The notes beneath the pieces are model-generated. The model was not told where the DNA came from. It searched no databases and saw nothing but the letters and a program-made list of their open reading frames with translations. 64,000 bases of DNA, from the NCBI RefSeq assembly GCF_003143775.1, contig NZ_QFRJ01000001.1:434001-498000 (forward strand). The letters run 5' to 3'. Position 1 is the first letter of the stretch, and every line of letters begins with the position of its first letter. A program made the translations under genes and the position numbers. This DNA is from Brumimicrobium oceani. Its GTDB lineage: Bacteria > Bacteroidota > Bacteroidia > Flavobacteriales_D > Crocinitomicaceae. Positions 1-64,000 of this stretch are shown here, piece after piece.

Positions 1-230
1 AATTCAAACTCTTCAGTTGCTAGACGTGTAGAGTCATTTTCTAAATACATAATACCATTTGCAATTTCAGCTTCGGAAGCCTTTTCTTTTGGGCCAGAAA
101 CAAAATTCTGATAAGCAAGTACGGCTAGTACTACAACTGCAATTCCACCTACAACGAACGTAGAGTATTTAAGGATCTTGTTTCCTTTAAATTGTTCGAT
201 TATTTCTTCTTTTGTAATGTTTTCACTCAT
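1..230 (-). CDS. TPR-type inner-membrane protein, YfgM/YbgF-like (partial, C-terminus outside the window)
   Basis: The reading frame starts with ATG at 230 on the minus strand and runs off the left edge without a stop. The first ~20 residues (MSENITKEEIIEQF...) are cytosolic and charged. One hydrophobic helix follows (about residues 24-42, GGIAVVVLAVLAYQ), then a region starting SGPKEKASEAE that looks like the first helix of an extracytoplasmic TPR domain. This N-in, single-helix, periplasmic-TPR layout is that of YfgM-like proteins. In flavobacteria a gene of this type commonly lies divergent from recF, which matches the position here. Function is not established; a role in envelope protein assembly is an inference from the architecture. 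Confidence 0.6.
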   Translation of the reverse strand, partial: MSENITKEEIIEQFKGNKILKYSTFVVGGIAVVVLAVLAYQNFVSGPKEKASEAEIANGIMYLENDSTRLATEEFE

Positions 231-367
231 AATTAGCTATTTTAAAGCAAGTGCAAAAATAAGTTTTTTTTTCATCCAAAACGAACAAATTATAAAAAGT
301 ACATTGTTAGTAACTTATTTTAATTTTTAAAGTCCTTTAAAATTCTATTTATAATTCACAATTTCCC

Positions 368-375
368 TATCTTTA
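368..375 (+). promoter_or_regulatory. -7 promoter element (TATCTTTA) of recF
   Basis: TATCTTTA matches the Bacteroidota -7 consensus TAnnTTTG at 7 of 8 positions. It ends only 4 nt before the GTG start of recF, so the transcript would begin at or next to the start codon. Confidence 0.4.
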
Positions 376-379
376 CGGC

Positions 380-1516
380 GTGAGCAGTCATATATCCCTT
401 TCGAAATTAAGCTTGATTAATTTTAAAAATTATAAACAAGCCGATGTATCGCTTTCGCCCGATATCAATTGCTTTATTGGTCCTAATGGAGCCGGGAAAA
501 CGAATATTTTAGATGCAATTTACTACTTAAGTATGTGTAAGTCATACTTAAACCCTGTCGACAGCCAAAATATTCTATTTGGAGAGTCATTTTTCGTGAT
601 TCAAAGTATTTGGAATAAAGATGAGGATCAAGAATCTGTTTATTGCGGTGTAAAGAAAGGCCAAAAGAAGGTTTTTAAGAAAAATAAGGTGACTTATGAA
701 AAATTAGCCGACCATATTGGACTTTTCCCTGCGGTGATGATTTCTCCTTATGATAGAAACTTAATTCTAGAAGGAAGTGAAGTAAGAAGAAAGTGGATGG
801 ATGGAATAATTGCCCAATTTGATAGAGATTTTCTTCAAGACTTAATGAAGTATGGAAAGGTCCTGAGTCAAAGAAATGCTTTGCTAAAAAATATGTCCAG
901 TTATGGTTTTTTTGATCAAGAAAGCATTAGTGTCTGGGATGAACAATTAATCGCTTGTGGTAAAAATATTCATAAAGTCAGAAAAAGAGTAGTTGAAGAG
1001 TTTATTCCAATTTTTCAAAAATACTATCAATGGCTTTCTGATAATAAAGAAGAAGTGAGTCTGGAGTACCGTTCTCAGCTATTTGATCAATCTTTTGAGG
1101 AATTGTTGGAAGGAGCAAAGCGCAATGACCAAAGAAAGCAATATACGACGGTGGGAACACATAAGGACGATTTTGGTTTCACTATTAAAGGACATCCTAT
1201 TAAAAAATTTGGTTCTCAAGGTCAGCAAAAGTCGTATTTAATTGCCCTTAGGTTGGCGCAGTACGAGTGGTTATTGTCTCGCCTAAATAGAAAGCCTGTA
1301 CTGCTTTTAGATGATATTTTTGATAAACTAGACAACGGTCGGGTGGAAAGATTAATGCAAATGGTAAGTGATCAGGATTTTGGACAAGTTTTGATTACAG
1401 ATACCGATAAACAAAGAATTGCAACTATCTTTGAAAATAATCAAATAGAGTATAAAGCTTTTCATATTGAGGAGAATTCTATAGTTGAAACGGAGACGAA
1501 AATTGCAAGTGTATGA
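380..1516 (+). CDS. recF: DNA replication and repair protein RecF
   Basis: RecF is an SMC/ABC-type ATPase that helps load RecA at gaps in damaged DNA with RecO and RecR. Visible motifs are the Walker A GPNGAGKT (about residues 34-41), the ABC signature region GSQGQQKS (about 278) and Walker B LLLDD followed by IFDKLD (about 308-317). The length of 378 is normal for the family. The N-terminal LSLINFKNY is the usual RecF opening. The start is GTG at 380; no ATG lies close enough to the conserved opening, and the four extra residues before it are a small excess. It overlaps the next gene by 4 nt (ATGA), so the two are translationally coupled. Confidence 0.95.
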   Translation: MSSHISLSKLSLINFKNYKQADVSLSPDINCFIGPNGAGKTNILDAIYYLSMCKSYLNPVDSQNILFGESFFVIQSIWNKDEDQESVYCGVKKGQKKVFKKNKVTYEKLADHIGLFPAVMISPYDRNLILEGSEVRRKWMDGIIAQFDRDFLQDLMKYGKVLSQRNALLKNMSSYGFFDQESISVWDEQLIACGKNIHKVRKRVVEEFIPIFQKYYQWLSDNKEEVSLEYRSQLFDQSFEELLEGAKRNDQRKQYTTVGTHKDDFGFTIKGHPIKKFGSQGQQKSYLIALRLAQYEWLLSRLNRKPVLLLDDIFDKLDNGRVERLMQMVSDQDFGQVLITDTDKQRIATIFENNQIEYKAFHIEENSIVETETKIASV

Positions 1517-1815
1517 GCGATAGAGAGCGAAATCAGAAAGACCAAGGAATAGATAAAATCATTGATAGGATGATGAAGGCTTGGGGATTGGAAGGTAAAA
1601 TGAAGGAAATGGATATCATTAATGCTTGGCCAGAGATGATGGGAAAAGGGATAGCCAATAGAACCGAAAAGATTTACATTAGAAACAAAGTATTACACAT
1701 TAAATTAAATTCATCGGTAATGCGGGATGAACTCCATTACGGGAGGAGTGTAATTATTCAAAGAGTAAATGAGTTTGCTGGATCTGAAGTGGTTAATGAT
1801 ATTTGGTTCGAGTAA
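1513..1815 (+). CDS. DUF721 (DciA-like) protein
   Basis: This 100-residue protein belongs to the DUF721 family, whose distant relative DciA loads the replicative helicase DnaB in bacteria lacking DnaC. The pattern is a short charged N-terminus, then a central W-PEMMG-GIA-RT core and an I-x-N-VL-IKLNSSVMRDELH stretch, as in other DUF721 proteins. The gene starts inside the recF stop (ATGA), an arrangement that is widespread in Bacteroidota and supports a role in DNA replication or repair. Whether it acts as a true DciA is inferred from family and location only. Confidence 0.8.
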   Translation: MSDRERNQKDQGIDKIIDRMMKAWGLEGKMKEMDIINAWPEMMGKGIANRTEKIYIRNKVLHIKLNSSVMRDELHYGRSVIIQRVNEFAGSEVVNDIWFE

Positions 1816-1864
1816 TACTTGAGCCCAAAAAACACTTCTTAATCTTCTAATAAACAATCAATAA

Positions 1865-3142
1865 ATGCGTTCCAAAATCAATTTGAAGTCTGAGTTGATC
1901 AAATCTGCACTGGTACTTTCTTCTGGAACAGTATTGGCGCAAGGAATTAGCTATTTACTCACTCCATTTATAACCCGACTATATTCTCCTGAAGATTTTG
2001 GGCAGTTTGGAATTATTATGCGAATTGTTGCCTTCCTCGCTGTTATTGGTGCTGCGAGGTATGAATACGCCATTCCGTTACCAAAAAGGAATGCACACGC
2101 CTTTCAAATTTACAGGTTAGCACTAAGAATATTGATTTGGACGATTGGTCTCACTATAATCAGTGGAATTGCTTTTTGGTTTTTTAATGATGAGACGGAA
2201 AATTTATTGTTTTATGTCGTTTTAATTAGCGCAATTACCGGTTTTACTGTGTTTATAAGTATTGGTAGACATTGGGCAATTCGAATGAAATGGTTTAAGA
2301 ATATTACTATTTCTACACTCTTGACCTCGGCAACCACAAATACAGCAAAGTTGTTGGCTGGCTTCGCGGGATTAGGAGTGTTGGGATTAGCAATTTCCAC
2401 TTTATTGGGACTAATTGTGGGGAGTTTCGTATTTGTTCTTGATGCTGTAGGGATTTATAAAATCAATAATAAACGAGCAAAACTTCGAAAATCCGTAGTT
2501 GCAAGGCAGTACAAGGAGTTTCCTAAAGTTAATTTGCCCCATTCCTTAATTGATGCCAGCAGAGAATTGCTCATTGCTTTTTTTCTAACGATTTATCTAA
2601 GTACAGCTTTGTTTGGTTCTTATGACCATTCTTTTCGAATGCTTAAAATTCCGTTATTGCTGATTGGGGTTGCAATTGGACAAGTTTTATATAACCGAAT
2701 TTCTGCAGATTTCGCTCAGGAGAAAAAAATATATCCTATACTAAAACGCTCTGTAATTCTTCTTTCAGCAATTGGGATACTCCCTTTTTCGGTAATCTAC
2801 ATTTGGGGAGTACCAATTTTTGAATTTGTTTTTGGAAATGAATGGAGATTATCAGGTGAAATTGCCGCTGTTTTATCTCCTTGGTTAATGGCCAACTTTG
2901 TTGCTTCATCCATCTCGATGGTTCCTGCGATTATAGGGAAATTGAGGTGGTTCTTTTGGGTTGGAATCGTAACCAGCATCATTCAATTATCTTGCTTTGC
3001 ATTTTTTCCAGAAATTATGGAATGGCTCAATTTTACTGAAATTGGAATGTTCGAAATTATCTCCTGGATCATGTTTGCATTGTTTGCAGTAAGTGTGATT
3101 TGGATGTTGGAGATTGTTAGACGCTTGGATGAACGTGGGTAA
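1865..3142 (+). CDS. Polysaccharide/O-antigen flippase, Wzx-type (MOP superfamily)
   Basis: This is an integral membrane protein of 425 residues with about 12 hydrophobic segments. The N-terminal SSGTVLAQGISYLLTPFITRLYSPEDFG is typical of oligosaccharide flippases that move lipid-linked sugar units across the inner membrane, and the following V-GAARYEYAIPLP segment is also family-like. It starts 49 nt after the DUF721 gene and may be co-transcribed with it. No glycosyltransferases sit beside it, so the sugar moved cannot be inferred. A nucleotide-sugar dehydratase for surface polysaccharide lies 36 kb away at 39170. Confidence 0.85.
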   Translation: MRSKINLKSELIKSALVLSSGTVLAQGISYLLTPFITRLYSPEDFGQFGIIMRIVAFLAVIGAARYEYAIPLPKRNAHAFQIYRLALRILIWTIGLTIISGIAFWFFNDETENLLFYVVLISAITGFTVFISIGRHWAIRMKWFKNITISTLLTSATTNTAKLLAGFAGLGVLGLAISTLLGLIVGSFVFVLDAVGIYKINNKRAKLRKSVVARQYKEFPKVNLPHSLIDASRELLIAFFLTIYLSTALFGSYDHSFRMLKIPLLLIGVAIGQVLYNRISADFAQEKKIYPILKRSVILLSAIGILPFSVIYIWGVPIFEFVFGNEWRLSGEIAAVLSPWLMANFVASSISMVPAIIGKLRWFFWVGIVTSIIQLSCFAFFPEIMEWLNFTEIGMFEIISWIMFALFAVSVIWMLEIVRRLDERG

Positions 3143-3292
3143 ATTTAGAATATTTAGACCGATTTTTTAATGAAATATCATTTTAAATTTAGTTCATGAT
3201 TTGATGTAAATCTTGGTATTCCATTTTCATATATCATAAAAAATTCAGAATGATCAAAGCTCGATGAATAAAATAGTTGTCACTTTATGTTT

Positions 3293-3524
3293 ATGCCAAC
3301 AGTTATAATTGTAAATGGTTATCGTTTTTATTTATAGCAATGAAAATGGGGAGTCAGTTTACATCCATATTTCTAAAGCTTAAGGGAATTCAAAATTTTG
3401 GTTGTATCCATTAGAAGAGACCTACAGTTATGGATTTACTAAACGGCAGAGGAAAGATATTTTAAAATTGCTTGTTGAGCATAAAGAAACCTTAATAAAA
3501 GCCTGCTATGAATACTTTGAATAA
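3293..3524 (+). pseudogene. Decayed DUF4160 gene (frameshift plus internal stop)
   Basis: Starting at ATG 3293 the frame reads MPTVIIVNGYRFY and hits a stop at 3335. After a one-base shift near 3326-3334 the frame continues YSNENGESVYIHISKA, meets a TAA at 3381-3383, then continues GNSKFWLYPLEETYSYGF and ends EYFE at 3524. Joined up, these pieces reproduce a complete DUF4160 protein of about 77 residues: the opening MPT-I-GYRF-FYSNE, the H-V-H region, the A-FWL-P-E-YSYGF core and the terminal NEYF-like end. The first His of the usual HVH motif is Tyr. At least two disabling changes are needed, so a single sequencing error cannot explain it. It overlaps the start of the DUF2442 gene by 17 nt. 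Confidence 0.75.
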
Positions 3525-3825
3525 TAAAGACGATAAAAGATCAAGTGATTCAATAGATCGTTTAATTTTTGAACAAAAGCTTTGCATTAAAACCTTACAT
3601 ATTGATAAGGACCTTGATTTACTATTGCTCATTTTTAATAATGGAAATGTTTTAAAAGCAAAATTGTCAGATTACCCTAGATTAAAAAAAGCGAATAATT
3701 CTCAACTTTCTGACTATAAGTTAATAAATGGAGGGGTTGGAATACAATGGGAAGCTTTAGAAGAAGATTTATCGCTGAAAGGATTTATAAAAACCTCTGC
3801 TTTAAATCAAATGATGAGGAATTAA
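3508..3825 (+). CDS. DUF2442 domain protein (usual partner of DUF4160)
   Basis: This 105-residue protein carries the DUF2442 pattern in residues ~30-95: a two-stranded start (LLLLIFNNGNVLKAKL), then YPRLKKA, a KLINGGVGIQW segment and LEEDLSLKGF. It matches the family form PRL--A----W-LIG-G-GIHW-LDEDLSV-GL. Families DUF2442 and DUF4160 are often adjacent and are sometimes listed as a toxin-antitoxin-like pair, but their biochemical role is unproven. Here the upstream DUF4160 partner is broken, so this gene is an orphan. The unusual ~25-residue hydrophilic N-terminal extension (MNTLNNKDDKRSSDS) could be natural or could mean that translation starts further in. Confidence 0.75.
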   Translation: MNTLNNKDDKRSSDSIDRLIFEQKLCIKTLHIDKDLDLLLLIFNNGNVLKAKLSDYPRLKKANNSQLSDYKLINGGVGIQWEALEEDLSLKGFIKTSALNQMMRN

Positions 3826-3979
3826 CAAGATCATAATAATGATGAAAGCTTAATTGTTTAAGTTGTTTTAATACTTCGCCAAATGTATTATAATCACAAA
3901 ATAAATCAAAAGTTAACGGTTGGAAATTATACGCGATTTGAGTAATCAATTACTTGTGAATATTCGCAAATTCAGAATT

Positions 3980-5572
3980 CTACAATTCCTCATCATAATC
4001 CTTTCCGTCCTCTAAAATCCTTTTTCTATTTGCTTGAAATTTAGCGTTCACAATACTATTCTCTTTTATTAATAAAGGTGTTTGAATTCTCGCTAAATCA
4101 ATCAATGTGTGGAATAAATGATCTGTAACATAAGGAACGGTTTTTCTTTCATCGGATAAACCGATTTTACGCTTATTCATTGTTCGAGATTCATCAGAAA
4201 ACCATACAAAGAAGGGTATTTCTACATTTGATTTAGGTAGTTTTCCAGCATAGTCATGTCCCAGATTGCCACCTTCATCAAAAACATTCTCCCCATGATC
4301 AGCGGTATATAGAACTATGGCGTTTTCGCAGTATGTATCGACAATGTTTAGAATGGAATCTACAACGTGGTCATGATATAAAATACTGTTATGATATTCT
4401 GCTCTAATTTGTGATTGCTTGTCTTTCCCACTGAATAAATCGAAGTCTGCTGGATATCTATTTTTATACGAGGAATGATTTCCCATTGTATGGACTACAA
4501 TAAACTTTAGAGAATCATCAGTCTGTAAGATGTTTTGAATGGGTTTAAACAGTAATTCATCATAAGAATTCGTTAGCGTAGATTCCATAGAGTTACTACT
4601 GGAGAGATTTACAAAAATGGGATGATCTACTTTTCTTGCAAGCACTGTTACTAAATTCTCCCAAACTCCAATAGGTGTTTGGTTAGAGATCCAATAATTG
4701 GTGAATCCAGCACTGTGAAAAACATCAATTACATCCTTTCCCTGGTCTAGTGATATATCATTATTTAGTGCTGTTTCTGACAAACTAGTTAAAACAGAGG
4801 AAATCGTGTTGGAGTAGGAGGACACAACATTGTCAAATACCAATAAGTCTTCTCTCTGGCTTAATAAAGGAGTTGTAGCTTGTTCAGCGCCATACAATTG
4901 CATGTGATTTCGGTTGAGAGATTCACCTAGAATTAAAACAATGGTTTGTTCCCTTACTTCTGATTTAGCTTCGACTTTTTGTGTTGCTTTTCCTTCTTTG
5001 GCAGATTTAAACAAGTCCAACTGTTGTTCAAAAGTCACGGCAACTTTAATGAAGTTAGGAACTCCTTTTCGAATTAATCTGTTGTTCACCGCATTTTCAA
5101 TCACAAAAGCTAAAAACACCAATAGGAATATACTATAGAGGTAAGGATTATTGATATTTGTCTTTTCACTAAGCTTCTTCTTGAAGGCTAAAATAGAAAT
5201 GATGAGTAAAGGAATAATGAGCAATAGACTCTGATCCAGTTTTATACTCATAAAACCCAGACTTTCCTCAAAATTTGTGGCAGAAATGACAAACAAACTA
5301 GAGGTTGATAAAGGACCTTTTAATATAATCCAATGCAAGCTTTCTAGAATTGAAATAATACTAATTATGAATAATCCAACTCTATAAATCAAAACATTAT
5401 TTGCTGCTCGATAGAAAAGAACGAACAGTGTTTGATAGAGAAAATTGATTGCAATTAATCGGGTAGCCACCAAATCGGAATTAAGAAAGTAGCCAAGAAT
5501 AAGTGGGAAGTTGACAATTATCGTGAGGTATAATGGAATAATCTGATTTAGCTTTTTGAGAAAAGATTTCAT
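3980..5572 (-). CDS. CptA/EptA-like phosphoethanolamine transferase (sulfatase superfamily)
   Basis: The protein probably transfers phosphoethanolamine from phosphatidylethanolamine to lipid A or LPS core on the outer face of the inner membrane. Residues 1-160 hold about five membrane helices; the rest is a periplasmic alkaline-phosphatase-fold domain. It begins with ILGESLNRNHMQLYG (about 215-228, metal-binding Glu217). SYSNTISSVL (253-262) holds the likely nucleophile Thr256. A NYWISNQ segment and the metal-ligand motif TADHGENVFDEGG lie further on. The NQTPIGVWEN and DHVVDSIL stretches are closest to E. coli CptA rather than EptA. Length 530 is normal. It starts 3 nt after the OstA-like gene, which fits a shared role in LPS. 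The exact acceptor is not determined. Confidence 0.8.
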   Translation of the reverse strand: MKSFLKKLNQIIPLYLTIIVNFPLILGYFLNSDLVATRLIAINFLYQTLFVLFYRAANNVLIYRVGLFIISIISILESLHWIILKGPLSTSSLFVISATNFEESLGFMSIKLDQSLLLIIPLLIISILAFKKKLSEKTNINNPYLYSIFLLVFLAFVIENAVNNRLIRKGVPNFIKVAVTFEQQLDLFKSAKEGKATQKVEAKSEVREQTIVLILGESLNRNHMQLYGAEQATTPLLSQREDLLVFDNVVSSYSNTISSVLTSLSETALNNDISLDQGKDVIDVFHSAGFTNYWISNQTPIGVWENLVTVLARKVDHPIFVNLSSSNSMESTLTNSYDELLFKPIQNILQTDDSLKFIVVHTMGNHSSYKNRYPADFDLFSGKDKQSQIRAEYHNSILYHDHVVDSILNIVDTYCENAIVLYTADHGENVFDEGGNLGHDYAGKLPKSNVEIPFFVWFSDESRTMNKRKIGLSDERKTVPYVTDHLFHTLIDLARIQTPLLIKENSIVNAKFQANRKRILEDGKDYDEEL

Positions 5573-5575
5573 AGT

Positions 5576-7174
5576 CTAAATAAATGCCATTATTTTGTTG
5601 AATAATAAAATAATATCTGATTTTTCCTTGTCTGAATAAATCATGTCTTGCCAACTTAGTGGCCTCTTATCGACACTCCACTTAAATTGCTCTACACGCT
5701 CTTCCTTTTTATCTATATCGGATATCGGATAAACGATTCCATCTGGATTCTCGCGATAAGTAGCTGTTTCGATATCACCATTTACAAATCTTAAACTGAT
5801 ATTTGATGAGAATATTCGATTCATTCCTTGACGATTTACCACAATAACAGTATCAGTCTCTTCTTCATCTTCTAAAAAGTAAAGTGTTTTAGCGTTTCCA
5901 TCAATATCTACTTTTCGAATTTGAGTACTATCAAAGTAAGCGGTCATAAAAGTTCCTGCCACTTGATTAAAGTAATTTGTTGAATCCACTGGAGTAGCGA
6001 CCAAACCATTTTTCCTTAAAAATGCTTTTTGAATACGGTCATCAGTTTCATAAATTGTAATTGTATCACTTGTTAATTGAGCGTTTTGCGCCCATAATGT
6101 AGGTTCAGTGTACATGTTCATTTCACCTTTAACCTTATCATAAATTAAGGAGTCACAAAGGCCTTGCATATCTCCTCTAAAGAGTTTCACATTGCTGTAA
6201 GCTTGCATGATTTGAGGTTTTCCAGCGGAGTCTGAAAAGCTGTACAATGTATCAGCATGAATATATAGTGTGTCTTGATCTCCAAACCTTTTTGCAAGTG
6301 CATGCCCTGTCAAAAATGCAAATTTCTTTCGGTCATCATTCACAGCGTAGTCGCCTTGAAAGCCTATTTTGTTTGTTGTGTCAATAATTTCAACATTTTT
6401 CTTCGCGATATAAATACTATCGGCAGCAGAGTAGAAGAGGCTGTCTGAACTAATGTGTAGATCTTCTCGATCAATGTAAGCGTTATTTTCTAGAACACCT
6501 TCGTCATTATTTAAGTCGTACCATCCTTTTTCACAGTACATTCTAATTTCGTTATTGCTAATATAAGTGGGGCCATAGAAAAAAGCTTTTTTTGAATTGG
6601 CGTTAAATTCTAGGGTGTCAGATTCAACAGTAAAATCATTACTGGTGTAGATTACATTTTTTCTAAAATTGAACTGTTTTGAATCTGGATAAAAGTAGCC
6701 AATGTCACTACTAAGTCGGTCGCTGGAAGAAATACTTGTGATTACACCTTTGTTTTTGTAAACCCCAACATTATTTTTTAAATCGTAATCTATGGAGTCA
6801 GTCGTGAGTTTATATTCATTGTCTCGAATTCTAACATTTCCATACAACTTGGCGTAATCTCTTTTGGTATCGAAAAAAAGAGAATCACAAAACATGTTTA
6901 GCGTATCCTCTTTATTTAAATGAATATTCCCAAAAGCCCGAACGGTGTTACGAACAAGGTTGTAATAGGCAGAGTCGCAATATAGTTTTGTTTCTTCCTT
7001 TTTGAATACAACATTTCCTTTTACGATGTAATTTCCTGTTGTCCCATCCAATTGAATTTCCTCAGAACCTTCTAATAATTCAATATATTTCTGGGCATGC
7101 GCAGTGCTTACAGACAAAAAAATTGCGCTTCCTATGAGAAGCGCAATTTTAAATATGTTGAATTTTGTTCTCAA
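5576..7174 (-). CDS. OstA/LptA-like periplasmic protein
   Basis: This 532-residue exported protein has a signal peptide ending STAHAQ (about 28). Repeated beta-strand units of the LptA/LptD-N jelly-roll kind follow: GNVVFKKEETKLYCDSAYYN, GNIHLNKEDTL, GNVRIRDNEYKLTTDS and many further YCDS/ADSLFYS units. In Bacteroidota, proteins of this type are called OstA-like and are presumed to move or organise LPS, as LptA does. The start is TTG at 7174, directly after the purA stop (TAATTG). No ATG lies near, and this start gives a proper n-region (MRTKFNIFK), so it is probably correct. It sits between purA and the phosphoethanolamine transferase. Confidence 0.75.
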   Translation of the reverse strand: MRTKFNIFKIALLIGSAIFLSVSTAHAQKYIELLEGSEEIQLDGTTGNYIVKGNVVFKKEETKLYCDSAYYNLVRNTVRAFGNIHLNKEDTLNMFCDSLFFDTKRDYAKLYGNVRIRDNEYKLTTDSIDYDLKNNVGVYKNKGVITSISSSDRLSSDIGYFYPDSKQFNFRKNVIYTSNDFTVESDTLEFNANSKKAFFYGPTYISNNEIRMYCEKGWYDLNNDEGVLENNAYIDREDLHISSDSLFYSAADSIYIAKKNVEIIDTTNKIGFQGDYAVNDDRKKFAFLTGHALAKRFGDQDTLYIHADTLYSFSDSAGKPQIMQAYSNVKLFRGDMQGLCDSLIYDKVKGEMNMYTEPTLWAQNAQLTSDTITIYETDDRIQKAFLRKNGLVATPVDSTNYFNQVAGTFMTAYFDSTQIRKVDIDGNAKTLYFLEDEEETDTVIVVNRQGMNRIFSSNISLRFVNGDIETATYRENPDGIVYPISDIDKKEERVEQFKWSVDKRPLSWQDMIYSDKEKSDIILLFNKIMAFI

Positions 7175-8452
7175 TTATTTTCTGTTGTTCAAAGTTTGAC
7201 TTCGGTCTGGACCTACTGAAACTGTTGCAATTGGAACTTCAAGGTGTTTCTCCAAGTAATGAACATAATCTTTAAGTTCTTTTGGAGCATCAGCAAAGGA
7301 AGTCAATTTTGTTGTATCTGTATTCCAGCCTTTGATGGACTCATAAATTGGTTCAATCTCAATGTCCGTAATATCAAACGGAAGATAATCAACTTTCTTG
7401 CCATCAATTAAATAATGTGTACAAACTTTAATTTCTTCAAATTCGTCTAAAACATCCGATTTCATCATGGAAAGTTCAGATGCACCATTAATCATGATGG
7501 CATATTTTAATGCTGGCAAATCTATCCACCCACAACGTCTTGGTCTACCTGTAGTTGCACCAAACTCACCACCAGCTTTACGAATTTCTTCACCAACTTC
7601 ATCATGTAGTTCGGTAGGGAAAGGACCTGATCCAACACGAGTGCAATAGGCTTTAAATATTCCTATTACATCACCAATTTTTGTTGGTGCGACACCTAAA
7701 CCTGTGCACGTTCCGGCAGTAATTGTGTTTGAAGAGGTAACAAATGGATAACTTCCAAAGTCGATGTCCAAAAGGGTACCTTGAGCACCCTCAGCTAATA
7801 TTGACTTACCTTCTTTCATCGCCTGATTGATGTAATGCTCACTGTCAATTGTCGTAAGTGATCTTAACAGTTCGATTCCTTCAAAAAATGCTGTTTCTAA
7901 CTCCTCTACATTATATTCGAAACCTTCGTAATGATCCAACATTCCTTTGTGTTTCTCTTTTAAACTGTCGTATTTTTCTTGGAAAGTAGGAGTGAAGATG
8001 TCACCAACTCTAATTCCATTACGTCCTGTTTTATCCATATAAGTCGGACCAATTCCTTTTAGTGTTGATCCAATTTTAGATTTCCCTTTTGCTTGTTCCG
8101 AAGCTGCATCTAGCAAACGGTGCGTTGGTAAAATCAAATGAGCCTTATTCGAAATCAATAAAGTTTCTTTGATTGGTAGGTCGAATTGCGCCAAGTTCTC
8201 AATTTCTTTCTGAAATATAACGGGGTCAATTACAACACCGTTACCTACGATGTTTAAAGTATCTTTTCTGAAAATTCCAGAAGGAATAGTGTGCAACACG
8301 TGCTTAATTCCATCAAATTCTAAGGTGTGGCCTGCGTTTGGTCCACCTTGAAAACGTGCAATGATATCATACTTGGGAGTCAAAACATCGACAATTTTCC
8401 CTTTTCCTTCATCACCCCATTGTAATCCTAATAATACGTCTACTTTACTCAT
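7175..8452 (-). CDS. purA: Adenylosuccinate synthetase
   Basis: PurA catalyses IMP + aspartate + GTP to adenylosuccinate, the first committed step to AMP. Recognisable parts are the N-terminal phosphate loop GDEGKGK (about 13-19), GPNAGHTL (about 37-44), KGIGPTYMDK, the AEGAQGTLLDIDFGSYPFVTSS region and the C-terminal TTGRPRRCGW-D. At 425 residues it is a normal full-length enzyme. It starts 4 nt inside the STAS gene (ATGA overlap) and its stop abuts the OstA-like start, so it is part of a tight operon headed by the Fur-family gene. Confidence 0.97.
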   Translation of the reverse strand: MSKVDVLLGLQWGDEGKGKIVDVLTPKYDIIARFQGGPNAGHTLEFDGIKHVLHTIPSGIFRKDTLNIVGNGVVIDPVIFQKEIENLAQFDLPIKETLLISNKAHLILPTHRLLDAASEQAKGKSKIGSTLKGIGPTYMDKTGRNGIRVGDIFTPTFQEKYDSLKEKHKGMLDHYEGFEYNVEELETAFFEGIELLRSLTTIDSEHYINQAMKEGKSILAEGAQGTLLDIDFGSYPFVTSSNTITAGTCTGLGVAPTKIGDVIGIFKAYCTRVGSGPFPTELHDEVGEEIRKAGGEFGATTGRPRRCGWIDLPALKYAIMINGASELSMMKSDVLDEFEEIKVCTHYLIDGKKVDYLPFDITDIEIEPIYESIKGWNTDTTKLTSFADAPKELKDYVHYLEKHLEVPIATVSVGPDRSQTLNNRK

Positions 8453-8805
8453 GCCTCTGGTGCATTTAATTGGTTAATGGCAGCTTGTTTATCTGCCGAA
8501 ATATTAAAAACTGTATTTAACTTAGATATTTTAAAAAGTTCACTAACGGTTTTGTTAGCGTTAATTAGAAATAATTCTCCTCCCTTATTTCGAATATGTG
8601 TAAATATTCGTAGTATTAAATTCAAACCACTGCTGTTGATTTGTTTTAATTCTTTTAAATCTATAATGAATTTTTTTTGACCATTTTCTAACTCATGATC
8701 AACTATTGCCAAGGTTTCATCCACTTTTTCTTTCGTCAAAATAGTTCCCGAAAAGAAAAGGATGCAAATTGAAGACTGTATTTCTAATTGTGTAGAAAAG
8801 CTCAC
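8449..8805 (-). CDS. STAS-domain protein, anti-sigma-factor-antagonist-like
   Basis: A single STAS domain of 118 residues. The key feature is QINSSGLNLIL (about 64-74), where the Ser after Asn corresponds to the phosphorylatable Ser of SpoIIAA-type antagonists. GGELFLINAN and the ELFKISKLNTVFNI end follow the family pattern. No anti-sigma kinase or sigma factor is encoded nearby. The start appears to be GTG at 8805, 3 nt after the Fur stop. Its place between Fur and purA in a coupled operon suggests constitutive expression with purA; a signalling role in the cytoplasm is inferred only from the fold. Confidence 0.8.
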   Translation of the reverse strand: MSFSTQLEIQSSICILFFSGTILTKEKVDETLAIVDHELENGQKKFIIDLKELKQINSSGLNLILRIFTHIRNKGGELFLINANKTVSELFKISKLNTVFNISADKQAAINQLNAPEA

Positions 8806-8808
8806 TGC

Positions 8809-9270
8809 TTAAGATTTATCTGTTGAATTTTTACCTGCATTTTCATCTCTAACACCATAGAAATAAAGCGAATGGTGATTTATTTTAACACCGAATACTT
8901 CTTCAATGGTAGATTTAATGTTCTGAATTCTCGGATCACAAAATTCAATAAGTTCGCCTGTATCCGTTAAAACCAGGTGGTCATGTTGCTTAAATCCATG
9001 TGACTTTTCGAATTGAGCAATGTTTTTACCAAACTGATGCTTGCGGACAAGGTTACAAGCTAGCAATAGATCAATGGTATTGTACAATGTGGCACGAGAT
9101 ACGCGATAATTCTTGTTTTTCATTTTAATATAAAGTGACTCTATATCAAAGTGACCTTCGTAATTATATATTTCTTCAAGTATAGCAAAACGCTCAGGAG
9201 TTTTCCTGTGTCCGTTTTTTTCTAAATATGCCGAAAAAATATTCTTAACTGTTTCTTGTACACTCTCCAT
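8809..9270 (-). CDS. Fur-family metal-dependent repressor
   Basis: A 153-residue winged-helix regulator with the Fur order: a DNA-binding half ([14 protein letters not shown], then [14 protein letters not shown] as recognition helix) and a dimer/metal half ([28 protein letters not shown]). His-Asp-His and the downstream Glu and His residues for regulatory metal are present. The CxxC pair that binds structural zinc in many Fur proteins is replaced by LTDTG. A TTG codon lies 7 codons upstream in frame, but it falls inside a perfect -7 promoter element (9289-9296), so ATG at 9270 (MESVQETV) is chosen. It heads the STAS-purA-OstA-cptA-like gene string. Which metal it senses is unknown. Confidence 0.85.
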
Positions 9271-9288
9271 GTATTCAATCTTAAAGGA

Positions 9289-9296
9289 CAAAAATA
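9289..9296 (-). promoter_or_regulatory. -7 promoter element (TATTTTTG) of the Fur-purA operon
   Basis: On the minus strand TATTTTTG matches TAnnTTTG exactly. It ends 18 nt before ATG 9270. It also settles the start of the Fur gene, because the in-frame TTG at 9291 overlaps it and would not be transcribed. Confidence 0.55.
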
Positions 9297-9519
9297 AGGA
9301 AATTGTAAGATAGAAGCATTCTTTTCCTAAGATTTATAAATAAGTTATGCACACGGATTTTTTAATCATGAGGCCCAGCCTCTATTTTCCTGTTAAGAAT
9401 TGCTAAACTGATTTATATCATGTTTAAAAAGAAGAGGGTACACCTATATATTGCTAACTTCACTATTTGAGAGTAAGGCGCTTCGAAAGGAGTGATTTGA
9501 AAAATTAAAAATAAAAAAA

Positions 9520-10332
9520 ATGGAAAAAAAAGTAATTTTAATAACAGGTGGAGCAGGAGGTTTAGGTGTTGCCACTGGAAATAAATTAAAAGATTTTAAA
9601 ATCGTTGTTTCTGATTATTCAGAGGATGTCGTAAACACGGCTGTGGAAAATTATAAAAAGAATGGAATCGATGCGATAGGTTTCAAAAGTGACATTACTT
9701 CGGAAGAAGAAGTAAAAAACTTAATCGCCTTTACTAAAAAGCAAGGAAGCTTCGGAGGGTTAGTTCATACTGCTGGTGTTAGTGAAACAGTGAATAACGT
9801 TGATAAGGTTTTTAACATCAACTTGCGTGGTACGGCACTTATTGTCGATGCTGCTTACGAAATAGCCGAAGCAGATACCTCTATTGTTCTGTTCTCTTCA
9901 ATGATGGGGCACACCATTCCTGCGAATGATAAATATGATGAAGCTTTACGAAATCCGCTTGATGAAGGTTCTTTAGCCATAATTAAAGAATTTGTAAAGG
10001 ATGATTCAAGTATGATGTACAATTTTACTAAGCGCGGAGTAATGTTAATTGTAGAAGACAATTTAATGCGTTTTGGTAAAAAAGGAAGTAGAATTAACTC
10101 TATTTCTCCAGGGGTAATTATGACAAAAATGGGATTAAAAGCAGCTGAAGAGCATCCGGAGATTATTAATCAAATGTTAAGCATGACCGCTCTAGGACGA
10201 ACTGGAAAACCTGGTGACATTGCAGACGTGGTGAAGTTTATGATTAGCGATGACTCTAGATTTATGACGGGAACTGATATCTTAGTAGATGGAGGATTGG
10301 TGCCATCTATATTAAAACATGCAGAGCAATAG
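9520..10332 (+). CDS. Short-chain dehydrogenase/reductase (SDR), 3-alpha-HSDH-like
   Basis: An NAD(P)-binding Rossmann enzyme of 270 residues. The cofactor loop TGGAGGLG is at 9-16, the HTAG motif at 83-86, the active-site Ser in LFSSMMG (about 126-127) and the YNFTK pair Tyr167/Lys171 complete the SDR triad. After Lys171 come SPGVIMTKMG and the usual LVDGGLVPS C-terminus. An insertion between the Ser and Tyr motifs (about 131-162, acidic and long) is like that in 3-alpha-hydroxysteroid dehydrogenase/carbonyl reductases, so the substrate may be a ketone or steroid-like alcohol; this is a weak inference. It stands alone and ends at a strong terminator. Confidence 0.85.
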   Translation: MEKKVILITGGAGGLGVATGNKLKDFKIVVSDYSEDVVNTAVENYKKNGIDAIGFKSDITSEEEVKNLIAFTKKQGSFGGLVHTAGVSETVNNVDKVFNINLRGTALIVDAAYEIAEADTSIVLFSSMMGHTIPANDKYDEALRNPLDEGSLAIIKEFVKDDSSMMYNFTKRGVMLIVEDNLMRFGKKGSRINSISPGVIMTKMGLKAAEEHPEIINQMLSMTALGRTGKPGDIADVVKFMISDDSRFMTGTDILVDGGLVPSILKHAEQ

Positions 10333-10355
10333 TTAAAATACCAAAGTTAATCAAT

Positions 10356-10409
10356 AAAAAGCCTTCTTAGAATTACAGAATAATGCTGTATTTCTAAGAA
10401 GGCTTTTTT
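10356..10409. terminator. Bidirectional rho-independent terminator
   Basis: GCCTTCTTAGAA (10361-10372) pairs with TTCTAAGAAGGC (10392-10403), with an additional short inner pairing of ACAG with CTGT. A run of A precedes and a run of T follows, so it can stop both the SDR gene from the left and the convergent coiled-coil gene from the right. Confidence 0.9.
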
Positions 10410-10442
10410 ATTGTAATTTACTGTGGGGAATAACATCAAAAA

Positions 10443-11045
10443 TTAATCCTTTCGCATACTGTTTTTATTGATTTCATTTTGTAACTCTCGACGTACTTTT
10501 TGTTCACGTTCCAAAGAACGTTTTCTCAAACTTTCTAATTCGTTTTGTGTTTCTTCTAATTTTGAATTCGCATTCTTGGTTTTTCTATTTCCTTTCTGAT
10601 AGACAAGGAAAAGTATAATTGATAAAATAGTTAAGAATATTACGATGCTCCACATCATCAGCGTATAGGTAGATTTATGCGTTTGAATTCCAAAAACATC
10701 TATGCTATCAACGCTTTTTTTGGTAGACTCTAGTTCAATATTTAATTCTTGAATCTTTTGATCATTACTCTCAAGCTTACTTTTTTGTTCAGCAATGATG
10801 TCTCTAGACTCCGCAATTGTTTTTTCAAAAGAAGAAACTGTGTCTTGAATATTGCTTTGTAAAACATTAAGCTTGGATTTACTAATCACCTTGAATGATT
10901 GGTAGGAGTTTGAGCTCTCAATCATCTCTGTGAATTGAGATTCAATTGTGTTGCTTTTTTCTATTTCTTCTTCACCTTCTTGAGCTAAACTTCCATAGCT
11001 CAGTCCGATAAATAGCATACTGATGATAAAAATGTTCTTCTTCAT
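10443..11045 (-). CDS. Membrane-anchored coiled-coil protein of unknown function
   Basis: A 200-residue protein with a signal peptide (MKKNIFIISMLFIGLSYGSLAQ), a periplasmic region rich in Gln/Glu/Ser with a predicted coiled coil (about 70-115), one membrane helix (about 126-148, TLMMWSIVIFLTILSIILFLVY) and a cytoplasmic charged coiled coil ending LEREQKVRRELQNEINK. This arrangement and the ending are those of a conserved flavobacterial family which, as I recall, databases often mislabel as a tRNA (guanine-N1)-methyltransferase. No methyltransferase motif is present, and that name should be avoided. It is expressed alone, convergent with the SDR gene. Confidence 0.7.
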   Translation of the reverse strand: MKKNIFIISMLFIGLSYGSLAQEGEEEIEKSNTIESQFTEMIESSNSYQSFKVISKSKLNVLQSNIQDTVSSFEKTIAESRDIIAEQKSKLESNDQKIQELNIELESTKKSVDSIDVFGIQTHKSTYTLMMWSIVIFLTILSIILFLVYQKGNRKTKNANSKLEETQNELESLRKRSLEREQKVRRELQNEINKNSMRKD

Positions 11046-11915
11046 TTGATTATTTTATTCTAAAATAGTAGATTTTGGATGCGAATTTTTAAAGATAATA
11101 TTAAAAATTCACAAACGAAGCGGATAGTAAATTTTATCAATTAAAATAATAGGCTCTCCTTTTAAGTCGCAGTCGGTAAAGACCATTTTCTTCCTTACAA
11201 AATTTAAAATTCTATACTGTTGTTCAAAACATTGTCTTGTGATCATCAACTGGAACAAATCACAATACATGCGAGTTGCTAAAACAGCGAGTGAGCCTTT
11301 CAAAGGCACTTGTCATCTGCGTTACAGTAAAACGGAAAGCATTGGGTAGGGGTAAGAGTTCGAACTATTACTACTGGTGAAGATCCTAATAGATATTAAG
11401 GATTAGAAGGATTTTACAATTTTAGATAAACTGTAATTTTCGAGCGCTTTGTCCTAGGCAATAATGAAACCTTTTTAAAGCTCTGATCATGAATTATTTC
11501 CTTTATTATTTTAAATGCTTATCGAATACTTTACCCGAAGCCTAGAATTCTGTTTTAATTCCTTAACAGCACCCTAGGTTTTCTTACGAAACTAGCTGTG
11601 TTTTTATATCTGTGAATGGTAAGAAAATATTTAATATTAATGACCTCAAGCAATCCGCGTTCATCCGAATTTACAGTAAGTGATAAATCCACGAGTACCC
11701 GCGTTGCTCGCAGTTCTGCTGCCTAAGCCCAAAGCATCCGTGTCATCAGCATGTCATTACAGCGCTTAATCATTTTTTCGGAATAATGTTGATATTACTA
11801 CTTTGCTGATAAAGATACCGATAGGCATATTATTTTATTTATGAATCCAAGGTCATAAATCGTTCCTTTATGATTAAATCAAGAGGACCGCTTGGGAAGA
11901 TGCACAAACAAGAAG
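11046..11915. other. Gene-poor 0.87-kb region
   Basis: No coding region can be supported here. A 66-codon frame on the minus strand (11109-11309) has no recognisable family and a poorly protein-like composition. The stretch around 11640-11770 is less AT-rich than its surroundings and contains short words shared with 11310-11340 (for example GCGTT-ACAGTAA). That could be debris of an old insertion. No tRNA fold was recognised. Confidence 0.5.
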
Positions 11916-13166
11916 CTAAACTTCTTCACTATGTAATTTAAAGCTGATTACCTCTGGTGACATCCCTATTCTTCCTGGAAAGCCCAAAAAACCAAAACCT
12001 TTACTCACAAAAAGGTGCTGATCGTTTTCTGTATAGTGCCCCAGCCATCTTTTATAACGATACTTCACAGGGCTCCATTTCCAACCCGGTATATCAACAC
12101 CTACTTGTGATCCATGGGTGTGACCGCTCAAAGTTAGGTCAAATTGTTTCGGGTGCTCTCTTAAAATATTTTCCCAGTGGTCTGGGTCATGGCTTAATAC
12201 TATATTGAATCTACTTGCAGGAATGCTGTTTGAGGCCAAATCAATATCGCCATACTTTGGAAATGGACCCTGACCCCAGTTTTCTACGCCAATTATATCA
12301 ATAGCGTCTGTGCCGTTATCAATCTGAATGTTCTCATTTTTAAGCAAAGTAAATCCTGATTCTTTAAAGATGTTTTCTAATTCATCAAGATTATTTTGCC
12401 TTGCTTCTTCACTCTCAAACTTAACATAATCTCCGTAGTCATGATTGCCTAAAATTGCGAACTTTCCGTATTTGGCCGATAAATTTTTGAGTGCCTCTAC
12501 ATATGGAATCATCTCTGCGGCTCGATTATTCACTAAGTCACCAGTGAACATTATTAAGTCTGGATTTGCCTCGTTAATAAGAGACAAGCCCTCTTGAACG
12601 GCATCTACATCGTCAAAACTTCCCGCGTGAAAATCTGAAAACTGAACTACTTTTAAACCATCGAAAGAAAGCGGTAATCTTTTCATGGATAAATCTAATC
12701 GCTTTACATGGAAATTGTATTTTCCTTTGGTAACGGCATATATTGTTCCTAAAACTGGTATTGCAGCCACTCCTAGAGAAATGTTGCGCACAAAAGTTCT
12801 TCTGCTCGCAAAGAGTTTTGAGTTGTCGTTTTTTGGAGCTATTTTATTTTTAATTAGCGCCAAAATGCGAAAGATGTCTTCTGAAAAAAGAAACAACGCA
12901 GCTAAAATTTTGGCAATAAAAAAACCCAATGAAATACCAAAGAATATATTGATTACAGCACTGGCGTTTACAATTCCTATTGAAGCACGATAGAAATTTA
13001 AGGCAAACCCCGATAGAAAAACCATGGAGGAAAGTGGGATGAACCACTTGAAAATTCTAAAATACTTCTTTTTGACTGTTTTATGATATCCTTTCCAGAT
13101 ATAAACATCGAGAATGATAAACGAAACCAGAATAATTGAAAAAAAGATAATATAGCGATAACTCAT
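11916..13166 (-). CDS. Membrane-anchored metallophosphoesterase (YkuE/YaeI-like)
   Basis: The N-terminal ~110 residues contain about four membrane helices. A RRTFVRN segment and a fifth hydrophobic stretch follow, then a calcineurin-like phosphoesterase domain from about 160. Metal-binding motifs appear in order: FSDFHAG, GDLVNN, LGNHDYG, SHDPDHW and GHTHGSQVG. The C-terminal FVSKGFGFLGFPGR matches the YaeI/YkuE group, some members of which hydrolyse lipid A precursors (UDP-diacylglucosamine); that role is only suggested here. RRTFVRN resembles a twin-arginine motif but lies after the first helices. Length is 416 and it is transcribed alone. Confidence 0.85.
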   Translation of the reverse strand: MSYRYIIFFSIILVSFIILDVYIWKGYHKTVKKKYFRIFKWFIPLSSMVFLSGFALNFYRASIGIVNASAVINIFFGISLGFFIAKILAALFLFSEDIFRILALIKNKIAPKNDNSKLFASRRTFVRNISLGVAAIPVLGTIYAVTKGKYNFHVKRLDLSMKRLPLSFDGLKVVQFSDFHAGSFDDVDAVQEGLSLINEANPDLIMFTGDLVNNRAAEMIPYVEALKNLSAKYGKFAILGNHDYGDYVKFESEEARQNNLDELENIFKESGFTLLKNENIQIDNGTDAIDIIGVENWGQGPFPKYGDIDLASNSIPASRFNIVLSHDPDHWENILREHPKQFDLTLSGHTHGSQVGVDIPGWKWSPVKYRYKRWLGHYTENDQHLFVSKGFGFLGFPGRIGMSPEVISFKLHSEEV

Positions 13167-13228
13167 ATAACTGAATAAGGATAACGATTAGTAAACAATG
13201 TAAGGTCTATAAAGTTCTTTTTATTTCA

Positions 13229-15475
13229 TTATCCATGTGAATAATCGGCCTCATCTTCTTGCGATAAATCATCCCATCTTTCTACACGCTGTATACCTTC
13301 GGTCATTTCGAATTTATCGATTAATTCATTTAGGTGATATTTGTCCATTACCAATACCTGAATTTTACCTTCAAATATTCCGTCTTTAGATTCAAAACTA
13401 ATGGAACGCATATTTACGTTGTGTTGGAAAGAAACTATTTGAGTGATTTTATTTACAATACCAATATCATCAATACCAATCAGTTTTAACTTGGCAAGGT
13501 GTTCTTTCACTGCTTGATTTTTCCATCTTGCAGAAATACAGCGGTAATTCATTTTACCCATTAAATTTTCTGCATTGGGACAATCTGTTCTGTGAATTTT
13601 AATACCGCTACTTACAGTTATAAATCCAAAAACATCATCACCGGGTAGGGGATTACAGCATTTTGCAAAGTCGTAATCTATATCCTTAAAATCATCACCA
13701 ATGGTTAAGGTATCTTTCTTATTGTCAATTCGCTTACTGATATCAGTGGCATGTTTTACCTTTTTTACAGCAGTTTCTTTCTCGATACTTAGAGTACCTG
13801 CTACATTCTTGATCTTACGTAATTTAGTTAAATCAAGTTTACCTTTGGCAATCCGAATGTATAAATCTGTTGCCGTCGTAACATTATAGTATTTCTCTAA
13901 AACTGAAATATTCTCACTCGTAAAGCGAATATTGTGTTGTTTAAATTTGCGCTCTAAAATTTCTTTACCGTCCTCAGCAATTTTATTTCTTTCCTCGTTT
14001 AAGGCAGCTTTAATTTTTTGTTTGGCACGTCCAGTTACGACAAATTTTAACCATTCTTCGTTTGGCCTTTGTTTACTCGAAGTAATAATTTCAACTTGAT
14101 GACCACTTTTTAATTGATGGCTAAGTGGAACAAGTTTTTTATTCACTTTTGCACCAATGCAAGTTAAACCAATGTCAGTGTGAATATCGAAGGCGAAATC
14201 CAAAGTTGTTGCACCAGTGGGCAATACGCGTAACTCTCCGTTTGGAGTAAATACATAAATCTCATCATTGAATAAATTCAATTTGAATTCATCTACGAAA
14301 TCCATGGCGTCTTCAGAATGATTGCCAATTAAATCACGAATCTCTCCGATCCAACGGTCAAATTTATTCTCACCGTTCTTTGATTCTTTGTAGTTGTAAT
14401 GAGCTGCTAAGCCTTTTTCAGCAATTTGATCCATTCTTTGTGAACGTATCTGAACCTCAACCCATTTACCTTGCGGACTCATCACTGTTGTATGAAGCGA
14501 TTCGTAACCATTGGCACGCGGTGTTGAAATCCAATCTCTCAATCGGTCGGGGTTTGGTTGGTAAAAATCGGTAACAATACTGTACACTCTCCAGCAGTCT
14601 GGTTTTTCCAATTCTTCTGGTGTATCCAATGTAATACGAATGGCAAATAAGTCAAAAACCTCCTCAAAAGGAATTTCCTTACTCTTCATTTTTCGATAAA
14701 TAGAAGCGATAGATTTTGTTCTTGCCTTTAAATCAAAAACATATCCTTCATTAGTCAAGGCTTCTTTTATCGGGTGAGTAAATCGACGAATGAATCTTTG
14801 TCGAACGGCTTGTGTAGACTTTAGTTTACCACTAATTTCACGATATGCTTGTGGATTCATGTAACGTAAACACAAATCCTCTAGTTCACTTTTTATGGTA
14901 TACAATCCTAATCGGTGGGCCAGAGGTGCGTATAAGAAGTTGGTCTCAGAGGCAATTTTTAATTGTTTGTCAGGACGCATACTTTCTAAAGTACGCATGT
15001 TGTGTAGCCGGTCGGCCAACTTGATCAGTACCACTCTTAAATCATCAGAGATGGTTAGAATCATTTTTCTGAAATTCTCAGCCTGTATTGAGATGTTTTC
15101 GTCAAATACTTCTGGAATTTTGGTTAGACCATCTATAACTTTTTGAACCGTAGGCCCAAAAGATTCTTCAATGTCTTCTAAAGTAATGTAAGTATCCTCA
15201 ACAGTATCGTGCAACAATGCAGCGATAATTGCGGTTGGACCTAATTCCATTTCTTCAGCACAGATTTTTGCAACCGCAATCGGGTGATATATGTATGGTT
15301 CACCCGATTTGCGTCGCATATCTTTATGAGCTTCAACTGCTACGTCAAATGCTTTACGAATTTGCTTTGTTTCTTCACGTGTTCTGCCGTTTTTAGTAAC
15401 ACGGAGTAAACTTCTGAACGCGTTTAAGATTTCCTTGCGTTCTTTTTCTAAATCAATTTCTGGCTTGTTTTCCAC
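13229..15475 (-). CDS. RelA/SpoT homologue, bifunctional (p)ppGpp synthetase/hydrolase
   Basis: A full-length Rsh protein of 748 residues. The hydrolase domain holds YIYHPIAVAKI and LLHDTVEDT, the HD motif intact. The synthetase domain has the RLHNMRTL and FAIRI segments and GYESLHTTV...VEVQIRS. A TGS domain (YVFTPNGELRVLPTGATTLDFA) and a C-terminal zinc-finger/helical part with DYDFAKCCNPLPGDDV follow. An ACT domain closes the protein. All HD residues are present, so both synthesis and breakdown of the starvation alarmone are expected. The start is GTG at 15475. It lies 19 nt after fumarylacetoacetase and may be read through from that promoter. Confidence 0.95.
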   Translation of the reverse strand: MENKPEIDLEKERKEILNAFRSLLRVTKNGRTREETKQIRKAFDVAVEAHKDMRRKSGEPYIYHPIAVAKICAEEMELGPTAIIAALLHDTVEDTYITLEDIEESFGPTVQKVIDGLTKIPEVFDENISIQAENFRKMILTISDDLRVVLIKLADRLHNMRTLESMRPDKQLKIASETNFLYAPLAHRLGLYTIKSELEDLCLRYMNPQAYREISGKLKSTQAVRQRFIRRFTHPIKEALTNEGYVFDLKARTKSIASIYRKMKSKEIPFEEVFDLFAIRITLDTPEELEKPDCWRVYSIVTDFYQPNPDRLRDWISTPRANGYESLHTTVMSPQGKWVEVQIRSQRMDQIAEKGLAAHYNYKESKNGENKFDRWIGEIRDLIGNHSEDAMDFVDEFKLNLFNDEIYVFTPNGELRVLPTGATTLDFAFDIHTDIGLTCIGAKVNKKLVPLSHQLKSGHQVEIITSSKQRPNEEWLKFVVTGRAKQKIKAALNEERNKIAEDGKEILERKFKQHNIRFTSENISVLEKYYNVTTATDLYIRIAKGKLDLTKLRKIKNVAGTLSIEKETAVKKVKHATDISKRIDNKKDTLTIGDDFKDIDYDFAKCCNPLPGDDVFGFITVSSGIKIHRTDCPNAENLMGKMNYRCISARWKNQAVKEHLAKLKLIGIDDIGIVNKITQIVSFQHNVNMRSISFESKDGIFEGKIQVLVMDKYHLNELIDKFEMTEGIQRVERWDDLSQEDEADYSHG

Positions 15476-15494
15476 TCAATTCTTGTATAATAAG

Positions 15495-16766
15495 TTATTC
15501 TGCTGGTAATACTTTTGTAGATACTTCTCCAAAACCAATACGCACTCCATTTGCATTACAATGTCCACGCATAACCACCGTATCGTGATCGTTGATGAAT
15601 TTACGTTCAGAGCCATCCTTCATTTTAATAGGTTTAGTTCCTCTCCAAGTTAGTTCTAGCATTGAACCAAAAGAACTGAGCTCGTCTCCAGATATTGTTC
15701 CAGAAGCCATCATGTCACCACAGCGAACGTTACAACCGTTGATTGTGTGGTGCGCCAATTGTTGAGACATATTCCAGTACATATATTTATAATTGGACTT
15801 ACTCACTACTGTTTCCTCACTATTTTCAGGAACAATTCCTACTTCTAAGTTGATGTCGTAATGTGCGTCTTCTTTATATTCTAAATAAGGTAGAACTTTT
15901 GGGTCTTGTTTTGGCCCTTTGGTTTTAAACGGCTCCAAGGCGTCCATTGTTACTATCCATGGAGAGATAGATGACGCAAAACTTTTCGCTAAGAAAGGAC
16001 CTAGAGGAACATATTCCCATTTTTGAATGTCGCGTGCAGACCAATCATTCATGATGCACATTCCAAAAATATAATCACTGGCTTCATCTGTTGTAATGTT
16101 TTCACCTAATGGTTTCCCATCAAATGTTACAAATGCCATTTCAAGTTCGAAATCTAGTAATTTAGAAGCGCCAAATACTGGGTCTTGGTCATCATTTGGT
16201 TTTGTTTGTCCTTTTGGTCGCTTAATCATTTGTTCGCTTGGAATAATTGAACTTGCCCTTCCATGATATCCCACAGGAATCCATAACCAATTAGGTAAAA
16301 GCGCGTTGTCTGGATCTCTAAATAAAGTACCCACGTTTGTTGCGTGACCTCTTGAGGAGTAAAAGTCCGTATAATCTCCGACTTGCACTGGCATCATCAT
16401 TTCAACTTGATCAATATCATGTAATACCTGATCAACATGGTGACTGTTATTTGATAAATCTGTGTTTTCTAAACTAAACAATTTCGATAAGCGATTTCTT
16501 AAATCAGTGGTTGCTTGTTTTCCCTTTTTCATAATTGAATTAAGGGCGTCTGATTGAAAGTCAGCTTGACTAAAAGGTAAATTCTTAAAGTAACCCAATA
16601 CATATAATGCATTTAAGTCAATTACTTTATCTCCAATTCTTGACCCTACACGGGCTTTGTCTTGTTTTGTTTTGAAAATTCCAAAAGGTAGATTTTGAAT
16701 AGGGAAATCTGAATTTCCATCTACGTCAATCCAAGATTTTAATGACGGGTCGTTTGCTTTAATCAT
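15495..16766 (-). CDS. Fumarylacetoacetase
   Basis: The last enzyme of tyrosine/homogentisate breakdown, splitting fumarylacetoacetate to fumarate and acetoacetate. The protein shows the FAH N-terminal barrel (LPFGIFKTKQDKARVGSRIGD), then YTDFYSSRGHATNVG, the metal-binding DFELEMAFV and MNDWSARDIQKWEYVPLGPFL, and the C-terminal GTISG and LELTWRG. The frame can be opened at TTG 16793, but that codon lies next to a perfect -7 box at 16795-16802 and outside the likely mRNA. ATG at 16766 (MIKANDPSLKSW) is preferred, giving 423 residues. No other tyrosine-degradation genes are nearby; the next gene downstream is the Rsh gene. Confidence 0.93.
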   Translation of the reverse strand: MIKANDPSLKSWIDVDGNSDFPIQNLPFGIFKTKQDKARVGSRIGDKVIDLNALYVLGYFKNLPFSQADFQSDALNSIMKKGKQATTDLRNRLSKLFSLENTDLSNNSHHVDQVLHDIDQVEMMMPVQVGDYTDFYSSRGHATNVGTLFRDPDNALLPNWLWIPVGYHGRASSIIPSEQMIKRPKGQTKPNDDQDPVFGASKLLDFELEMAFVTFDGKPLGENITTDEASDYIFGMCIMNDWSARDIQKWEYVPLGPFLAKSFASSISPWIVTMDALEPFKTKGPKQDPKVLPYLEYKEDAHYDINLEVGIVPENSEETVVSKSNYKYMYWNMSQQLAHHTINGCNVRCGDMMASGTISGDELSSFGSMLELTWRGTKPIKMKDGSERKFINDHDTVVMRGHCNANGVRIGFGEVSTKVLPAE

Positions 16767-16794
16767 TTTATTATTGATTTGATATTGTTTCAAG

Positions 16795-16802
16795 CAAAAA
16801 TA
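16795..16802 (-). promoter_or_regulatory. -7 promoter element (TATTTTTG) of fumarylacetoacetase
   Basis: Exact match to TAnnTTTG on the minus strand. With ATG at 16766 the leader is about 20-25 nt. Confidence 0.5.
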
Positions 16803-16858
16803 CTAAAGTCTTTCGACTCATCAAAGGCAAACCACAGCTACTTATTATTTAAAATGGA

Positions 16859-17245
16859 TTATTTGATTTGAACCGTAATTTCATTTTTGCCACCTTCTAA
16901 AGGGCCAAATCTCATATTTGCTTTGGCTCCTTTCATAAAATCAACTTTTTCTAATGTAGATTTTATACCATTAAAGAGTCTCTCTGCACTTGGGCCATAC
17001 ATATACATGATACCATCGCTGTGGTCTAGTGCTAATTCATTGCCATCATAAACTCCTAAATCTTTCTCTTTAATGATCTCTATGAGTTCGTACATTAGCG
17101 TGTATAATTCATATGTTGTTTCATATCCATAATCAAAATAGATGAATAATGCTTGTTTCAAACTGCTGTGAATAGGGTCATTGTCTGACACTTTATTGAC
17201 AAGTGGAATAAGTTTTTTTGCTAGATTTTTATTAATGGTTTTCAT
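16859..17245 (-). CDS. Small protein of unknown function
   Basis: A 128-residue soluble protein without signal peptide or membrane helix. The first two-thirds look helical (LAKKLIPLVNKVSDNDPIHSSLKQALF, TTYELYTLMYELIEIIKEKDLGVYDG). A DGIMYMYGPSAERLF turn follows, then a basic end with a strand-like NMRFGPLEGGKNEITVQIK. The alternation of a YGP--AE-LF helix with a closing beta pair suggests an alpha/beta fold. I do not recognise the family. It lies between glyA, which ends at its own terminator upstream, and fumarylacetoacetase, all on the same strand, and is probably transcribed alone. Confidence 0.65.
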   Translation of the reverse strand: MKTINKNLAKKLIPLVNKVSDNDPIHSSLKQALFIYFDYGYETTYELYTLMYELIEIIKEKDLGVYDGNELALDHSDGIMYMYGPSAERLFNGIKSTLEKVDFMKGAKANMRFGPLEGGKNEITVQIK

Positions 17246-17302
17246 AATATGCGGTTTGAAAACGAATAATTTATAGACTACTTAAAAAATCAAGTAATAA
17301 GC

Positions 17303-17336
17303 AAAAAGAGCAAATGATTAGTCAGATGCTCTTTTT
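17303..17336 (-). terminator. Terminator of glyA
   Basis: On the minus strand AAAAAGAGCA pairs with TGCTCTTTTT around a 14-nt loop, ending in a T run. It starts 19 nt after the glyA stop. Confidence 0.8.
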
Positions 17337-17354
17337 ATTAATGTCATTTAAATG

Positions 17355-18629
17355 CTAATATTTAAAGAGGGGATAAGCGGACATCATCGCTTTAACTTCG
17401 GCAATTACTTCTTTAGTTGTTGCTTCGTCATTGATGTTTGTCATCACCTTATCCATCAATTCAACAATTTTAGGAATTTCTTTTTCTTTCAGTCCTCTAG
17501 TGGTAATTGCAGGGGTTCCAATACGAATACCAGAAGTAACAAAAGGAGATTCTGTATCGAAAGGAACCATGTTTTTGTTTACTGTAATATGCGCATCATT
17601 TAATGCAATTTCAGCATCTTTTCCTGTAATTCCTTTTGAACGTAGGTCTATTAACATACTGTGGTTGTCCGTTCCTTCAGAAATTATTTTGTACCCTAAT
17701 TTAACGAATTCAGCGGCCATAATTTTTGCATTGGCTGCAACTTGTTTTTGGTATTCTGTGAATTTTGGATCCAGCGCTTCACCAAATGCAACTGCTTTTG
17801 CAGCGATTACGTGCTCTAATGGTCCACCTTGAGTTCCTGGGAAAACTGCGGCATCTAATAGAGAAGCCATTGATCTCAAGTTTCCATTTTTCCAACGAAT
17901 TCCGAAAGGATTATCAAAGTTTTTACCCAACATAATAATTCCTCCGCGAGGTCCACGCAAAGTTTTGTGTGTAGTAGAAGTAACGATATGGCAATGCTCC
18001 ATTGGGTTGGCCAGTTGTTTAGTTGCTATTAAACCTGCTGGGTGAGAAATATCTGCTAAAATTAAAGCTCCTATTTTATCAGCAACCTTTCGAATACGTG
18101 CATAATCCCAGTCTCTACTGTATGCTGATGCGCCAACGATAATCATTTTAGGTTTAACTTCTTCTGCTTTTCTTTCTAAAGCATCGTAGTCGATACGTCC
18201 AGTTTCTTTGTCTACTCCGTAAAAATGAGGATTGTATAGTTTTCCTGAGAAGTTTACCGATGAACCATGTGTGAGGTGTCCACCGTGTGAAAGGTCAAAG
18301 CCTAAAATATTATCTCCTGGCTTTAAACAGGCCAACATTACTGCAGCATTGGCTTGGGAGCCTGAATGTGGCTGGACATTGGCCCATTCGGCACCAAATA
18401 ACTTGCATAATCTATCAATGGCTAACTGCTCAACCTTGTCAACCACTTCACAACCTCCATAATATCTTTTTCCAGGTAATCCTTCGGCATATTTGTTTGT
18501 TAATACAGAACCCATTGCAGCCATTACTTCTTCACTTACGAAGTTTTCCGATGCAATTAATTCAATTCCGTGGACTTGACGTTCATTTTCCAGTTCAATT
18601 AGATCAAAGATCTCCTTATCTCTTTTCAT
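17355..18629 (-). CDS. glyA: Serine hydroxymethyltransferase
   Basis: GlyA converts serine and tetrahydrofolate to glycine and methylene-THF using pyridoxal phosphate. The PLP lysine lies in [50 protein letters not shown] and the [11 protein letters not shown] segment (Asp/His of the cofactor site) are all canonical. FGIRIGT-like [16 protein letters not shown] is near the C-terminus. Length 424 is normal. It begins with ATG at 18629 and ends at a clear hairpin terminator, so it appears monocistronic. Confidence 0.97.
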
Positions 18630-18744
18630 TCCTTTATTTTTTATTCTAATTTTAAATAGTACGCCATTTTTTCAGGCCACATGAGATTTACTTTTTCCTT
18701 ATGACTTGACTTAAATAGCTGAATAATCACTCTTCCTAGAATAA

Positions 18745-18885
18745 CTAATCTTTCTTAGGATTGACAATATAAACAATTTTCGATTTCGATTTTAAAATCA
18801 TATTAATTTCTTTTCTAAGGTGCTTTAAGTTCTTGGGTACTAAACCTAAATTTGAAGGTGTTGGTAATTTGATTTTAGATGTCAT
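18745..18885 (-). CDS. Possible small basic protein, 46 residues
   Basis: The frame opens with ATG at 18885, 11 nt before the end of the NlpC/P60 gene, and closes with TAG at 18745. The product MTSKIKLPTPSNLGLVPKNL... has 10 Lys and 1 Arg, no signal peptide and an amphipathic middle (LRKEINMILKSKSKIVYIV). The overlap with the upstream stop favours translational coupling, which is common in this genome. It is too short for homology judgement by eye. The alternative is a chance open frame in AT-rich DNA. Confidence 0.35.
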   Translation of the reverse strand: MTSKIKLPTPSNLGLVPKNLKHLRKEINMILKSKSKIVYIVNPKKD

Positions 18886-19657
18886 ATTGATTGATACTTA
18901 TTAATTTATGTGAATAGTATTCTTTGTTTTCATTATAGATGCCTTCTTCGGTTAGTTGATCTATTCTAACCCGACCGTGTGCATGAATTATTTCCTGATT
19001 TGGAAGTACAATTCCAACATGGTGAATGTTGCCTGTTTTTTCAGATACAAAAAAGGCTAAGTCGCCAGGTTTTTGTTCGTCAAACGCAACTTTCGAACCT
19101 ATTAAATACTGCTGTGACGCATCCCTTGGTAGAGAAAAATTTAATTGATGAAAAACGGTTTGGGTAAATCCTGAACAATCAATTCCGAAGGCTGTGCGTC
19201 CTCCCCAAAGATATGGAGCGTTGGAGTAGGAGTGTGCTATTTCTAGAATGTTTTGAGCAGAAAACCTTTTTATTTCTGCGCTTGGTGGTGTATTGATCCA
19301 AGAAAATTTTTTCTCTTCAATTTTGAAACTATTTTCAGTTGAAATATTTAAAGAACCCTGCAAGATATTTTGTTTACCCCACGGCGTATTTAATTCCAGC
19401 AGCGCTTCAGTTTGTCTGCTTTTTATTTTCTTCAAGTTGTGGAAAGTCTCTTCAGATAATTTCAAAAGCTGCTTGTTGTCTACCCAACCTTCATAATCGT
19501 CATGTTGTATCCTTAGTTTAATCCATTGATTATGAATTCCAATAATTGTGACGGCTTCACCAAAAAGCAATTGCGTAACTATTTCTGAAGTGTCATCATG
19601 ACTTGCTCGAACAGGAATAACTGTAAGGGCGCACATTGCATTAATTCCAGTTGTCAT
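18875..19657 (-). CDS. NlpC/P60 cell-wall hydrolase with SH3-like domain
   Basis: A C40 peptidase, expected to cut gamma-D-Glu-diaminopimelate bonds in peptidoglycan. Residues ~10-66 form an SH3-like domain (VIPVRASHDDTSEIVTQLLFG...WIKLRI...EGWVD). The catalytic domain follows with PYLWGG and DCSGFTQTVF (Cys161), LPRDASQQY, PGDLAFF, HHVGIVL (His213) and IIHAHG. The start MTTGINAMCALTV shows no signal peptide, as in the cytosolic-looking, YkfC-related enzymes that process murein peptides. The start overlaps the DinB-like gene by 4 nt (ATGA), so both form an operon. Confidence 0.88.
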   Translation of the reverse strand: MTTGINAMCALTVIPVRASHDDTSEIVTQLLFGEAVTIIGIHNQWIKLRIQHDDYEGWVDNKQLLKLSEETFHNLKKIKSRQTEALLELNTPWGKQNILQGSLNISTENSFKIEEKKFSWINTPPSAEIKRFSAQNILEIAHSYSNAPYLWGGRTAFGIDCSGFTQTVFHQLNFSLPRDASQQYLIGSKVAFDEQKPGDLAFFVSEKTGNIHHVGIVLPNQEIIHAHGRVRIDQLTEEGIYNENKEYYSHKLISINQYDI

Positions 19658-20244
19658 ACTTTCTTTGGGAAATTTGGATGAGAGAGCACGTTTTTCACTT
19701 GCTGTATGTGTCTTTCATTATGATAAATCACAAACATAAGTGCATCACCTAATCTCAATCTAACCATTTTACTAATAGAAATAGGAATTTTTACTCTTTT
19801 CAAACTGACTTTTTCAGCATTTTCTAATATGCTGATTAAGTCTTTTTGGTTGTTAACAAAATTAGTCACCGGGTCATGGTCTATTAATTCTGGGGTAATT
19901 GAAGGATTTAAGTTTTTCGGAGCACGAAATTTTCGTTTTATGTTATTCAGCCTTCCTAATTTCATGGATTTCCATGCACTTCTACCGAGTGGAGAAGGAA
20001 CAAAATTCTCTTTAGAGCTTGTGTATTTAGTGTTCTGAATTTTTTCAATAAAAATATGATGGTAATAAGAAGAATAACTGTTGAGATGAGATAAAACTTC
20101 TTGAATATTCCAGCTGTCCTTTGAAGGTTTCCATTTCAACTGATTATCACCCAGATGAACGCATTTTTTCGAAACAAGTGCAATATTTGATTCAGTAATA
20201 TTCTTTAAATTTAACAGTAAATCATCTCTCAAAAATCCTTTCAT
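19654..20244 (-). CDS. DinB-like (DinB_2) four-helix protein
   Basis: A 196-residue DinB/YfiT-type four-helix bundle. Probable metal ligands are the His in WNIQEVLSHLNSY and in YHNERHIQQVKNV (H-x3-H), which is the DinB_2 pattern. Members are usually thiol- or metal-dependent transferases of unknown substrate. An upstream TTG at 20295 would extend the protein by 17 residues, but a perfect -7 element (20265-20272) lies between, so ATG at 20244 (MKGFLRDDLL) is chosen. A four-nt overlap couples it to the NlpC/P60 gene. Confidence 0.75.
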   Translation of the reverse strand: MKGFLRDDLLLNLKNITESNIALVSKKCVHLGDNQLKWKPSKDSWNIQEVLSHLNSYSSYYHHIFIEKIQNTKYTSSKENFVPSPLGRSAWKSMKLGRLNNIKRKFRAPKNLNPSITPELIDHDPVTNFVNNQKDLISILENAEKVSLKRVKIPISISKMVRLRLGDALMFVIYHNERHIQQVKNVLSHPNFPKKV

Positions 20245-20264
20245 ATTCCATTTCTTAAACACCC

Positions 20265-20272
20265 CAAAATTA
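20265..20272 (-). promoter_or_regulatory. -7 promoter element (TAATTTTG) of the DinB-like/NlpC operon
   Basis: Exact match to TAnnTTTG on the minus strand, 20 nt before ATG 20244. It excludes the upstream TTG as the real start. Confidence 0.5.
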
Positions 20273-20544
20273 AGATGATTTAGCTTAGTGTCCAATTAAA
20301 ATATCATAATTTTTTAAGCCTATTTATTCAAATAATTCCATCTTTTTTGGCAATATGAAAATTGGCTATTGAGCTAAATACCAGCGGCTTAAATTTATTT
20401 TATATTTATCTATAAAACAAGTATTTAAATTCTGTTTTTAAAATAATAAAATTGAAATCACTAAATATTGTTGAATAGTAAAACTTTAGGATTAACTTTA
20501 CTTCGATTTAATAACGGTGTGGAAACACTTAAAAAAAATGAATA

Positions 20545-20802
20545 ATGGCAAATATTAGAGATTTGAAAAAAAATATCAACGGAATGATCTATGACGTTGT
20601 GGATGAATGTTACAGTATACAATTATTTAATGATGCAAAAACAGCTGAATCTGATGCGTTTATAGACGATGCTGCTAACTTTCAAGAAGAAATAATGGGC
20701 GAAATCAAAAAAGCTCAAAACAAAAAGGACTTCAAAGCGATTGAAGAAAAAGTTCAAAAAACAAGAGAAGACTGGACATTGCGCTTAAACAAAATGCAAT
20801 AA
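20545..20802 (+). CDS. Small conserved helical protein, 85 residues
   Basis: A short, acidic, mostly helical protein with the opening MANIRDLKKNINGMIYDVVDECY, a middle DAFIDDAANFQEEIMGEI and a Lys-rich end. I recall similar 80-90-residue proteins starting MANIRDLKKDIN in many flavobacteria, always unnamed. No signal peptide or known motif is visible. It has its own terminator immediately downstream (20845) and stands alone, so it is probably a well-expressed small protein. Function unknown. Confidence 0.75.
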   Translation: MANIRDLKKNINGMIYDVVDECYSIQLFNDAKTAESDAFIDDAANFQEEIMGEIKKAQNKKDFKAIEEKVQKTREDWTLRLNKMQ

Positions 20803-20844
20803 TTCAAATTACAAGTTGAGCCGAATAGACTCGACTTCCAATTG

Positions 20845-20886
20845 AAAGCACCTTGTTCTAATTTGAATAAGGTGCTTTTGTTTTTT
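20845..20886 (+). terminator. Terminator of the 85-residue gene
   Basis: AAAGCACCTT (20845-20854) pairs with AAGGTGCTTT (20869-20878), followed by GTTTTTT. Confidence 0.85.
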
Positions 20887-20916
20887 CCTTTACTTTGCCC
20901 CACCAATCCCCAAAAC

Positions 20917-20971
20917 TGTCATCCTGATCATTGTTGAAAATTATGATTTTCAATAATGGAAGGATCTTGTC
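20917..20971. repeat. REP-like intergenic hairpin element
   Basis: The sequence starts TGTCATCCTGATC and ends GGAAGGATCTTGTC, the two ends typical of dispersed intergenic repeats of the 'TCATCCTGA ... GAAGGATCT' type. Inside is the inverted pair CATTGTTGAAAAT (20929-20941) and ATTTTCAATAATG (20946-20958). Only one copy of this form is in the window. The remaining ~180 nt to 21152 show no gene. Confidence 0.4.
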
Positions 20972-21152
20972 AATTTTAAGAGAAAACCGTTTTCTACTGT
21001 AATTTATTAAACTGCTGGTAAAGTTCCCGACAAGCATTTATGATAAAAAACAGTTCTTTTAGCAATCGTTTCCCTTATCTGAATCACCTAAAATAGTGCA
21101 TCTCTCATCTCAATAGCATCAGGATTCTTCATTATGAAAATCACTGGCGGAT

Positions 21153-22379
21153 TTAAGGCATACTGGACTTTCTTTTAATAAGAGATGTTTTTTTCAACAT
21201 AATTTGTTGATCCTTGTAAACACTGTTGTTCCCGCTAATCAAATAGGCTATTGCTGTTGCTAAACCGAAGTAAATAATTCCACTGAAACCAAACAACTCT
21301 GCGCCTATTAATGTGCTTGCAATGGGGGTGTTTGTTGCTGCCCCAAAAACAGCAATAAATCCAATTCCTACCAGAAGATCCATTGGTAGTGGAATAATTA
21401 AGAAAAGTAAGTTTCCCAACATTGCACCAATGAAAAATAAAGGGGTGGCCTCTCCGCCTTTAAATCCTGCTCCCAATGTTAAAGTTGTCAGCATTAGCTT
21501 GATAAAAAAGCTATATTTCTCCATAGGTTGTGTGAATGCACTTTTAATTTCAGAAATACCCATACCTAAATAAGCGTTGATATCAAAAAAGATGTAAAGC
21601 ACGAGTAGTATAAATCCTCCAATCATAGGCCTCAAATAGGGAATGGGAACTTTACTGAATAATTGAGTAAACAAATGTTTGAATTTGCTAAAAAAGAAAG
21701 CGGCTGACCCAAAAACTAATCCAGCTAAAATAGTTGAAAGTAAGGTGTTCACAGATATGTCCGGGAAGCTTTTAATAGAATATTGGGTGTGATGAGTTCC
21801 CCATAGAAGGCAAGAAAAATGCCCGCCAAAGGAGGAGAGAAGGACCCAAATGGAATCTTTTAGCTTAAGTTTTTTGTCACGGGCCAATTCGAATGCAAAT
21901 ACTGCGCCTGCAAGAGGTGTCCCGAAAACTCCTGAAAATCCTGCTGCAACTCCCATTCTTAATAATCGTTTTCGGTGTTTTTTTGTCCAGCCAAAAAAGT
22001 GACTTACCCCATCACCAAGCGCACCACCCATTTGAACAGCTGTTCCCTCACGACCAGCGGAACCACCAAATAAATGTGTTGCTATTGTACCGATAAATAC
22101 CAAAGGAATTATCTTCCAATGAATGGGCTTTTGCGGGTGATGCATTTCTCTAATGAGGTAATTATTTCCGCCTTCAACACCTTTTGCGCCATGGTAATAC
22201 AACAGTCCTATCAAGAGTCCACCAAGAGGTAGTAGATAAACAAAGAGGGGATTATTGCTCCTTAATGCTGTAGCTAAAGTTAAACTTTCTAAGAAAAGTG
22301 CAGAAATACTTCCTGCTAAGAAGGAAATAATCAGTAAGAGCAGTACCCATTGACTAATTTTTATGATATTATCTTTCAT
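21153..22379 (-). CDS. ClC-family chloride channel/transporter
   Basis: A 408-residue membrane protein with about 10-11 hydrophobic segments. Two ClC selectivity signatures can be seen. GGSAGREGTAVQMGG carries the gating glutamate of the GREGP type, with Thr in place of Pro. GAGFKGGEATPLFFIGAMLGN corresponds to GKxGGxFxP. The first GSGIP-type signature is altered to GVEGGNN. No CBS domains follow. Presence of the gating Glu allows either H+/Cl- exchange or channel behaviour. It is preceded by uvrB on the same strand with a 91-nt gap, so read-through is possible. Confidence 0.88.
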   Translation of the reverse strand: MKDNIIKISQWVLLLLIISFLAGSISALFLESLTLATALRSNNPLFVYLLPLGGLLIGLLYYHGAKGVEGGNNYLIREMHHPQKPIHWKIIPLVFIGTIATHLFGGSAGREGTAVQMGGALGDGVSHFFGWTKKHRKRLLRMGVAAGFSGVFGTPLAGAVFAFELARDKKLKLKDSIWVLLSSFGGHFSCLLWGTHHTQYSIKSFPDISVNTLLSTILAGLVFGSAAFFFSKFKHLFTQLFSKVPIPYLRPMIGGFILLVLYIFFDINAYLGMGISEIKSAFTQPMEKYSFFIKLMLTTLTLGAGFKGGEATPLFFIGAMLGNLLFLIIPLPMDLLVGIGFIAVFGAATNTPIASTLIGAELFGFSGIIYFGLATAIAYLISGNNSVYKDQQIMLKKTSLIKRKSSMP

Positions 22380-22470
22380 AAATCACATCTTAAAGCGCGT
22401 TTTAATTAGTTGATGGTTTTCGTAATTTCTAATGGCTGTTCTAAGGCTATACCTTACTGTAATCTTAACG

Positions 22471-24462
22471 CTAATTTTCTTTTGTTTTTACTAGTTTTTG
22501 TAATCTGTACATTTCATCTCTTAAACGGGCTGCTTCCATAAAGTCTAAATCCTTTGCAGCTTTTTTCATTTGACGCTCTGCATTTTTTATACTTTTCTCT
22601 AATTCATTAACAGCCATATACTGTTCTACAGGATCTGCGGCAATCATACTGTTGTCTTCCTCCTCAGTTCGATAATGGAAAGCGTTTTCGTTGGTTTTGT
22701 TTAGAGCGGTTGGAACCATTCCATGGGCCTCGTTATAAGCTTGTTGAATTGACCTTCTCCGATTTGTTTCGTCAATGGTGCGTTCCATGGATTTTGTAAC
22801 CTTGTCTGCATACATAATTACTTTTCCATTGACATTTCTTGCAGCACGTCCTACCGTCTGAACTAAAGAACGCTCATTTCTTAAGAAACCTTCTTTGTCC
22901 GCGTCCAGAATGGCTACCAAGCTTACTTCTGGTAAATCTAAGCCTTCACGAAGTAAATTCACACCGATGAGGACATCAAAAACGCCCTGACGCAATTGTT
23001 GTAAAATTTCCACACGCTCCAAAGTATCCACTTCGCTATGAATATAGCGACAGAGAATTCCCATTCTGTCCAAATATTTTTGCAGTTCTTCAGCCATCCT
23101 TTTGGTTAAAGTGGTAACCAATGTTCTTTCCTTGATTTCGATACGTTGCTGAATTTCTTCTATTAAGTCGTCAATTTGATTAAGGCTGGGACGAACTTCT
23201 ATTTCCGGGTCTAACAAACCTGTTGGGCGAATCACCTGTTCTACCACAACACCATCGGACATTTCCACTTCGAAATCAGCTGGTGTCGCGCTCACATATA
23301 TCGTTTGGTTGACAATAGACTGGAATTCTTCAAATTTTAGTGGTCGGTTATCCATTGCGGCTTGTAAGCGAAATCCATACTCTACCAAATTGATTTTTCT
23401 TGCCCTGTCTCCGCCGTACATTGCACGAATTTGTGGTAGTGTTACGTGACTTTCATCCACCACCATTAAGAAATCATCTGGAAAATAATCTAGTAAGCAG
23501 AATGGTCTTGTTCCTGGTAATCGCTTATCGAAGTAACGGGAATAATTCTCAATTCCTTGACAATATCCTAATTCACGAATCATTTCAAGATCATACTCCG
23601 TTCGCTCAAGTAATCTTTTCGCCTCAACATGTTTCCCTTCATCCTTAAACTTCTCAACCTGAATTACCATGTCATCTTGTATATATTCTATAGCCGCCTT
23701 AGTTGTTTCGGGTGAGCTAACAAAGATATTCGCAGGATAAATATTAATAGATTTTAATTCGTCAATTACATCATTGCTTTCTGGATCAATCGTGTAAATT
23801 CCCTCAATATCGTCATCCCAGAATTCAATGCGCAAAGCATAGTCCGCATAAGCCAGGTAAACATCCACAACATCTCCAGTTACTCTAAATGTTCCACGCT
23901 TAAACTCTTCCCCTGAACGAGAATATAGATTCTCTACTAGCTTAAAAAGGAATTTATTGCGCAAAATTGTATCTCCCACAGAGATAGGAATAATACTTTT
24001 TTCGAACTCATTGGGGTTTCCAATACCATAAATACAAGAGACAGATGAAACAACAATAACATCTCTACGACCTGAAAGTAGGGCAGAGGTCGCTGAAAGT
24101 CTTAATTTTTCAATTTCATCATTTATGGCTAAATCTTTTTCAATAAAGGTGTCTGTAACAGGTAAATAGGCTTCTGGTTGATAATAATCATAATAGGACA
24201 CAAAATATTCAACAGCGTTTTCAGGAAAAAACTGTTTAAACTCATTGTATAATTGGGCAGCTAAAGTTTTGTTATGCGATAGAATCAAAGTGGGTTTATT
24301 CACTTCCTTAATCACGTTGGCCACGGTAAAAGTTTTACCACTGCCAGTAACTCCGAGTAGTGTTTGGTGCTTAGTGTCGCTTTGAACACCAGCGGTTAAT
24401 TCTTTAATCGCCTGAGGCTGGTCGCCCATTGGCTCGAAAGGAGAAACAAGTTTAAATTCCAT
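22471..24462 (-). CDS. uvrB: Excinuclease ABC subunit B
   Basis: UvrB is the DNA-opening helicase-like core of nucleotide excision repair. Visible: SPFEPMGDQPQAI, Walker A GVTGSGKT (37-44), the beta-hairpin YYDYYQPEAYLP, DESHVT helicase motif II, the R-V-E-IL-LR-G-DVLIGVNLLREGLDLPEV region, ERSLVQT-GRAARN motif VI and a C-terminal UVR domain (AAKDLDFMEAARLRDEM). Length 663 is typical. A perfect -7 promoter box lies 4 nt from the ATG, which suggests a leaderless mRNA. Confidence 0.98.
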   Translation of the reverse strand: MEFKLVSPFEPMGDQPQAIKELTAGVQSDTKHQTLLGVTGSGKTFTVANVIKEVNKPTLILSHNKTLAAQLYNEFKQFFPENAVEYFVSYYDYYQPEAYLPVTDTFIEKDLAINDEIEKLRLSATSALLSGRRDVIVVSSVSCIYGIGNPNEFEKSIIPISVGDTILRNKFLFKLVENLYSRSGEEFKRGTFRVTGDVVDVYLAYADYALRIEFWDDDIEGIYTIDPESNDVIDELKSINIYPANIFVSSPETTKAAIEYIQDDMVIQVEKFKDEGKHVEAKRLLERTEYDLEMIRELGYCQGIENYSRYFDKRLPGTRPFCLLDYFPDDFLMVVDESHVTLPQIRAMYGGDRARKINLVEYGFRLQAAMDNRPLKFEEFQSIVNQTIYVSATPADFEVEMSDGVVVEQVIRPTGLLDPEIEVRPSLNQIDDLIEEIQQRIEIKERTLVTTLTKRMAEELQKYLDRMGILCRYIHSEVDTLERVEILQQLRQGVFDVLIGVNLLREGLDLPEVSLVAILDADKEGFLRNERSLVQTVGRAARNVNGKVIMYADKVTKSMERTIDETNRRRSIQQAYNEAHGMVPTALNKTNENAFHYRTEEEDNSMIAADPVEQYMAVNELEKSIKNAERQMKKAAKDLDFMEAARLRDEMYRLQKLVKTKEN

Positions 24463-24466
24463 ATTA

Positions 24467-24474
24467 CAAACATA
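24467..24474 (-). promoter_or_regulatory. -7 promoter element (TATGTTTG) of uvrB
   Basis: Exact match to TAnnTTTG on the minus strand. Only 4 nt separate it from ATG 24462, too short for a ribosome-binding leader. Confidence 0.5.
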
Positions 24475-24853
24475 AATAAATTGAAGTTTACAATGGGCTT
24501 ATAACCGATAAATCAGTCAAATGTTTTCTCAAAAGCTAAGCGCAGGAGATAAATTCAAAACTATTTTCCAGATTTCTGAAATTCAGCGTTAGTTTGAGAT
24601 CCTGCTGTTCTTGGGAGTATAATGTCTTATTACCCGATCTTTCTCAACTCCCAAAAAAATGATAGTATTTCGAACTCCCTTGTATTCAGTTAATCCATAT
24701 ATTTTTAGACCTTATTTTTCAGCTTGTAAAAGAGTTTGAAGTAATGTCAAGTATAGTTTTATGGTTTGTTCTTAGATTCCAAAGGCTGCTCTTGACTGTA
24801 AAGTGACCGTTTCTTCGAATTTTTCCTCCATATTTTTTTGTGATTAGACCAAA
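24475..24853. other. Intergenic region without a recognisable gene
   Basis: About 380 nt lie between uvrB and the terminator of the gene at 24911. No reading frame, tRNA fold or repeat stands out. A loose inverted pair TTGGGAGT / ACTCCCAA sits near 24613-24655. Confidence 0.4.
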
Positions 24854-24888
24854 TAAAAAAAATCCCGTAGCTGAAAAGTTACGGGATT
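24854..24888 (-). terminator. Terminator of the TPR-like gene at 24911
   Basis: On the minus strand AATCCCGTA (24888-24880) pairs with TACGGGATT (24869-24861), followed by seven T. Confidence 0.88.
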
Positions 24889-24910
24889 CAATATTGTATG
24901 GATCAAAGGT

Positions 24911-25636
24911 TTAGTTAACAATTTCATCGTATTGTGCTTGCCACCTTTTATCTTCTTCGAAATACGGAGCGCCAATATCCATCATTTCCTTCGCTTTATC
25001 CGGTTGTCTCAAATCTACTAAAGCCTTTGCTGATTCATATAAACCAAGCATGAGTAATTTTTGGTCAGCTTCAGACCAGTCTCCGATTTGTGCATCTTTG
25101 GTTAGTTTGTTACCTTCTTCCCATTTAATTCTCGCCGTTGATTGGTCATTATTCCTACTTCTTAAAGCGCCTTCAATGTAAAGTGCAGGAGCATAGTCAC
25201 GACCAAATTTATATAAGCGCATAGCCCAACCAAAAGCTCTTCTGTACTCTTCATTATCTGTTTCGTTTTGAATAATTTCTAATAAGGAGAGTTTCATTTC
25301 ATTGATAAATTCACTTTGAGCTGCTTGTACATCACCAGATTTGTCATAACGCAACATTTTTCCGATTGCTGTGAACGACTCTTTGTAAGCATTTTTGTAG
25401 GCGTCACTGCGTGTTGCTTGAAAAGAAATTTTATAGAGTCCATAAGCTAAATAATAATAGGGTTCTGCATCCTTCTCTGTTGATCCTTTTTGCGTGTAGC
25501 GTTCAGCGTGTTTAATTAGTTTTTCCCAATCTGTATCTGCCTGGATAATCAAAAGGTCAGAGTAATCGTTCTGTGAGAAAACACTAAATGAAATTAATAA
25601 TGCTGTAAGTGCTGTAAAAATTGTTTTCATTTTCAT
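24911..25636 (-). CDS. Exported helical-repeat (TPR-like) protein
   Basis: A 241-residue protein with a clear signal peptide (MKMKTIFTALTALLISFSVFSQ). Helix pairs follow, spaced like TPR units: PYYYLAYGLYKISFQA, FGWAMRLYKFGRDYAPALYIEG, ARIKWEEGNKLTKDA, LLMLGLYESAKALVDLRQPDKAKEMMDIG. No catalytic motif is visible. It is probably periplasmic and a scaffold or assembly factor; the family is not recognised. ATG 25636 is used; an in-frame ATG two codons later (25630) is equally possible. It has its own terminator. Confidence 0.65.
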   Translation of the reverse strand: MKMKTIFTALTALLISFSVFSQNDYSDLLIIQADTDWEKLIKHAERYTQKGSTEKDAEPYYYLAYGLYKISFQATRSDAYKNAYKESFTAIGKMLRYDKSGDVQAAQSEFINEMKLSLLEIIQNETDNEEYRRAFGWAMRLYKFGRDYAPALYIEGALRSRNNDQSTARIKWEEGNKLTKDAQIGDWSEADQKLLMLGLYESAKALVDLRQPDKAKEMMDIGAPYFEEDKRWQAQYDEIVN

Positions 25637-25764
25637 TGTAAATTTTAGCTATTCAAAATCAAGAACTATGCCTAAATTTTAAATATAATTTTTAAATCAA
25701 ATTAATAGTTTGCCTATAATAATACATAATATTATAGACATTGATGCAATGATTTACTGAAAAG

Positions 25765-26817
25765 TCAGGATTTTTTGTCTTCCATCAGAAACTGCCAGTG
25801 TTTTAGGTTAGGGGAGTGGTCTACTATTACTTTTATAACGGCCAGAATTGGAACTGTAAGCACCATTCCTAACAACCCAGAAATAGCTCCAAAAATAACC
25901 AGACTTAATATAATCATCAAGGGATTGATGTTTACGTTACTTCCCATAATCTTTGGAGTGATGACATTCCCCTCTAAAAACTGGACAAAGGCAAAAACAG
26001 CCACAACACCAAATATGTACCAAGCAGAGTCTTTCGTGAGAATCGCCAAGATTATTGGGATTGAAGCACTAATTATAACACCAATATAAGGAAGTGGTGT
26101 AAGTAAAGCGGTTAGAATACCCAAAAACAAAGCGTATTTAATTCCGAGGAGCAATAGTCCAAGGTAGGTAAGTGTTCCAACCACCAACATAACGATTAGC
26201 ATGCCTTTGATGTATTGGTAAAGGTTATGTTTTACATCATCTATAACTTCGTCGCTATCACTATTTCCTTTACTTTTTCTTTGTGACTCCTTAACGAAAC
26301 GGTAAACATTATTCCTGTAAAGGAGCATGAAGAAAATGTAAACAGGGCAGGTGACTAAAAACATCAACATATTTGATAGTCCCTTGTATCCACTTTCTAA
26401 AAAAGAGATTAAACCTCCTTTTATTGCAGAAAGATACTCTTGAAGCGTTTCCTTTTCAATAGAAATCATCTCACTGATTTTAGAAGCGGATAAATCGTTG
26501 GAGTCAAGATTTAAAAAATTTTCATTTTCATTCATCATTTTTGGTAATTCCGTAACAATGGCTTGACTTTGAAAAATTAAAACGAAAATAATTCCTGAAG
26601 TGAGAACAATGGTTATGAACACTGTTAAAAGTACGGAAAGCGCTTTATTTACCCCAATTCGTTCAAAAAACTTCACAATGGGAAGTAGAATAAGCGAGGC
26701 TATTGCGGAGAAAATAATAGGCATCAGCACCGATGTGAAAAAATAAAGTGCGAGCACAATGAAGATAATGATAAAAAAGATTTTCGCTATTTTATCCAAA
26801 GATTGGTTCTTTTTCAT
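25765..26817 (-). CDS. AI-2E family permease (PerM/YdiK-like)
   Basis: A 350-residue polytopic membrane protein of the AI-2E transporter family. Two N-terminal helix pairs, a soluble insert (about 85-140) and a C-terminal bundle are seen, with the family signature GILTALLTPLPYIGVIISASIPI and the end segment PKIMGSNVNINPLMIILSLVIFGAISGLLGMVLTVPILA. Despite the family name, most members are uncharacterised efflux or antiport proteins; signal export cannot be claimed. It starts 5 nt downstream of the methylmalonyl-CoA mutase large-subunit stop, so it belongs to the same operon. Confidence 0.88.
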   Translation of the reverse strand: MKKNQSLDKIAKIFFIIIFIVLALYFFTSVLMPIIFSAIASLILLPIVKFFERIGVNKALSVLLTVFITIVLTSGIIFVLIFQSQAIVTELPKMMNENENFLNLDSNDLSASKISEMISIEKETLQEYLSAIKGGLISFLESGYKGLSNMLMFLVTCPVYIFFMLLYRNNVYRFVKESQRKSKGNSDSDEVIDDVKHNLYQYIKGMLIVMLVVGTLTYLGLLLLGIKYALFLGILTALLTPLPYIGVIISASIPIILAILTKDSAWYIFGVVAVFAFVQFLEGNVITPKIMGSNVNINPLMIILSLVIFGAISGLLGMVLTVPILAVIKVIVDHSPNLKHWQFLMEDKKS

Positions 26818-26822
26818 TTAGT

Positions 26823-28955
26823 TTATTTAGCGCTTTCAATTAGTAAATCAAGAATTTTAATAGCAGATGTAGAAATTTTAGTTCCTGGACCAAATATTCC
26901 AAATACACCTGCATCGTAGAGGTATTTATAATCCTGTTGTGGAATAACTCCTCCTGCCACAACCATGATATCGCCTCTGTCTAAGCGCTCTAATTCAGCG
27001 ATGATTTGTGGAACCAAAGTTTTGTGACCAGCAGCCAAAGACGAAACGCCAACGACGTGTACATCATTTTCGACAGCTTGTTTTGCCGCTTCTTTAGGTG
27101 TTTGAAACAATGGACCGATATCTACATCAAACCCAATATCTGCGAATGATGTGGAGATCACTTTTGCACCTCTATCATGTCCGTCTTGTCCCATTTTAGC
27201 AACCATTATTCTAGGTCGTCGTCCTTCTAGTTTTGAGAATTCCTCCGCTTTGTTTTTGGCTGTGTTAAAGTCATTGTCTTTCATAGATTCGCTTGAATAT
27301 ACTCCACTAATGGATCTAATTGTGGCTTGGTATCTTCCAAAAGACTTCTCTAAGGAAGAAGAGATTTCTCCCAAGCTTGCTCTTTCTCGTGCACAATCTA
27401 CAGCGGCGGCCAGAATGTTTCCTTCTCCAGTTGCTGCAATGTTCTCTAAGGCCCTTAATGCAGATTGGACCTTGTCCTCATCCCTGTTTGCGCGTAATTC
27501 TTTTAGTCGTTCAATTTGAGAGAGTCTAACTTTGGTGTTATCGACTTCTAAAATCTCCATCTCTTCCTCTTCGTCTAATTGGTACTTATTTACGCCAACC
27601 AGAACATCTTTTCCTGAATCTAAACGGGCTTGTTTTCTTGCTGCTGCTTCTTCTATTCTCATTTTTGGAACACCAGTTTCAATAGCTTTAGCCATTCCAC
27701 CGAGTCCTTCTACTTCTTGTATGAGTTCCCAAGCCTTATCAACCAGTTCGTCAGTTAACTTTTCAACATAATAACTTCCACCCCAAGGGTCTATAAAATC
27801 TGTAATTCCTGTTTCCTCTTGCAGATAGATTTGTGTGTTTCGTGCAATTCTAGCTGAGAAGTCGGTAGGTAGAGCAATGGCTTCATCCAAAGCATTTGTA
27901 TGTAGAGATTGAGTTCCACCAAAAACAGCGGCCATGGCTTCTATACAAGTTCTTCCTACATTGTTAAACGGGTCTTGCTCTGTAAGGCTCCAACCTGATG
28001 TTTGACAATGTGTCCTTAAAGCTAAGGATTTATCACTTTCTGGATTAAATTGCTTTACAATTTTGGCCCATAACAAACGACCTGCTCTCATTTTTGCGAT
28101 TTCCATGAATTGATTCATACCAATTCCCCAGAAAAAACTTAGTCTTGGAGCGAATTCATCTATTTTTAAGCCCGCTTTTATTCCAGCGCGTAAATACTCT
28201 AAGCCGTCAGCTAGGGTGTATGCTAACTCAATAGAAGCGGTTGCTCCAGCTTCTTGCATGTGATAACCCGAAATAGAAATCGAATTAAATTTCGGCATGT
28301 TTTGAGAAGTGTATTCAAATATGTCTGATATAATCTTCATCGAAGGAAGAGGAGGGTAGATATAGGTATTCCGCACCATAAACTCCTTCAAAATATCATT
28401 TTGAATAGTACCTGATAGTAAGCTTTTATCGACACCTTGTTCTTCAGCAGCCACAATGTAGAACGCCATAATAGGAACCACAGCTCCATTCATTGTCATC
28501 GAAACAGACATTTTATCCAATGGAATTTCATTAAACAAAATCTTCATATCCATGATAGAGTCAATCGCTACACCAGCCTTACCAACATCTCCTTCAACAC
28601 GTTCATGGTCTGAGTCGTAGCCTCGATGAGTTGCCAAATCAAAAGCTACCGAAAGTCCTTTTTGTCCTGCTTTTAGGTTTCTTCTGTAAAATGCATTAGA
28701 GTCCTCCGCTGTTGAAAATCCTGCATATTGCCTAATCGTCCACGGACGCGCGGTGTACATTGTTGAGTAGGGCCCACGCAAATAAGGTGGTATTCCAGAT
28801 ACGAAGTGACGCTGTTTTAAAGTGGCAATATCGCTGAATTGATAAAAAGATTTTAGATCAATTTTTTCTGCTGTGTCATGTGATTTTTCAGCCTTGTGAG
28901 ATGTGTTCTCCTCAATCTCCATTGGAGAAACTTTACTAAAGTCTATTTTATTCAT
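26823..28955 (-). CDS. Methylmalonyl-CoA mutase, large (B12-binding) subunit
   Basis: The catalytic subunit that isomerises L-methylmalonyl-CoA and succinyl-CoA with adenosylcobalamin. The TIM-barrel half begins [25 protein letters not shown], the standard substrate-binding start, with [16 protein letters not shown] and the [19 protein letters not shown] region. The C-terminal B12 domain has [12 protein letters not shown], holding the cobalt-binding DxHxxG, then PLFQTPKEA and the [15 protein letters not shown] segment. Length 710 is typical. It overlaps the small-subunit gene by 4 nt (ATGA). Together they link propionyl-CoA or odd-chain/branched amino acid carbon to the TCA cycle. Confidence 0.97.
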
Positions 28956-30256
28956 ACCTCTTCTTCAATTTGACATTCATTTTCTAAAACCAGTGGTGCT
29001 CCAAAAGGAGTTAATTCTTCAATTTTCCATTCCGAATCATTCGGAGAAGGATTGAAGTACTTGTTTATCCCAATGTGTGTATCTATCTTTTCTTTAGTGC
29101 GTTGTATTCTTATTTTTGCAATCTTTCTAATACTAGATTTTAAAAACTCTATTCCTTCCTTTTCCAGTTTTTGGAAGGTAGACCACGATTTTTCCTTCAC
29201 AGCATTTAGCAGTTCATTTTGGATATACGCACCTCCAGATGGATCAATAACTTTATCTAAATAGGATTCTTCCTTCAGTAAAAGAGCAAGGTTTAACCCA
29301 AGTCTTTGAGTTTTCTGTAGTGACGAATCAGTAGACCAAGCGTTGTAAGGTCTGACGGTTAACTCATCCACTCCTCCTAAAACAGCTGCAAAAGCTTCCG
29401 TTGTTTGGCGTAGTAAATTATTGTGAGGATCTTTTAATGATTTGTTTAAAAAACCGGTCTCTGCTTCAATGTAGGCTATAGCAGAACGAGGATCTTCTGG
29501 CTCGTATGACTTTATAATTGTGTACCAAAGTGAGCGAAATGCCTTGAACTTAGCAATCTCAAAAAAGAAATTATTTCCAATTCCAAGTTTGAATTTGATT
29601 TGAGCCGCGGCTTCATCAATGCTCATTCCCTTACTCATTAACAGGAAAAGGGATTCATGTCCTTGGTGCAGTGCATAAGCAATTTCTTGGTGAATATTTC
29701 CCCCAGAATATTGAACATCAATTCCTTTTACGATGTAGTTTTTGGTATTTTTTATTTCTATAAAATCTTGATTACTAATATTAAAAGTGGTGCAGTCTAA
29801 ATTCTTATTTGAAGTGATTTGACTTAGCCAATCATGCTGTTCTTTAGTGGAATAATAGAATGTAGATGTGATGTGTTCTAGACCAATTTCCTTGATCAAA
29901 ATCTCGCATTGCTCTATATCAAAATTACCGAGGTTTATTGTTATTCCTGTTGCTCCATTCATCAATTGCTTGAGGGCAAAAGTATTCATTTCTTCAGGTG
30001 TCCCCTGTGGAATAAAAACATTGTTTACCCAGTCGTTATTGTTTGTTTTCCCTCCTCTAATATAGTTTGGTTGGCCAGGAGTTGTATGGGAATCTTTCTT
30101 GTCATTTGCTAGTCCATAAGAAGTGTATGACAACTCTTCAATTGGGTGTTTTTTATGCAGGGTTTCCTCTATGCTTTTCCCTTTCAAATCCTTGGTGACT
30201 TTCTCCAACCATTCGGGAAGTGTTGTTGTTGAAAATTCTTTATAGAAATCGGTCAT
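28952..30256 (-). CDS. Methylmalonyl-CoA mutase, small (non-B12) subunit
   Basis: A 434-residue paralogue of the mutase barrel that lacks a B12 domain, as expected for the alpha/beta enzymes of Bacteroidota. It shows [10 protein letters not shown] near the N-terminus, the [18 protein letters not shown] segment, the [31 protein letters not shown] region and [12 protein letters not shown]. The divergence from the large subunit is typical of the structural, non-catalytic chain. Its TATTTTTG promoter box is 23 nt upstream. It is the first gene of the operon with the large subunit and the AI-2E-type permease. Confidence 0.93.
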
Positions 30257-30279
30257 ATTCGACGTTATTGTTTTTTTAT

Positions 30280-30287
30280 CAAAAATA
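30280..30287 (-). promoter_or_regulatory. -7 promoter element (TATTTTTG) of the methylmalonyl-CoA mutase operon
   Basis: Exact match to TAnnTTTG on the minus strand, 23 nt before ATG 30256. Confidence 0.5.
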
Positions 30288-30494
30288 TGAATATTTTAGT
30301 GTAATGGGCGCGGTATAATGGTAAACTTGACAAATTAAGCTAAAAAAGTATGATTGATAATGGGGAAAACAATTCATTTAGATTAAAATTTAATCCTTTC
30401 GAGCATGAGGTAACTGGAGTTAACCTTTGCAGTTTAACAATTTGTATAAAGAGTGAAAAACTCTTGCTTAACTTGTTAATTCAATTTAATTGCC

Positions 30495-30502
30495 TACTTT
30501 TA
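30495..30502 (+). promoter_or_regulatory. -7 promoter element (TACTTTTA) of the lipoprotein gene
   Basis: Matches TAnnTTTG at 7 of 8 positions, with a TTG 22-24 nt upstream of it. It supports ATG 30523, since the in-frame TTG at 30490 would lie upstream of the transcript. Confidence 0.4.
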
Positions 30503-30522
30503 AGTACATTAAATTTACTATT

Positions 30523-31485
30523 ATGAAGCTAAATTATTATTTATTACCATTTTTGATGCTGTTGTTGGGATGCGAAAACAAAACTGCGGAAACTAAAAAA
30601 ACAGTTACCGTTGTGGATGCGCCTATTGCGGTAGACCATGTTTTAGAAGAAGAGCCTGTTAAAGAGAAATTGAGTAACAATACTTTTAATGTAGATTATT
30701 TTTCTGGAAAGGCCGAAATTGCAACTTATACTTTAAGAAAAGCAAGGTATAGCGAAGAGAACCATCAAGGAGAAGCGGTCCTGATATTTGTAACCGAGCC
30801 CTTTTTAATTGAAGAGCAAGTGAAGGCAGATAGTCCAACTCCCGAAAATAGTGTGAAAGTTTTAAAAATGAATCGAATCGATCGTTTTAAAACAGGATTA
30901 TACGACTATTCTCAATTCACCTCTGTTTTTACTCCGGTAGAAAAATATGATGCAATGTATCCGTTGAAAATTACAATGGGGAGTCAAGATTGGTGTGGAC
31001 AATCTTTTACGCAAGTCAATAACAAGGGAGGTTTTAATTTTGAACAAAAATCATATTTCGAATCAGAAGGAGACTCCAGCTTTCATATGGATTATGTGGT
31101 CATGGAAGATAACTTGATGAATATTGCACGACTATCCACGGATTTACTTCCAGTGGGTGATTTTACAGTTTTTCCCAGTATTTCATTTCTACGGTCATCA
31201 CATGTAGAAATGAAGAATTATGAAGCATTGGGTTCTCTGGACTCTCTTGAATCTGGATTGTTTTATGTGTATGAAATTCCAGAATTAAGACGTTCGGTGA
31301 GATTTTTCCTGTCTTCTGAATTCGATAATAGAATAATGGGCTGGGAGGAATCTTACCCAACGGTTTCAGATGGTAAAGTGAGAACATCTATTTATCAGCT
31401 AAAAGGTGTAAATGATTTGCCTTATTGGGATTTAAATAAAAAAAGGGATTCTTCCTTTAGAAAAGAATTTAATATGATTTATTAA
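30523..31485 (+). CDS. Conserved lipoprotein of a family often misnamed 'septum formation inhibitor Maf'
   Basis: The protein starts MKLNYYLLPFLMLLLGC, a lipoprotein signal with the cysteine at residue 17 (lipobox LLGC). A low-complexity linker follows, then a beta-rich domain opening TFNVDYFSGKAEIATYTLRKARY and containing AVLIFVTEPF and TMGSQDWCGQSFTQ. The same opening and Trp-Cys-Gly motif occur, as I recall, in a widespread Bacteroidota lipoprotein family that databases sometimes call Maf. There is no Maf nucleotide pyrophosphatase motif, so that name is wrong. An upstream TTG would add 11 residues, but the signal peptide and the promoter favour ATG 30523. Function unknown, location probably periplasm or outer membrane. 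Confidence 0.75.
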   Translation: MKLNYYLLPFLMLLLGCENKTAETKKTVTVVDAPIAVDHVLEEEPVKEKLSNNTFNVDYFSGKAEIATYTLRKARYSEENHQGEAVLIFVTEPFLIEEQVKADSPTPENSVKVLKMNRIDRFKTGLYDYSQFTSVFTPVEKYDAMYPLKITMGSQDWCGQSFTQVNNKGGFNFEQKSYFESEGDSSFHMDYVVMEDNLMNIARLSTDLLPVGDFTVFPSISFLRSSHVEMKNYEALGSLDSLESGLFYVYEIPELRRSVRFFLSSEFDNRIMGWEESYPTVSDGKVRTSIYQLKGVNDLPYWDLNKKRDSSFRKEFNMIY

Positions 31486-31656
31486 GCTTAAGCTACTGTT
31501 TTTTAAATTATTAATCTTTAGTGCAATGCAAAGTAAAAGCTTCTAGAAATCATTTTTGCAATTAAAAATTTGGTTTTGTAATTATAGTTCTCTATCTTAG
31601 TAAAAATCGAGGTTTCTCGATTAGTTTTTTATTAATATTAAAGATAAATATATATT

Positions 31657-31878
31657 ATGGGTAGACCGCCAACAAGACCAGCAAAGCTAAAAGATGGTTT
31701 TTATATAGAAGTTAGAAACGAAGGATCTAAAGCAAATGGTATCAAAATTAGACGTGATACGAAAGAAGAAATGTTGATGGCTATTGAAGACTACAACAGA
31801 ATTAAAGATGTTACTGTTTTAGGTGAGCTTAAAAATGACAAATGGGTCAACAAAAAAGAAGCGAAATCTAAAAAGTAA
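31657..31878 (+). CDS. Small basic conserved protein, 73 residues
   Basis: The opening MGRPPTRPAKLKDGFYIEVRN followed by GIKIRRDTKEEMLMAIEDY and a Lys-rich tail is a pattern I recall from many flavobacterial genomes as an unnamed small protein. Seventy-three residues, strongly basic, no membrane helix or signal peptide; it could bind nucleic acid, but nothing proves this. A TATCTTAG element at 31593-31600 may be its -7 box, and a strong hairpin terminator follows. It therefore looks like an independently and possibly highly expressed gene. Confidence 0.75.
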   Translation: MGRPPTRPAKLKDGFYIEVRNEGSKANGIKIRRDTKEEMLMAIEDYNRIKDVTVLGELKNDKWVNKKEAKSKK

Positions 31879-31903
31879 GCTCGAAATAACAAATAATACC
31901 TTT

Positions 31904-31932
31904 AAGCTTTCCAGTTCTGGAAAGCTTTTTTT
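31904..31932 (+). terminator. Terminator of the 73-residue gene
   Basis: AAGCTTTCCA and TGGAAAGCTT pair around a GTTC loop, followed by TTTTT. Confidence 0.88.
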
Positions 31933-32095
31933 ATGCATTCCGTTTTAATATTACACGGTCCTGATTCAGATTCAATTGTTCTTGTAAATTATCTAGGATG
32001 ATTTTCTGTCTGGGCGCTATTTAGATTAATTTTGTCCCTCATCGTCCACAAAAGTTTTATTTATAATGTATAGCCTTAAAAATAGGAGAGTAACC

Positions 32096-32815
32096 ATGAA
32101 AGATAATTTACGATTAGCAATCGTATTGTCCTTTGTTGCTGGAATTGTAAATGTAACGGGCTTCCTATTTCTAAAACAACTTACGACCAACGTAACTGGA
32201 CATTTCGCCTTGTTTATCAATGATGTTGCAAATTTAGAGTTTTGGCACGGAACAATTTATTTTTTATATATTTTCTCCTTTTTGTTCGGTTCATTTGCTT
32301 CTAGTTTTCTCATTGAATTTTTCCGAAATAACAATAGAATAAATGTTTATGTAATTCCTGTAATTATAGAATCTCTAATATTGATTTTTGTTGCCATCAT
32401 AGCAAGCATTTACCTCACTACTTTTCCTGATTTAATTGCATGCCTACTTTTGTTTGCCATGGGACTTCAAAACTCCTATGTTACGAAAGTCTCTGATGCA
32501 GTGGTGCGTACAACGCATCTAACTGGATTATTCACTGATTTAGGGATAGAGCTTTCTTACCTCTTTTTTAAAAAGGAGTATCCCAACAGAAAAAAGATAA
32601 AAGCGTCGATACGCTTAAGGGTCTACATTATTTCGTTTTTCTTTCTTGGTGGATTATTGGGAGGATTTGCTTATTCAGAGCTAAATTTTGAAATGTACAC
32701 CTTGATCTTGGCTGCGGTAATCCTTATCCTAAATCTTCTTTTTGATGGCATGAGAATCAAAGTAAAGAAATTAAGAAACTATAATTACAGGAGAAAAATT
32801 GCTTATAAAAAATAG
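32096..32815 (+). CDS. YoaK-like (DUF1275) membrane protein
   Basis: A 239-residue integral membrane protein with six to seven hydrophobic segments. The DUF1275 hallmarks are visible: the start VAGIVNVTGFLFLKQLTTNVTGHF, the middle LLLFAMGLQNSYVTKVSDAVVRTTHLTG and the loop LGIELSYLF. The family is uncharacterised and resembles permeases. An ATG ten codons upstream (32066) exists, but AGGAGAG at 32082-32088, just ahead of ATG 32096, and the more usual N-terminus MKDNLRLAIVLSFVAG favour the later start. Stand-alone gene. Confidence 0.85.
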   Translation: MKDNLRLAIVLSFVAGIVNVTGFLFLKQLTTNVTGHFALFINDVANLEFWHGTIYFLYIFSFLFGSFASSFLIEFFRNNNRINVYVIPVIIESLILIFVAIIASIYLTTFPDLIACLLLFAMGLQNSYVTKVSDAVVRTTHLTGLFTDLGIELSYLFFKKEYPNRKKIKASIRLRVYIISFFFLGGLLGGFAYSELNFEMYTLILAAVILILNLLFDGMRIKVKKLRNYNYRRKIAYKK

Positions 32816-33049
32816 CTTTTGTAATTGTCGACCATTCCTTAGCTTAAATTTAATCGATTTTCGCGGTTTTACAGAATTAACCTCTATTCAAAAATATTGA
32901 AATATACCTGTAGTCCAGTGTCATCCTTTCTAAATTTATTTCTCAATTTGCTGAAAATAGAAGTTTGTGAAGCTTCTGGTCAGCTATCCGCTCAATCTCA
33001 TGTTTGATTAGCCATTTATTATTAAAGTATCGGCTGGAGATTAAAGGAG

Positions 33050-33526
33050 TTATTCCTTGCCGTGTTTCTCTTTAAAATAGGATTGAAACCATTTCGGAGC
33101 CTCGATTGGGTGATGGTAGATATATTTAGCTAGTTCTTTAATTTCATCTTTTGATAATGCAGTTTTTGGCATCAAACCAAAGCGTTTTATTGGGCCTTTC
33201 ATTAATGCTTCTTCCTCCGAGGGCGAATCTATAAATTCGGTCATGTGCTCAACAAAGCTTTGCTCATCAGGGTATTGCTTCTTGTACCTGCGTTTTATCC
33301 CTGCAAGTGGTGGTGCTAAAATATCATCATGCGATTCTGTTTTGGGATTATGACAAGCATAGCAATTATTTCTCAAACTAATTAGTGCAATATCATCAGA
33401 GACTGTTGATGTGGTGATTTGTGGATTTGAATTTGCCTCTATTGCTTGTACAGTATCATTAGTATGATTACCGCAAGAAAGTAAAGTAAAAGTAGCGAGA
33501 GCTGCCATGAGTTGTAATAATTTCAT
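33050..33526 (-). CDS. Class I cytochrome c lipoprotein
   Basis: A 158-residue exported protein with a lipoprotein signal (MKLLQLMAALATFTLLSC, lipobox cysteine at 18). One heme c site is present, CYACH at about 54-58, after which AGIKRRYKKQYPDEQSFV follows. A likely distal ligand Met lies in RFGLMPKTALS, and the SKDEIKELAKYIYHHP end is the standard C-terminal helix of small cytochromes c. It should transfer electrons at the outer face of the inner membrane or the outer-membrane inner leaflet. No oxidase or reductase genes are adjacent, so its partner is unknown. Confidence 0.85.
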   Translation of the reverse strand: MKLLQLMAALATFTLLSCGNHTNDTVQAIEANSNPQITTSTVSDDIALISLRNNCYACHNPKTESHDDILAPPLAGIKRRYKKQYPDEQSFVEHMTEFIDSPSEEEALMKGPIKRFGLMPKTALSKDEIKELAKYIYHHPIEAPKWFQSYFKEKHGKE

Positions 33527-33763
33527 GAATTATATTTTTGTTGTCGTTGATAAAAATAAGTAATTCTACTTTTTTTTTGAGCGACAAAAGTTACACAACA
33601 GGTGTTCAAGAATGACTCTAGCGAGCATATTATTTAAATCTGTTCTCTAACCAAAAAATACAAGGTAATTGTACGAAACTTTGAATCTCGGAGCTGCAAT
33701 TACTTCATTTACAAGTATCACATCAAAATAAAGTCTAGTACTTCAATTTGGTTTTATCTTATC

Positions 33764-33937
33764 TCAAAATTTATCCCCAAGGACTCCACTAAAACTCATC
33801 CCATAATTATTGGAGTTAAAGGCTTCTAAAATAAGTCCTGATGCTACCTCCAAATGGTTGTTTTTTGCTTCTCTTTCTTGTGAAAATGCCAAAGTAGATA
33901 GGAAGAAAGCAAAAGCAAATAAAGAAATTCTATTCAT
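33764..33937 (-). CDS. Short exported ORF, 57 codons, possible gene remnant
   Basis: The frame opens MNRISLFAFAFFLSTLAFSQ, a good signal peptide with a cleavable AFSQ end, continues REAKNNHLEVASGLILEAFNSNNYGMSF and stops at 33764. The first 57 residues look like the N-terminus of a longer exported protein, and the sequence after the stop keeps protein-like stretches in other frames (for example VIAAPRFKVSYNYLVFFG), so frameshift decay is plausible. The alternative is a genuine small secreted peptide. It lies directly downstream of the frameshifted subtilase on the same strand, in a patch rich in broken genes. Confidence 0.35.
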   Translation of the reverse strand: MNRISLFAFAFFLSTLAFSQEREAKNNHLEVASGLILEAFNSNNYGMSFSGVLGDKF

Positions 33938-33968
33938 GAGGTCTATTGATTTATGGATACTAATAAGC

Positions 33969-35857
33969 TTAATTTTCTATTTTCAAAAGTTGTTTATACT
34001 CTCCTTTTTCGGTTTTTATGCGTATAATGTAAATTCCCGAATCTAAATGAGAAACATTGAGCTTTACTTGCTGCTCAGAATAAAGGTTATTCATTCTAAC
34101 TTTACCTAACAAATCTATTATTTGAATTTCGTAATTGTCCACATCCCAATCATTTGATATTTTCACGTTAAAATACCCTTTATTGGAAGGGTTGGGGTAG
34201 ACCAATAAAGAGTTGCCTTGTCCAAAATTTTCCGTACTCACTTGGTTGGGAGAAATCCCATTAATCATCATAGAAAAATCTTGAAATCCATTTACCAAAG
34301 TATTTTTATGAGTTACTGTTACTGTATAGATTCCTGCAGGCAAACTATTGATATCAATTCGCTCAACGTTATCTCTAAAGTTATCTCCTTTCGTTGCTGC
34401 AAAATCAAAATTGTTGGAGGAGGAGTTAGGAGTCATTTTCCAAGGATAGTAGACTGCTGCACTTTTAGTAATTCTTACATCTAAATCATTTACCAACATT
34501 GGAGTCAAATTATCCAAAATGCCAGTGCTGACCGGTGTACCTTGGGGGTCTGTCCAAGCTATTGTAAGCGATAGAGGAGAGCTTCCATCTACTTCTATAT
34601 CCGCAGTATAAGTGCTTCCGTTGGTTAAAGAAAGCTCATTTATTCTGGAGGTAATTCCGTGATTAGAAATCACCCCTGCCGCACGTTCAGCATTTATCAA
34701 TCCCCAACCATGCTGAAAGTCTGGTCCATCGTTATCTCCTGCTTCATCTGTAGTTCCTAGTAGCAATGCTTTTACAGTCGCTGCTTTCATGTATACCGAA
34801 TTCTGATTGTGATAATGCTCCTGTAATAGTGCTATTGCACCAGTAACGGAGGGAGTAGACATAGAGGTTCCGCTTTTAACTGTATAATCTGTGTCACTGT
34901 CATCGTCTGCGGAATATAGCGAAACACCGTTTGCCGTAAGGTCTGGTTTTATTCGCCAGTCATCTGTTGGTCCCCATGTACTAAACGCAGAATGGGTAAT
35001 AGATTGCGGGCCTGTATAATTTAAAACATCGTTAATCGCACCAATCGTGAGCAGATTTTTGCAAGTTGCAACAGTATAAAGAAGGTCATAACCGTTGTCT
35101 CCCGTGTTTACGCCGTCATTCCTCGTGTTTCCTGCCGACTTACACAAAGTTAAGTAAGGAGCATTGAAAAGAATTTCATCCCATTCTGCGGCGTTTTCAG
35201 TGTAATGACCATAGAGTGGAATGTCACCGTTAGGATTTCCTGTGCTGTAGGAGTGATTGGACAAAAGGCCACCTAAAGCACCGAAACTGGCAATTTCAGC
35301 TTCATCATTGTTACTTCTTCTGGAAACTATTGTAGCGTTCGGAGCTGATCCCCGAGCATCCTGATCAATACCTTCACCAATCATAGTGCAAGCTGTGTGA
35401 GTTGAGTGACTGCTCACCGCTTCATTTTCGGCATGCGTGACTTTCCCTGCTAATTCTTGGTGCGTTGTTAAAGCGAGACCACCAGCTTCCCAATGTCCAA
35501 TTTGAATTCCTAAACCACTTAAATCAAGACCGCTAGTTCCTCCAGTCCAAATCTTACTTACGCGACTTGATATTGCAGCATTCACATTGTCATCGGAATC
35601 ATAAATCGGATTTCCCTTTTTATCAAATCCAGCTAAATATTCTATTTCATTTTTTTGTTTAAGATTTCTGTTGGAATCCCTTGCTCAATCGCCTTTTTTG
35701 AAAAACGTGCATATTGGCTGCTTTTTTTACTTGCGAATTCATTCAGTGCCTTTGTATTTGTTTGTTCAATAATTTGAGATCTGTCATTTTGATCTTGAGC
35801 TATTAGTTCTAATTGAATCAAAAATAACCAGCTTACTAAAATGAATACTTTTTTCAT
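33969..35857 (-). pseudogene. T9SS-exported S8 (subtilisin-like) protease, frameshifted at an A7 tract
   Basis: The gene begins at ATG 35857 with a signal peptide (MKKVFILVSWLFLIQLELIAQ) and propeptide, and reads to a stop at 35642. One base more at the A7 run (plus-strand T7, 35650-35656) would give ...LNKKNEIEYLAGFDKKGNPIYD and join the second frame (to 33969) into one product of about 629 residues. The protease domain holds HSTHTAC (His, HGTH position), SAGNTRND (oxyanion Asn) and GTSMSTPSVTG (Ser). At the first triad position the sequence is GHWEAGG where the related Bacteroidota subtilases I recall have WDGG, so the catalytic Asp seems to be Glu. The C-terminal ~75 residues form a type A sorting domain (VYPNPSNKGYF ... 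GIYIIRIKTEKGEYKQLLKI). Sequencing error, pseudogene or slippage expression are all possible. Confidence 0.75.
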
Positions 35858-35913
35858 GGTAAATAGTGTTTTGTAGAATACTGTGAACGCAATTGTTTTG
35901 TAAATTTAAAAAA

Positions 35914-36063
35914 TTATTCATTTCTAAACATCTTTTCGCTAGAACCATCGCTATATAGGTAAATTTGGACAGTATTCGATTTGATTTTGGTTTCTCTTCC
36001 TAAAAGATCAAGTACTTTAATGAGTTCTTTTTGCTTGTTATTTTCTGCAAGACAATCGATTAG
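35914..36063 (-). pseudogene. Isolated C-terminal tail of a T9SS-type secreted protein
   Basis: An open frame without start codon reads KELIKVLDLLGRET, then KSNTVQIYLYSDGSSEKM, and stops at 35914. Such endings (LIK--DLLGRE---K-N---IY-Y-DGS-EK) close many secreted proteins of Bacteroidota, especially Crocinitomicaceae-like genomes, and resemble T9SS sorting ends. Nothing N-terminal is recognisable upstream. It is best read as the debris of a lost gene, 57 nt upstream of the broken subtilase. The remaining ~250 nt up to 36314 have no coding content. Confidence 0.5.
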
Positions 36064-36095
36064 TCACTTTCCCCAATCAATTATATATACCATCT

Positions 36096-36130
36096 GTCAT
36101 TGCGCAAGAGTCAAACGGCAGAGGAGGTCT
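36096..36130. repeat. Degenerate REP-like motif
   Basis: The stretch CTGTCATTGCGCAAGAGTC followed by AAACGGCAGAGGAGGTCTC resembles the dispersed intergenic element 'GTCATTGCGAGG ... GAAGCAATCTC' found in many bacteria. The likeness is partial and by eye only. Confidence 0.25.
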
Positions 36131-36314
36131 CAGGTTTCCGACTGAATCTTTTTTCGATTATCGTTTATTATTGATTTAGCTTCAAAGGCTTGATTTTTAT
36201 TTAGTTGTTTTCGTTATAAAGAACTGGTATGATCGCCGTTAACCACAAAAAAATCTTTTAAAACCCAACTGTAGCTTGTTAAATGGAACATTTTTTGAAT
36301 CTTTGTGATTAACC

Positions 36315-37172
36315 ATGAAGAAGAAACTACTTTTAATACTGTTGATTGCTGCTTTTAACTCAATGGCACAAGATTTTACGGGAACCTGGTCTGGATTATT
36401 AATTTCTAACGGACAGGATGTTGAAAAAGCAGATGTTATTTATTTAACCATTGAGAAAAGTGGTGAACAATTAACAGGCTTATCTCGTATTGAATTATTG
36501 AATGATGTAGAATTTGCAGTCAAATCAATTGAAGGCCAGCAAAGTGGGAGTAAATTGACATTAACAGAAAAACTAGTGCGTCGTTCTTCAAATAGCAGAA
36601 AGTCTCCAATCTGCAAACTTAATTATGAACTGGAATACAACGATTCGACGGCTTACTTAATAGGAGAGTTTAAAAGCTCAGATTGTCGGAACATACAAGG
36701 AGAGGTACTTTTCTTTCGCTCCAATCATTTGGTTAATTTGGAAAAGGAGCCTAGCTCTACTCACATGTGGAAACACCGATTTTTGAAACTATATGCAAAA
36801 GGTTATCCCGCGCCAGAAGTAATGAAGATTGAGCAGCTAAATTTTAAATTCCAGCCTATTTTCTTTGATCATGATAAGTCTGAAATCAAAACTGAATTTT
36901 TTGATTATTTAAATAGAATGGCTAGAGTATTGGATGGTATTCATGATCTACGTGTTGAAATTACAGGGCACACGGATGCTGTTGGAACAGATCAGTATAA
37001 CATAGGATTGTCGGAGCGCCGTGCCAAAGCAATTCGGGATTATTTCAAAAAACAAGGTATTGAAGCAGAAAAATTAGAAATCGATTTTAAAGGAAAGCGT
37101 CAACCTGTTGATACCAATAAAACAAAGGAGGGAAAGCAGAGGAATAGGCGAGTTGATTTCCGTTTCATCTAA
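36315..37172 (+). CDS. OmpA-like peptidoglycan-associated outer-membrane protein
   Basis: A 285-residue exported protein with signal peptide ending MAQ (about 19). A beta-rich N-terminal part (residues ~20-130, FTGTWSGLLISNG ... YLTIEKSGEQLTG ... CKLNYELEYNDSTAYLIGEF) looks like a lipocalin-type or small-barrel domain. The C-terminal OmpA domain is complete: FDHDKSEIKTEF, VEITGHTDAVGTDQYNIGLSERRA, AIRDYFKKQGI and KQRNRRVDF (the conserved Asp/Arg meso-DAP-binding pair). It should tether the outer membrane to peptidoglycan. No operon partner is apparent. Confidence 0.85.
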   Translation: MKKKLLLILLIAAFNSMAQDFTGTWSGLLISNGQDVEKADVIYLTIEKSGEQLTGLSRIELLNDVEFAVKSIEGQQSGSKLTLTEKLVRRSSNSRKSPICKLNYELEYNDSTAYLIGEFKSSDCRNIQGEVLFFRSNHLVNLEKEPSSTHMWKHRFLKLYAKGYPAPEVMKIEQLNFKFQPIFFDHDKSEIKTEFFDYLNRMARVLDGIHDLRVEITGHTDAVGTDQYNIGLSERRAKAIRDYFKKQGIEAEKLEIDFKGKRQPVDTNKTKEGKQRNRRVDFRFI

Positions 37173-37384
37173 ATTTCTATTTGTAAAGAAATGAAATCGA
37201 TGTGCCCCATGCTTTTTAAATAAGTCATGCCGTCATTTTCGTAGGGACTCGTCAGATTTAAAAAATGGAACGCGCCTAAAACTAAAACATACTAAATCAT
37301 ATCGAATAAATACCTAGACTAGAATCCAGTAACTGTTAGAATATTTTTTTTGATTTCATCCTGAAGAAAAGCAAAGGCGCTATA

Positions 37385-38002
37385 TTATTTACTCTTAAAA
37401 GAAAACTCCTCCATCACTTCTAAAATACTGGCAAAAGTGTTCTTCTTAATAATGGATAAATCGTACTTGTTAAACCATTGAACCTCCGTAATTCCTTCTT
37501 CTGTTTGAGGCTCAACTTTTTCTTCCTTCGTTTCTAAGGTAAACCAATAAGTTTTTTTAATAAAGTGTTTGCCGTAAGCAAAATAGACATGATAAGTAGG
37601 GGAGAGTTCACTTGTAATTTTTAGGTTTTTCAAACCGCATTCTTCTTCAATTTCTCTAATTGCTCCTTCTTTTGGGTTTTCATCTTTTTCAATCTTGCCT
37701 TTTGGAATATCCCAAAGTCCATTTCTAAAAATGAATAAAAGCTTTTTGGTTTTAGTGTTTTGAACAATTCCCCCAGCGGCTTCAATCCATTCAAAATCGG
37801 CAAAAACTTCTTTTACTTGTTCAACAGGGTTAGGACTTTGAATAAATACTTCTTCTTTAACATTTAATCTTTCAATTTCTTTTAAAAAAGACTTATACTT
37901 GTTAATTGCAACCGTTGGAAAAAAATCTGATGAGATGTTGCTTTTAAAGAAAGAATCTTTTTGAAAGCAAATCGATAAATTATCGACAAAAACTTTATAC
38001 AT
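37385..38002 (-). CDS. NUDIX hydrolase
   Basis: A 205-residue protein with a complete Nudix box GKIEKDENPKEGAIREIEEECGL (about 120-142; shown here in two parts: GKIEKDENPKEG and AIREIEEECGL). The catalytic Glu residues are all present. The N-terminal ~90 residues form an extra domain whose YKVFVDNLSICF opening is known from a Bacteroidota Nudix subgroup. Substrate class is unknown; the IAGGIVQ-like AAGGIVQNTKTKKLLFIFRNGLWD core suits a dinucleoside-polyphosphate or sugar-nucleotide pyrophosphatase. It diverges from pyrE with only 8 nt between the start codons, an arrangement I recall as common in flavobacteria. Confidence 0.88.
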   Translation of the reverse strand: MYKVFVDNLSICFQKDSFFKSNISSDFFPTVAINKYKSFLKEIERLNVKEEVFIQSPNPVEQVKEVFADFEWIEAAGGIVQNTKTKKLLFIFRNGLWDIPKGKIEKDENPKEGAIREIEEECGLKNLKITSELSPTYHVYFAYGKHFIKKTYWFTLETKEEKVEPQTEEGITEVQWFNKYDLSIIKKNTFASILEVMEEFSFKSK

Positions 38003-38005
38003 TTG
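37998..38005 (+). promoter_or_regulatory. -7 promoter element (TACATTTG) of pyrE
   Basis: Exact match to TAnnTTTG, placed over the start codon of the divergent Nudix gene and ending 5 nt before ATG 38011. The pyrE mRNA would start at or near its own AUG. Confidence 0.5.
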
Positions 38006-38010
38006 CGAAT

Positions 38011-38652
38011 ATGATTAATGATATTGATAACGCTGCAAAGATAGCAGAATATTTATTGCAAATTAAGGCAATTAAGCTTCAACCTAAAGACCCATTTACA
38101 TGGTCTTCTGGCTGGAAATCTCCAATTTATTGTGATAACCGAAAAACGCTTTCCTATCCTAAAATCCGTACGTTTATTCGTCAAGAATTCACCAAAACAG
38201 TTTTAGAAGAGTACGGTAAACCAGATATTATAGCTGGTGTTGCTACGGGTGGAATTGCAATGGGTGCGCTGGTAGCGCAAGAGTTGGGTGTTCCTTTCGT
38301 GTATGTTCGTTCATCGGCAAAAGGACATGGATTGGAAAATATGATTGAAGGTGATTACTCAACAGGTTCTAATGTAGTAGTCATTGAAGATTTAATTTCT
38401 ACTGGAGGTAGCAGTTTGAAAGCTGTTGAGGCCTTACGTGCTGCGGAACTGAATGTAAAAGGAGTAATCGCAATTTTTAATTATGGTTTCGAGACTGCAA
38501 CAAAGGCTTTTGAAGCGGCAAACTGTCAATTAAATGTACTGTCTAACTATGAGGTGATGGTAGATATTGCTTTAAAACAAGGTACAGTATCTGAAAAAGA
38601 AATGGGATCACTTCGTGAATGGCGTATTTCGCCAGATACATGGGGCAAATAA
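38011..38652 (+). CDS. pyrE: Orotate phosphoribosyltransferase
   Basis: PyrE joins orotate to PRPP to give OMP in pyrimidine synthesis. The PRPP loop VVVIEDLISTGGSS is intact, and the substrate segments TWSSGWKSPIYCDNRKTLSYP, IAGVATGGIAMGALVA and FVYVRSSAKGHGLENMIEG follow the family. At 213 residues it has normal length. It is followed 9 nt later by an SRPBCC-fold gene and the two are probably one transcription unit ending near the hairpin at 39095. Confidence 0.97.
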   Translation: MINDIDNAAKIAEYLLQIKAIKLQPKDPFTWSSGWKSPIYCDNRKTLSYPKIRTFIRQEFTKTVLEEYGKPDIIAGVATGGIAMGALVAQELGVPFVYVRSSAKGHGLENMIEGDYSTGSNVVVIEDLISTGGSSLKAVEALRAAELNVKGVIAIFNYGFETATKAFEAANCQLNVLSNYEVMVDIALKQGTVSEKEMGSLREWRISPDTWGK

Positions 38653-38661
38653 TTATATAAA

Positions 38662-39060
38662 ATGAAAATAGATAGCAATAAATCAATCGTTAATGCTCCA
38701 GTGGATAAAGTATTTGATTATTTAAAAAATACTGAAAATCTTGGTGAGTTATTACCGAAAAATGAGGTTAAAGATTTTAAAGGAAGTGCCACGGATTGTT
38801 CTTTTAAAGTTCAAGGAGGCATTACAATTTCTCTTGTTCAGAGTGATTTACACCCAAACAAGGCTATTCAGATGGTTTCTGGAGAAAAATCTCCATTTCC
38901 TTTTAAATTAACAGTTCATCTGGATGATGTGGACGGCAAAACTGAAGGGTATATCGCTTTTGATGGAGAGGTGAATGCATTTCTAAAAATGATGGTTAAA
39001 AAGCCATTAACAAACTTGTTCAATCACATGACAGGGGAGTTGAAGGAGGTATTTGCGTAA
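38662..39060 (+). CDS. SRPBCC-fold (START-like) small protein
   Basis: A 132-residue protein with the helix-grip pattern: NKSIVNAPVDKVFDYLKNTENLGELLP at the start, a beta sheet in the middle (SFKVQGGITISLVQSD, FPFKLTVHLDDVDGKTEGYIAFDGEV) and a long C-terminal helix (FLKMMVKKPLTNLFNHMTGELKEVF). Such proteins bind hydrophobic ligands or act as cyclases. No catalytic residues can be assigned. It follows pyrE closely, as I recall in related genomes, but no functional link to pyrimidine synthesis is known to me. Confidence 0.8.
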   Translation: MKIDSNKSIVNAPVDKVFDYLKNTENLGELLPKNEVKDFKGSATDCSFKVQGGITISLVQSDLHPNKAIQMVSGEKSPFPFKLTVHLDDVDGKTEGYIAFDGEVNAFLKMMVKKPLTNLFNHMTGELKEVFA

Positions 39061-39094
39061 AATCATCCATAAGTTTCAAAACAAATATTTTAAT

Positions 39095-39151
39095 ACTGAG
39101 TCCTTTAATATAAGGCGAAACATTTGTTTGTCGCTCCTTAAAGGACTCAGT
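39095..39151 (+). promoter_or_regulatory. Long perfect hairpin ahead of the nucleotide-sugar dehydratase gene
   Basis: ACTGAGTCCTTTAA (39095-39108) and TTAAAGGACTCAGT (39138-39151) are perfectly complementary 14-nt arms. The 29-nt loop holds a second imperfect pair (GGCGAAACA with TGTTTGTCGCT). There is no T run after it, so it is not a standard terminator. It ends 18 nt before ATG 39170. A structured 5' leader, a terminator without U-tract or a protein-binding palindrome are options. Confidence 0.5.
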
Positions 39152-39169
39152 TATTAACGTATTAAACAT

Positions 39170-41074
39170 ATGAATAGAACTAAATTTACTGCTAGTATCT
39201 TGGATATTGACAATACACCACGATGGATTGTCATGCTCATGGACATACTTATTGCTCTGATAGCGCTAAGTATAGCTTATTTAGTTCGGTTTGACTTTTA
39301 TGCTGACTACGAAACTGTTCTTGAGGAATGGAATATTCTAAAAGAAGTTTTATTGTTTGTAATACTTCTCAAGCCTGTCGTGTTTTATTTTTTCAAGATT
39401 CACAAGGGCATCGTAAGGCATACTTCATTAGAAGATGTAAAACGAATATTTTTTGCACTGCTCACCTACAGTCTAATCATTTCGGTGGTTAGCGCCATTC
39501 GTTTCTTTATTTTCGATCACAGGTTTATATTACCTACTTCGGTAATTATTGTGGAATTTTTGGCATCATTGCTATTAATGATTGGACTTCGTTTTACGAT
39601 TAAAGTATTGTATTTCGAACTCAGTAAACCAAAAGATGAAGAGCGCAAGAACATTTTAATTTATGGTTCTGGTGTTTCTGGATTAATTACAAAGCGTACA
39701 ATTGAAAAAGATCCAAAAATCCATTCTAAAATTATTGGTTTTCTTGACGACAATAAGAAATTAGAAGGCAATAGACTCGAAGGAACCTCTATTTTTTACT
39801 CAAAAAAATTAGCTTCAATAATCGACAAATACAAGGTTACAGAGTTGATTGTGGCGATTCAAAAACCTACAACAAAGAACATTACTGAAATTGTAGAGTT
39901 ATGCTTGGAAAAAAATGTTGCTGTAAAACGTGTTCCTAGCTTTCAAAAATGGATTAATGGGGAATTTAGTTTAAATCAAATTCGTAAAATTAACATTGAT
40001 GATTTATTGGGTAGAGACCCTATTAATCTAGAAGTAGAGGAGGTAAAAAAACAAATTAAAGGAAAAGTCATACTTATCACCGGAGCTGCAGGTTCTATTG
40101 GAAGTGGCATTGCACGTCAGGTAATCCATTATAAGCCAAAAAAGATGATCTTATTAGATCAATGGGAATCCGGTTTATATGATTTGCATAATGATTTAAT
40201 AGCGAATAAGCTTTCTGATCATGTAGAGGTAGTTATTGGAAGTGTCTATGACTTAGATCGAATGAAAAATGTTTTTCAAAGTTTGAAGCCATCCATAGTT
40301 TTTCATGCTGCTGCCTATAAACATGTCCCTTTAATGGAAGATAATCCGTCTGAATCTATAAAGACGAACGTTTTAGGTACAAAAACTATAGTAGATTTAG
40401 CAGATGAGTATAAGGTAGAGAAAATGGTAATTATCTCAACGGATAAAGCCGTGAATCCCACTAATGTGATGGGTGCATCAAAGAGAATTGCTGAAATATA
40501 CGCACAGAAAAAGAATGAAAAGTCGAATACCCTTTACGTAACCACTCGTTTTGGAAATGTTTTGGGTTCAAATGGTTCAGTAATTCCGCTGTTTAAAAGA
40601 CAAATAGAGCAAGGCGGCCCTTTAACGGTAACGGATGAAAATGTTACCCGCTATTTTATGACTATTCCTGAAGCCTGTCAATTGGTTTTAGAAGCTGGAG
40701 CCATGGGAGACGGAGGAGAGATTTTTGTTTTCGATATGGGTAAACCTATTAAAATAATAGATCTTGCGAAGAAGATGATAAGGCTATCAGGCCTAGAATT
40801 AGACAAAGATATTGAAATCAAAATTTCGGGATTAAGGCCAGGGGAAAAACTATATGAAGAGCTTTTGGCAGATAAAGAGAATGCACTACCCACGCACCAT
40901 AAGCAGATTCTAAGAGCCAGAAACTGCCCGTGCCCTGAAGGAGTAATAGCTGAGATTGAGAAATTAATTGTTTTATTTGAAAGTCAGAACAACGAAGCCA
41001 TAGTGGCTCAAATGAAGCAAATAGTTCCAGAATTTGTAAGTAATAATTCAAAATATACAAAATTAGACAGATGA
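39170..41074 (+). CDS. Membrane nucleotide-sugar 4,6-dehydratase (WbpM/CapD/PglF type)
   Basis: The first ~145 residues hold four membrane helices. A Rossmann domain with GSGVSGLITKR (about 165) and an SDR-extended domain follow. In the latter TGAAGSIGSG (about 305) binds NAD, HAAAYKHVPLMEDNP is the signature segment and STDKAVNPTNVMGASKR holds the modified catalytic motif of UDP-GlcNAc 4,6-dehydratases (Met/Lys replacing Tyr/Lys). The enzyme starts synthesis of bacillosamine- or FucNAc/QuiNAc-like sugars for surface polysaccharide or glycoprotein. Length 634 is usual. A 4-nt overlap (ATGA) couples it to the thioesterase gene. No sugar-transferase cluster surrounds it. Confidence 0.93.
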   Translation: MNRTKFTASILDIDNTPRWIVMLMDILIALIALSIAYLVRFDFYADYETVLEEWNILKEVLLFVILLKPVVFYFFKIHKGIVRHTSLEDVKRIFFALLTYSLIISVVSAIRFFIFDHRFILPTSVIIVEFLASLLLMIGLRFTIKVLYFELSKPKDEERKNILIYGSGVSGLITKRTIEKDPKIHSKIIGFLDDNKKLEGNRLEGTSIFYSKKLASIIDKYKVTELIVAIQKPTTKNITEIVELCLEKNVAVKRVPSFQKWINGEFSLNQIRKINIDDLLGRDPINLEVEEVKKQIKGKVILITGAAGSIGSGIARQVIHYKPKKMILLDQWESGLYDLHNDLIANKLSDHVEVVIGSVYDLDRMKNVFQSLKPSIVFHAAAYKHVPLMEDNPSESIKTNVLGTKTIVDLADEYKVEKMVIISTDKAVNPTNVMGASKRIAEIYAQKKNEKSNTLYVTTRFGNVLGSNGSVIPLFKRQIEQGGPLTVTDENVTRYFMTIPEACQLVLEAGAMGDGGEIFVFDMGKPIKIIDLAKKMIRLSGLELDKDIEIKISGLRPGEKLYEELLADKENALPTHHKQILRARNCPCPEGVIAEIEKLIVLFESQNNEAIVAQMKQIVPEFVSNNSKYTKLDR

Positions 41075-41472
41075 TTAAACCAACGAAAATTCAAGTAAGG
41101 TTTGCCGATTGTGATATGATGGGCCACGTTAATAATGCAGTTTACCTTAGTTATTTCGAGCAGGCAAGAATGCACCATTTCGGACAATTGGTAGGAGCAG
41201 AATGGGATTATAAGAAACAAGGGACTTTACTTGTTAAAAACGAAGTAACTTACCTTAAACCAATTTTCTTGCATGATTTCCCTGAGATTTCATTACATTT
41301 AATCGAAATTGGAGAAAAAAGTTTCACTTTCGGATATAAAGTAACGGTGGAAGGAGAGGTGCGTACAACAGGATCTTCTAAATTAGTTTGCTTTGATTTC
41401 CGAACAAATTCAAGTGTTAAAGTTTTTCCTGAATTTATTGAAGCATTTAAACAACTCGAAGAAACAACATGA
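41071..41472 (+). CDS. Hotdog-fold acyl-CoA thioesterase (4HBT/YbgC-like)
   Basis: A 133-residue single hotdog domain. RFADCDMMGHVNNAVYLSYFEQAR near the N-terminus is the 4-hydroxybenzoyl-CoA thioesterase/YbgC active-site region with the catalytic Asp (DCD) and His-Val-Asn. A strand-rich middle (LLVKNEVTYLKPIF, ISLHLIEIGEKSFTFGYKV) follows. It probably hydrolyses medium or long acyl-CoA. Both ends overlap neighbours by 4 nt (dehydratase upstream, YwqK-like downstream), indicating a three-gene operon. Confidence 0.88.
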   Translation: MIKPTKIQVRFADCDMMGHVNNAVYLSYFEQARMHHFGQLVGAEWDYKKQGTLLVKNEVTYLKPIFLHDFPEISLHLIEIGEKSFTFGYKVTVEGEVRTTGSSKLVCFDFRTNSSVKVFPEFIEAFKQLEETT

Positions 41473-42560
41473 TTAAAACATCACTTACATTTTTAATGAT
41501 TATCATCTCCTCCTTATTATTTTCGCAAATTAATAATGTGAGAAGGGCTCCTTGCTTTAGCAAATCAGCTGAAAGACTTGGAAAAAAATATGTCAATTGG
41601 GAATGTAAAGACAATGATGATATTCTCGATTGTAATGAGAACCTAGAGGTCGACCCAGATTCTAAATTAATTCTTACCCGTAAAACAGGAAATCCTTATT
41701 CAGGAGATTGTGAAACCTGTCACATGAATGGTTTGAGAGAAAGATTGGTTAGTTTTTCAGGTGGAAAGGTGGATGGAATTGATACCACTTATTATGAGTC
41801 TGGTTGTCCGCAAGTAGTAAGAAATCATATCGTTGGTCAGGAGAATGGCCGATGGACTTTTTACAATGATACCAGTGGATTGGTGGCTTGGCATATCAAT
41901 TACCTTAATGGCGAAAAGCATGGAGAGTCCATATTTTTCCGTCAATACAAAACAGGAACCGAAAAATATAAAATCACAATTGACAATGCAGATCGTTTTA
42001 TTGAATATGCAGTTTATCAGAGCGATACATTTAAAATCGAGAATTATGCCAATGGTTTGTTGGATGGGTTAAAAACCGATTACTACCTTGACTCTAAGGT
42101 GAAAACTGAAATTAACTACAAACAAGGACTTTTTGATGGCGCATATGTAGAATACACTTACGAGGGAAATATACTGCAAGAACGCTTATATAATGAAGGC
42201 AAAAAGCATGGTGAATGGAAGTATTACTATAACGACGGGAATCTTCTAAAAACAGAAAATTGGGATAATGACGTCAAAGAAGGAGTTTTTAAATCTTTCT
42301 ATATACAAGGACATATTCAATCTTTGAGTACCTATAGAAAAGGATTGAAACATGGAGAATTTATGGAGCGTTTTCCGGATGATAAGCTCAAGCTGCAAGC
42401 TTTTTATAAAAAGGGTGAGTTAATAGAAAAGCATGTATTTGACAAATACGGCAACGAGATAGAGACCTTTGGAGGTGAAAACGCTAAAAATAAATTGGAG
42501 GATGATGAAATTCCAAGCGGAAAAAACAAGAAATGGTGGCAATTCTGGAAAAAAGGATAA
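41469..42560 (+). CDS. YwqK-like protein with MORN-variant repeats, exported
   Basis: A 363-residue protein with signal peptide (MIKTSLTFLMIIISSLLFSQ), then six or more repeats of the MORN_2 kind, for example KHGEWKYYYNDGNLLKTENW, KEGVFKSFYIQGHIQSL and KHGEFMERFPDDKLKLQAFY. Each repeat is G-x(2)-YY-G-L-x(3)-Y-like and forms beta hairpins. Databases name this group 'toxin-antitoxin system YwqK family antitoxin', but no toxin is adjacent and an exported protein is a poor antitoxin. Cys residues at about 29, 50, 59 and 78-81 (CETC) near the N-terminus are unusual. The C-terminal KKWWQFWKKG is basic and aromatic. Function unknown. Confidence 0.78.
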   Translation: MIKTSLTFLMIIISSLLFSQINNVRRAPCFSKSAERLGKKYVNWECKDNDDILDCNENLEVDPDSKLILTRKTGNPYSGDCETCHMNGLRERLVSFSGGKVDGIDTTYYESGCPQVVRNHIVGQENGRWTFYNDTSGLVAWHINYLNGEKHGESIFFRQYKTGTEKYKITIDNADRFIEYAVYQSDTFKIENYANGLLDGLKTDYYLDSKVKTEINYKQGLFDGAYVEYTYEGNILQERLYNEGKKHGEWKYYYNDGNLLKTENWDNDVKEGVFKSFYIQGHIQSLSTYRKGLKHGEFMERFPDDKLKLQAFYKKGELIEKHVFDKYGNEIETFGGENAKNKLEDDEIPSGKNKKWWQFWKKG

Positions 42561-42584
42561 GCATTTCTAATCAAATTAAATTAA

Positions 42585-43343
42585 ATGAATAAAGATTCAA
42601 ATTTAGCCGTCTTAATAGATGGCGACAACATACCTAGCCGATACATCAAAGAAATGATGGAGGAAATTGCAAAATACGGAACTCCATCAATTAAAAGAAT
42701 TTATGGTGATTGGACGAAACCACACTTGTCCAAATGGAAAAGTATTTTATTAGAAAATGCTATTCAACCCATTCAGCAATATGGATATACGCAAGGTAAA
42801 AATGCAACAGATTCTGCGATGATTATCGACGCTATGGATATTTTATACGGGGGTAAAACGGATGGCTTTTGTATAGTTTCCTCAGATTCAGATTTTACAA
42901 GATTAGCAACAAGGTTGAGAGAGTCAAGTCAATATGTGATTGGAATAGGGGAGAAGAAAACGCCTGAGCCTTTTATAGTGGCATGCGATAAATTCATCTA
43001 CCTAGAAATTCTAAAAGCGGACGAAGTAGATGAGAAAGACGATAAAAAAGGGAAGGGAAAATCGAAATCAAAGACCAAGAAAACGGTACAAAATATTACG
43101 CCTACGGTCACTCGTCTCATCAGACAAACCATTTACGATTGTGCAGACGATGATGGTTGGGCATTTTTAGGAGATGTTGGTTCTTTAATTAACAAAAAGC
43201 AACCTAATTTTGACCCAAGAAATTTTGGTTTCTACAAGCTAACACCTTTAATTAACTCTATTGGAACTATAGAAGTTGAAGAGCGTCAAGCTCCAAACAG
43301 TAGATCAAAACATATTTTCGTTAAAAATATTCCAAGCAGTTAG
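42585..43343 (+). CDS. NYN (LabA-like PIN) domain protein with C-terminal OST-HTH/LOTUS domain
   Basis: A 252-residue protein. The NYN nuclease domain (about 7-140) shows LAVLIDGDNIPSRYIKEMM, the acidic catalytic residues in DGDN, KNATDSAMIIDAMDILY and CIVSSDSDFTRLATRLRE, the usual LabA/DUF88 set. A Lys-rich linker (about 155-170) joins it to an OST-HTH/LOTUS winged-helix domain (about 172-250, RLIRQTIYDCADDDGWAFLGDVGSLINKK...NFGFYKLTPLINS). LOTUS domains are thought to bind RNA (G-rich or tRNA-like), so an RNA-cleaving or RNA-surveillance role is likely but unproven. It stands between the YwqK-like and aconitase genes. Confidence 0.88.
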   Translation: MNKDSNLAVLIDGDNIPSRYIKEMMEEIAKYGTPSIKRIYGDWTKPHLSKWKSILLENAIQPIQQYGYTQGKNATDSAMIIDAMDILYGGKTDGFCIVSSDSDFTRLATRLRESSQYVIGIGEKKTPEPFIVACDKFIYLEILKADEVDEKDDKKGKGKSKSKTKKTVQNITPTVTRLIRQTIYDCADDDGWAFLGDVGSLINKKQPNFDPRNFGFYKLTPLINSIGTIEVEERQAPNSRSKHIFVKNIPSS

Positions 43344-43551
43344 TCCTTTTAGTAGCGCTTTCAGTTGGCGAATCGTGTGTCAAAATACAAAACGCTTTCC
43401 CTAGTTTCAGGACTTGTTCCTTTCTGTTCAAGCAGAAGATTTCAAGACAAACAGAGCCTTGATCTATTTCGTTAAGTATTTTGATTGCGTATAAATAAGT
43501 ATAGTTTAAGATAAAAGCTTTTCTTAGCTTGCTATTGAAGGTGTATTTTGC

Positions 43552-43559
43552 TATATTCG
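43552..43559 (+). promoter_or_regulatory. -7 promoter element (TATATTCG) of the aconitase gene
   Basis: Matches TAnnTTTG at 7 of 8 positions, 44 nt before ATG 43604, with TTG elements 20-30 nt upstream. The intergenic span 43344-43603 otherwise holds no gene. Confidence 0.35.
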
Positions 43560-43603
43560 CCATGCTTAAAAAAATTAAATTTTAAATACAAAATAAATAT
43601 ATT

Positions 43604-45871
43604 ATGGCCTTTGATATTGATATGATTAAAGCCGTTTATGAGCGATACCCAGAACGTATTGCTGCGGCACGAAAAGTAGTGAACAAGCCTTTGACCTTGT
43701 CAGAGAAAATTCTCTACACTCACCTTTGGGATGGTGCTGCAGATACGGAGTTCAAGCGTGGTGGTTCATACGTAGATTTTGCTCCAGATAGAGTAGCAAT
43801 GCAAGATGCTACCGCACAAATGGCTTTGTTGCAATTTATGCAAGCGGGGAAAGATAAGGTAGCCGTTCCTTCTACCGCACACGCAGATCACCTTATTCAA
43901 GCAAAATTAGGAGCTGATAAAGATTTACAAGAAAGTTTAAATAAAAATAACGAAGTATTTAACTTCCTAAGTTCAGTTTGTAATAAATATGGAATTGGAT
44001 TTTGGAAGCCTGGTGCAGGTATTATTCACCAAGTAGTTTTAGAAAATTATGCATTTCCTGGTGGAATGATGATTGGAACCGACTCTCACACAGTAAATGC
44101 TGGTGGATTAGGAATGGTTGCTATTGGTGTTGGTGGTGCTGATGCAGTAGATGTTATGGCCGGAATGCCTTGGGAACTTAAATTTCCAAAATTAATTGGA
44201 GTTAAATTAACAGGTAAATTGAGCGGATGGACAGCGTCTAAAGATGTTATTCTAAAAGTGGCTGGAATCTTAACAGTGAAAGGAGGAACAGGTTGTATCG
44301 TTGAATATTTCGGAGAAGGTGCAAAATCTCTTTCTGCAACTGGAAAAGGAACAATCTGTAACATGGGAGCTGAAATTGGAGCAACAACTTCAACTTTCGG
44401 TTATGATGATTCTATGCGCCGTTACCTTAAAGCAACAGATCGTGCAGATGTTGTTGAGTTAGCAGATAAAGTAGCAGATCACTTAACTGGTGACCCAGAA
44501 GTTTATGCTGAACCAGAAAAATACTTCGACCAAGTAATTGAAATTAACTTGAGCGAATTAATGCCTCATGTGAATGGACCTTTTACTCCGGATTTAGCAA
44601 CGCCTATCGATAAATTGGGTGAAGTCGCAAAAAAAGAAGGATGGCCTTTAGATATTGAATGGGGACTGATTGGTTCATGTACCAACTCTTCTTATGAAGA
44701 TTTAACGCGTGCAGCTTCAATTGCAAAGCAAGCGGTAGATAAAAAATTGAAAACAAAATCTGATTTCGGAATTAATCCTGGATCTGAGCAAGTACGCTTT
44801 ACCGCAGAACGTGACGGCTTATTGGGCGTATTCGAAGATTTAGATGCAACAATATTTACAAATGCTTGTGGACCTTGTATTGGACAGTGGGACAGAGCAG
44901 GAGCTGATAAGCAAGAGAAAAATACAATCATTCATTCTTTCAATAGAAACTTCTCGAAACGTGCGGACGGAAATCCAAATACCCACGCTTTCGTAACATC
45001 ACCTGAGTTGGTGGCTGCAATGGCAATTGCTGGTCGTTTGGACTTTAATCCACTAACGGATACATTAACAAACGAAGATGGAGAACAAATTAAATTGGAT
45101 CCTCCAACAGGAACTGAATTGCCAGAAAAAGGATTTGATGTTGAAGATAACGGATACCAAGAACCTGCAAAAGATGGTAGTGGTATTGAGGTAGTTGTAA
45201 AACCAGATTCTGAGCGTTTACAATTATTGACGCCTTTTAAAGAGTGGGATGGTAAGAATATCTCAGGAATGAGACTGTTAATTAAAGCATTTGGAAAATG
45301 TACAACTGACCATATTTCTATGGCTGGACCTTGGTTACGTTACCGTGGGCACCTAGATAATATCTCAAATAACTGTTTAATCGGTGCGGTTAACGCATTC
45401 GGAAAAGCAACAAATGAAGTCGTAAACCAACTAACGGGTGAAAAAGGTGAAGTTCCTGCTACGGCTCGTGCATACAAAGCTGCTGGAATTCCATCAATTG
45501 TTGTTGGAGATCATAATTATGGTGAAGGATCTTCACGTGAACACGCGGCAATGGAACCTCGTCACTTAGGGGTTATTGCAGTAATAGTTAAATCTTTTGC
45601 GCGTATTCATGAAACTAACCTAAAGAAACAAGGAATGCTAGGTTTGACTTTCGCAAATGAAGCGGATTACGAAAAAATCAAAGAAGATGATACTTTCAAT
45701 TTCCTAGATTTAGATCAATTCGCTCCAGACAAGCAGATTACCTTAGAGCTTGTTCATGCTGATGGCTCAAAAGAGGACATCAAGTTGAATCACACCTACA
45801 ATTCTCAGCAAATTGCGTGGTTTAAGGCGGGAAGTGCTTTGAACTTGATTAGAGAGAAAGCAAACGCATAA
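43604..45871 (+). CDS. Aconitate hydratase, mitochondrial type
   Basis: Aconitase interconverts citrate and isocitrate in the TCA cycle and holds a [4Fe-4S] cluster. Three cluster cysteines are visible in SCTNSS and in TNACGPCIG. Active-site regions include [29 protein letters not shown] (split here: [10 protein letters not shown] and [11 protein letters not shown]), the His in PSTAHADH and [17 protein letters not shown] in the swivelling C-terminal domain. The 755-residue length and N-terminus match the mitochondrial (AcnM) group found in Bacteroidota rather than AcnA or AcnB. It ends at a strong terminator; the tandem repeat follows. Confidence 0.95.
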
Positions 45872-45893
45872 TAGTTTAATTAGAATTATATTT

Positions 45894-45927
45894 AAAATGC
45901 TGTTCCAATTTGGAGCAGCATTTTTTT
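45894..45927 (+). terminator. Terminator of aconitase
   Basis: ATGCTGTTCCAA pairs with TTGGAGCAGCAT (one G-U pair) and is followed by a T run. Confidence 0.85.
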
Positions 45928-46054
45928 GTAGGCTTGCCCAATTTGGGCATGCCTACAAAAACAATTTGGGCATGCCTACAAAAACAATTTGGGCATGCCT
46001 ACAAAAACAATTTGGGCATGCCTACAAAAAAAAAATTGGGCATGCCTACAAATA
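45927..46054. repeat. Tandem 23-bp repeat with palindromic core (about 5 copies) and an inverted leading half-copy
   Basis: The unit CAATTTGGGCATGCCTACAAAAA begins at 45939, 45962, 45985 and 46008 (the last with one extra A) and in degenerate form at 46032; a worn sixth copy may start at 46055. Each unit contains the palindrome GGCATGCC. Just before the first copy, TGTAGGCTTGCCCAA (45927-45941) is an inverted copy of TTGGGCATGCCTACA with one mismatch. The copies are nearly identical, so the array is recent or kept uniform. It fills most of the aconitase-radC gap. Any ORF through it is an artefact of the repeat. Confidence 0.9.
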
Positions 46055-46148
46055 AAATTTGGGTATTCCCAATAAAAAACATCACCAACCATTGTGTATT
46101 TCAACTATTTCACTATCTTAATTCTAATAATAACCTAAATTAAGATAA

Positions 46149-46841
46149 ATGTATAAGAATACCACCACAATTAAATCATGGGCAGAAGAGGACAGACCAC
46201 GCGAAAAACTTCAACATAAAGGCAGAAACTCCTTAACGAATGCGGAGTTATTGGCTATCGTTTTGGGTTCAGGAACACGAAAAAAATCAGCTGTTGAATT
46301 AGCAAAAGAAATCCTAACCGCAAATAAGGATAATCTCTATCATCTGGGTAAAATGAACCAGGCAGAACTTATGAAGTTTTCTGGAGTAGGCGAAGCAAAA
46401 GCAATTAGCGTTATCGCGGTGATGGAATTGGGACGAAGAAGAGCAGAAACTGAAGTTCCCATAAATCCCAAAGTTGGACACGCAAGTGATGTGTATAAGT
46501 TCATTAAGCAGGACTTTATGGACCTAGACCATGAACAATTCAGGGTAATTGGACTGTCGAGAAGCAACAGAATAATAGGCAACAAACTTGTTTCTCAAGG
46601 AGGTCGCTCTGGAACAGTGGCAGATGGTAAACTTATTTTTAAAGAACTTCTCGATATGAAAGCTTCTTCCTGCATTCTCGCTCATAATCACCCATCTGGC
46701 AGGTTAATCCCCAGCAAGCAAGACATAAATTTAACCAGAAATTTTATTGAATTCGGAAAACTTATAGATATGCCAGTGTTAGATCACTTAATCGTTTGTG
46801 ATAATGGCTATTATAGCTTTGTAGAGAATGGTAGAATCTGA
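46149..46841 (+). CDS. RadC-like JAB-domain protein
   Basis: A 230-residue RadC homologue: a helix-hairpin-helix region (about 20-95, SGVGEAKAISVIAVMELGRR) and a C-terminal MPN/JAMM metallo-domain with the motif AHNHPSGRLIPSKQD (His, His, Asp zinc ligands) and the upstream FRVIGLSRSNRIIG. Its N-terminal KSWAEEDRPREKL is typical of RadC. The name DNA repair protein is historical and the real role is uncertain; JAMM domains may be peptidases. Its upstream gap contains the 23-bp repeats, and the next gene is convergent uracil-DNA glycosylase. Confidence 0.92.
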   Translation: MYKNTTTIKSWAEEDRPREKLQHKGRNSLTNAELLAIVLGSGTRKKSAVELAKEILTANKDNLYHLGKMNQAELMKFSGVGEAKAISVIAVMELGRRRAETEVPINPKVGHASDVYKFIKQDFMDLDHEQFRVIGLSRSNRIIGNKLVSQGGRSGTVADGKLIFKELLDMKASSCILAHNHPSGRLIPSKQDINLTRNFIEFGKLIDMPVLDHLIVCDNGYYSFVENGRI

Positions 46842-46907
46842 AAAATGAAGCACTGATAAAAATGTAAAATAGGAATATTAGAAGCAGGAAAATGATAATC
46901 GTCCCTA

Positions 46908-47588
46908 TCATTTTACTTGCTTCTCCCAATTAATAGTTTCTTTTCCATTTTTTTTCAAGATTTCGTTTGTTTGACTAAAATGCTTATTTCCAAACCAATA
47001 ACCTCTATTAGCACTTAATGGCGAAGGATGACCGCTGGTAAGAATAAAATGCTTGCTGGCGTCAATTAGTTTTGCTTTCTTTTTTGCAAATCCACCCCAC
47101 AAAAGAAAAATCACATTCTCCTTTTCTTTTGAAATGACTTGAATCACTTTGTCTGTAAATTGCTCCCAACCTATTCCTTGGTGCGAAGCTGCTTCATGAG
47201 CTTTAACAGTTAGAGTAGCGTTCAGTAACAAAACGCCTTGCTTTGCCCAATGAGATAGATCTCCATTGTTAGGAAATGCAATTCCCAAGTCTTGATTTAA
47301 CTCTTTGAAAATGTTGATTAATGACGGTGGAGGGGTAACATCCCTATTCACAGAAAAGCACAGACCATTCGCTTGACCATTGCCATGATATGGGTCTTGT
47401 CCGATAATTACCACTTTCACTTCATCAAAAGGAGTGAAATTGAAACCAGCAAATATTTCTTCTCTTTTTGGGTAACAGGTACATTGTTCGTATTCTTTTG
47501 AAATTTCAGTTTCTAATGCTTTAAAATAATCTTTGGAAATCTCTTCACTCAAAACCCGTTCCCAAGATGGTTCTAATTTTGCTATCAT
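46908..47588 (-). CDS. ung: Uracil-DNA glycosylase (family 1)
   Basis: Removes uracil from DNA. The water-activating loop GQDPYHGNGQANGLCFSV (Asp65), the Asn/uracil pocket LLNATLTV, LLWGGFAKKK and HPSPLSANRGYWFGNKHFS (catalytic His) are intact. Length 226 is usual. It overlaps the lipid-kinase gene by 4 nt (ATGA) and is the last gene of a three-gene operon. A weak hairpin at 46889-46914 overlaps its end and could serve as its terminator. Confidence 0.97.
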   Translation of the reverse strand: MIAKLEPSWERVLSEEISKDYFKALETEISKEYEQCTCYPKREEIFAGFNFTPFDEVKVVIIGQDPYHGNGQANGLCFSVNRDVTPPPSLINIFKELNQDLGIAFPNNGDLSHWAKQGVLLLNATLTVKAHEAASHQGIGWEQFTDKVIQVISKEKENVIFLLWGGFAKKKAKLIDASKHFILTSGHPSPLSANRGYWFGNKHFSQTNEILKKNGKETINWEKQVK

Positions 47589-48451
47589 ACGACTACAGAT
47601 AATGATGCAGGCTTACACTTTAATTGGATAGATAAATCCTTTAAATTGACAGGCTCTCCATCAATGTGGGCTGCATTGTTTTTTACTTTAATTTGAGCCT
47701 CACTCGTTTGAATGAGCGTTACATATTTGGATTTATGAACTGTTCCGCGAACAGAAGCGAGCAGTAAACCGATAAAAGCCATGGTAGGAGGCAATTCAAC
47801 TATCACTATTTCAAATTGTCCATCTTTCATATTGGTTTCTGGCGATATATAAAATCCGTTTCCAAATTGAGAAGTATTAGCAACACTGCAAAACAGCAAA
47901 TTTTTATATTCATCTTTGTCATTTAGAACCACACTTATTGCTTCATAATTTCTAAACTCTTTCAGCACCAATTTTATGTAGCTCAGAAACCCACGGGTAT
48001 GATATTCATCAAATCTTTTTGCAATTAAAGCATCAAATCCAAATCCAGAAACCCCAATTCCTTTTCTATCATTAATGGTAACTGTATCCACAAAATCAAA
48101 CTGCTGTTCATTGATGCGCTGAATTACTTTTTTTAATTTCAGCGACAAGCCCAAATGACGAGCTATACCATTTCCTGAACCAGTGGGCAAGATAGCTAAG
48201 GAAGTATTCGTGCCCACTAGAGCTGTGCCTGCCTCATTTACAGATCCATCTCCACCCGCAATGCATACGATATTTACACCCTCATCTGCAGCTGTTTTAC
48301 TGAGTGCTCTGGCATGACCTCTGTGTTCGGTAAAAACAATGTCATGGGTGAAAACCTTGTGATCCAAGTACTTCTGAATCAATTTTGGTAAAATATTCTT
48401 TTTACCAATACCCGAAATCGGATTAATTATAAAACGAATACTCTTTTTCAT
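47585..48451 (-). CDS. Diacylglycerol/sphingosine-type lipid kinase
   Basis: A 288-residue DAGK-catalytic-domain protein. NPISG, GGDGSVNEAGTAL (nucleotide loop) and LPTGSGNGIARHLGL are the family motifs, followed by GVSGFGFDALIAKRFDE and the C-terminal beta-sandwich ending HIDGEPV. In such kinases the substrate may be diacylglycerol, undecaprenol or a sphingoid base; Bacteroidota have sphingolipids, but specificity cannot be read here. It is coupled on both sides by 4-nt overlaps (LTA-synthase-like gene upstream, ung downstream). Confidence 0.9.
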   Translation of the reverse strand: MKKSIRFIINPISGIGKKNILPKLIQKYLDHKVFTHDIVFTEHRGHARALSKTAADEGVNIVCIAGGDGSVNEAGTALVGTNTSLAILPTGSGNGIARHLGLSLKLKKVIQRINEQQFDFVDTVTINDRKGIGVSGFGFDALIAKRFDEYHTRGFLSYIKLVLKEFRNYEAISVVLNDKDEYKNLLFCSVANTSQFGNGFYISPETNMKDGQFEIVIVELPPTMAFIGLLLASVRGTVHKSKYVTLIQTSEAQIKVKNNAAHIDGEPVNLKDLSIQLKCKPASLSVVV

Positions 48452-50331
48452 TTCAATTTCATCGTATTGTGAATCAAGTCGTTGTTGTAACGCTGAATAA
48501 TTCCTTTTAACTGTTCGGTCATCTCTTTTTCAACTGCGGGATAAAACGACAGTGAATCTTTCATCATGAGTGTATCCGTCTTGTAGTTATATAGGCCAGT
48601 AGCTTTATCATGAACAAAGTTTAGCATGTAGTCACCTTTAAACAACATGTGTGAATTGGCAATATAATTTATTGAAAAGGCTTCGTTTTGGTTAGATAAA
48701 TAGGAGTTTCCGAAAGTATAAACATCTTTTGAATACCCTACTAAATCTAGAAGACTAGGCATAATATCTATCTGATTAAACAATTGACTATTCACCCGTG
48801 GTTTAATTTGACCTTGAGGATCAAAAAATGCAATAGGTATTTGATACATTCCTATTCTCCTATTGTATCGCATAGTTGTTCCTGCTGGCGTATGGTCTGC
48901 ACAAATCACAAACACAGTATTCTCATACCAGTCTTGTTTTTTTGCTTCTTCAAAAAACAAACGTAAACTCATGTCTGCATAAGCAATAGATTTACCCATT
49001 GGATGTTTTCCTGTTGGCAAATTATTCCTGTGTTCTTCAGGAACGAAGTAGGGGTGATGGGAAGACAATGTAAACAATCCAGCCATAAATGGCTCTTTCA
49101 ATTCTTGGGTAATAGATTTCGCTGTCCAAGGCATGAAATATTCATCTAAAACTCCCCAAGTTTCATCGGTATGTTTCTCATTGTCAAATTCTTTCCTGCC
49201 AAAATAATGATCAAATCCCAAATGCGCTGTAAACACATCAAATTTCATCGATCCATTTGTTGCTCCATGATAGAAAGCAGAGGAATAGCCTTTTTCTTTC
49301 AAAAGTTGGGGGAATGCTGTAATCGCATTCGTTCCGTAAGCCGAAGAAATATAGGGGTTGTCGAGTAGACTTGGTATACCCGCGAAAATAGCAGGAACAG
49401 CTTCTATGGATTTCTTCCCATTCGCAAAAGCATTGTCAAAATAAAGGGATTGATCCAATAATGAATCCAAGAATGGCGTGAATTCCTTTCCTGTTTTTTT
49501 TCCAATCCATTCATTCCCGAAACTTTCTAGAATAATCACCATTATATTTACATCCTTTCGCAATTGATGCTCTTTGCTTCCTTTGTGAATCGGGGCGTAT
49601 ATTTTTTCACTGTTTTCCTCAAAGAAATTTTGTTCCGTTAGTGAAGATTTACCTATCGTCTTTATTATGGACAATGGTGTGTTGGCAACAAGTGCCGTTT
49701 TATCAGGGTTTGTTAATTGAGATGCTGTTAGCATATCTGCGGGTCTGTAAGCCAATCCGCCACGACCAATAATGAATAGTAACGCAAACACAACAAGGAA
49801 ATTAAGAATATCCACATAAACATTTCCCACTTTATTCCCGTAATTGATCGTCTTGTTGTAGAGCCAATTGCTAATAATAATCATTAAAATATAAATTAGA
49901 ATTAACCACCAAAAATCAATCATAAAAGTCACGAATAATTGATTGATGTCATTTCCAGTAGAAACCATGGAAAACAAATCAGCGGTGCTTCGTTTTGCGG
50001 TAAACTTAAAATACTCAACATCCACTAGATTGAAGCCGATGATCACGGAGTTTGTAATGTGAAAAATCGTTTTTAGAAAAGTTTGATAGCCTTTTTTCTG
50101 ATAAATTGGAAAAGGCAATAGAGAAAATATGTAAAATGGAATAGCGTACATTCCTATGGTTATTGCATCCATCCAAATTCCCACTAGAAAATCGTAGAAC
50201 TTAACCCCAGTAAATGCATCAGAATTTACAATGAAAAAGATAATTCTAGACAAACTCATCATCAGCAAAATGATTCCTAATCTCTTAAGAAGCTGTATAT
50301 TCTTTGTCAAAAACAATGCTTTGTTATTCAT
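48448..50331 (-). CDS. LTA-synthase-like membrane sulfatase-family enzyme
   Basis: The first ~190 residues hold five membrane helices. An alkaline-phosphatase-fold domain follows outside the membrane: VIILESFGNEWIGK (metal-binding Glu), NGKKSIEAVPAIFAGIPS with a candidate Ser/Thr nucleophile, HYFGRKEF, WGVLDEYF, SSHHPY and VFVICADHTPAGTT (metal-ligand AD-H). This is the LtaS/OpgB layout (627 residues). In Gram-negatives such enzymes transfer phosphoglycerol or phosphoethanolamine to glycans or lipids. Co-transcription with a lipid kinase, which could recycle the diacylglycerol left by phosphoglycerol transfer, supports a phosphoglycerol-transferase reading. The gene begins with ATG 50331. Confidence 0.85.
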   Translation of the reverse strand: MNNKALFLTKNIQLLKRLGIILLMMSLSRIIFFIVNSDAFTGVKFYDFLVGIWMDAITIGMYAIPFYIFSLLPFPIYQKKGYQTFLKTIFHITNSVIIGFNLVDVEYFKFTAKRSTADLFSMVSTGNDINQLFVTFMIDFWWLILIYILMIIISNWLYNKTINYGNKVGNVYVDILNFLVVFALLFIIGRGGLAYRPADMLTASQLTNPDKTALVANTPLSIIKTIGKSSLTEQNFFEENSEKIYAPIHKGSKEHQLRKDVNIMVIILESFGNEWIGKKTGKEFTPFLDSLLDQSLYFDNAFANGKKSIEAVPAIFAGIPSLLDNPYISSAYGTNAITAFPQLLKEKGYSSAFYHGATNGSMKFDVFTAHLGFDHYFGRKEFDNEKHTDETWGVLDEYFMPWTAKSITQELKEPFMAGLFTLSSHHPYFVPEEHRNNLPTGKHPMGKSIAYADMSLRLFFEEAKKQDWYENTVFVICADHTPAGTTMRYNRRIGMYQIPIAFFDPQGQIKPRVNSQLFNQIDIMPSLLDLVGYSKDVYTFGNSYLSNQNEAFSINYIANSHMLFKGDYMLNFVHDKATGLYNYKTDTLMMKDSLSFYPAVEKEMTEQLKGIIQRYNNDLIHNTMKLK

Positions 50332-50804
50332 TTATAAAGAAAGTTACTGTTTTTCTTTGGCTCTAAACTACTAAAATAGGGTGAAGAGCCAGTCGAATTA
50401 TCACAAAATTAACGAATGATTTGAATTAGTTGCTAACTCTTTTATACTTAATCGAAGACTTATTTTTTTCGCAGATTGTCCTGACTTTAACCAGATTCGA
50501 ATATCTGTATTTTCGTGCCTCACCTGTGGACTCGCGATGTGGCTGAAAACCATTGTTTCATATTGGGCCAAATCATTTATTGTTGAGCAACTAATTTAAA
50601 CAACAGTAAGATTTAGCTCCTCGTAAAAAAGCGTTTGCTTTTAGGCTTTTACAGTTTAGGTTTGGTTTCAATTGGTTCATTATTGCTCAAATCACTGGTA
50701 ATTCACAGACTTTTTAGCATAAAAACAGCAACCAAGCCCTTTTTGTCCTAAATTTGTAAGCTGAATTCAATTGATTAGATTTTAATTAAAAACAATTTAT
50801 AGAT
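50332..50804. other. Intergenic region between divergent LTA-synthase-like gene and hemB
   Basis: No gene, tRNA or repeat is visible in this ~470-nt span, apart from the hemB promoter element at 50749-50756. Confidence 0.4.
50749..50756 (+). promoter_or_regulatory. -7 promoter element (TAAATTTG) of hemB
   Basis: Exact match to TAnnTTTG, 48 nt before ATG 50805, giving a leader of about 40 nt. Confidence 0.5.
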
Positions 50805-51776
50805 ATGTATCAGCGCCCACGTAGAAATAGAAAATCAGCAGCCATTAGAGGAATGGTTGAAGAAACGAACTTAAGCGTTTCACACTTAATTTACCCATTG
50901 TTTGTAGCCGAAAATCCAGATGAAAAATCAGAGATCGCCTCTATGCCTGGTATTTTTCGTTGGGGAACTGAGAAAGTACTTTCTGAAATCGAAGAATGTG
51001 TTGAATTAGGAATTCAAAACTTTGTGCTTTTCCCTGTTGTTCCAGAGAAATACAAAACTAAAAGAGGGGAATACAGTGCAGACGAAAAGAACTTTTACTT
51101 AAAAGTAGCTACAGAAATTAAAAAGCGTTTTCCTCAAATTTCATTAATGAGTGATGTTGCTTTGGATCCATACAGCACTGATGGACATGATGGAATAGTT
51201 GAAAACGGAATCATTTTAAACGATGAAACTCTTCCCGTTTTGGCCAATATGAGTTTAGCCCAAGCACAAGCAGGGTTTGATATTATCGGACCTTCAGACA
51301 TGATGGATGGAAGAATTGCTATAATTCGTGAAACGCTAGATGATAATGATTACGATCAAACAAGCATAATGGCCTACAGTGCAAAATATGCAAGTGCATT
51401 TTACGGACCGTTTAGAGATGCTTTAGATTCTACTCCAAAATCCGGAGATAAGAAGACGTATCAAATGAATCCTGCCAACAAGAAAGAAGCTTTGCTTGAA
51501 GCCATGTTAGACATCGAGGAAGGAGCAGACTTTTTAATGGTAAAACCAGCATTGGCTTATTTAGATGTGATTCATTCATTGAAGGAAAATTTTGTTTTAC
51601 CAATCACAGCATATAATGTTTCAGGAGAATATGCTATGGTCAAAGCCGCTGCAAATAATGGATGGTTAAATTATGACGCTACAATGCAAGAAACGCTATT
51701 GTCTATGAGAAGAGCAGGAGCAAACGCTATTTTGACTTACCACGCTAAAGATTTTGCTCAGTTGCATAAAAAGTAA
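50805..51776 (+). CDS. hemB: Porphobilinogen synthase (delta-aminolevulinate dehydratase)
   Basis: HemB condenses two 5-aminolevulinate molecules to porphobilinogen for heme and B12. The opening RPRRNRKSAAIRGMVEETNLSVSHLIYPLFV is typical. The metal region DVALDPYSTDGHDG lacks the Cys triad of zinc enzymes and is the Mg-type. The two Schiff-base lysines sit in MAYSAKYASAFYGPFRDA and MVKPALAYLDV. Length 323 is normal. Alone, with its own terminator. It would feed the cytochrome c and the B12-dependent mutase in this window. Confidence 0.97.
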   Translation: MYQRPRRNRKSAAIRGMVEETNLSVSHLIYPLFVAENPDEKSEIASMPGIFRWGTEKVLSEIEECVELGIQNFVLFPVVPEKYKTKRGEYSADEKNFYLKVATEIKKRFPQISLMSDVALDPYSTDGHDGIVENGIILNDETLPVLANMSLAQAQAGFDIIGPSDMMDGRIAIIRETLDDNDYDQTSIMAYSAKYASAFYGPFRDALDSTPKSGDKKTYQMNPANKKEALLEAMLDIEEGADFLMVKPALAYLDVIHSLKENFVLPITAYNVSGEYAMVKAAANNGWLNYDATMQETLLSMRRAGANAILTYHAKDFAQLHKK

Positions 51777-51807
51777 AGCTCGGTTTTCTATAATTAAATT
51801 TAAATGT

Positions 51808-51861
51808 AAAGATTGCTCTACATCCTGCTTTTATAGGTTGTAGAGCAATCTTTTCTTTTTT
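51808..51861 (+). terminator. Terminator of hemB
   Basis: AAAGATTGCTCTACA (51808-51822) pairs perfectly with TGTAGAGCAATCTTT (51839-51853), followed by T-rich sequence. Confidence 0.88.
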
Positions 51862-52282
51862 CAACCTAATAGATAGCAAGTTATAGAATATTCATAAACA
51901 GTTTTTATTCTATATTTTCTGTGTGAAACTAGGAGGTGAGTTTCATTATTCTAATGATAATTACGCAGGAACAAAGGTTGAAAGCTGTGTTATTATTGGT
52001 AAATCTAAACGCTATTTATTCATTTAACTCAGGGAGTAATCCAAATAGTATTTAATTTGTCTTTACTTCCACGGATACAATTTCGTTTAAAAGAACAATA
52101 TTAATTTCGCATTGATGTAATCATTTTTATGAAGCTCCCTCCATTCGAATAGGCAGAACACCTTTAATAGTTCAAAACTGTTTATTATCATTATTTGTCA
52201 TTTTCATCACCAAAATTGATTTATCTTTATCCCTGCAATGAATCTAGTTCAAAGGATTCATTTTAAGATTAAAAACACGATT
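51862..52282. other. Intergenic region ahead of the HisIE-like gene
   Basis: No supported gene in this ~420 nt. A TATCTTTA element at 52222-52229 matches TAnnTTTG at 7 of 8 positions and may be the HisIE-like promoter. It puts the transcript start close to ATG 52238 and 5' of ATG 52283. Confidence 0.35.
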
Positions 52283-52870
52283 ATGAAAATTGAATTCGAC
52301 AAAAACAATGGAATAATTCCCGTAATCATTCAAGATGTAAATACTTATGATGTTCTCATGTTTGCCTACATGAACGAAGAAGCTTACGACATTACTTTGA
52401 GAACAAAGGAAGTCACATTTTTCTCTAATGAAAAGCAAGCACTTTGGACAAAAGGTAAGGACAAGAATGCACTTATTTTTCATGGAGTCGAGCTAGACGA
52501 AGACGAGAGGGTATTGCTCATGAAAGTTGAGCCCATTCAAGCAATTGGAGAGGAGGGAAAAATGACTGTTTGGGGAGATACATTTTCTAACCAACATGGA
52601 ATCTTAGAGCAATTAGAGAAGAAGATTAACGATAGAAAATTAAACCCTAAAGACAATTCTTACATATCGAGCTTGTTTGATCGCGGTGAGAATCACATTG
52701 CCGAGAAATTTGGGCAAGAAGCTATTGAAATGATTGTTGATTTAAAGAATAAGGACAAAGAGTTGTTTTCTAAAGAAAGTGCGGATTTATTATTGCATTA
52801 TTTAGTACTGCTAAAGTCGAAAGGGATAACACTGAATGATGTTTTAAAAACGTTAAAGAGCAACAGTTAA
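52283..52870 (+). CDS. HisIE-like fusion with degenerate cyclohydrolase half
   Basis: Residues 1-100 align with PR-AMP cyclohydrolase (HisI): IIPVIIQDVNTYDVLMFAYMNEEA, EVTFFSNEKQALWTKGK. Residues 107-195 align with PR-ATP pyrophosphohydrolase (HisE): SYISSLFDRGENHIAEKFGQEAIE, ESADLLLHYLVLL. In normal HisI three Cys and a His hold the metals (DCD, CHxG, SCF). Here these read DED (72-74), GEEG (89-92) and TVW (95-97), so the cyclohydrolase half should be inactive. HisE keeps most residues but has Gln145 where Glu is usual. No other his genes are near. ATG 52283 fits the HisI N-terminus (MKIEFDKNNG); ATG 52238 would add 15 odd residues. The C-terminal part is duplicated downstream. Confidence 0.8.
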   Translation: MKIEFDKNNGIIPVIIQDVNTYDVLMFAYMNEEAYDITLRTKEVTFFSNEKQALWTKGKDKNALIFHGVELDEDERVLLMKVEPIQAIGEEGKMTVWGDTFSNQHGILEQLEKKINDRKLNPKDNSYISSLFDRGENHIAEKFGQEAIEMIVDLKNKDKELFSKESADLLLHYLVLLKSKGITLNDVLKTLKSNS

Positions 52871-52927
52871 ATAAAACCTAAAACATTTTACAAAATTAAT
52901 TGTAATTAAGTTAAATAAAAAACAAAA

Positions 52928-53218
52928 ATGAAACAAAAAAGCTTATTGATTCTGGTATTTTGCATCGTAACAATCTTTCCTTTACTTTCTCAAAATATCA
53001 CCATCAGCGGGAGCATTACTGACGGTAGGAATGGAGAGGATCTTTTTGGCGCGTCAGTTATAGTTTCTGACATGACGAATACCGGGGCAAAGGCAAATAT
53101 TTATGGTTTTTATTCCCTTTCTATACCAAGCGGTAAGCACCAATTAATTTACAGAAGTTCGGGTTTTGAAGAGCAAATTCTGAATTTAACCTTTACCCAA
53201 GACACTGTAATCAACTAG
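52928..53218 (+). pseudogene. Truncated TonB-receptor N-terminus made by the duplication
   Basis: Identical to the first 96 codons of the receptor at 53530 (signal peptide MKQKSLLILVFCIVTIFPLLSQ and carboxypeptidase-regulatory-like domain), then ends at TAG exactly at the junction (ATC AAC TAG). It retains the same upstream sequence and ATG, so it could still be expressed as a secreted fragment. It is not a functional receptor. Confidence 0.85.
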
Positions 53219-53472
53219 AGAAGAAGATTAACGATAGAAAATTAAACCCTAAAGACAATTCTTACATATCGAGCTTGTTTGATCGCGGTGAGAATCACAT
53301 TGCCGAGAAATTTGGGCAAGAAGCTATTGAAATGATTGTTGATTTAAAGAATAAGGACAAAGAGTTGTTTTCTAAAGAAAGTGCGGATTTATTATTGCAT
53401 TATTTAGTACTGCTAAAGTCGAAAGGGATAACACTGAATGATGTTTTAAAAACGTTAAAGAGCAACAGTTAA
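53216..53472 (+). pseudogene. Truncated HisE-domain fragment made by the duplication
   Basis: Identical to codons 111-195 of the HisIE-like gene, without a start codon or the HisI half. The only in-frame candidate start (TTG at 53275, position of LFDRG) would remove the first helix. Probably not translated. Confidence 0.8.
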
Positions 53473-53529
53473 ATAAAACCTAAAACATTTTACAAAATTA
53501 ATTGTAATTAAGTTAAATAAAAAACAAAA

Positions 53530-55869
53530 ATGAAACAAAAAAGCTTATTGATTCTGGTATTTTGCATCGTAACAATCTTTCCTTTACTTTCTCAAAATAT
53601 CACCATCAGCGGGAGCATTACTGACGGTAGGAATGGAGAGGATCTTTTTGGCGCGTCAGTTATAGTTTCTGACATGACGAATACCGGGGCAAAGGCAAAT
53701 ATTTATGGTTTTTATTCCCTTTCTATACCAAGCGGTAAGCACCAATTAATTTACAGAAGTTCGGGTTTTGAAGAGCAAATTCTGAATTTAACCTTTACCC
53801 AAGACACTGTAATCAACTTAGAGCTTTTCTTGTCTAAAGAAGTGCAGGAATTGGAAGAAGTCAACATAACTTCTAAAAGAACAAACGATAACATAACTTC
53901 TGCTCAAATGGAAGTGACGCGTTTAGATCCTCAGTCGATAAAAACTATCCCTATTTTGTTTGGTGAACAAGATGTAATGAAAACCTTACAGTTAACTCCA
54001 GGTGTCAAAGGTGGAGGAGAAGGGAGTGCTGGCTTTTATGTAAGAGGTGGAGGAGCAGATCAAAATCTTATTCTTTTAGATGAATCTACTGTATATAACG
54101 CCTCTCATTTGTTAGGCTTTTTCTCTGTTTTTAATTCAGATGCCATTAAAGATGTTTCCTTATATAAATCCGGAATACCCGCAGAATATGGTGGAAGAGC
54201 CTCTTCTGTTATGGATGTGCGAATGAGAGACGGAAACAATAAAAACCTTGCAGCGTCTGGTGGAATAGGATTAATTTCATCTCGTTTAACACTGGAAGGA
54301 CCAATTGTAAAGGATAAAAGCTCATTTATTATTTCAGGGAGAAGAAGTTACGCAGATTTATTCTTGGTTTTTGCTCCTGATGAAGACATTAGAGATGCTC
54401 AATTATTTTTCTATGATTTAAACGCTAAAGTAAACTACAAAATCAGTGACAAGGACAGGATCTATCTTTCAGGATATTTTGGAAGAGATAAATTTGCTCT
54501 TAGCGAAGACTTTGGTTTTAATTGGGGGAACAAAACAGGAACTATTCGCTGGAATCATTTATACAACGACAAACTTTTCGTAAATACTTCATTTATTTAC
54601 AGTTCCTTTGATTATGAATTCACTATTGGGCAAGGGGAAGATGGATTTGGAATTCGTTCCTCTATCAGAGATTTCAATCTTAAACAAGATTATAGTTATT
54701 TCTTAAACTCTAATAATAGTCTCAAATTTGGGTTCAATGGAATTCACCACACTTTTGAGCCAGGTGTTTTAGAAAGTGGAGAAAATGTAGGATTCAATCA
54801 AATTGAATTAGATAAACGTCATGCTTTGGAGTTAGGTGCTTATATTCAAAACGAACAAAGTATTGGAAATCGTTGGGCTCTGATGTATGGATTAAGATAT
54901 TCAGGGTTCAATTACATGGGGAAAGGAACAGCCTATGAATTTGCTGAGAATGGAGATATTCTAACTGAAAGATCTTATAGTTCATGGGAATCTATTAAAT
55001 ATTACCAAGGATTTGAACCAAGATTGTCTGCTAGTTTTATCATTAACGAAAGTAATTCAGTAAAAGCCGGATACAACAGAATATTTCAATACATACACCA
55101 GTTAACAAATGCTACAACGAGTAGTCCAACAGATGTATGGGTTCCTACTTCAAATAATGTCAAACCTCAAATAGGTGACCAAATTGCATTAGGTTATTAC
55201 AAAAATTTCAAGAAAGATGAATACCAGGTTTCTGTTGAGACCTATTACAAGTGGTTGCAAAATCAAATCGACTACAAGCCCAATGCAAACTTACTATTGA
55301 ATGGTCAGATTGAGAGAGAACTGGTTTATGGAAAGGGTAAAGCTTACGGAGTTGAATTTCAGCTAAAGAAAACCAAAGGTGCTTTTACTGGTTGGGTAAA
55401 TTACACCTTATCACGCGCTTTGAGATCATTTGATGATATCGATGGAGGAGAGGAGTTTTCTGCAAGACAAGACAGAATTCATGATGTGAATTTAGTTTTA
55501 ACCTATGAAATTAACAAGAAGTTTGTGGTGAGTACAAGCTTCGTTTATTATACCGGCGATGCGGTAACTTTCCCAAGTGCACTTTATGAAATGAATGGTT
55601 ATGAAGTACCCTATGTGGGCAAAAGAAATGCCAACAGACTTCCAGATTACCACAGGTTGGATTTAGGGCTGACATGGTATTTAAAAGAACGAAAAAACTA
55701 CAAACACAATCTGAGTTTCTCCATTTATAATGTTTACAACAGAGAAAATGCATTCTCGGTTAGTTTTGTTGATGATTTCGAAGGAAACACTACAGGACAA
55801 ACACAGGCCGTTCAAACAGCACTCTTTAAAATGATTCCATCAATTACTTACAACTTTAACTTCAAATAA
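53530..55869 (+). CDS. TonB-dependent outer-membrane receptor
   Basis: A 779-residue receptor: signal peptide to about 21, a carboxypeptidase-regulatory-like domain (ITISGSITDGRNGEDLFGASVIV...LSIPSGKHQLIYRSSGF), a plug (PILFGEQDVMKTLQLTPGVKGGGEGSAGFYVRGGGADQNLILLDE) and a 22-strand barrel ending in Phe (YNFNFK with terminal Lys). A short linker helix rich in Glu and Asn precedes the plug. It is not SusC-like in length. The next gene, 2 nt later, is a DUF4249 lipoprotein, a pairing found in many Bacteroidota. The ligand is unknown. Its first 290 nt and the spacer before it are duplicated upstream. Confidence 0.93.
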   Translation: MKQKSLLILVFCIVTIFPLLSQNITISGSITDGRNGEDLFGASVIVSDMTNTGAKANIYGFYSLSIPSGKHQLIYRSSGFEEQILNLTFTQDTVINLELFLSKEVQELEEVNITSKRTNDNITSAQMEVTRLDPQSIKTIPILFGEQDVMKTLQLTPGVKGGGEGSAGFYVRGGGADQNLILLDESTVYNASHLLGFFSVFNSDAIKDVSLYKSGIPAEYGGRASSVMDVRMRDGNNKNLAASGGIGLISSRLTLEGPIVKDKSSFIISGRRSYADLFLVFAPDEDIRDAQLFFYDLNAKVNYKISDKDRIYLSGYFGRDKFALSEDFGFNWGNKTGTIRWNHLYNDKLFVNTSFIYSSFDYEFTIGQGEDGFGIRSSIRDFNLKQDYSYFLNSNNSLKFGFNGIHHTFEPGVLESGENVGFNQIELDKRHALELGAYIQNEQSIGNRWALMYGLRYSGFNYMGKGTAYEFAENGDILTERSYSSWESIKYYQGFEPRLSASFIINESNSVKAGYNRIFQYIHQLTNATTSSPTDVWVPTSNNVKPQIGDQIALGYYKNFKKDEYQVSVETYYKWLQNQIDYKPNANLLLNGQIERELVYGKGKAYGVEFQLKKTKGAFTGWVNYTLSRALRSFDDIDGGEEFSARQDRIHDVNLVLTYEINKKFVVSTSFVYYTGDAVTFPSALYEMNGYEVPYVGKRNANRLPDYHRLDLGLTWYLKERKNYKHNLSFSIYNVYNRENAFSVSFVDDFEGNTTGQTQAVQTALFKMIPSITYNFNFK

Positions 55870-55870
55870 A

Positions 55871-56665
55871 ATGAAAAATATACTTTACATCACATTTTTA
55901 TTTTTGTTAACTGCTACCTCATGTCAAAAAGTGATTGATTTAAAAGTAGATGACACAGAACCAAAGATCGTTTTAGAAGCGAGGTACGACGCAACAAAGG
56001 AAGAGGTTTGGGTTCGAATTTCTAAAACCATTGATGTTTTCTCAGCTGAAAACTATCCACAAATTAAAGGAGCTCAGGTTGAGATTATTGATGAAAATGG
56101 AGTGTCTACTCCACTTGCTGACCAAGGAGATGGGACTTATTTGTTTGAGAACTATGTACCCATCTTTGATAGCGAATATGCAATAAAAATTGTAGTGGAT
56201 GGAGAAACATACGAAGCATCAGATTACTTGAAAAATGTGGTTCCTCTGGATTCATTATCTACTGAATTTCAGGAGGCCTCCGCTTTTTCTGAAGAAGGTT
56301 ATGTTGTTTTCATGAATGCTACAGATCCTTTTGGATCAAACTATTACGGTGCAATTCGTAAAGTAAACGGAGAATACAGAAAAGAATTGGGAGATGAGTT
56401 TCTTTTTGATGATAGCTTTTCTGAAGGAAATACCCAAAGCGTTCCAATCTTCTCAGAGCTCTATCAAGTGGGGGATACAGTCCAAATTGAATTGAATTCT
56501 TACAGTGAAAAAACATATAACTACCTGAATCAATTGAGAGCTATTGCATCAGGGTCAGAAGTTTCTGCTGCACCAGCAAATCCAGTTAATCAATGGTCCA
56601 AAGAAGCACTTGGCCACTTTTCAGCCTTTGGGTATGACACCAAAACAATTATCATTGCGGAATAG
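55871..56665 (+). CDS. DUF4249 lipoprotein, partner of the TonB receptor
   Basis: A 264-residue lipoprotein: signal MKNILYITFLFLLTATSC with lipid Cys at about 18. The DUF4249 opening CQKVIDLKVDDTEPKIVLEA is followed by an Ig-like beta domain (EEVWVRISKTIDVFS, PQIKGAQVEIIDENG) and a region with VPIFSELYQVGDTVQIEL. The C-terminal GHFSAFGYDTKTI is conserved in the family. DUF4249 proteins usually sit right after a TonB receptor and probably cap it at the cell surface like SusD does; this is by analogy. The gene begins 2 nt after the receptor stop, so both are one operon. Confidence 0.88.
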   Translation: MKNILYITFLFLLTATSCQKVIDLKVDDTEPKIVLEARYDATKEEVWVRISKTIDVFSAENYPQIKGAQVEIIDENGVSTPLADQGDGTYLFENYVPIFDSEYAIKIVVDGETYEASDYLKNVVPLDSLSTEFQEASAFSEEGYVVFMNATDPFGSNYYGAIRKVNGEYRKELGDEFLFDDSFSEGNTQSVPIFSELYQVGDTVQIELNSYSEKTYNYLNQLRAIASGSEVSAAPANPVNQWSKEALGHFSAFGYDTKTIIIAE

Positions 56666-56741
56666 CCTGCATCAAGTTTATTGTTAATAACTATTGGAAA
56701 AGACTTAATGTTAACTTAATACACCTTAAGAGAACTTATCT

Positions 56742-56749
56742 TAATTTTG
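56742..56749 (+). promoter_or_regulatory. -7 promoter element (TAATTTTG) of the T9SS protein gene
   Basis: Exact match to TAnnTTTG, 24 nt before ATG 56774, giving a leader of about 18 nt. Confidence 0.55.
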
Positions 56750-56773
56750 TAGTCAAACATATAAAAAATAGTT

Positions 56774-58549
56774 ATGAAAAAAATTTACTTATTAATGATG
56801 TTGTTTTTCACATCAACAGTAATGGCACAAACACCAATCATTACAATGATCATGGATGGTGATTGCCCAGGAGGTGTACCAAAGGTACTTGAAGTTTATG
56901 CGCAGGGAACTGTGGATTTCTCAAATTACTCTCTAGAAAATCAAATGAATGCTGGGACTACATGGGGTAACACTTATGATTTATCTCCAATTGGAACGAT
57001 AACAGATGAATTTGTTTACATTCACGCAGATGACCCAAGTTTTGCTACTGAATTTCCTAATGTTACAAATTCACACGCAGTAGTTGGTTCAGTTATGAAT
57101 GTTAATGGTGATGATAGATTAAGAATTATCGAAACTGCAACTTCTAATGTTGTTGACACTTATGGTGTTGAGGCAGTAGATGGAACAGGAGAGACATGGG
57201 AATACAAAGATGGTTACGCAAAAAGAAATGACTATACTGGTCCTGATGGAACTTTTGTTGAAGCTAACTGGACATTCAATAACGGTGGAATAGACGGACA
57301 ATGTGGAACAACAACTTTTGAAGTTATTGCAAACGCTGGTTCTTATATCCATACTGCAACAGGAACTCCAACATTATCTGCTTCTGCAGGAGTAGTTGGT
57401 GGTTTTGTCCAAATCCTAGGAAACCCTTCTTCTGAAGAGTCTTTTGATGTTTCAGGTGTAGATTTAACTGCTGATATCGTTGTAACGGTTAACTCTGGAG
57501 ACTACGAAATTTCAACTACTTCTGGTTCAGGATTTGGAAACTCAGTTACTATTCCTTTTGGAACAGGAACTGTTGCTGCAACTACAATCTATGTTCAATT
57601 GAACGGAACTGCAGCGGCTAATCCTTCAAATGGTGATTTATTAATTACTTCAGCTGGCGCAACAGATGTTAATGTAACGCTTGAAGGAAAAATCGTTGAC
57701 TTTACAGCAAGCACAATTGCCGATGTTACTGGTGTGGATGCTGACGGTGTTGGTACTTCTTTAGGAGAATTTGTTTCAATAACAGGTGTTCTTCACTGTA
57801 ATAATTTTAGAGGAGCAGGTTCAGGATATGACCTAACTTTAATTGATGATAATAACGATGGAATTAACATCTTTAGCTCTAGTGATATTGCTGGATTCGT
57901 ACCAACTGAAGGAGATGAAGTAACAATTGAAGGAGAAATCAGTCAATACTTTGGTTTGCTTCAAATAGAGCCAATGACAATTACTGTTGTTTCTCAAGGA
58001 GCTACTTTACAAACTCCAACTGTTGTTACTGTGTTGGATGAATCAACTGAAAGTCAGTTTATCAAATTAGAAAACCTAACTTTAGTAGATGGTGAAGCAC
58101 TATGGCCAGATAATGGTAACATTAACGTAACTGATGGAACAAATACTTTTATGGTGAGAGTTCCTTACGCATCTTCATTAGTGAATACACCAACGCCAAC
58201 AGGATCATTCAGCTTAACAGGTATTGGGAAACAATATGACAACAGTAACCCTTACACTGAAGGTTACCAGATTTTCCCTTGTGGTGTTATAGATAACGTA
58301 GGTTTATCAAGTAACGAATTCGCAGGTATTTCAGTTTACCCTAATCCTGTAAATGAAGTATTGAATATTTCAAACGAAAATGGTTTAGTTGAGTCTGTAG
58401 AACTTGTTTCAACAACTGGAAGCGTAGTTTATACTTCTTCTGTGTCTGCAAGTAATTTTACTGTAAATACTGCTGAGTTAAACGCAGGAATTTACTTTGT
58501 AAACGTTCGCACTGCTAACGGAGTTAAAACTTTCAAAGTAGTGAAGTAA
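56774..58549 (+). CDS. T9SS-secreted multidomain protein (lamin-tail-like, OB-like) with type A sorting domain
   Basis: A 591-residue exported protein. Signal peptide MKKIYLLMMLFFTSTVMAQ; then a lamin-tail-like domain (residues ~20-190, GGVPKVLEVYAQGTVDFSNYSLENQ ... FVYIHADDPSF). A beta domain with the bacterial Ig-like GNPSSEESFDVSGVDL pattern (about 205-310) follows, then an OB-fold-like region (DVTGVDADGVGTSLGEFVSITGVL ... DGINIFSSSDI ... GDEVTIEGEISQYFGLLQIEP). The last ~75 residues are the type A sorting domain (ISVYPNPVNEVLNIS ... GIYFVNVRTANGVKTFKVVK). Such combinations occur in secreted nucleases and adhesins, but no nuclease motif is present. Secreted or surface-attached. Confidence 0.85.
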   Translation: MKKIYLLMMLFFTSTVMAQTPIITMIMDGDCPGGVPKVLEVYAQGTVDFSNYSLENQMNAGTTWGNTYDLSPIGTITDEFVYIHADDPSFATEFPNVTNSHAVVGSVMNVNGDDRLRIIETATSNVVDTYGVEAVDGTGETWEYKDGYAKRNDYTGPDGTFVEANWTFNNGGIDGQCGTTTFEVIANAGSYIHTATGTPTLSASAGVVGGFVQILGNPSSEESFDVSGVDLTADIVVTVNSGDYEISTTSGSGFGNSVTIPFGTGTVAATTIYVQLNGTAAANPSNGDLLITSAGATDVNVTLEGKIVDFTASTIADVTGVDADGVGTSLGEFVSITGVLHCNNFRGAGSGYDLTLIDDNNDGINIFSSSDIAGFVPTEGDEVTIEGEISQYFGLLQIEPMTITVVSQGATLQTPTVVTVLDESTESQFIKLENLTLVDGEALWPDNGNINVTDGTNTFMVRVPYASSLVNTPTPTGSFSLTGIGKQYDNSNPYTEGYQIFPCGVIDNVGLSSNEFAGISVYPNPVNEVLNISNENGLVESVELVSTTGSVVYTSSVSASNFTVNTAELNAGIYFVNVRTANGVKTFKVVK

Positions 58550-58571
58550 AACTTGCTATTTTATTATATTG

Positions 58572-58602
58572 AAAGCCCAGACAAATTTGTCTGGGCTTTT
58601 TT
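58572..58602 (+). terminator. Terminator of the T9SS protein gene
   Basis: A 28-nt perfect palindrome, AAAGCCCAGACAAA with TTTGTCTGGGCTTT, followed by T. Confidence 0.92.
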
Positions 58603-58635
58603 GTGCTATTTTATATTTAAAACAGAATTAGTTTA

Positions 58636-58643
58636 TACTTTTA
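58636..58643 (+). promoter_or_regulatory. -7 promoter element (TACTTTTA) of the MBL hydrolase gene
   Basis: Matches TAnnTTTG at 7 of 8 positions and ends 6 nt before ATG 58650, which suggests a leaderless start. Confidence 0.35.
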
Positions 58644-58649
58644 TGGGAT

Positions 58650-59429
58650 ATGAAAGATAAGTTTACTGTGACCGTATTGGGTTCAGGAACCTCACAAGGT
58701 GTTCCTGTTATTGGTTGTCAATGTGAGGTCTGTTCGTCAACAGATTCGCGAGATAGTCGCTTGAGAAGTTCAATATTAATCTCCTACAATGATCAAAACT
58801 ATGTAATTGATTCAGGACCTGATTTTAGACAACAAATGCTCAGGGAAGACGTAAGAAGTCTTCGCTCTGTCATATATACACATGAACATAAGGATCATGT
58901 TGCAGGAATGGATGATGTGAGATCTTTTAATTTCTTGGAGGGTCGAGATATGGAACTCTTTTGCAATGAAGCTGTTTCAACAGCGTTAAAAAGGGAGTTT
59001 CATTATGCTTTCGGTGCTAACTTATATCCAGGTGTTCCTCGGGTTAAAATTAATATTATTGGTAACGAACCTTTTCAATTACCAGATGGACCTATGATTA
59101 CTCCTATATTAGCTTACCACTATAAAATGCCCGTTTTTGGTTATCGCATTGGTGATTTTGCCTATATGACAGACGTAAAGACAATACCTGTTGAGGAACT
59201 TCAGAAACTTAAAGGAGTCGAGGTTTTAATATTGGACTGTTTACGTGAAGAACCGCATGTATCACACCTAAATTTAGAGGAAGCATTAGATATAATCAAT
59301 TACTTACATCCTAAACAAAGCTATTTAACCCATATTTCCCATTTGTTTGGAACCCATGAAGAGATCTCAGCGAAGCTACCACACTCTGTTTCGCCTGCCT
59401 TTGATGGCTTAAAAATTAAAATTGACTAA
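58650..59429 (+). CDS. MBL-fold hydrolase, PhnP/RNase Z-like group
   Basis: A metallo-beta-lactamase-fold enzyme of 259 residues. The opening LGSGTSQGVPVIGCQCEVCSS is that of the PhnP-like group (GSGTSxGVP-IGC-C-VC). YTHEHKDHVAGMDD gives the HxHxDH metal motif; further ligands lie in MTDVKTIP and ILDCLREEPHVSHLNLEEAL. The last part, YLTHISHLFGTHEE, has the terminal His. Members act as phosphodiesterases on cyclic phosphates or RNA ends; substrate unknown here. Alone, after a strong terminator. Confidence 0.88.
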   Translation: MKDKFTVTVLGSGTSQGVPVIGCQCEVCSSTDSRDSRLRSSILISYNDQNYVIDSGPDFRQQMLREDVRSLRSVIYTHEHKDHVAGMDDVRSFNFLEGRDMELFCNEAVSTALKREFHYAFGANLYPGVPRVKINIIGNEPFQLPDGPMITPILAYHYKMPVFGYRIGDFAYMTDVKTIPVEELQKLKGVEVLILDCLREEPHVSHLNLEEALDIINYLHPKQSYLTHISHLFGTHEEISAKLPHSVSPAFDGLKIKID

Positions 59430-59522
59430 AATTATTGATTCAAATCTATTGATTGAAAGGTTATTAACATTGAGCTATTGAAAGAATTGAATGAATTACT
59501 ATGATTTAGTTCCCAGACTTAC

Positions 59523-59530
59523 TATATTTA
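59523..59530 (+). promoter_or_regulatory. -7 promoter element (TATATTTA) of the outer-membrane barrel gene
   Basis: Matches TAnnTTTG at 7 of 8 positions, 25 nt before ATG 59556. Confidence 0.4.
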
Positions 59531-59555
59531 GAACGAATTATTAAAACTTATAATT

Positions 59556-60299
59556 ATGAAAAAAGTTATTTTAACAGGTTGCTTAGCTGTTTCTGCTTTG
59601 TTTGCAAGTAATGTTAACGCACAGACATTTGCAGATGTAGAAAAGGCTACAGATGCAACTCCATTCTCAATTGAGACTACTCTTATTGAGAATTTCGGAA
59701 ACGGAATGAATTGGACTACACCAGCATTAAGAGGTCGCTACTTTGTTGACAACAATATTGCTGCGCGTTTACAAATTGGTTTAGGAGACGGACTTGGAAG
59801 TGCAATGTCTACAACAAATCGTTTTTATGAAAATATGGACGGTTCAGGAGGCGAAGGAACTCAAGAAATCAATAGAATGTCAGTTAACATTCAAGCTGGT
59901 GCGGAGTATCATTTCGTAGGAACTCAAAAATTAGATCCTTACACTTATTTAGGAGTTAATTTTGGTTTTGGAACTCAGAAAGTAACAGGTACTGCATATA
60001 ACGATGGAGCTGTAGTTCCGGGAGCTGGATACAATGCTGATCACTCTTTTGAGTCAGAAGGAGGTTACACTTTAATTGGAGGTATAATTGGTCTAGGTAT
60101 GGATTTCTATTTTGTAGAAAATGTATACATCGGAGCTGAATTAGGTGTTGGTATAACTGCATTCAACTACAAAGATTCAGAAAGAACTGATATGTTCAAA
60201 GCAGGGGGTAGCGATTTCCAAAATGATATTAAAATGGCTGGTTATGAAGAATCATTCATTGGTACTCAGGCATCTTTACGTTTAGGATGGAGATTCTAG
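59556..60299 (+). CDS. Outer-membrane beta-barrel protein
   Basis: A 247-residue exported protein: signal MKKVILTGCLAVSALFASNVNA, then amphipathic strands typical of an 8-10 strand barrel (PFSIETTLIENFGNG, ALRGRYFVDNNIAARLQIGLGDG, RMSVNIQAGAEYHFVG, YTYLGVNFGFGTQKV, YTLIGGIIGLGMDFYFV, NVYIGAELGVGITAFNY). It ends ASLRLGWRF with a terminal aromatic, the outer-membrane insertion signal. A Gly/Asn-rich loop and a short N-terminal segment after the signal (QTFADVEKATDATP) are visible. Function not assigned; porin-like or structural. It has a promoter element and a terminator of its own. Confidence 0.82.
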   Translation: MKKVILTGCLAVSALFASNVNAQTFADVEKATDATPFSIETTLIENFGNGMNWTTPALRGRYFVDNNIAARLQIGLGDGLGSAMSTTNRFYENMDGSGGEGTQEINRMSVNIQAGAEYHFVGTQKLDPYTYLGVNFGFGTQKVTGTAYNDGAVVPGAGYNADHSFESEGGYTLIGGIIGLGMDFYFVENVYIGAELGVGITAFNYKDSERTDMFKAGGSDFQNDIKMAGYEESFIGTQASLRLGWRF

Positions 60300-60324
60300 A
60301 ATTATTTACAAAGTAATATTGAAG

Positions 60325-60360
60325 GAGGGAGCAGCGGAAACGTTGATCCCTCTTTTCTTT
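60325..60360 (+). terminator. Terminator of the barrel gene, with GNRA-type tetraloop
   Basis: GAGGGA pairs with TCCCTC, and the inner CAGCG pairs with CGTTG around a GAAA loop; TTTTCTTT follows. Confidence 0.75.
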
Positions 60361-60423
60361 TGGATTAGTTTCACTCTGTGTAATCAATTTTAAAAATATA
60401 AACTACAATTGAGGACTAATCAC

Positions 60424-60431
60424 TAAATTTG
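60424..60431 (+). promoter_or_regulatory. -7 promoter element (TAAATTTG) of the FKBP gene
   Basis: Exact match to TAnnTTTG, 14 nt before ATG 60446. Confidence 0.5.
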
Positions 60432-60445
60432 GAAAAAAAGATAAA

Positions 60446-60910
60446 ATGAAAAAAATACTATTATTGGCTTCTTTAGGAATGTTGGTTTTCACCACATCTT
60501 GTGAGAAAAGCCTTAGTACAGAAGAGCAATTTGATGAAGATATTAAAGAAATTGAGGAGTATATTTCAAAAAATAAGCTTGATGCCGTTCGCTCAAGCAC
60601 GGGCTTGTACTATGTGATCAATGAACTAGGAACTGGGCATCATCCAGAAGCAAATGATAATGTTAGGGTTAGATACAAAGGCTACACAACAGACGGTGCA
60701 GTTTTTGACCAAAGTGATGAAGATGGAATTTCGTTTAATTTGCAAGGTGTTATAAAAGGTTGGACAGAAGGAATTCAATATTTCAAAGAAGGAGGGAAGG
60801 GAGTTCTTTTAATTCCTTCAAAACTAGGGTATGGAGAGTCAGGTTCTGGTCCAATTGCACCAAATACTGTTTTGGTTTTTGATGTAGAATTGTTAACAAT
60901 TGTTGAATAA
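60446..60910 (+). CDS. FKBP-type peptidyl-prolyl isomerase lipoprotein
   Basis: A 154-residue lipoprotein: signal MKKILLLASLGMLVFTTSC with lipid Cys at 19. An FKBP domain covers about 45-152: NELGTGHHPEANDNVRVRYKGYTTDGAVFDQS, then VIKGWTEGIQYFKEGGKGVLLIPSKLGYG and the end IAPNTVLVFDVELL. These segments carry the Tyr, Phe-Asp, Val-Ile, Trp and Tyr residues that line the FKBP pocket. It catalyses proline cis-trans isomerisation in the periplasm or at the cell surface. A small unnamed gene follows 44 nt later. Confidence 0.92.
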   Translation: MKKILLLASLGMLVFTTSCEKSLSTEEQFDEDIKEIEEYISKNKLDAVRSSTGLYYVINELGTGHHPEANDNVRVRYKGYTTDGAVFDQSDEDGISFNLQGVIKGWTEGIQYFKEGGKGVLLIPSKLGYGESGSGPIAPNTVLVFDVELLTIVE

Positions 60911-60954
60911 TTTGATATTTCGGTACATTCTATCTACTTTTTAGGAAAAAGATT

Positions 60955-61188
60955 ATGAATTACACACCAGAAATGTACGAACAAAAATTAAATGAGTTTT
61001 TTGATAGGCATGATCCACTAAATAAACACTTATCTAGTGAGATTGTGAGTAAATTTCCTGATAGACAAGAGGATGTTTTTAAACACCTAACAGCAGTTTA
61101 CGCAAAAAAAGAAGGAACCTTGGAACAAGCTATGAATCAAGAAACTATATTGAGTATTCCACCGAAAGCAAATACGGGAGTAGGATAG
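60955..61188 (+). CDS. Small protein of unknown function, 77 residues
   Basis: A soluble, mostly helical small protein starting MNYTPEMYEQKLNEFFDRHDPLNK, with SSEIVSKFPDRQEDVFKHLTAVYAKKEG in the middle and a flexible end. No signal peptide, membrane helix or known motif. It lies 44 nt after the FKBP gene and ends at a hairpin terminator, so it may be the second gene of a two-gene operon. Family not recognised. Codon use and length argue for a real gene. Confidence 0.65.
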   Translation: MNYTPEMYEQKLNEFFDRHDPLNKHLSSEIVSKFPDRQEDVFKHLTAVYAKKEGTLEQAMNQETILSIPPKANTGVG

Positions 61189-61200
61189 GAACAAAAATGA

Positions 61201-61231
61201 GATGTGCTGGAAGAAATTTCAGCACATTTTT
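61201..61231 (+). terminator. Terminator of the FKBP/small-protein unit
   Basis: ATGTGCTG pairs with CAGCACAT, followed by TTTTT. Confidence 0.82.
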
Positions 61232-61268
61232 AATTTTGTAGAATACAGCGTTTCGCTACTATAATAGA

Positions 61269-61276
61269 TACATTTG
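61269..61276 (+). promoter_or_regulatory. -7 promoter element (TACATTTG) of the TPR gene
   Basis: Exact match to TAnnTTTG, 25 nt before ATG 61302. A second, weaker candidate TATCTTAG (61290-61297) lies 4 nt from the same ATG. Confidence 0.5.
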
Positions 61277-61301
61277 AATAAGAATTTCTTATCTTAGCGA
61301 C

Positions 61302-62732
61302 ATGTTTGAAGAAGAAAATGAAGACGATTGGTTAAACCATGATTATCAAAGAAGTTTAGCCAACTTTGATGAAATGTATCAACGTGATGAATATATTTAT
61401 ATAGATTCTGATGATGTTGAATATATATTGGATCATTTGATGATTTCAAACCAATTAAAAAAAGCCAAATGGGCTGCGGAAAAAGCGCTTCAACATTTCC
61501 CAACAAATAGTACAATTATCATCCGTCAGGCCCAAATTATGTCAATGACGGGTAGCACCAATTCAGCTTTAAAAAACTTAATTAATTTAGAGCAATTGGA
61601 GCCCAATAATCTCGATGTCTTGCTGTCTATCGCCTCATGCTACAGTCAACTGAAGCACAGCGATCAGTCAGTAAAATATTTCAGGAAAGCTCTTCTTGTT
61701 GCCACAGGAGAAGAAAAAGTTGATATTGCCATAGACTTAGCAATGGAATTGGAAAGTAAAGACGACTACATTGAAGCGATAAAAGTCATAAATGGTACCA
61801 TAGACGAGGGCTTTCTCAGCGATATGTTAATTTACGAATTGGCACACTGCTATGAAAAAATTGGAGATTATGCCAATGCAGTAAAGAGCTTTTTATCCTA
61901 CATAGACAATGATCCGTATTCCTATACCACTTGGTACAATTTAGGGAATACTTACTCGAAAATGGACAAAACCGATGAGGCCATTTGGGCTTATGAGTAT
62001 GCTATTGTTATACAAGACGATTTTGTTCCTGCTTTATACAATATTGCCAATGCCTATCTCGACGCCAACAAAATAGAGTCTGCATTAGAATATTATAAAA
62101 AATGTTTAGAGTTAGATAAAAACGATCCTATGGTATTTTGTTCCATGGGAGAATGTTACGAAGAGTTGGCAGATTACGAAAAAGCCTATCAAATGTATAA
62201 CAAAAGCACTATTCTATTGCCGCAGCTGGCAGACGCTTGGTTGGGGAAGGGAATAATGAGCGATTTGATGGAAAATCACACGCGTGCGGTTCAAGAGCTT
62301 ATCGTAGCTGTCGATTTAGAGCCCGAAAAAGGAGATTTTTGGAGAGCTCTCGCTAACGCTTACGAAAATAAAAACCAAACAGAACAAGCGCTCAAGGCCT
62401 ACGAAAAAGCGGTCCAATTAGAGCCAAATGAAAAAGAAATAATAATAGATTATCTCTCTTTCTTGGCAGGACAATCTATGGAATTAGTTTTTGAAGCAGT
62501 TGAAAAGAATAAAGAACTCAATAATAATAATGTAACTAAAATGGTGCTTTGTTATTGTCATTGGATGGTAGGAAATCAATCTGAATCTATGATGATATTT
62601 GATGAAGTCCTAGAAAATGATGCTATTTTGGCGAAAAGTTTATTTTTGCATTTTCCAGAAATGAGCAAGGCATCTTATTTTATAGATAGGTTACATGAAC
62701 TTGACGAAAGTAAAGACAATGAAAAATTTTGA
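61302..62732 (+). CDS. Cytoplasmic TPR-repeat protein
   Basis: A 476-residue protein made almost wholly of tetratricopeptide repeats, about 11 units. Clear ones are YTTWYNLGNTYSKMDKTDEAIWAYEYA, ALYNIANAYLDANKIESALEYYKKCL, FCSMGECYEELADYEKAYQMYNKS, and WRALANAYENKNQTEQALKAYEKAV. There is an acidic N-terminus (MFEEENEDDWLNHD) and no signal peptide. It should serve as a protein-binding scaffold in the cytoplasm. Its end overlaps the ComA-like gene by 14 nt, so the two are coupled, as I recall in many Bacteroidota genomes. Interaction partner unknown. Confidence 0.85.
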   Translation: MFEEENEDDWLNHDYQRSLANFDEMYQRDEYIYIDSDDVEYILDHLMISNQLKKAKWAAEKALQHFPTNSTIIIRQAQIMSMTGSTNSALKNLINLEQLEPNNLDVLLSIASCYSQLKHSDQSVKYFRKALLVATGEEKVDIAIDLAMELESKDDYIEAIKVINGTIDEGFLSDMLIYELAHCYEKIGDYANAVKSFLSYIDNDPYSYTTWYNLGNTYSKMDKTDEAIWAYEYAIVIQDDFVPALYNIANAYLDANKIESALEYYKKCLELDKNDPMVFCSMGECYEELADYEKAYQMYNKSTILLPQLADAWLGKGIMSDLMENHTRAVQELIVAVDLEPEKGDFWRALANAYENKNQTEQALKAYEKAVQLEPNEKEIIIDYLSFLAGQSMELVFEAVEKNKELNNNNVTKMVLCYCHWMVGNQSESMMIFDEVLENDAILAKSLFLHFPEMSKASYFIDRLHELDESKDNEKF

Positions 62733-63546
62733 ATTACCTTTTATTCCTGAAAGACCCGAAAAACCTCGGGAAAAGGGATTAACAATGATGATGGACAAAG
62801 GCTTAAGTCTTTCCCAAACAGCAGATTTTATAGAAGCGAACAAGCACCTTACAGATATTGTGAAGTTTGGTTTCGGAACAGCATTCGTTACCAACGACTT
62901 AGAAGAAAAAATCGCGTTATACAAATCCAATAATATTAGGCCATACTTTGGAGGAACATTATTCGAGGCATTTTATGCTAGAGGAATGTTTGAAGATTAT
63001 TTGCGATTAGTAGATAAGTATGACTTAGATTTGGCTGAAATATCTGATGGTTCTATCATTATTCCTCATGACAAAAAGTGTGAACTAATTCACACCATGG
63101 CCAAAGACAGAACGGTTTTATCTGAAGTTGGATCAAAAGACTCTGGTATTTTAATTTCTCCAAATAAATGGATTAAAATGATGAGTACAGAGCTGGAAGC
63201 CGGATCTTGGAAAGTGATTGCTGAAGGTAGAGAAAGTGGAAATGTTGGAGTTTTTAGACCTAATGGAACAGCGCATACTTTTTTGATTAACAAAATTATC
63301 GCTAAGATTGAACCCAATCGAATTCTTTGGGAAGCACCAATTAAAAATCAACAAGTTTGGTTTATTAAATTATTTGGAGCTAACGTAAACCTTGGTAATA
63401 TTGCTCCACATGAAGTTATTCCATTAGAATGTTTAAGAATTGGCTTACGTGGTGATACATTCTTTGAGAATCTACCAGAAGATTATGCAACACGTTTAAA
63501 GCAAGTTAATTCTGACGATATAGAAGAAGAGGAAGAAAATCAATAA
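62719..63546 (+). CDS. Phosphosulfolactate synthase, ComA-like
   Basis: A 275-residue TIM-barrel protein of the ComA family, which adds sulfite to phosphoenolpyruvate to make phosphosulfolactate (first step of coenzyme M synthesis in methanogens). Family segments: PREKGLTMMMDKGLSLSQTADF, DIVKFGFGTAFV, YFGGTLFEAFYARG, LAEISDGSIIIPHDKK, EVGSKDSG and VIAEGRESGNVGVF, ending NLGNIAPHEVIPLECLRIGLRGDTF. In non-methanogens ComA homologues may feed sulfolactate or other sulfonates; the real product is unknown. ATG 62719 (MKNFELPFIPERP) matches the family start. The frame can be opened 8 codons earlier at 62695. It overlaps the TPR gene. Confidence 0.87.
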   Translation: MKNFELPFIPERPEKPREKGLTMMMDKGLSLSQTADFIEANKHLTDIVKFGFGTAFVTNDLEEKIALYKSNNIRPYFGGTLFEAFYARGMFEDYLRLVDKYDLDLAEISDGSIIIPHDKKCELIHTMAKDRTVLSEVGSKDSGILISPNKWIKMMSTELEAGSWKVIAEGRESGNVGVFRPNGTAHTFLINKIIAKIEPNRILWEAPIKNQQVWFIKLFGANVNLGNIAPHEVIPLECLRIGLRGDTFFENLPEDYATRLKQVNSDDIEEEEENQ

Positions 63547-63555
63547 TCTAGAGTT

Positions 63556-64000
63556 ATGAAGGGATTAGAAAATATAAAATCTATTAGTGGCCATAATGGT
63601 GCAATTTACGATGTTATTTTTTGTGATCCTTTCCTATTTACAACAAGTGCTGACAAATATGTTGCACAATGGAACCCAAAGACTGGCGAACAAACAAAAT
63701 TCGCTGTAAAATTAGAAAGGTCATCCTATAATATTGCTTTTTCAAAAAAACATAATCTTTTGGCTGTTGGTACTAATAATGGAGGAATTCATGTTATAAA
63801 TACAGAGAAGAAAGAGGAAATACGATTGTTAACGCAGCATAAAAGTGGTGTTTTTGCTTTAATTCATAATGAGAAAAAGGGACATTTCTACTCTGGTGAT
63901 AAAGATGGTGTTTTTTGTGCATGGAGCTCTGAAACTTTTGATTTATTGATCACCCTTCCTTATAATTGTGGTAAAATTCGAGAAATTTCCCTTAGCGAAG
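63556..64000 (+). CDS. WD40-repeat protein (partial, C-terminus outside the window)
   Basis: The frame opens with ATG 63556, 9 nt after the ComA-like stop, and runs to the window end without a stop (148 codons). The start MKGLENIKSISGHNGAIYDV, then FTTSADKYVAQWNPKTGEQ, NLLAVGTNNGGIHVINT and HFYSGDKDGVFCAWSSETFD show WD40 units with GH at the front and W-D-like ends. It should be a cytoplasmic beta-propeller scaffold. It probably shares a transcript with the TPR and ComA-like genes. Confidence 0.8.
   Translation, partial: MKGLENIKSISGHNGAIYDVIFCDPFLFTTSADKYVAQWNPKTGEQTKFAVKLERSSYNIAFSKKHNLLAVGTNNGGIHVINTEKKEEIRLLTQHKSGVFALIHNEKKGHFYSGDKDGVFCAWSSETFDLLITLPYNCGKIREISLSE

Follow-up and report, generated by a model that had tools for sequence, protein, structure and literature searches.

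A probably recent 602-bp tandem duplication across hisIE and a TonB-dependent receptor gene in Brumimicrobium oceani

Two identical copies of a 602-bp unit lie head-to-tail across the boundary between hisIE and a gene for a TonB-dependent receptor in the draft genome of Brumimicrobium oceani (3.85 Mb, 35 contigs). The best explanation, in which considerable confidence can be placed, is a recent spontaneous tandem duplication with a very short junction, probably without a selected function. Exact self-comparison of the window (the whole 64,000-nucleotide stretch of DNA analysed) matched positions 52614–53216 to 53216–53818: 603 bp, identical at an offset of 602 with 0 mismatches, made up of the 602-bp unit plus one T common to both join partners at the junction. 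The copies are direct and adjacent on the forward strand, copy 1 occupying 52614–53215 and copy 2 53216–53817 (100% identity, the exact match running on to 53818 through the 1-bp microhomology), and at such length a chance match is excluded. The tandem duplication described in an earlier note on this DNA was thereby borne out in both its borders and its identity. Bubble popping in de Bruijn assemblers may mask single-base differences between repeat copies, so the exact identity of the two is a statement about the assembly.

The second-longest exact direct repeat in the window measured 69 bp, within a 23-bp repeat array, and in the 436 kb of contig C1 sampled (one block of 140 kb and one of 296 kb that contains the window) the 602-bp duplication was the only exact direct repeat longer than 110 bp. 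Positions 45923–46079, directly after an aconitase-like gene, hold 23-bp tandem copies of CAATTTGGGCATGCCTACAAAAA (four exact, one diverged), the exact core motif of which occurs nowhere else in the genome. With an inverted copy at 45923–45945 that pairs with the tandem copies, this array resembles a multiplied arm of a terminator hairpin. Separately, a perfect 28-bp palindrome at 58572–58599, downstream of the gene for a 591-aa secreted protein, is perhaps a terminator.

The unit runs from where the HisE domain of hisIE begins, through a 57-bp spacer, to just after codon 96 of the receptor gene. Both parental genes were directly observed to be full-length on the forward strand. Copy 1 completes the bifunctional hisIE (52283–52870; PRA-CH and PRA-PH domains, with PF01502, PF01503 and NCBIfam NF002747 all above cut-off), and copy 2 begins the full 779-aa receptor (53530–55869; carboxypeptidase-regulatory-like and plug domains, PF13715 and PF07715). 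A gene for a DUF4249 protein (55871–56665, forward strand, PF14054) follows directly and probably forms one operon with the receptor gene. Between the whole parents lie two fragments in different frames, both on the forward strand. The first, a truncated receptor ORF of 96 aa (52928–53218), has an apparent signal peptide and most of a CarboxypepD_reg-like domain, and stops short of the end of that domain according to the domain search. The second, a HisE fragment (53216–53472), has no ATG; its sole internal start, a TTG at 53275, would give 65 aa. The earlier note had described just this arrangement, with intact parents, a truncated receptor ending at a TAG made by the junction (53216–53218) and a start-less HisE fragment, and each element was recovered. 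That the two fragments form one fused product was considered and rejected, as the frames differ and the TAG intervenes. That both parents are whole follows from geometry, because the ends of the tandem duplication lie in two adjacent genes of the same strand, and the survival of hisIE and the receptor gene intact is no sign of selection.

The novel junction, CAACTAGAGAAGA (53212–53224, forward strand), joins receptor codon 96 to hisIE and so creates the TAG stop. The parent sequences at the break are TAATCAACT followed by TAGAGCTT, and GAGCAAT followed by TAGAGAAG, the break falling between the two parts in each case; their join is ATCAACTAGAGAAG, and the junction reads CAACTAGAG. The proposal that the break sites share short homology held in that both CAACTTAGAG and CAATTAGAG occur there; perfect microhomology, however, amounts to 1 bp (the T), set within an imperfect, gapped similarity of about 10 bp. 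Among randomly drawn pairs of sites 0.7% did as well or better, and among pairs held at a fixed spacing 1.0%, on a measure picked post hoc, after the site had been seen. The join thus has little homology and is accompanied by no long flanking repeat or IS in the window, where no other exact direct repeat exceeds 69 bp; an origin in which long flanking repeats or IS copies recombined was accordingly rejected.

From these features we infer that the duplication most likely arose at a very short junction, through replication slippage or some other non-homologous process, and slipped mispairing at the imperfect CAACTTAGAG/CAATTAGAG homology is a reasonable guess. Since hisIE is complete ahead of the junction and the receptor gene complete beyond it, such a duplication would carry little cost and could persist, the truncated receptor and HisE fragment being its probable by-products. 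Once formed, RecA-mediated recombination between the copies would be expected either to restore a single copy or to expand the locus, and for this reason copy number may vary. A non-homologous first duplication followed by RecA-dependent gain and loss are the two steps described in a review (PMC11721125), and the frequencies and instability of bacterial duplications are summarised elsewhere (PMC3857721). Easy collapse of the repeat and mixed populations, as the earlier note had suggested, are plausible by analogy with this general knowledge of tandem duplications.

Comparison with relatives indicates that the duplication is derived. The junction sequence was absent from 9/9 congeners (its 17-mer occurs once in the host genome), and a second copy of the unit was found in none of the nine. 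In two of them (G001 and G009) hisIE lies immediately upstream of the receptor gene, each single. Most simply, therefore, the single-copy state is the original one and the duplication arose in the host lineage. Full-length relatives of the receptor, 72–92% identical, were present in eight congeners. Across the genus, hisIE adjoins the receptor gene in 3/10 genomes, lies elsewhere in 4/10 and gave no match at E 0.001 in 3/10, from which its distribution seems patchy. A scan of genome contigs, which may leave out the window's own record, matched a single relative, the congener Brumimicrobium sp. 4-911 (NZ_CANNGT010000008.1); the plasmid collection searched gave no match. The identity of the 602 bp could reflect a recent event, copies kept identical by conversion, or an assembler that made them identical. 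Good support for a recent event comes from the match between the copies and from the lack of the duplication in all nine congeners; the duplication is probably recent.

The earlier note had left the choice between a recent event and an assembly artefact, and while the first of these gained support from the relatives, the second lost ground. Under the artefact reading the genome would be single-copy, the second copy having come from contig mis-joining or from a chimeric library molecule. The draft state of the assembly, in 35 contigs, is compatible with this, as is an almost blunt junction whose short, imperfect homology template switching could use, and the same junction could result from a chimeric template arising at the short homology while the library was prepared or amplified. 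However, in the ends of 20 contigs sampled, many pairs had exactly 127 bp in common, as left by a de Bruijn assembler run at k=127, and the contig numbering fits a size-sorted short-read assembly. Because such an assembly needs the junction k-mers to occur in reads, and because the 436 kb sampled contained 0 N bases and no other repeat of comparable size, an artefact of contig joining is unlikely. Assemblers of the de Bruijn type, moreover, tend to under-report tandem copies, and in published benchmarks SPAdes restored true two-copy tandems of roughly this unit size (PMC6052550). An assembly or library artefact is, overall, an unlikely source of the second copy.

The under-reporting of copies bears equally on the possibility of a longer array, in which the cell would carry at least three copies, reduced to two in the assembly, with the same origin as the duplication preferred here. 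In simulations SPAdes output arrays of two to five copies all as two (PMC6052550, Table 5), and ‘two copies’ is therefore a minimum. Nothing in the present data points to more than two, however, and two is the simplest number; a longer array is decidedly unlikely.

Selection for the duplication appears very improbable. It would require that the doubled upstream region raises receptor expression or that the 96-aa fragment, once secreted, plays a part of its own; the arrangement might then serve as a reversible switch. TonB receptors are in contact with the surroundings of the cell and their dosage can matter, and, as the unit holds the sequence directly upstream of the receptor gene, a promoter lying up to about 300 bp from the start would be present twice. 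Promoter and terminator scans, however, found no clear promoter or terminator in the unit, with nothing above shuffles: generic promoter-like sites were no commoner than in shuffled sequence, and the one Bacteroidota-type match, located in hisE, was weak and unconvincing. The suggestion that the doubled upstream region alters receptor expression therefore went unsupported, although such an effect is possible. The absence of the duplication from all nine congeners, and of the end of its own domain from the 96-aa fragment, likewise argue against selection. That the duplication is kept as it reversibly changes receptor expression, the hisIE–receptor region acting as a dosage switch, would be more improbable still.

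A spontaneous duplication of this kind has parallels. As in the short-junction tandem duplications of the literature (PMC11721125, PMC3857721), the copies are identical and head-to-tail, the novel join has little or no homology and the parent genes are kept; RecA-dependent loss would, by analogy, also be expected. In contrast to those cases, the unit copies no gene whole and is under no known selection, and at only 602 bp it is smaller than the 7–13 kb sdrM amplifications (PMC11721125). Closer to hand, 400 kb was sampled from each of three relatives (G013, G007 and G004). The sample from G013, a single-contig genome belonging to the same family, contained an exact tandem duplication of 761 bp (L113:13347–14877). 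The two duplications are alike in the exactness of their copies and in unit size, but that of G013 doubles a whole 188-aa ORF and has a 9-bp repeat, TAACGTTTG, at its borders, neither of which is seen in the 602-bp unit. G007 and G004 contain other repeats, with no exact tandem pair of about this unit size among the best matches listed for their 400 kb each; at about 2142600–2147700 of G007 contig C1 lies an array of 690-bp-period repeats, in which exact stretches reach 1139 bp and which perhaps encodes a large repetitive protein. Such tandem duplications, found in the family as G013 attests, are uncommon per genome, yet not foreign to the group.

The duplication is an event of known kind, an ordinary type of mutation rather than a new system, and we infer that it is most likely neutral and unstable. 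It has little significance beyond this one genome. Overlaps between contig ends can help to judge whether a repeat of this sort is an assembly artefact, and the locus neatly illustrates how a duplication that spans two neighbouring genes spares both and yet produces fragment ORFs, which may be listed as genes in an annotation.
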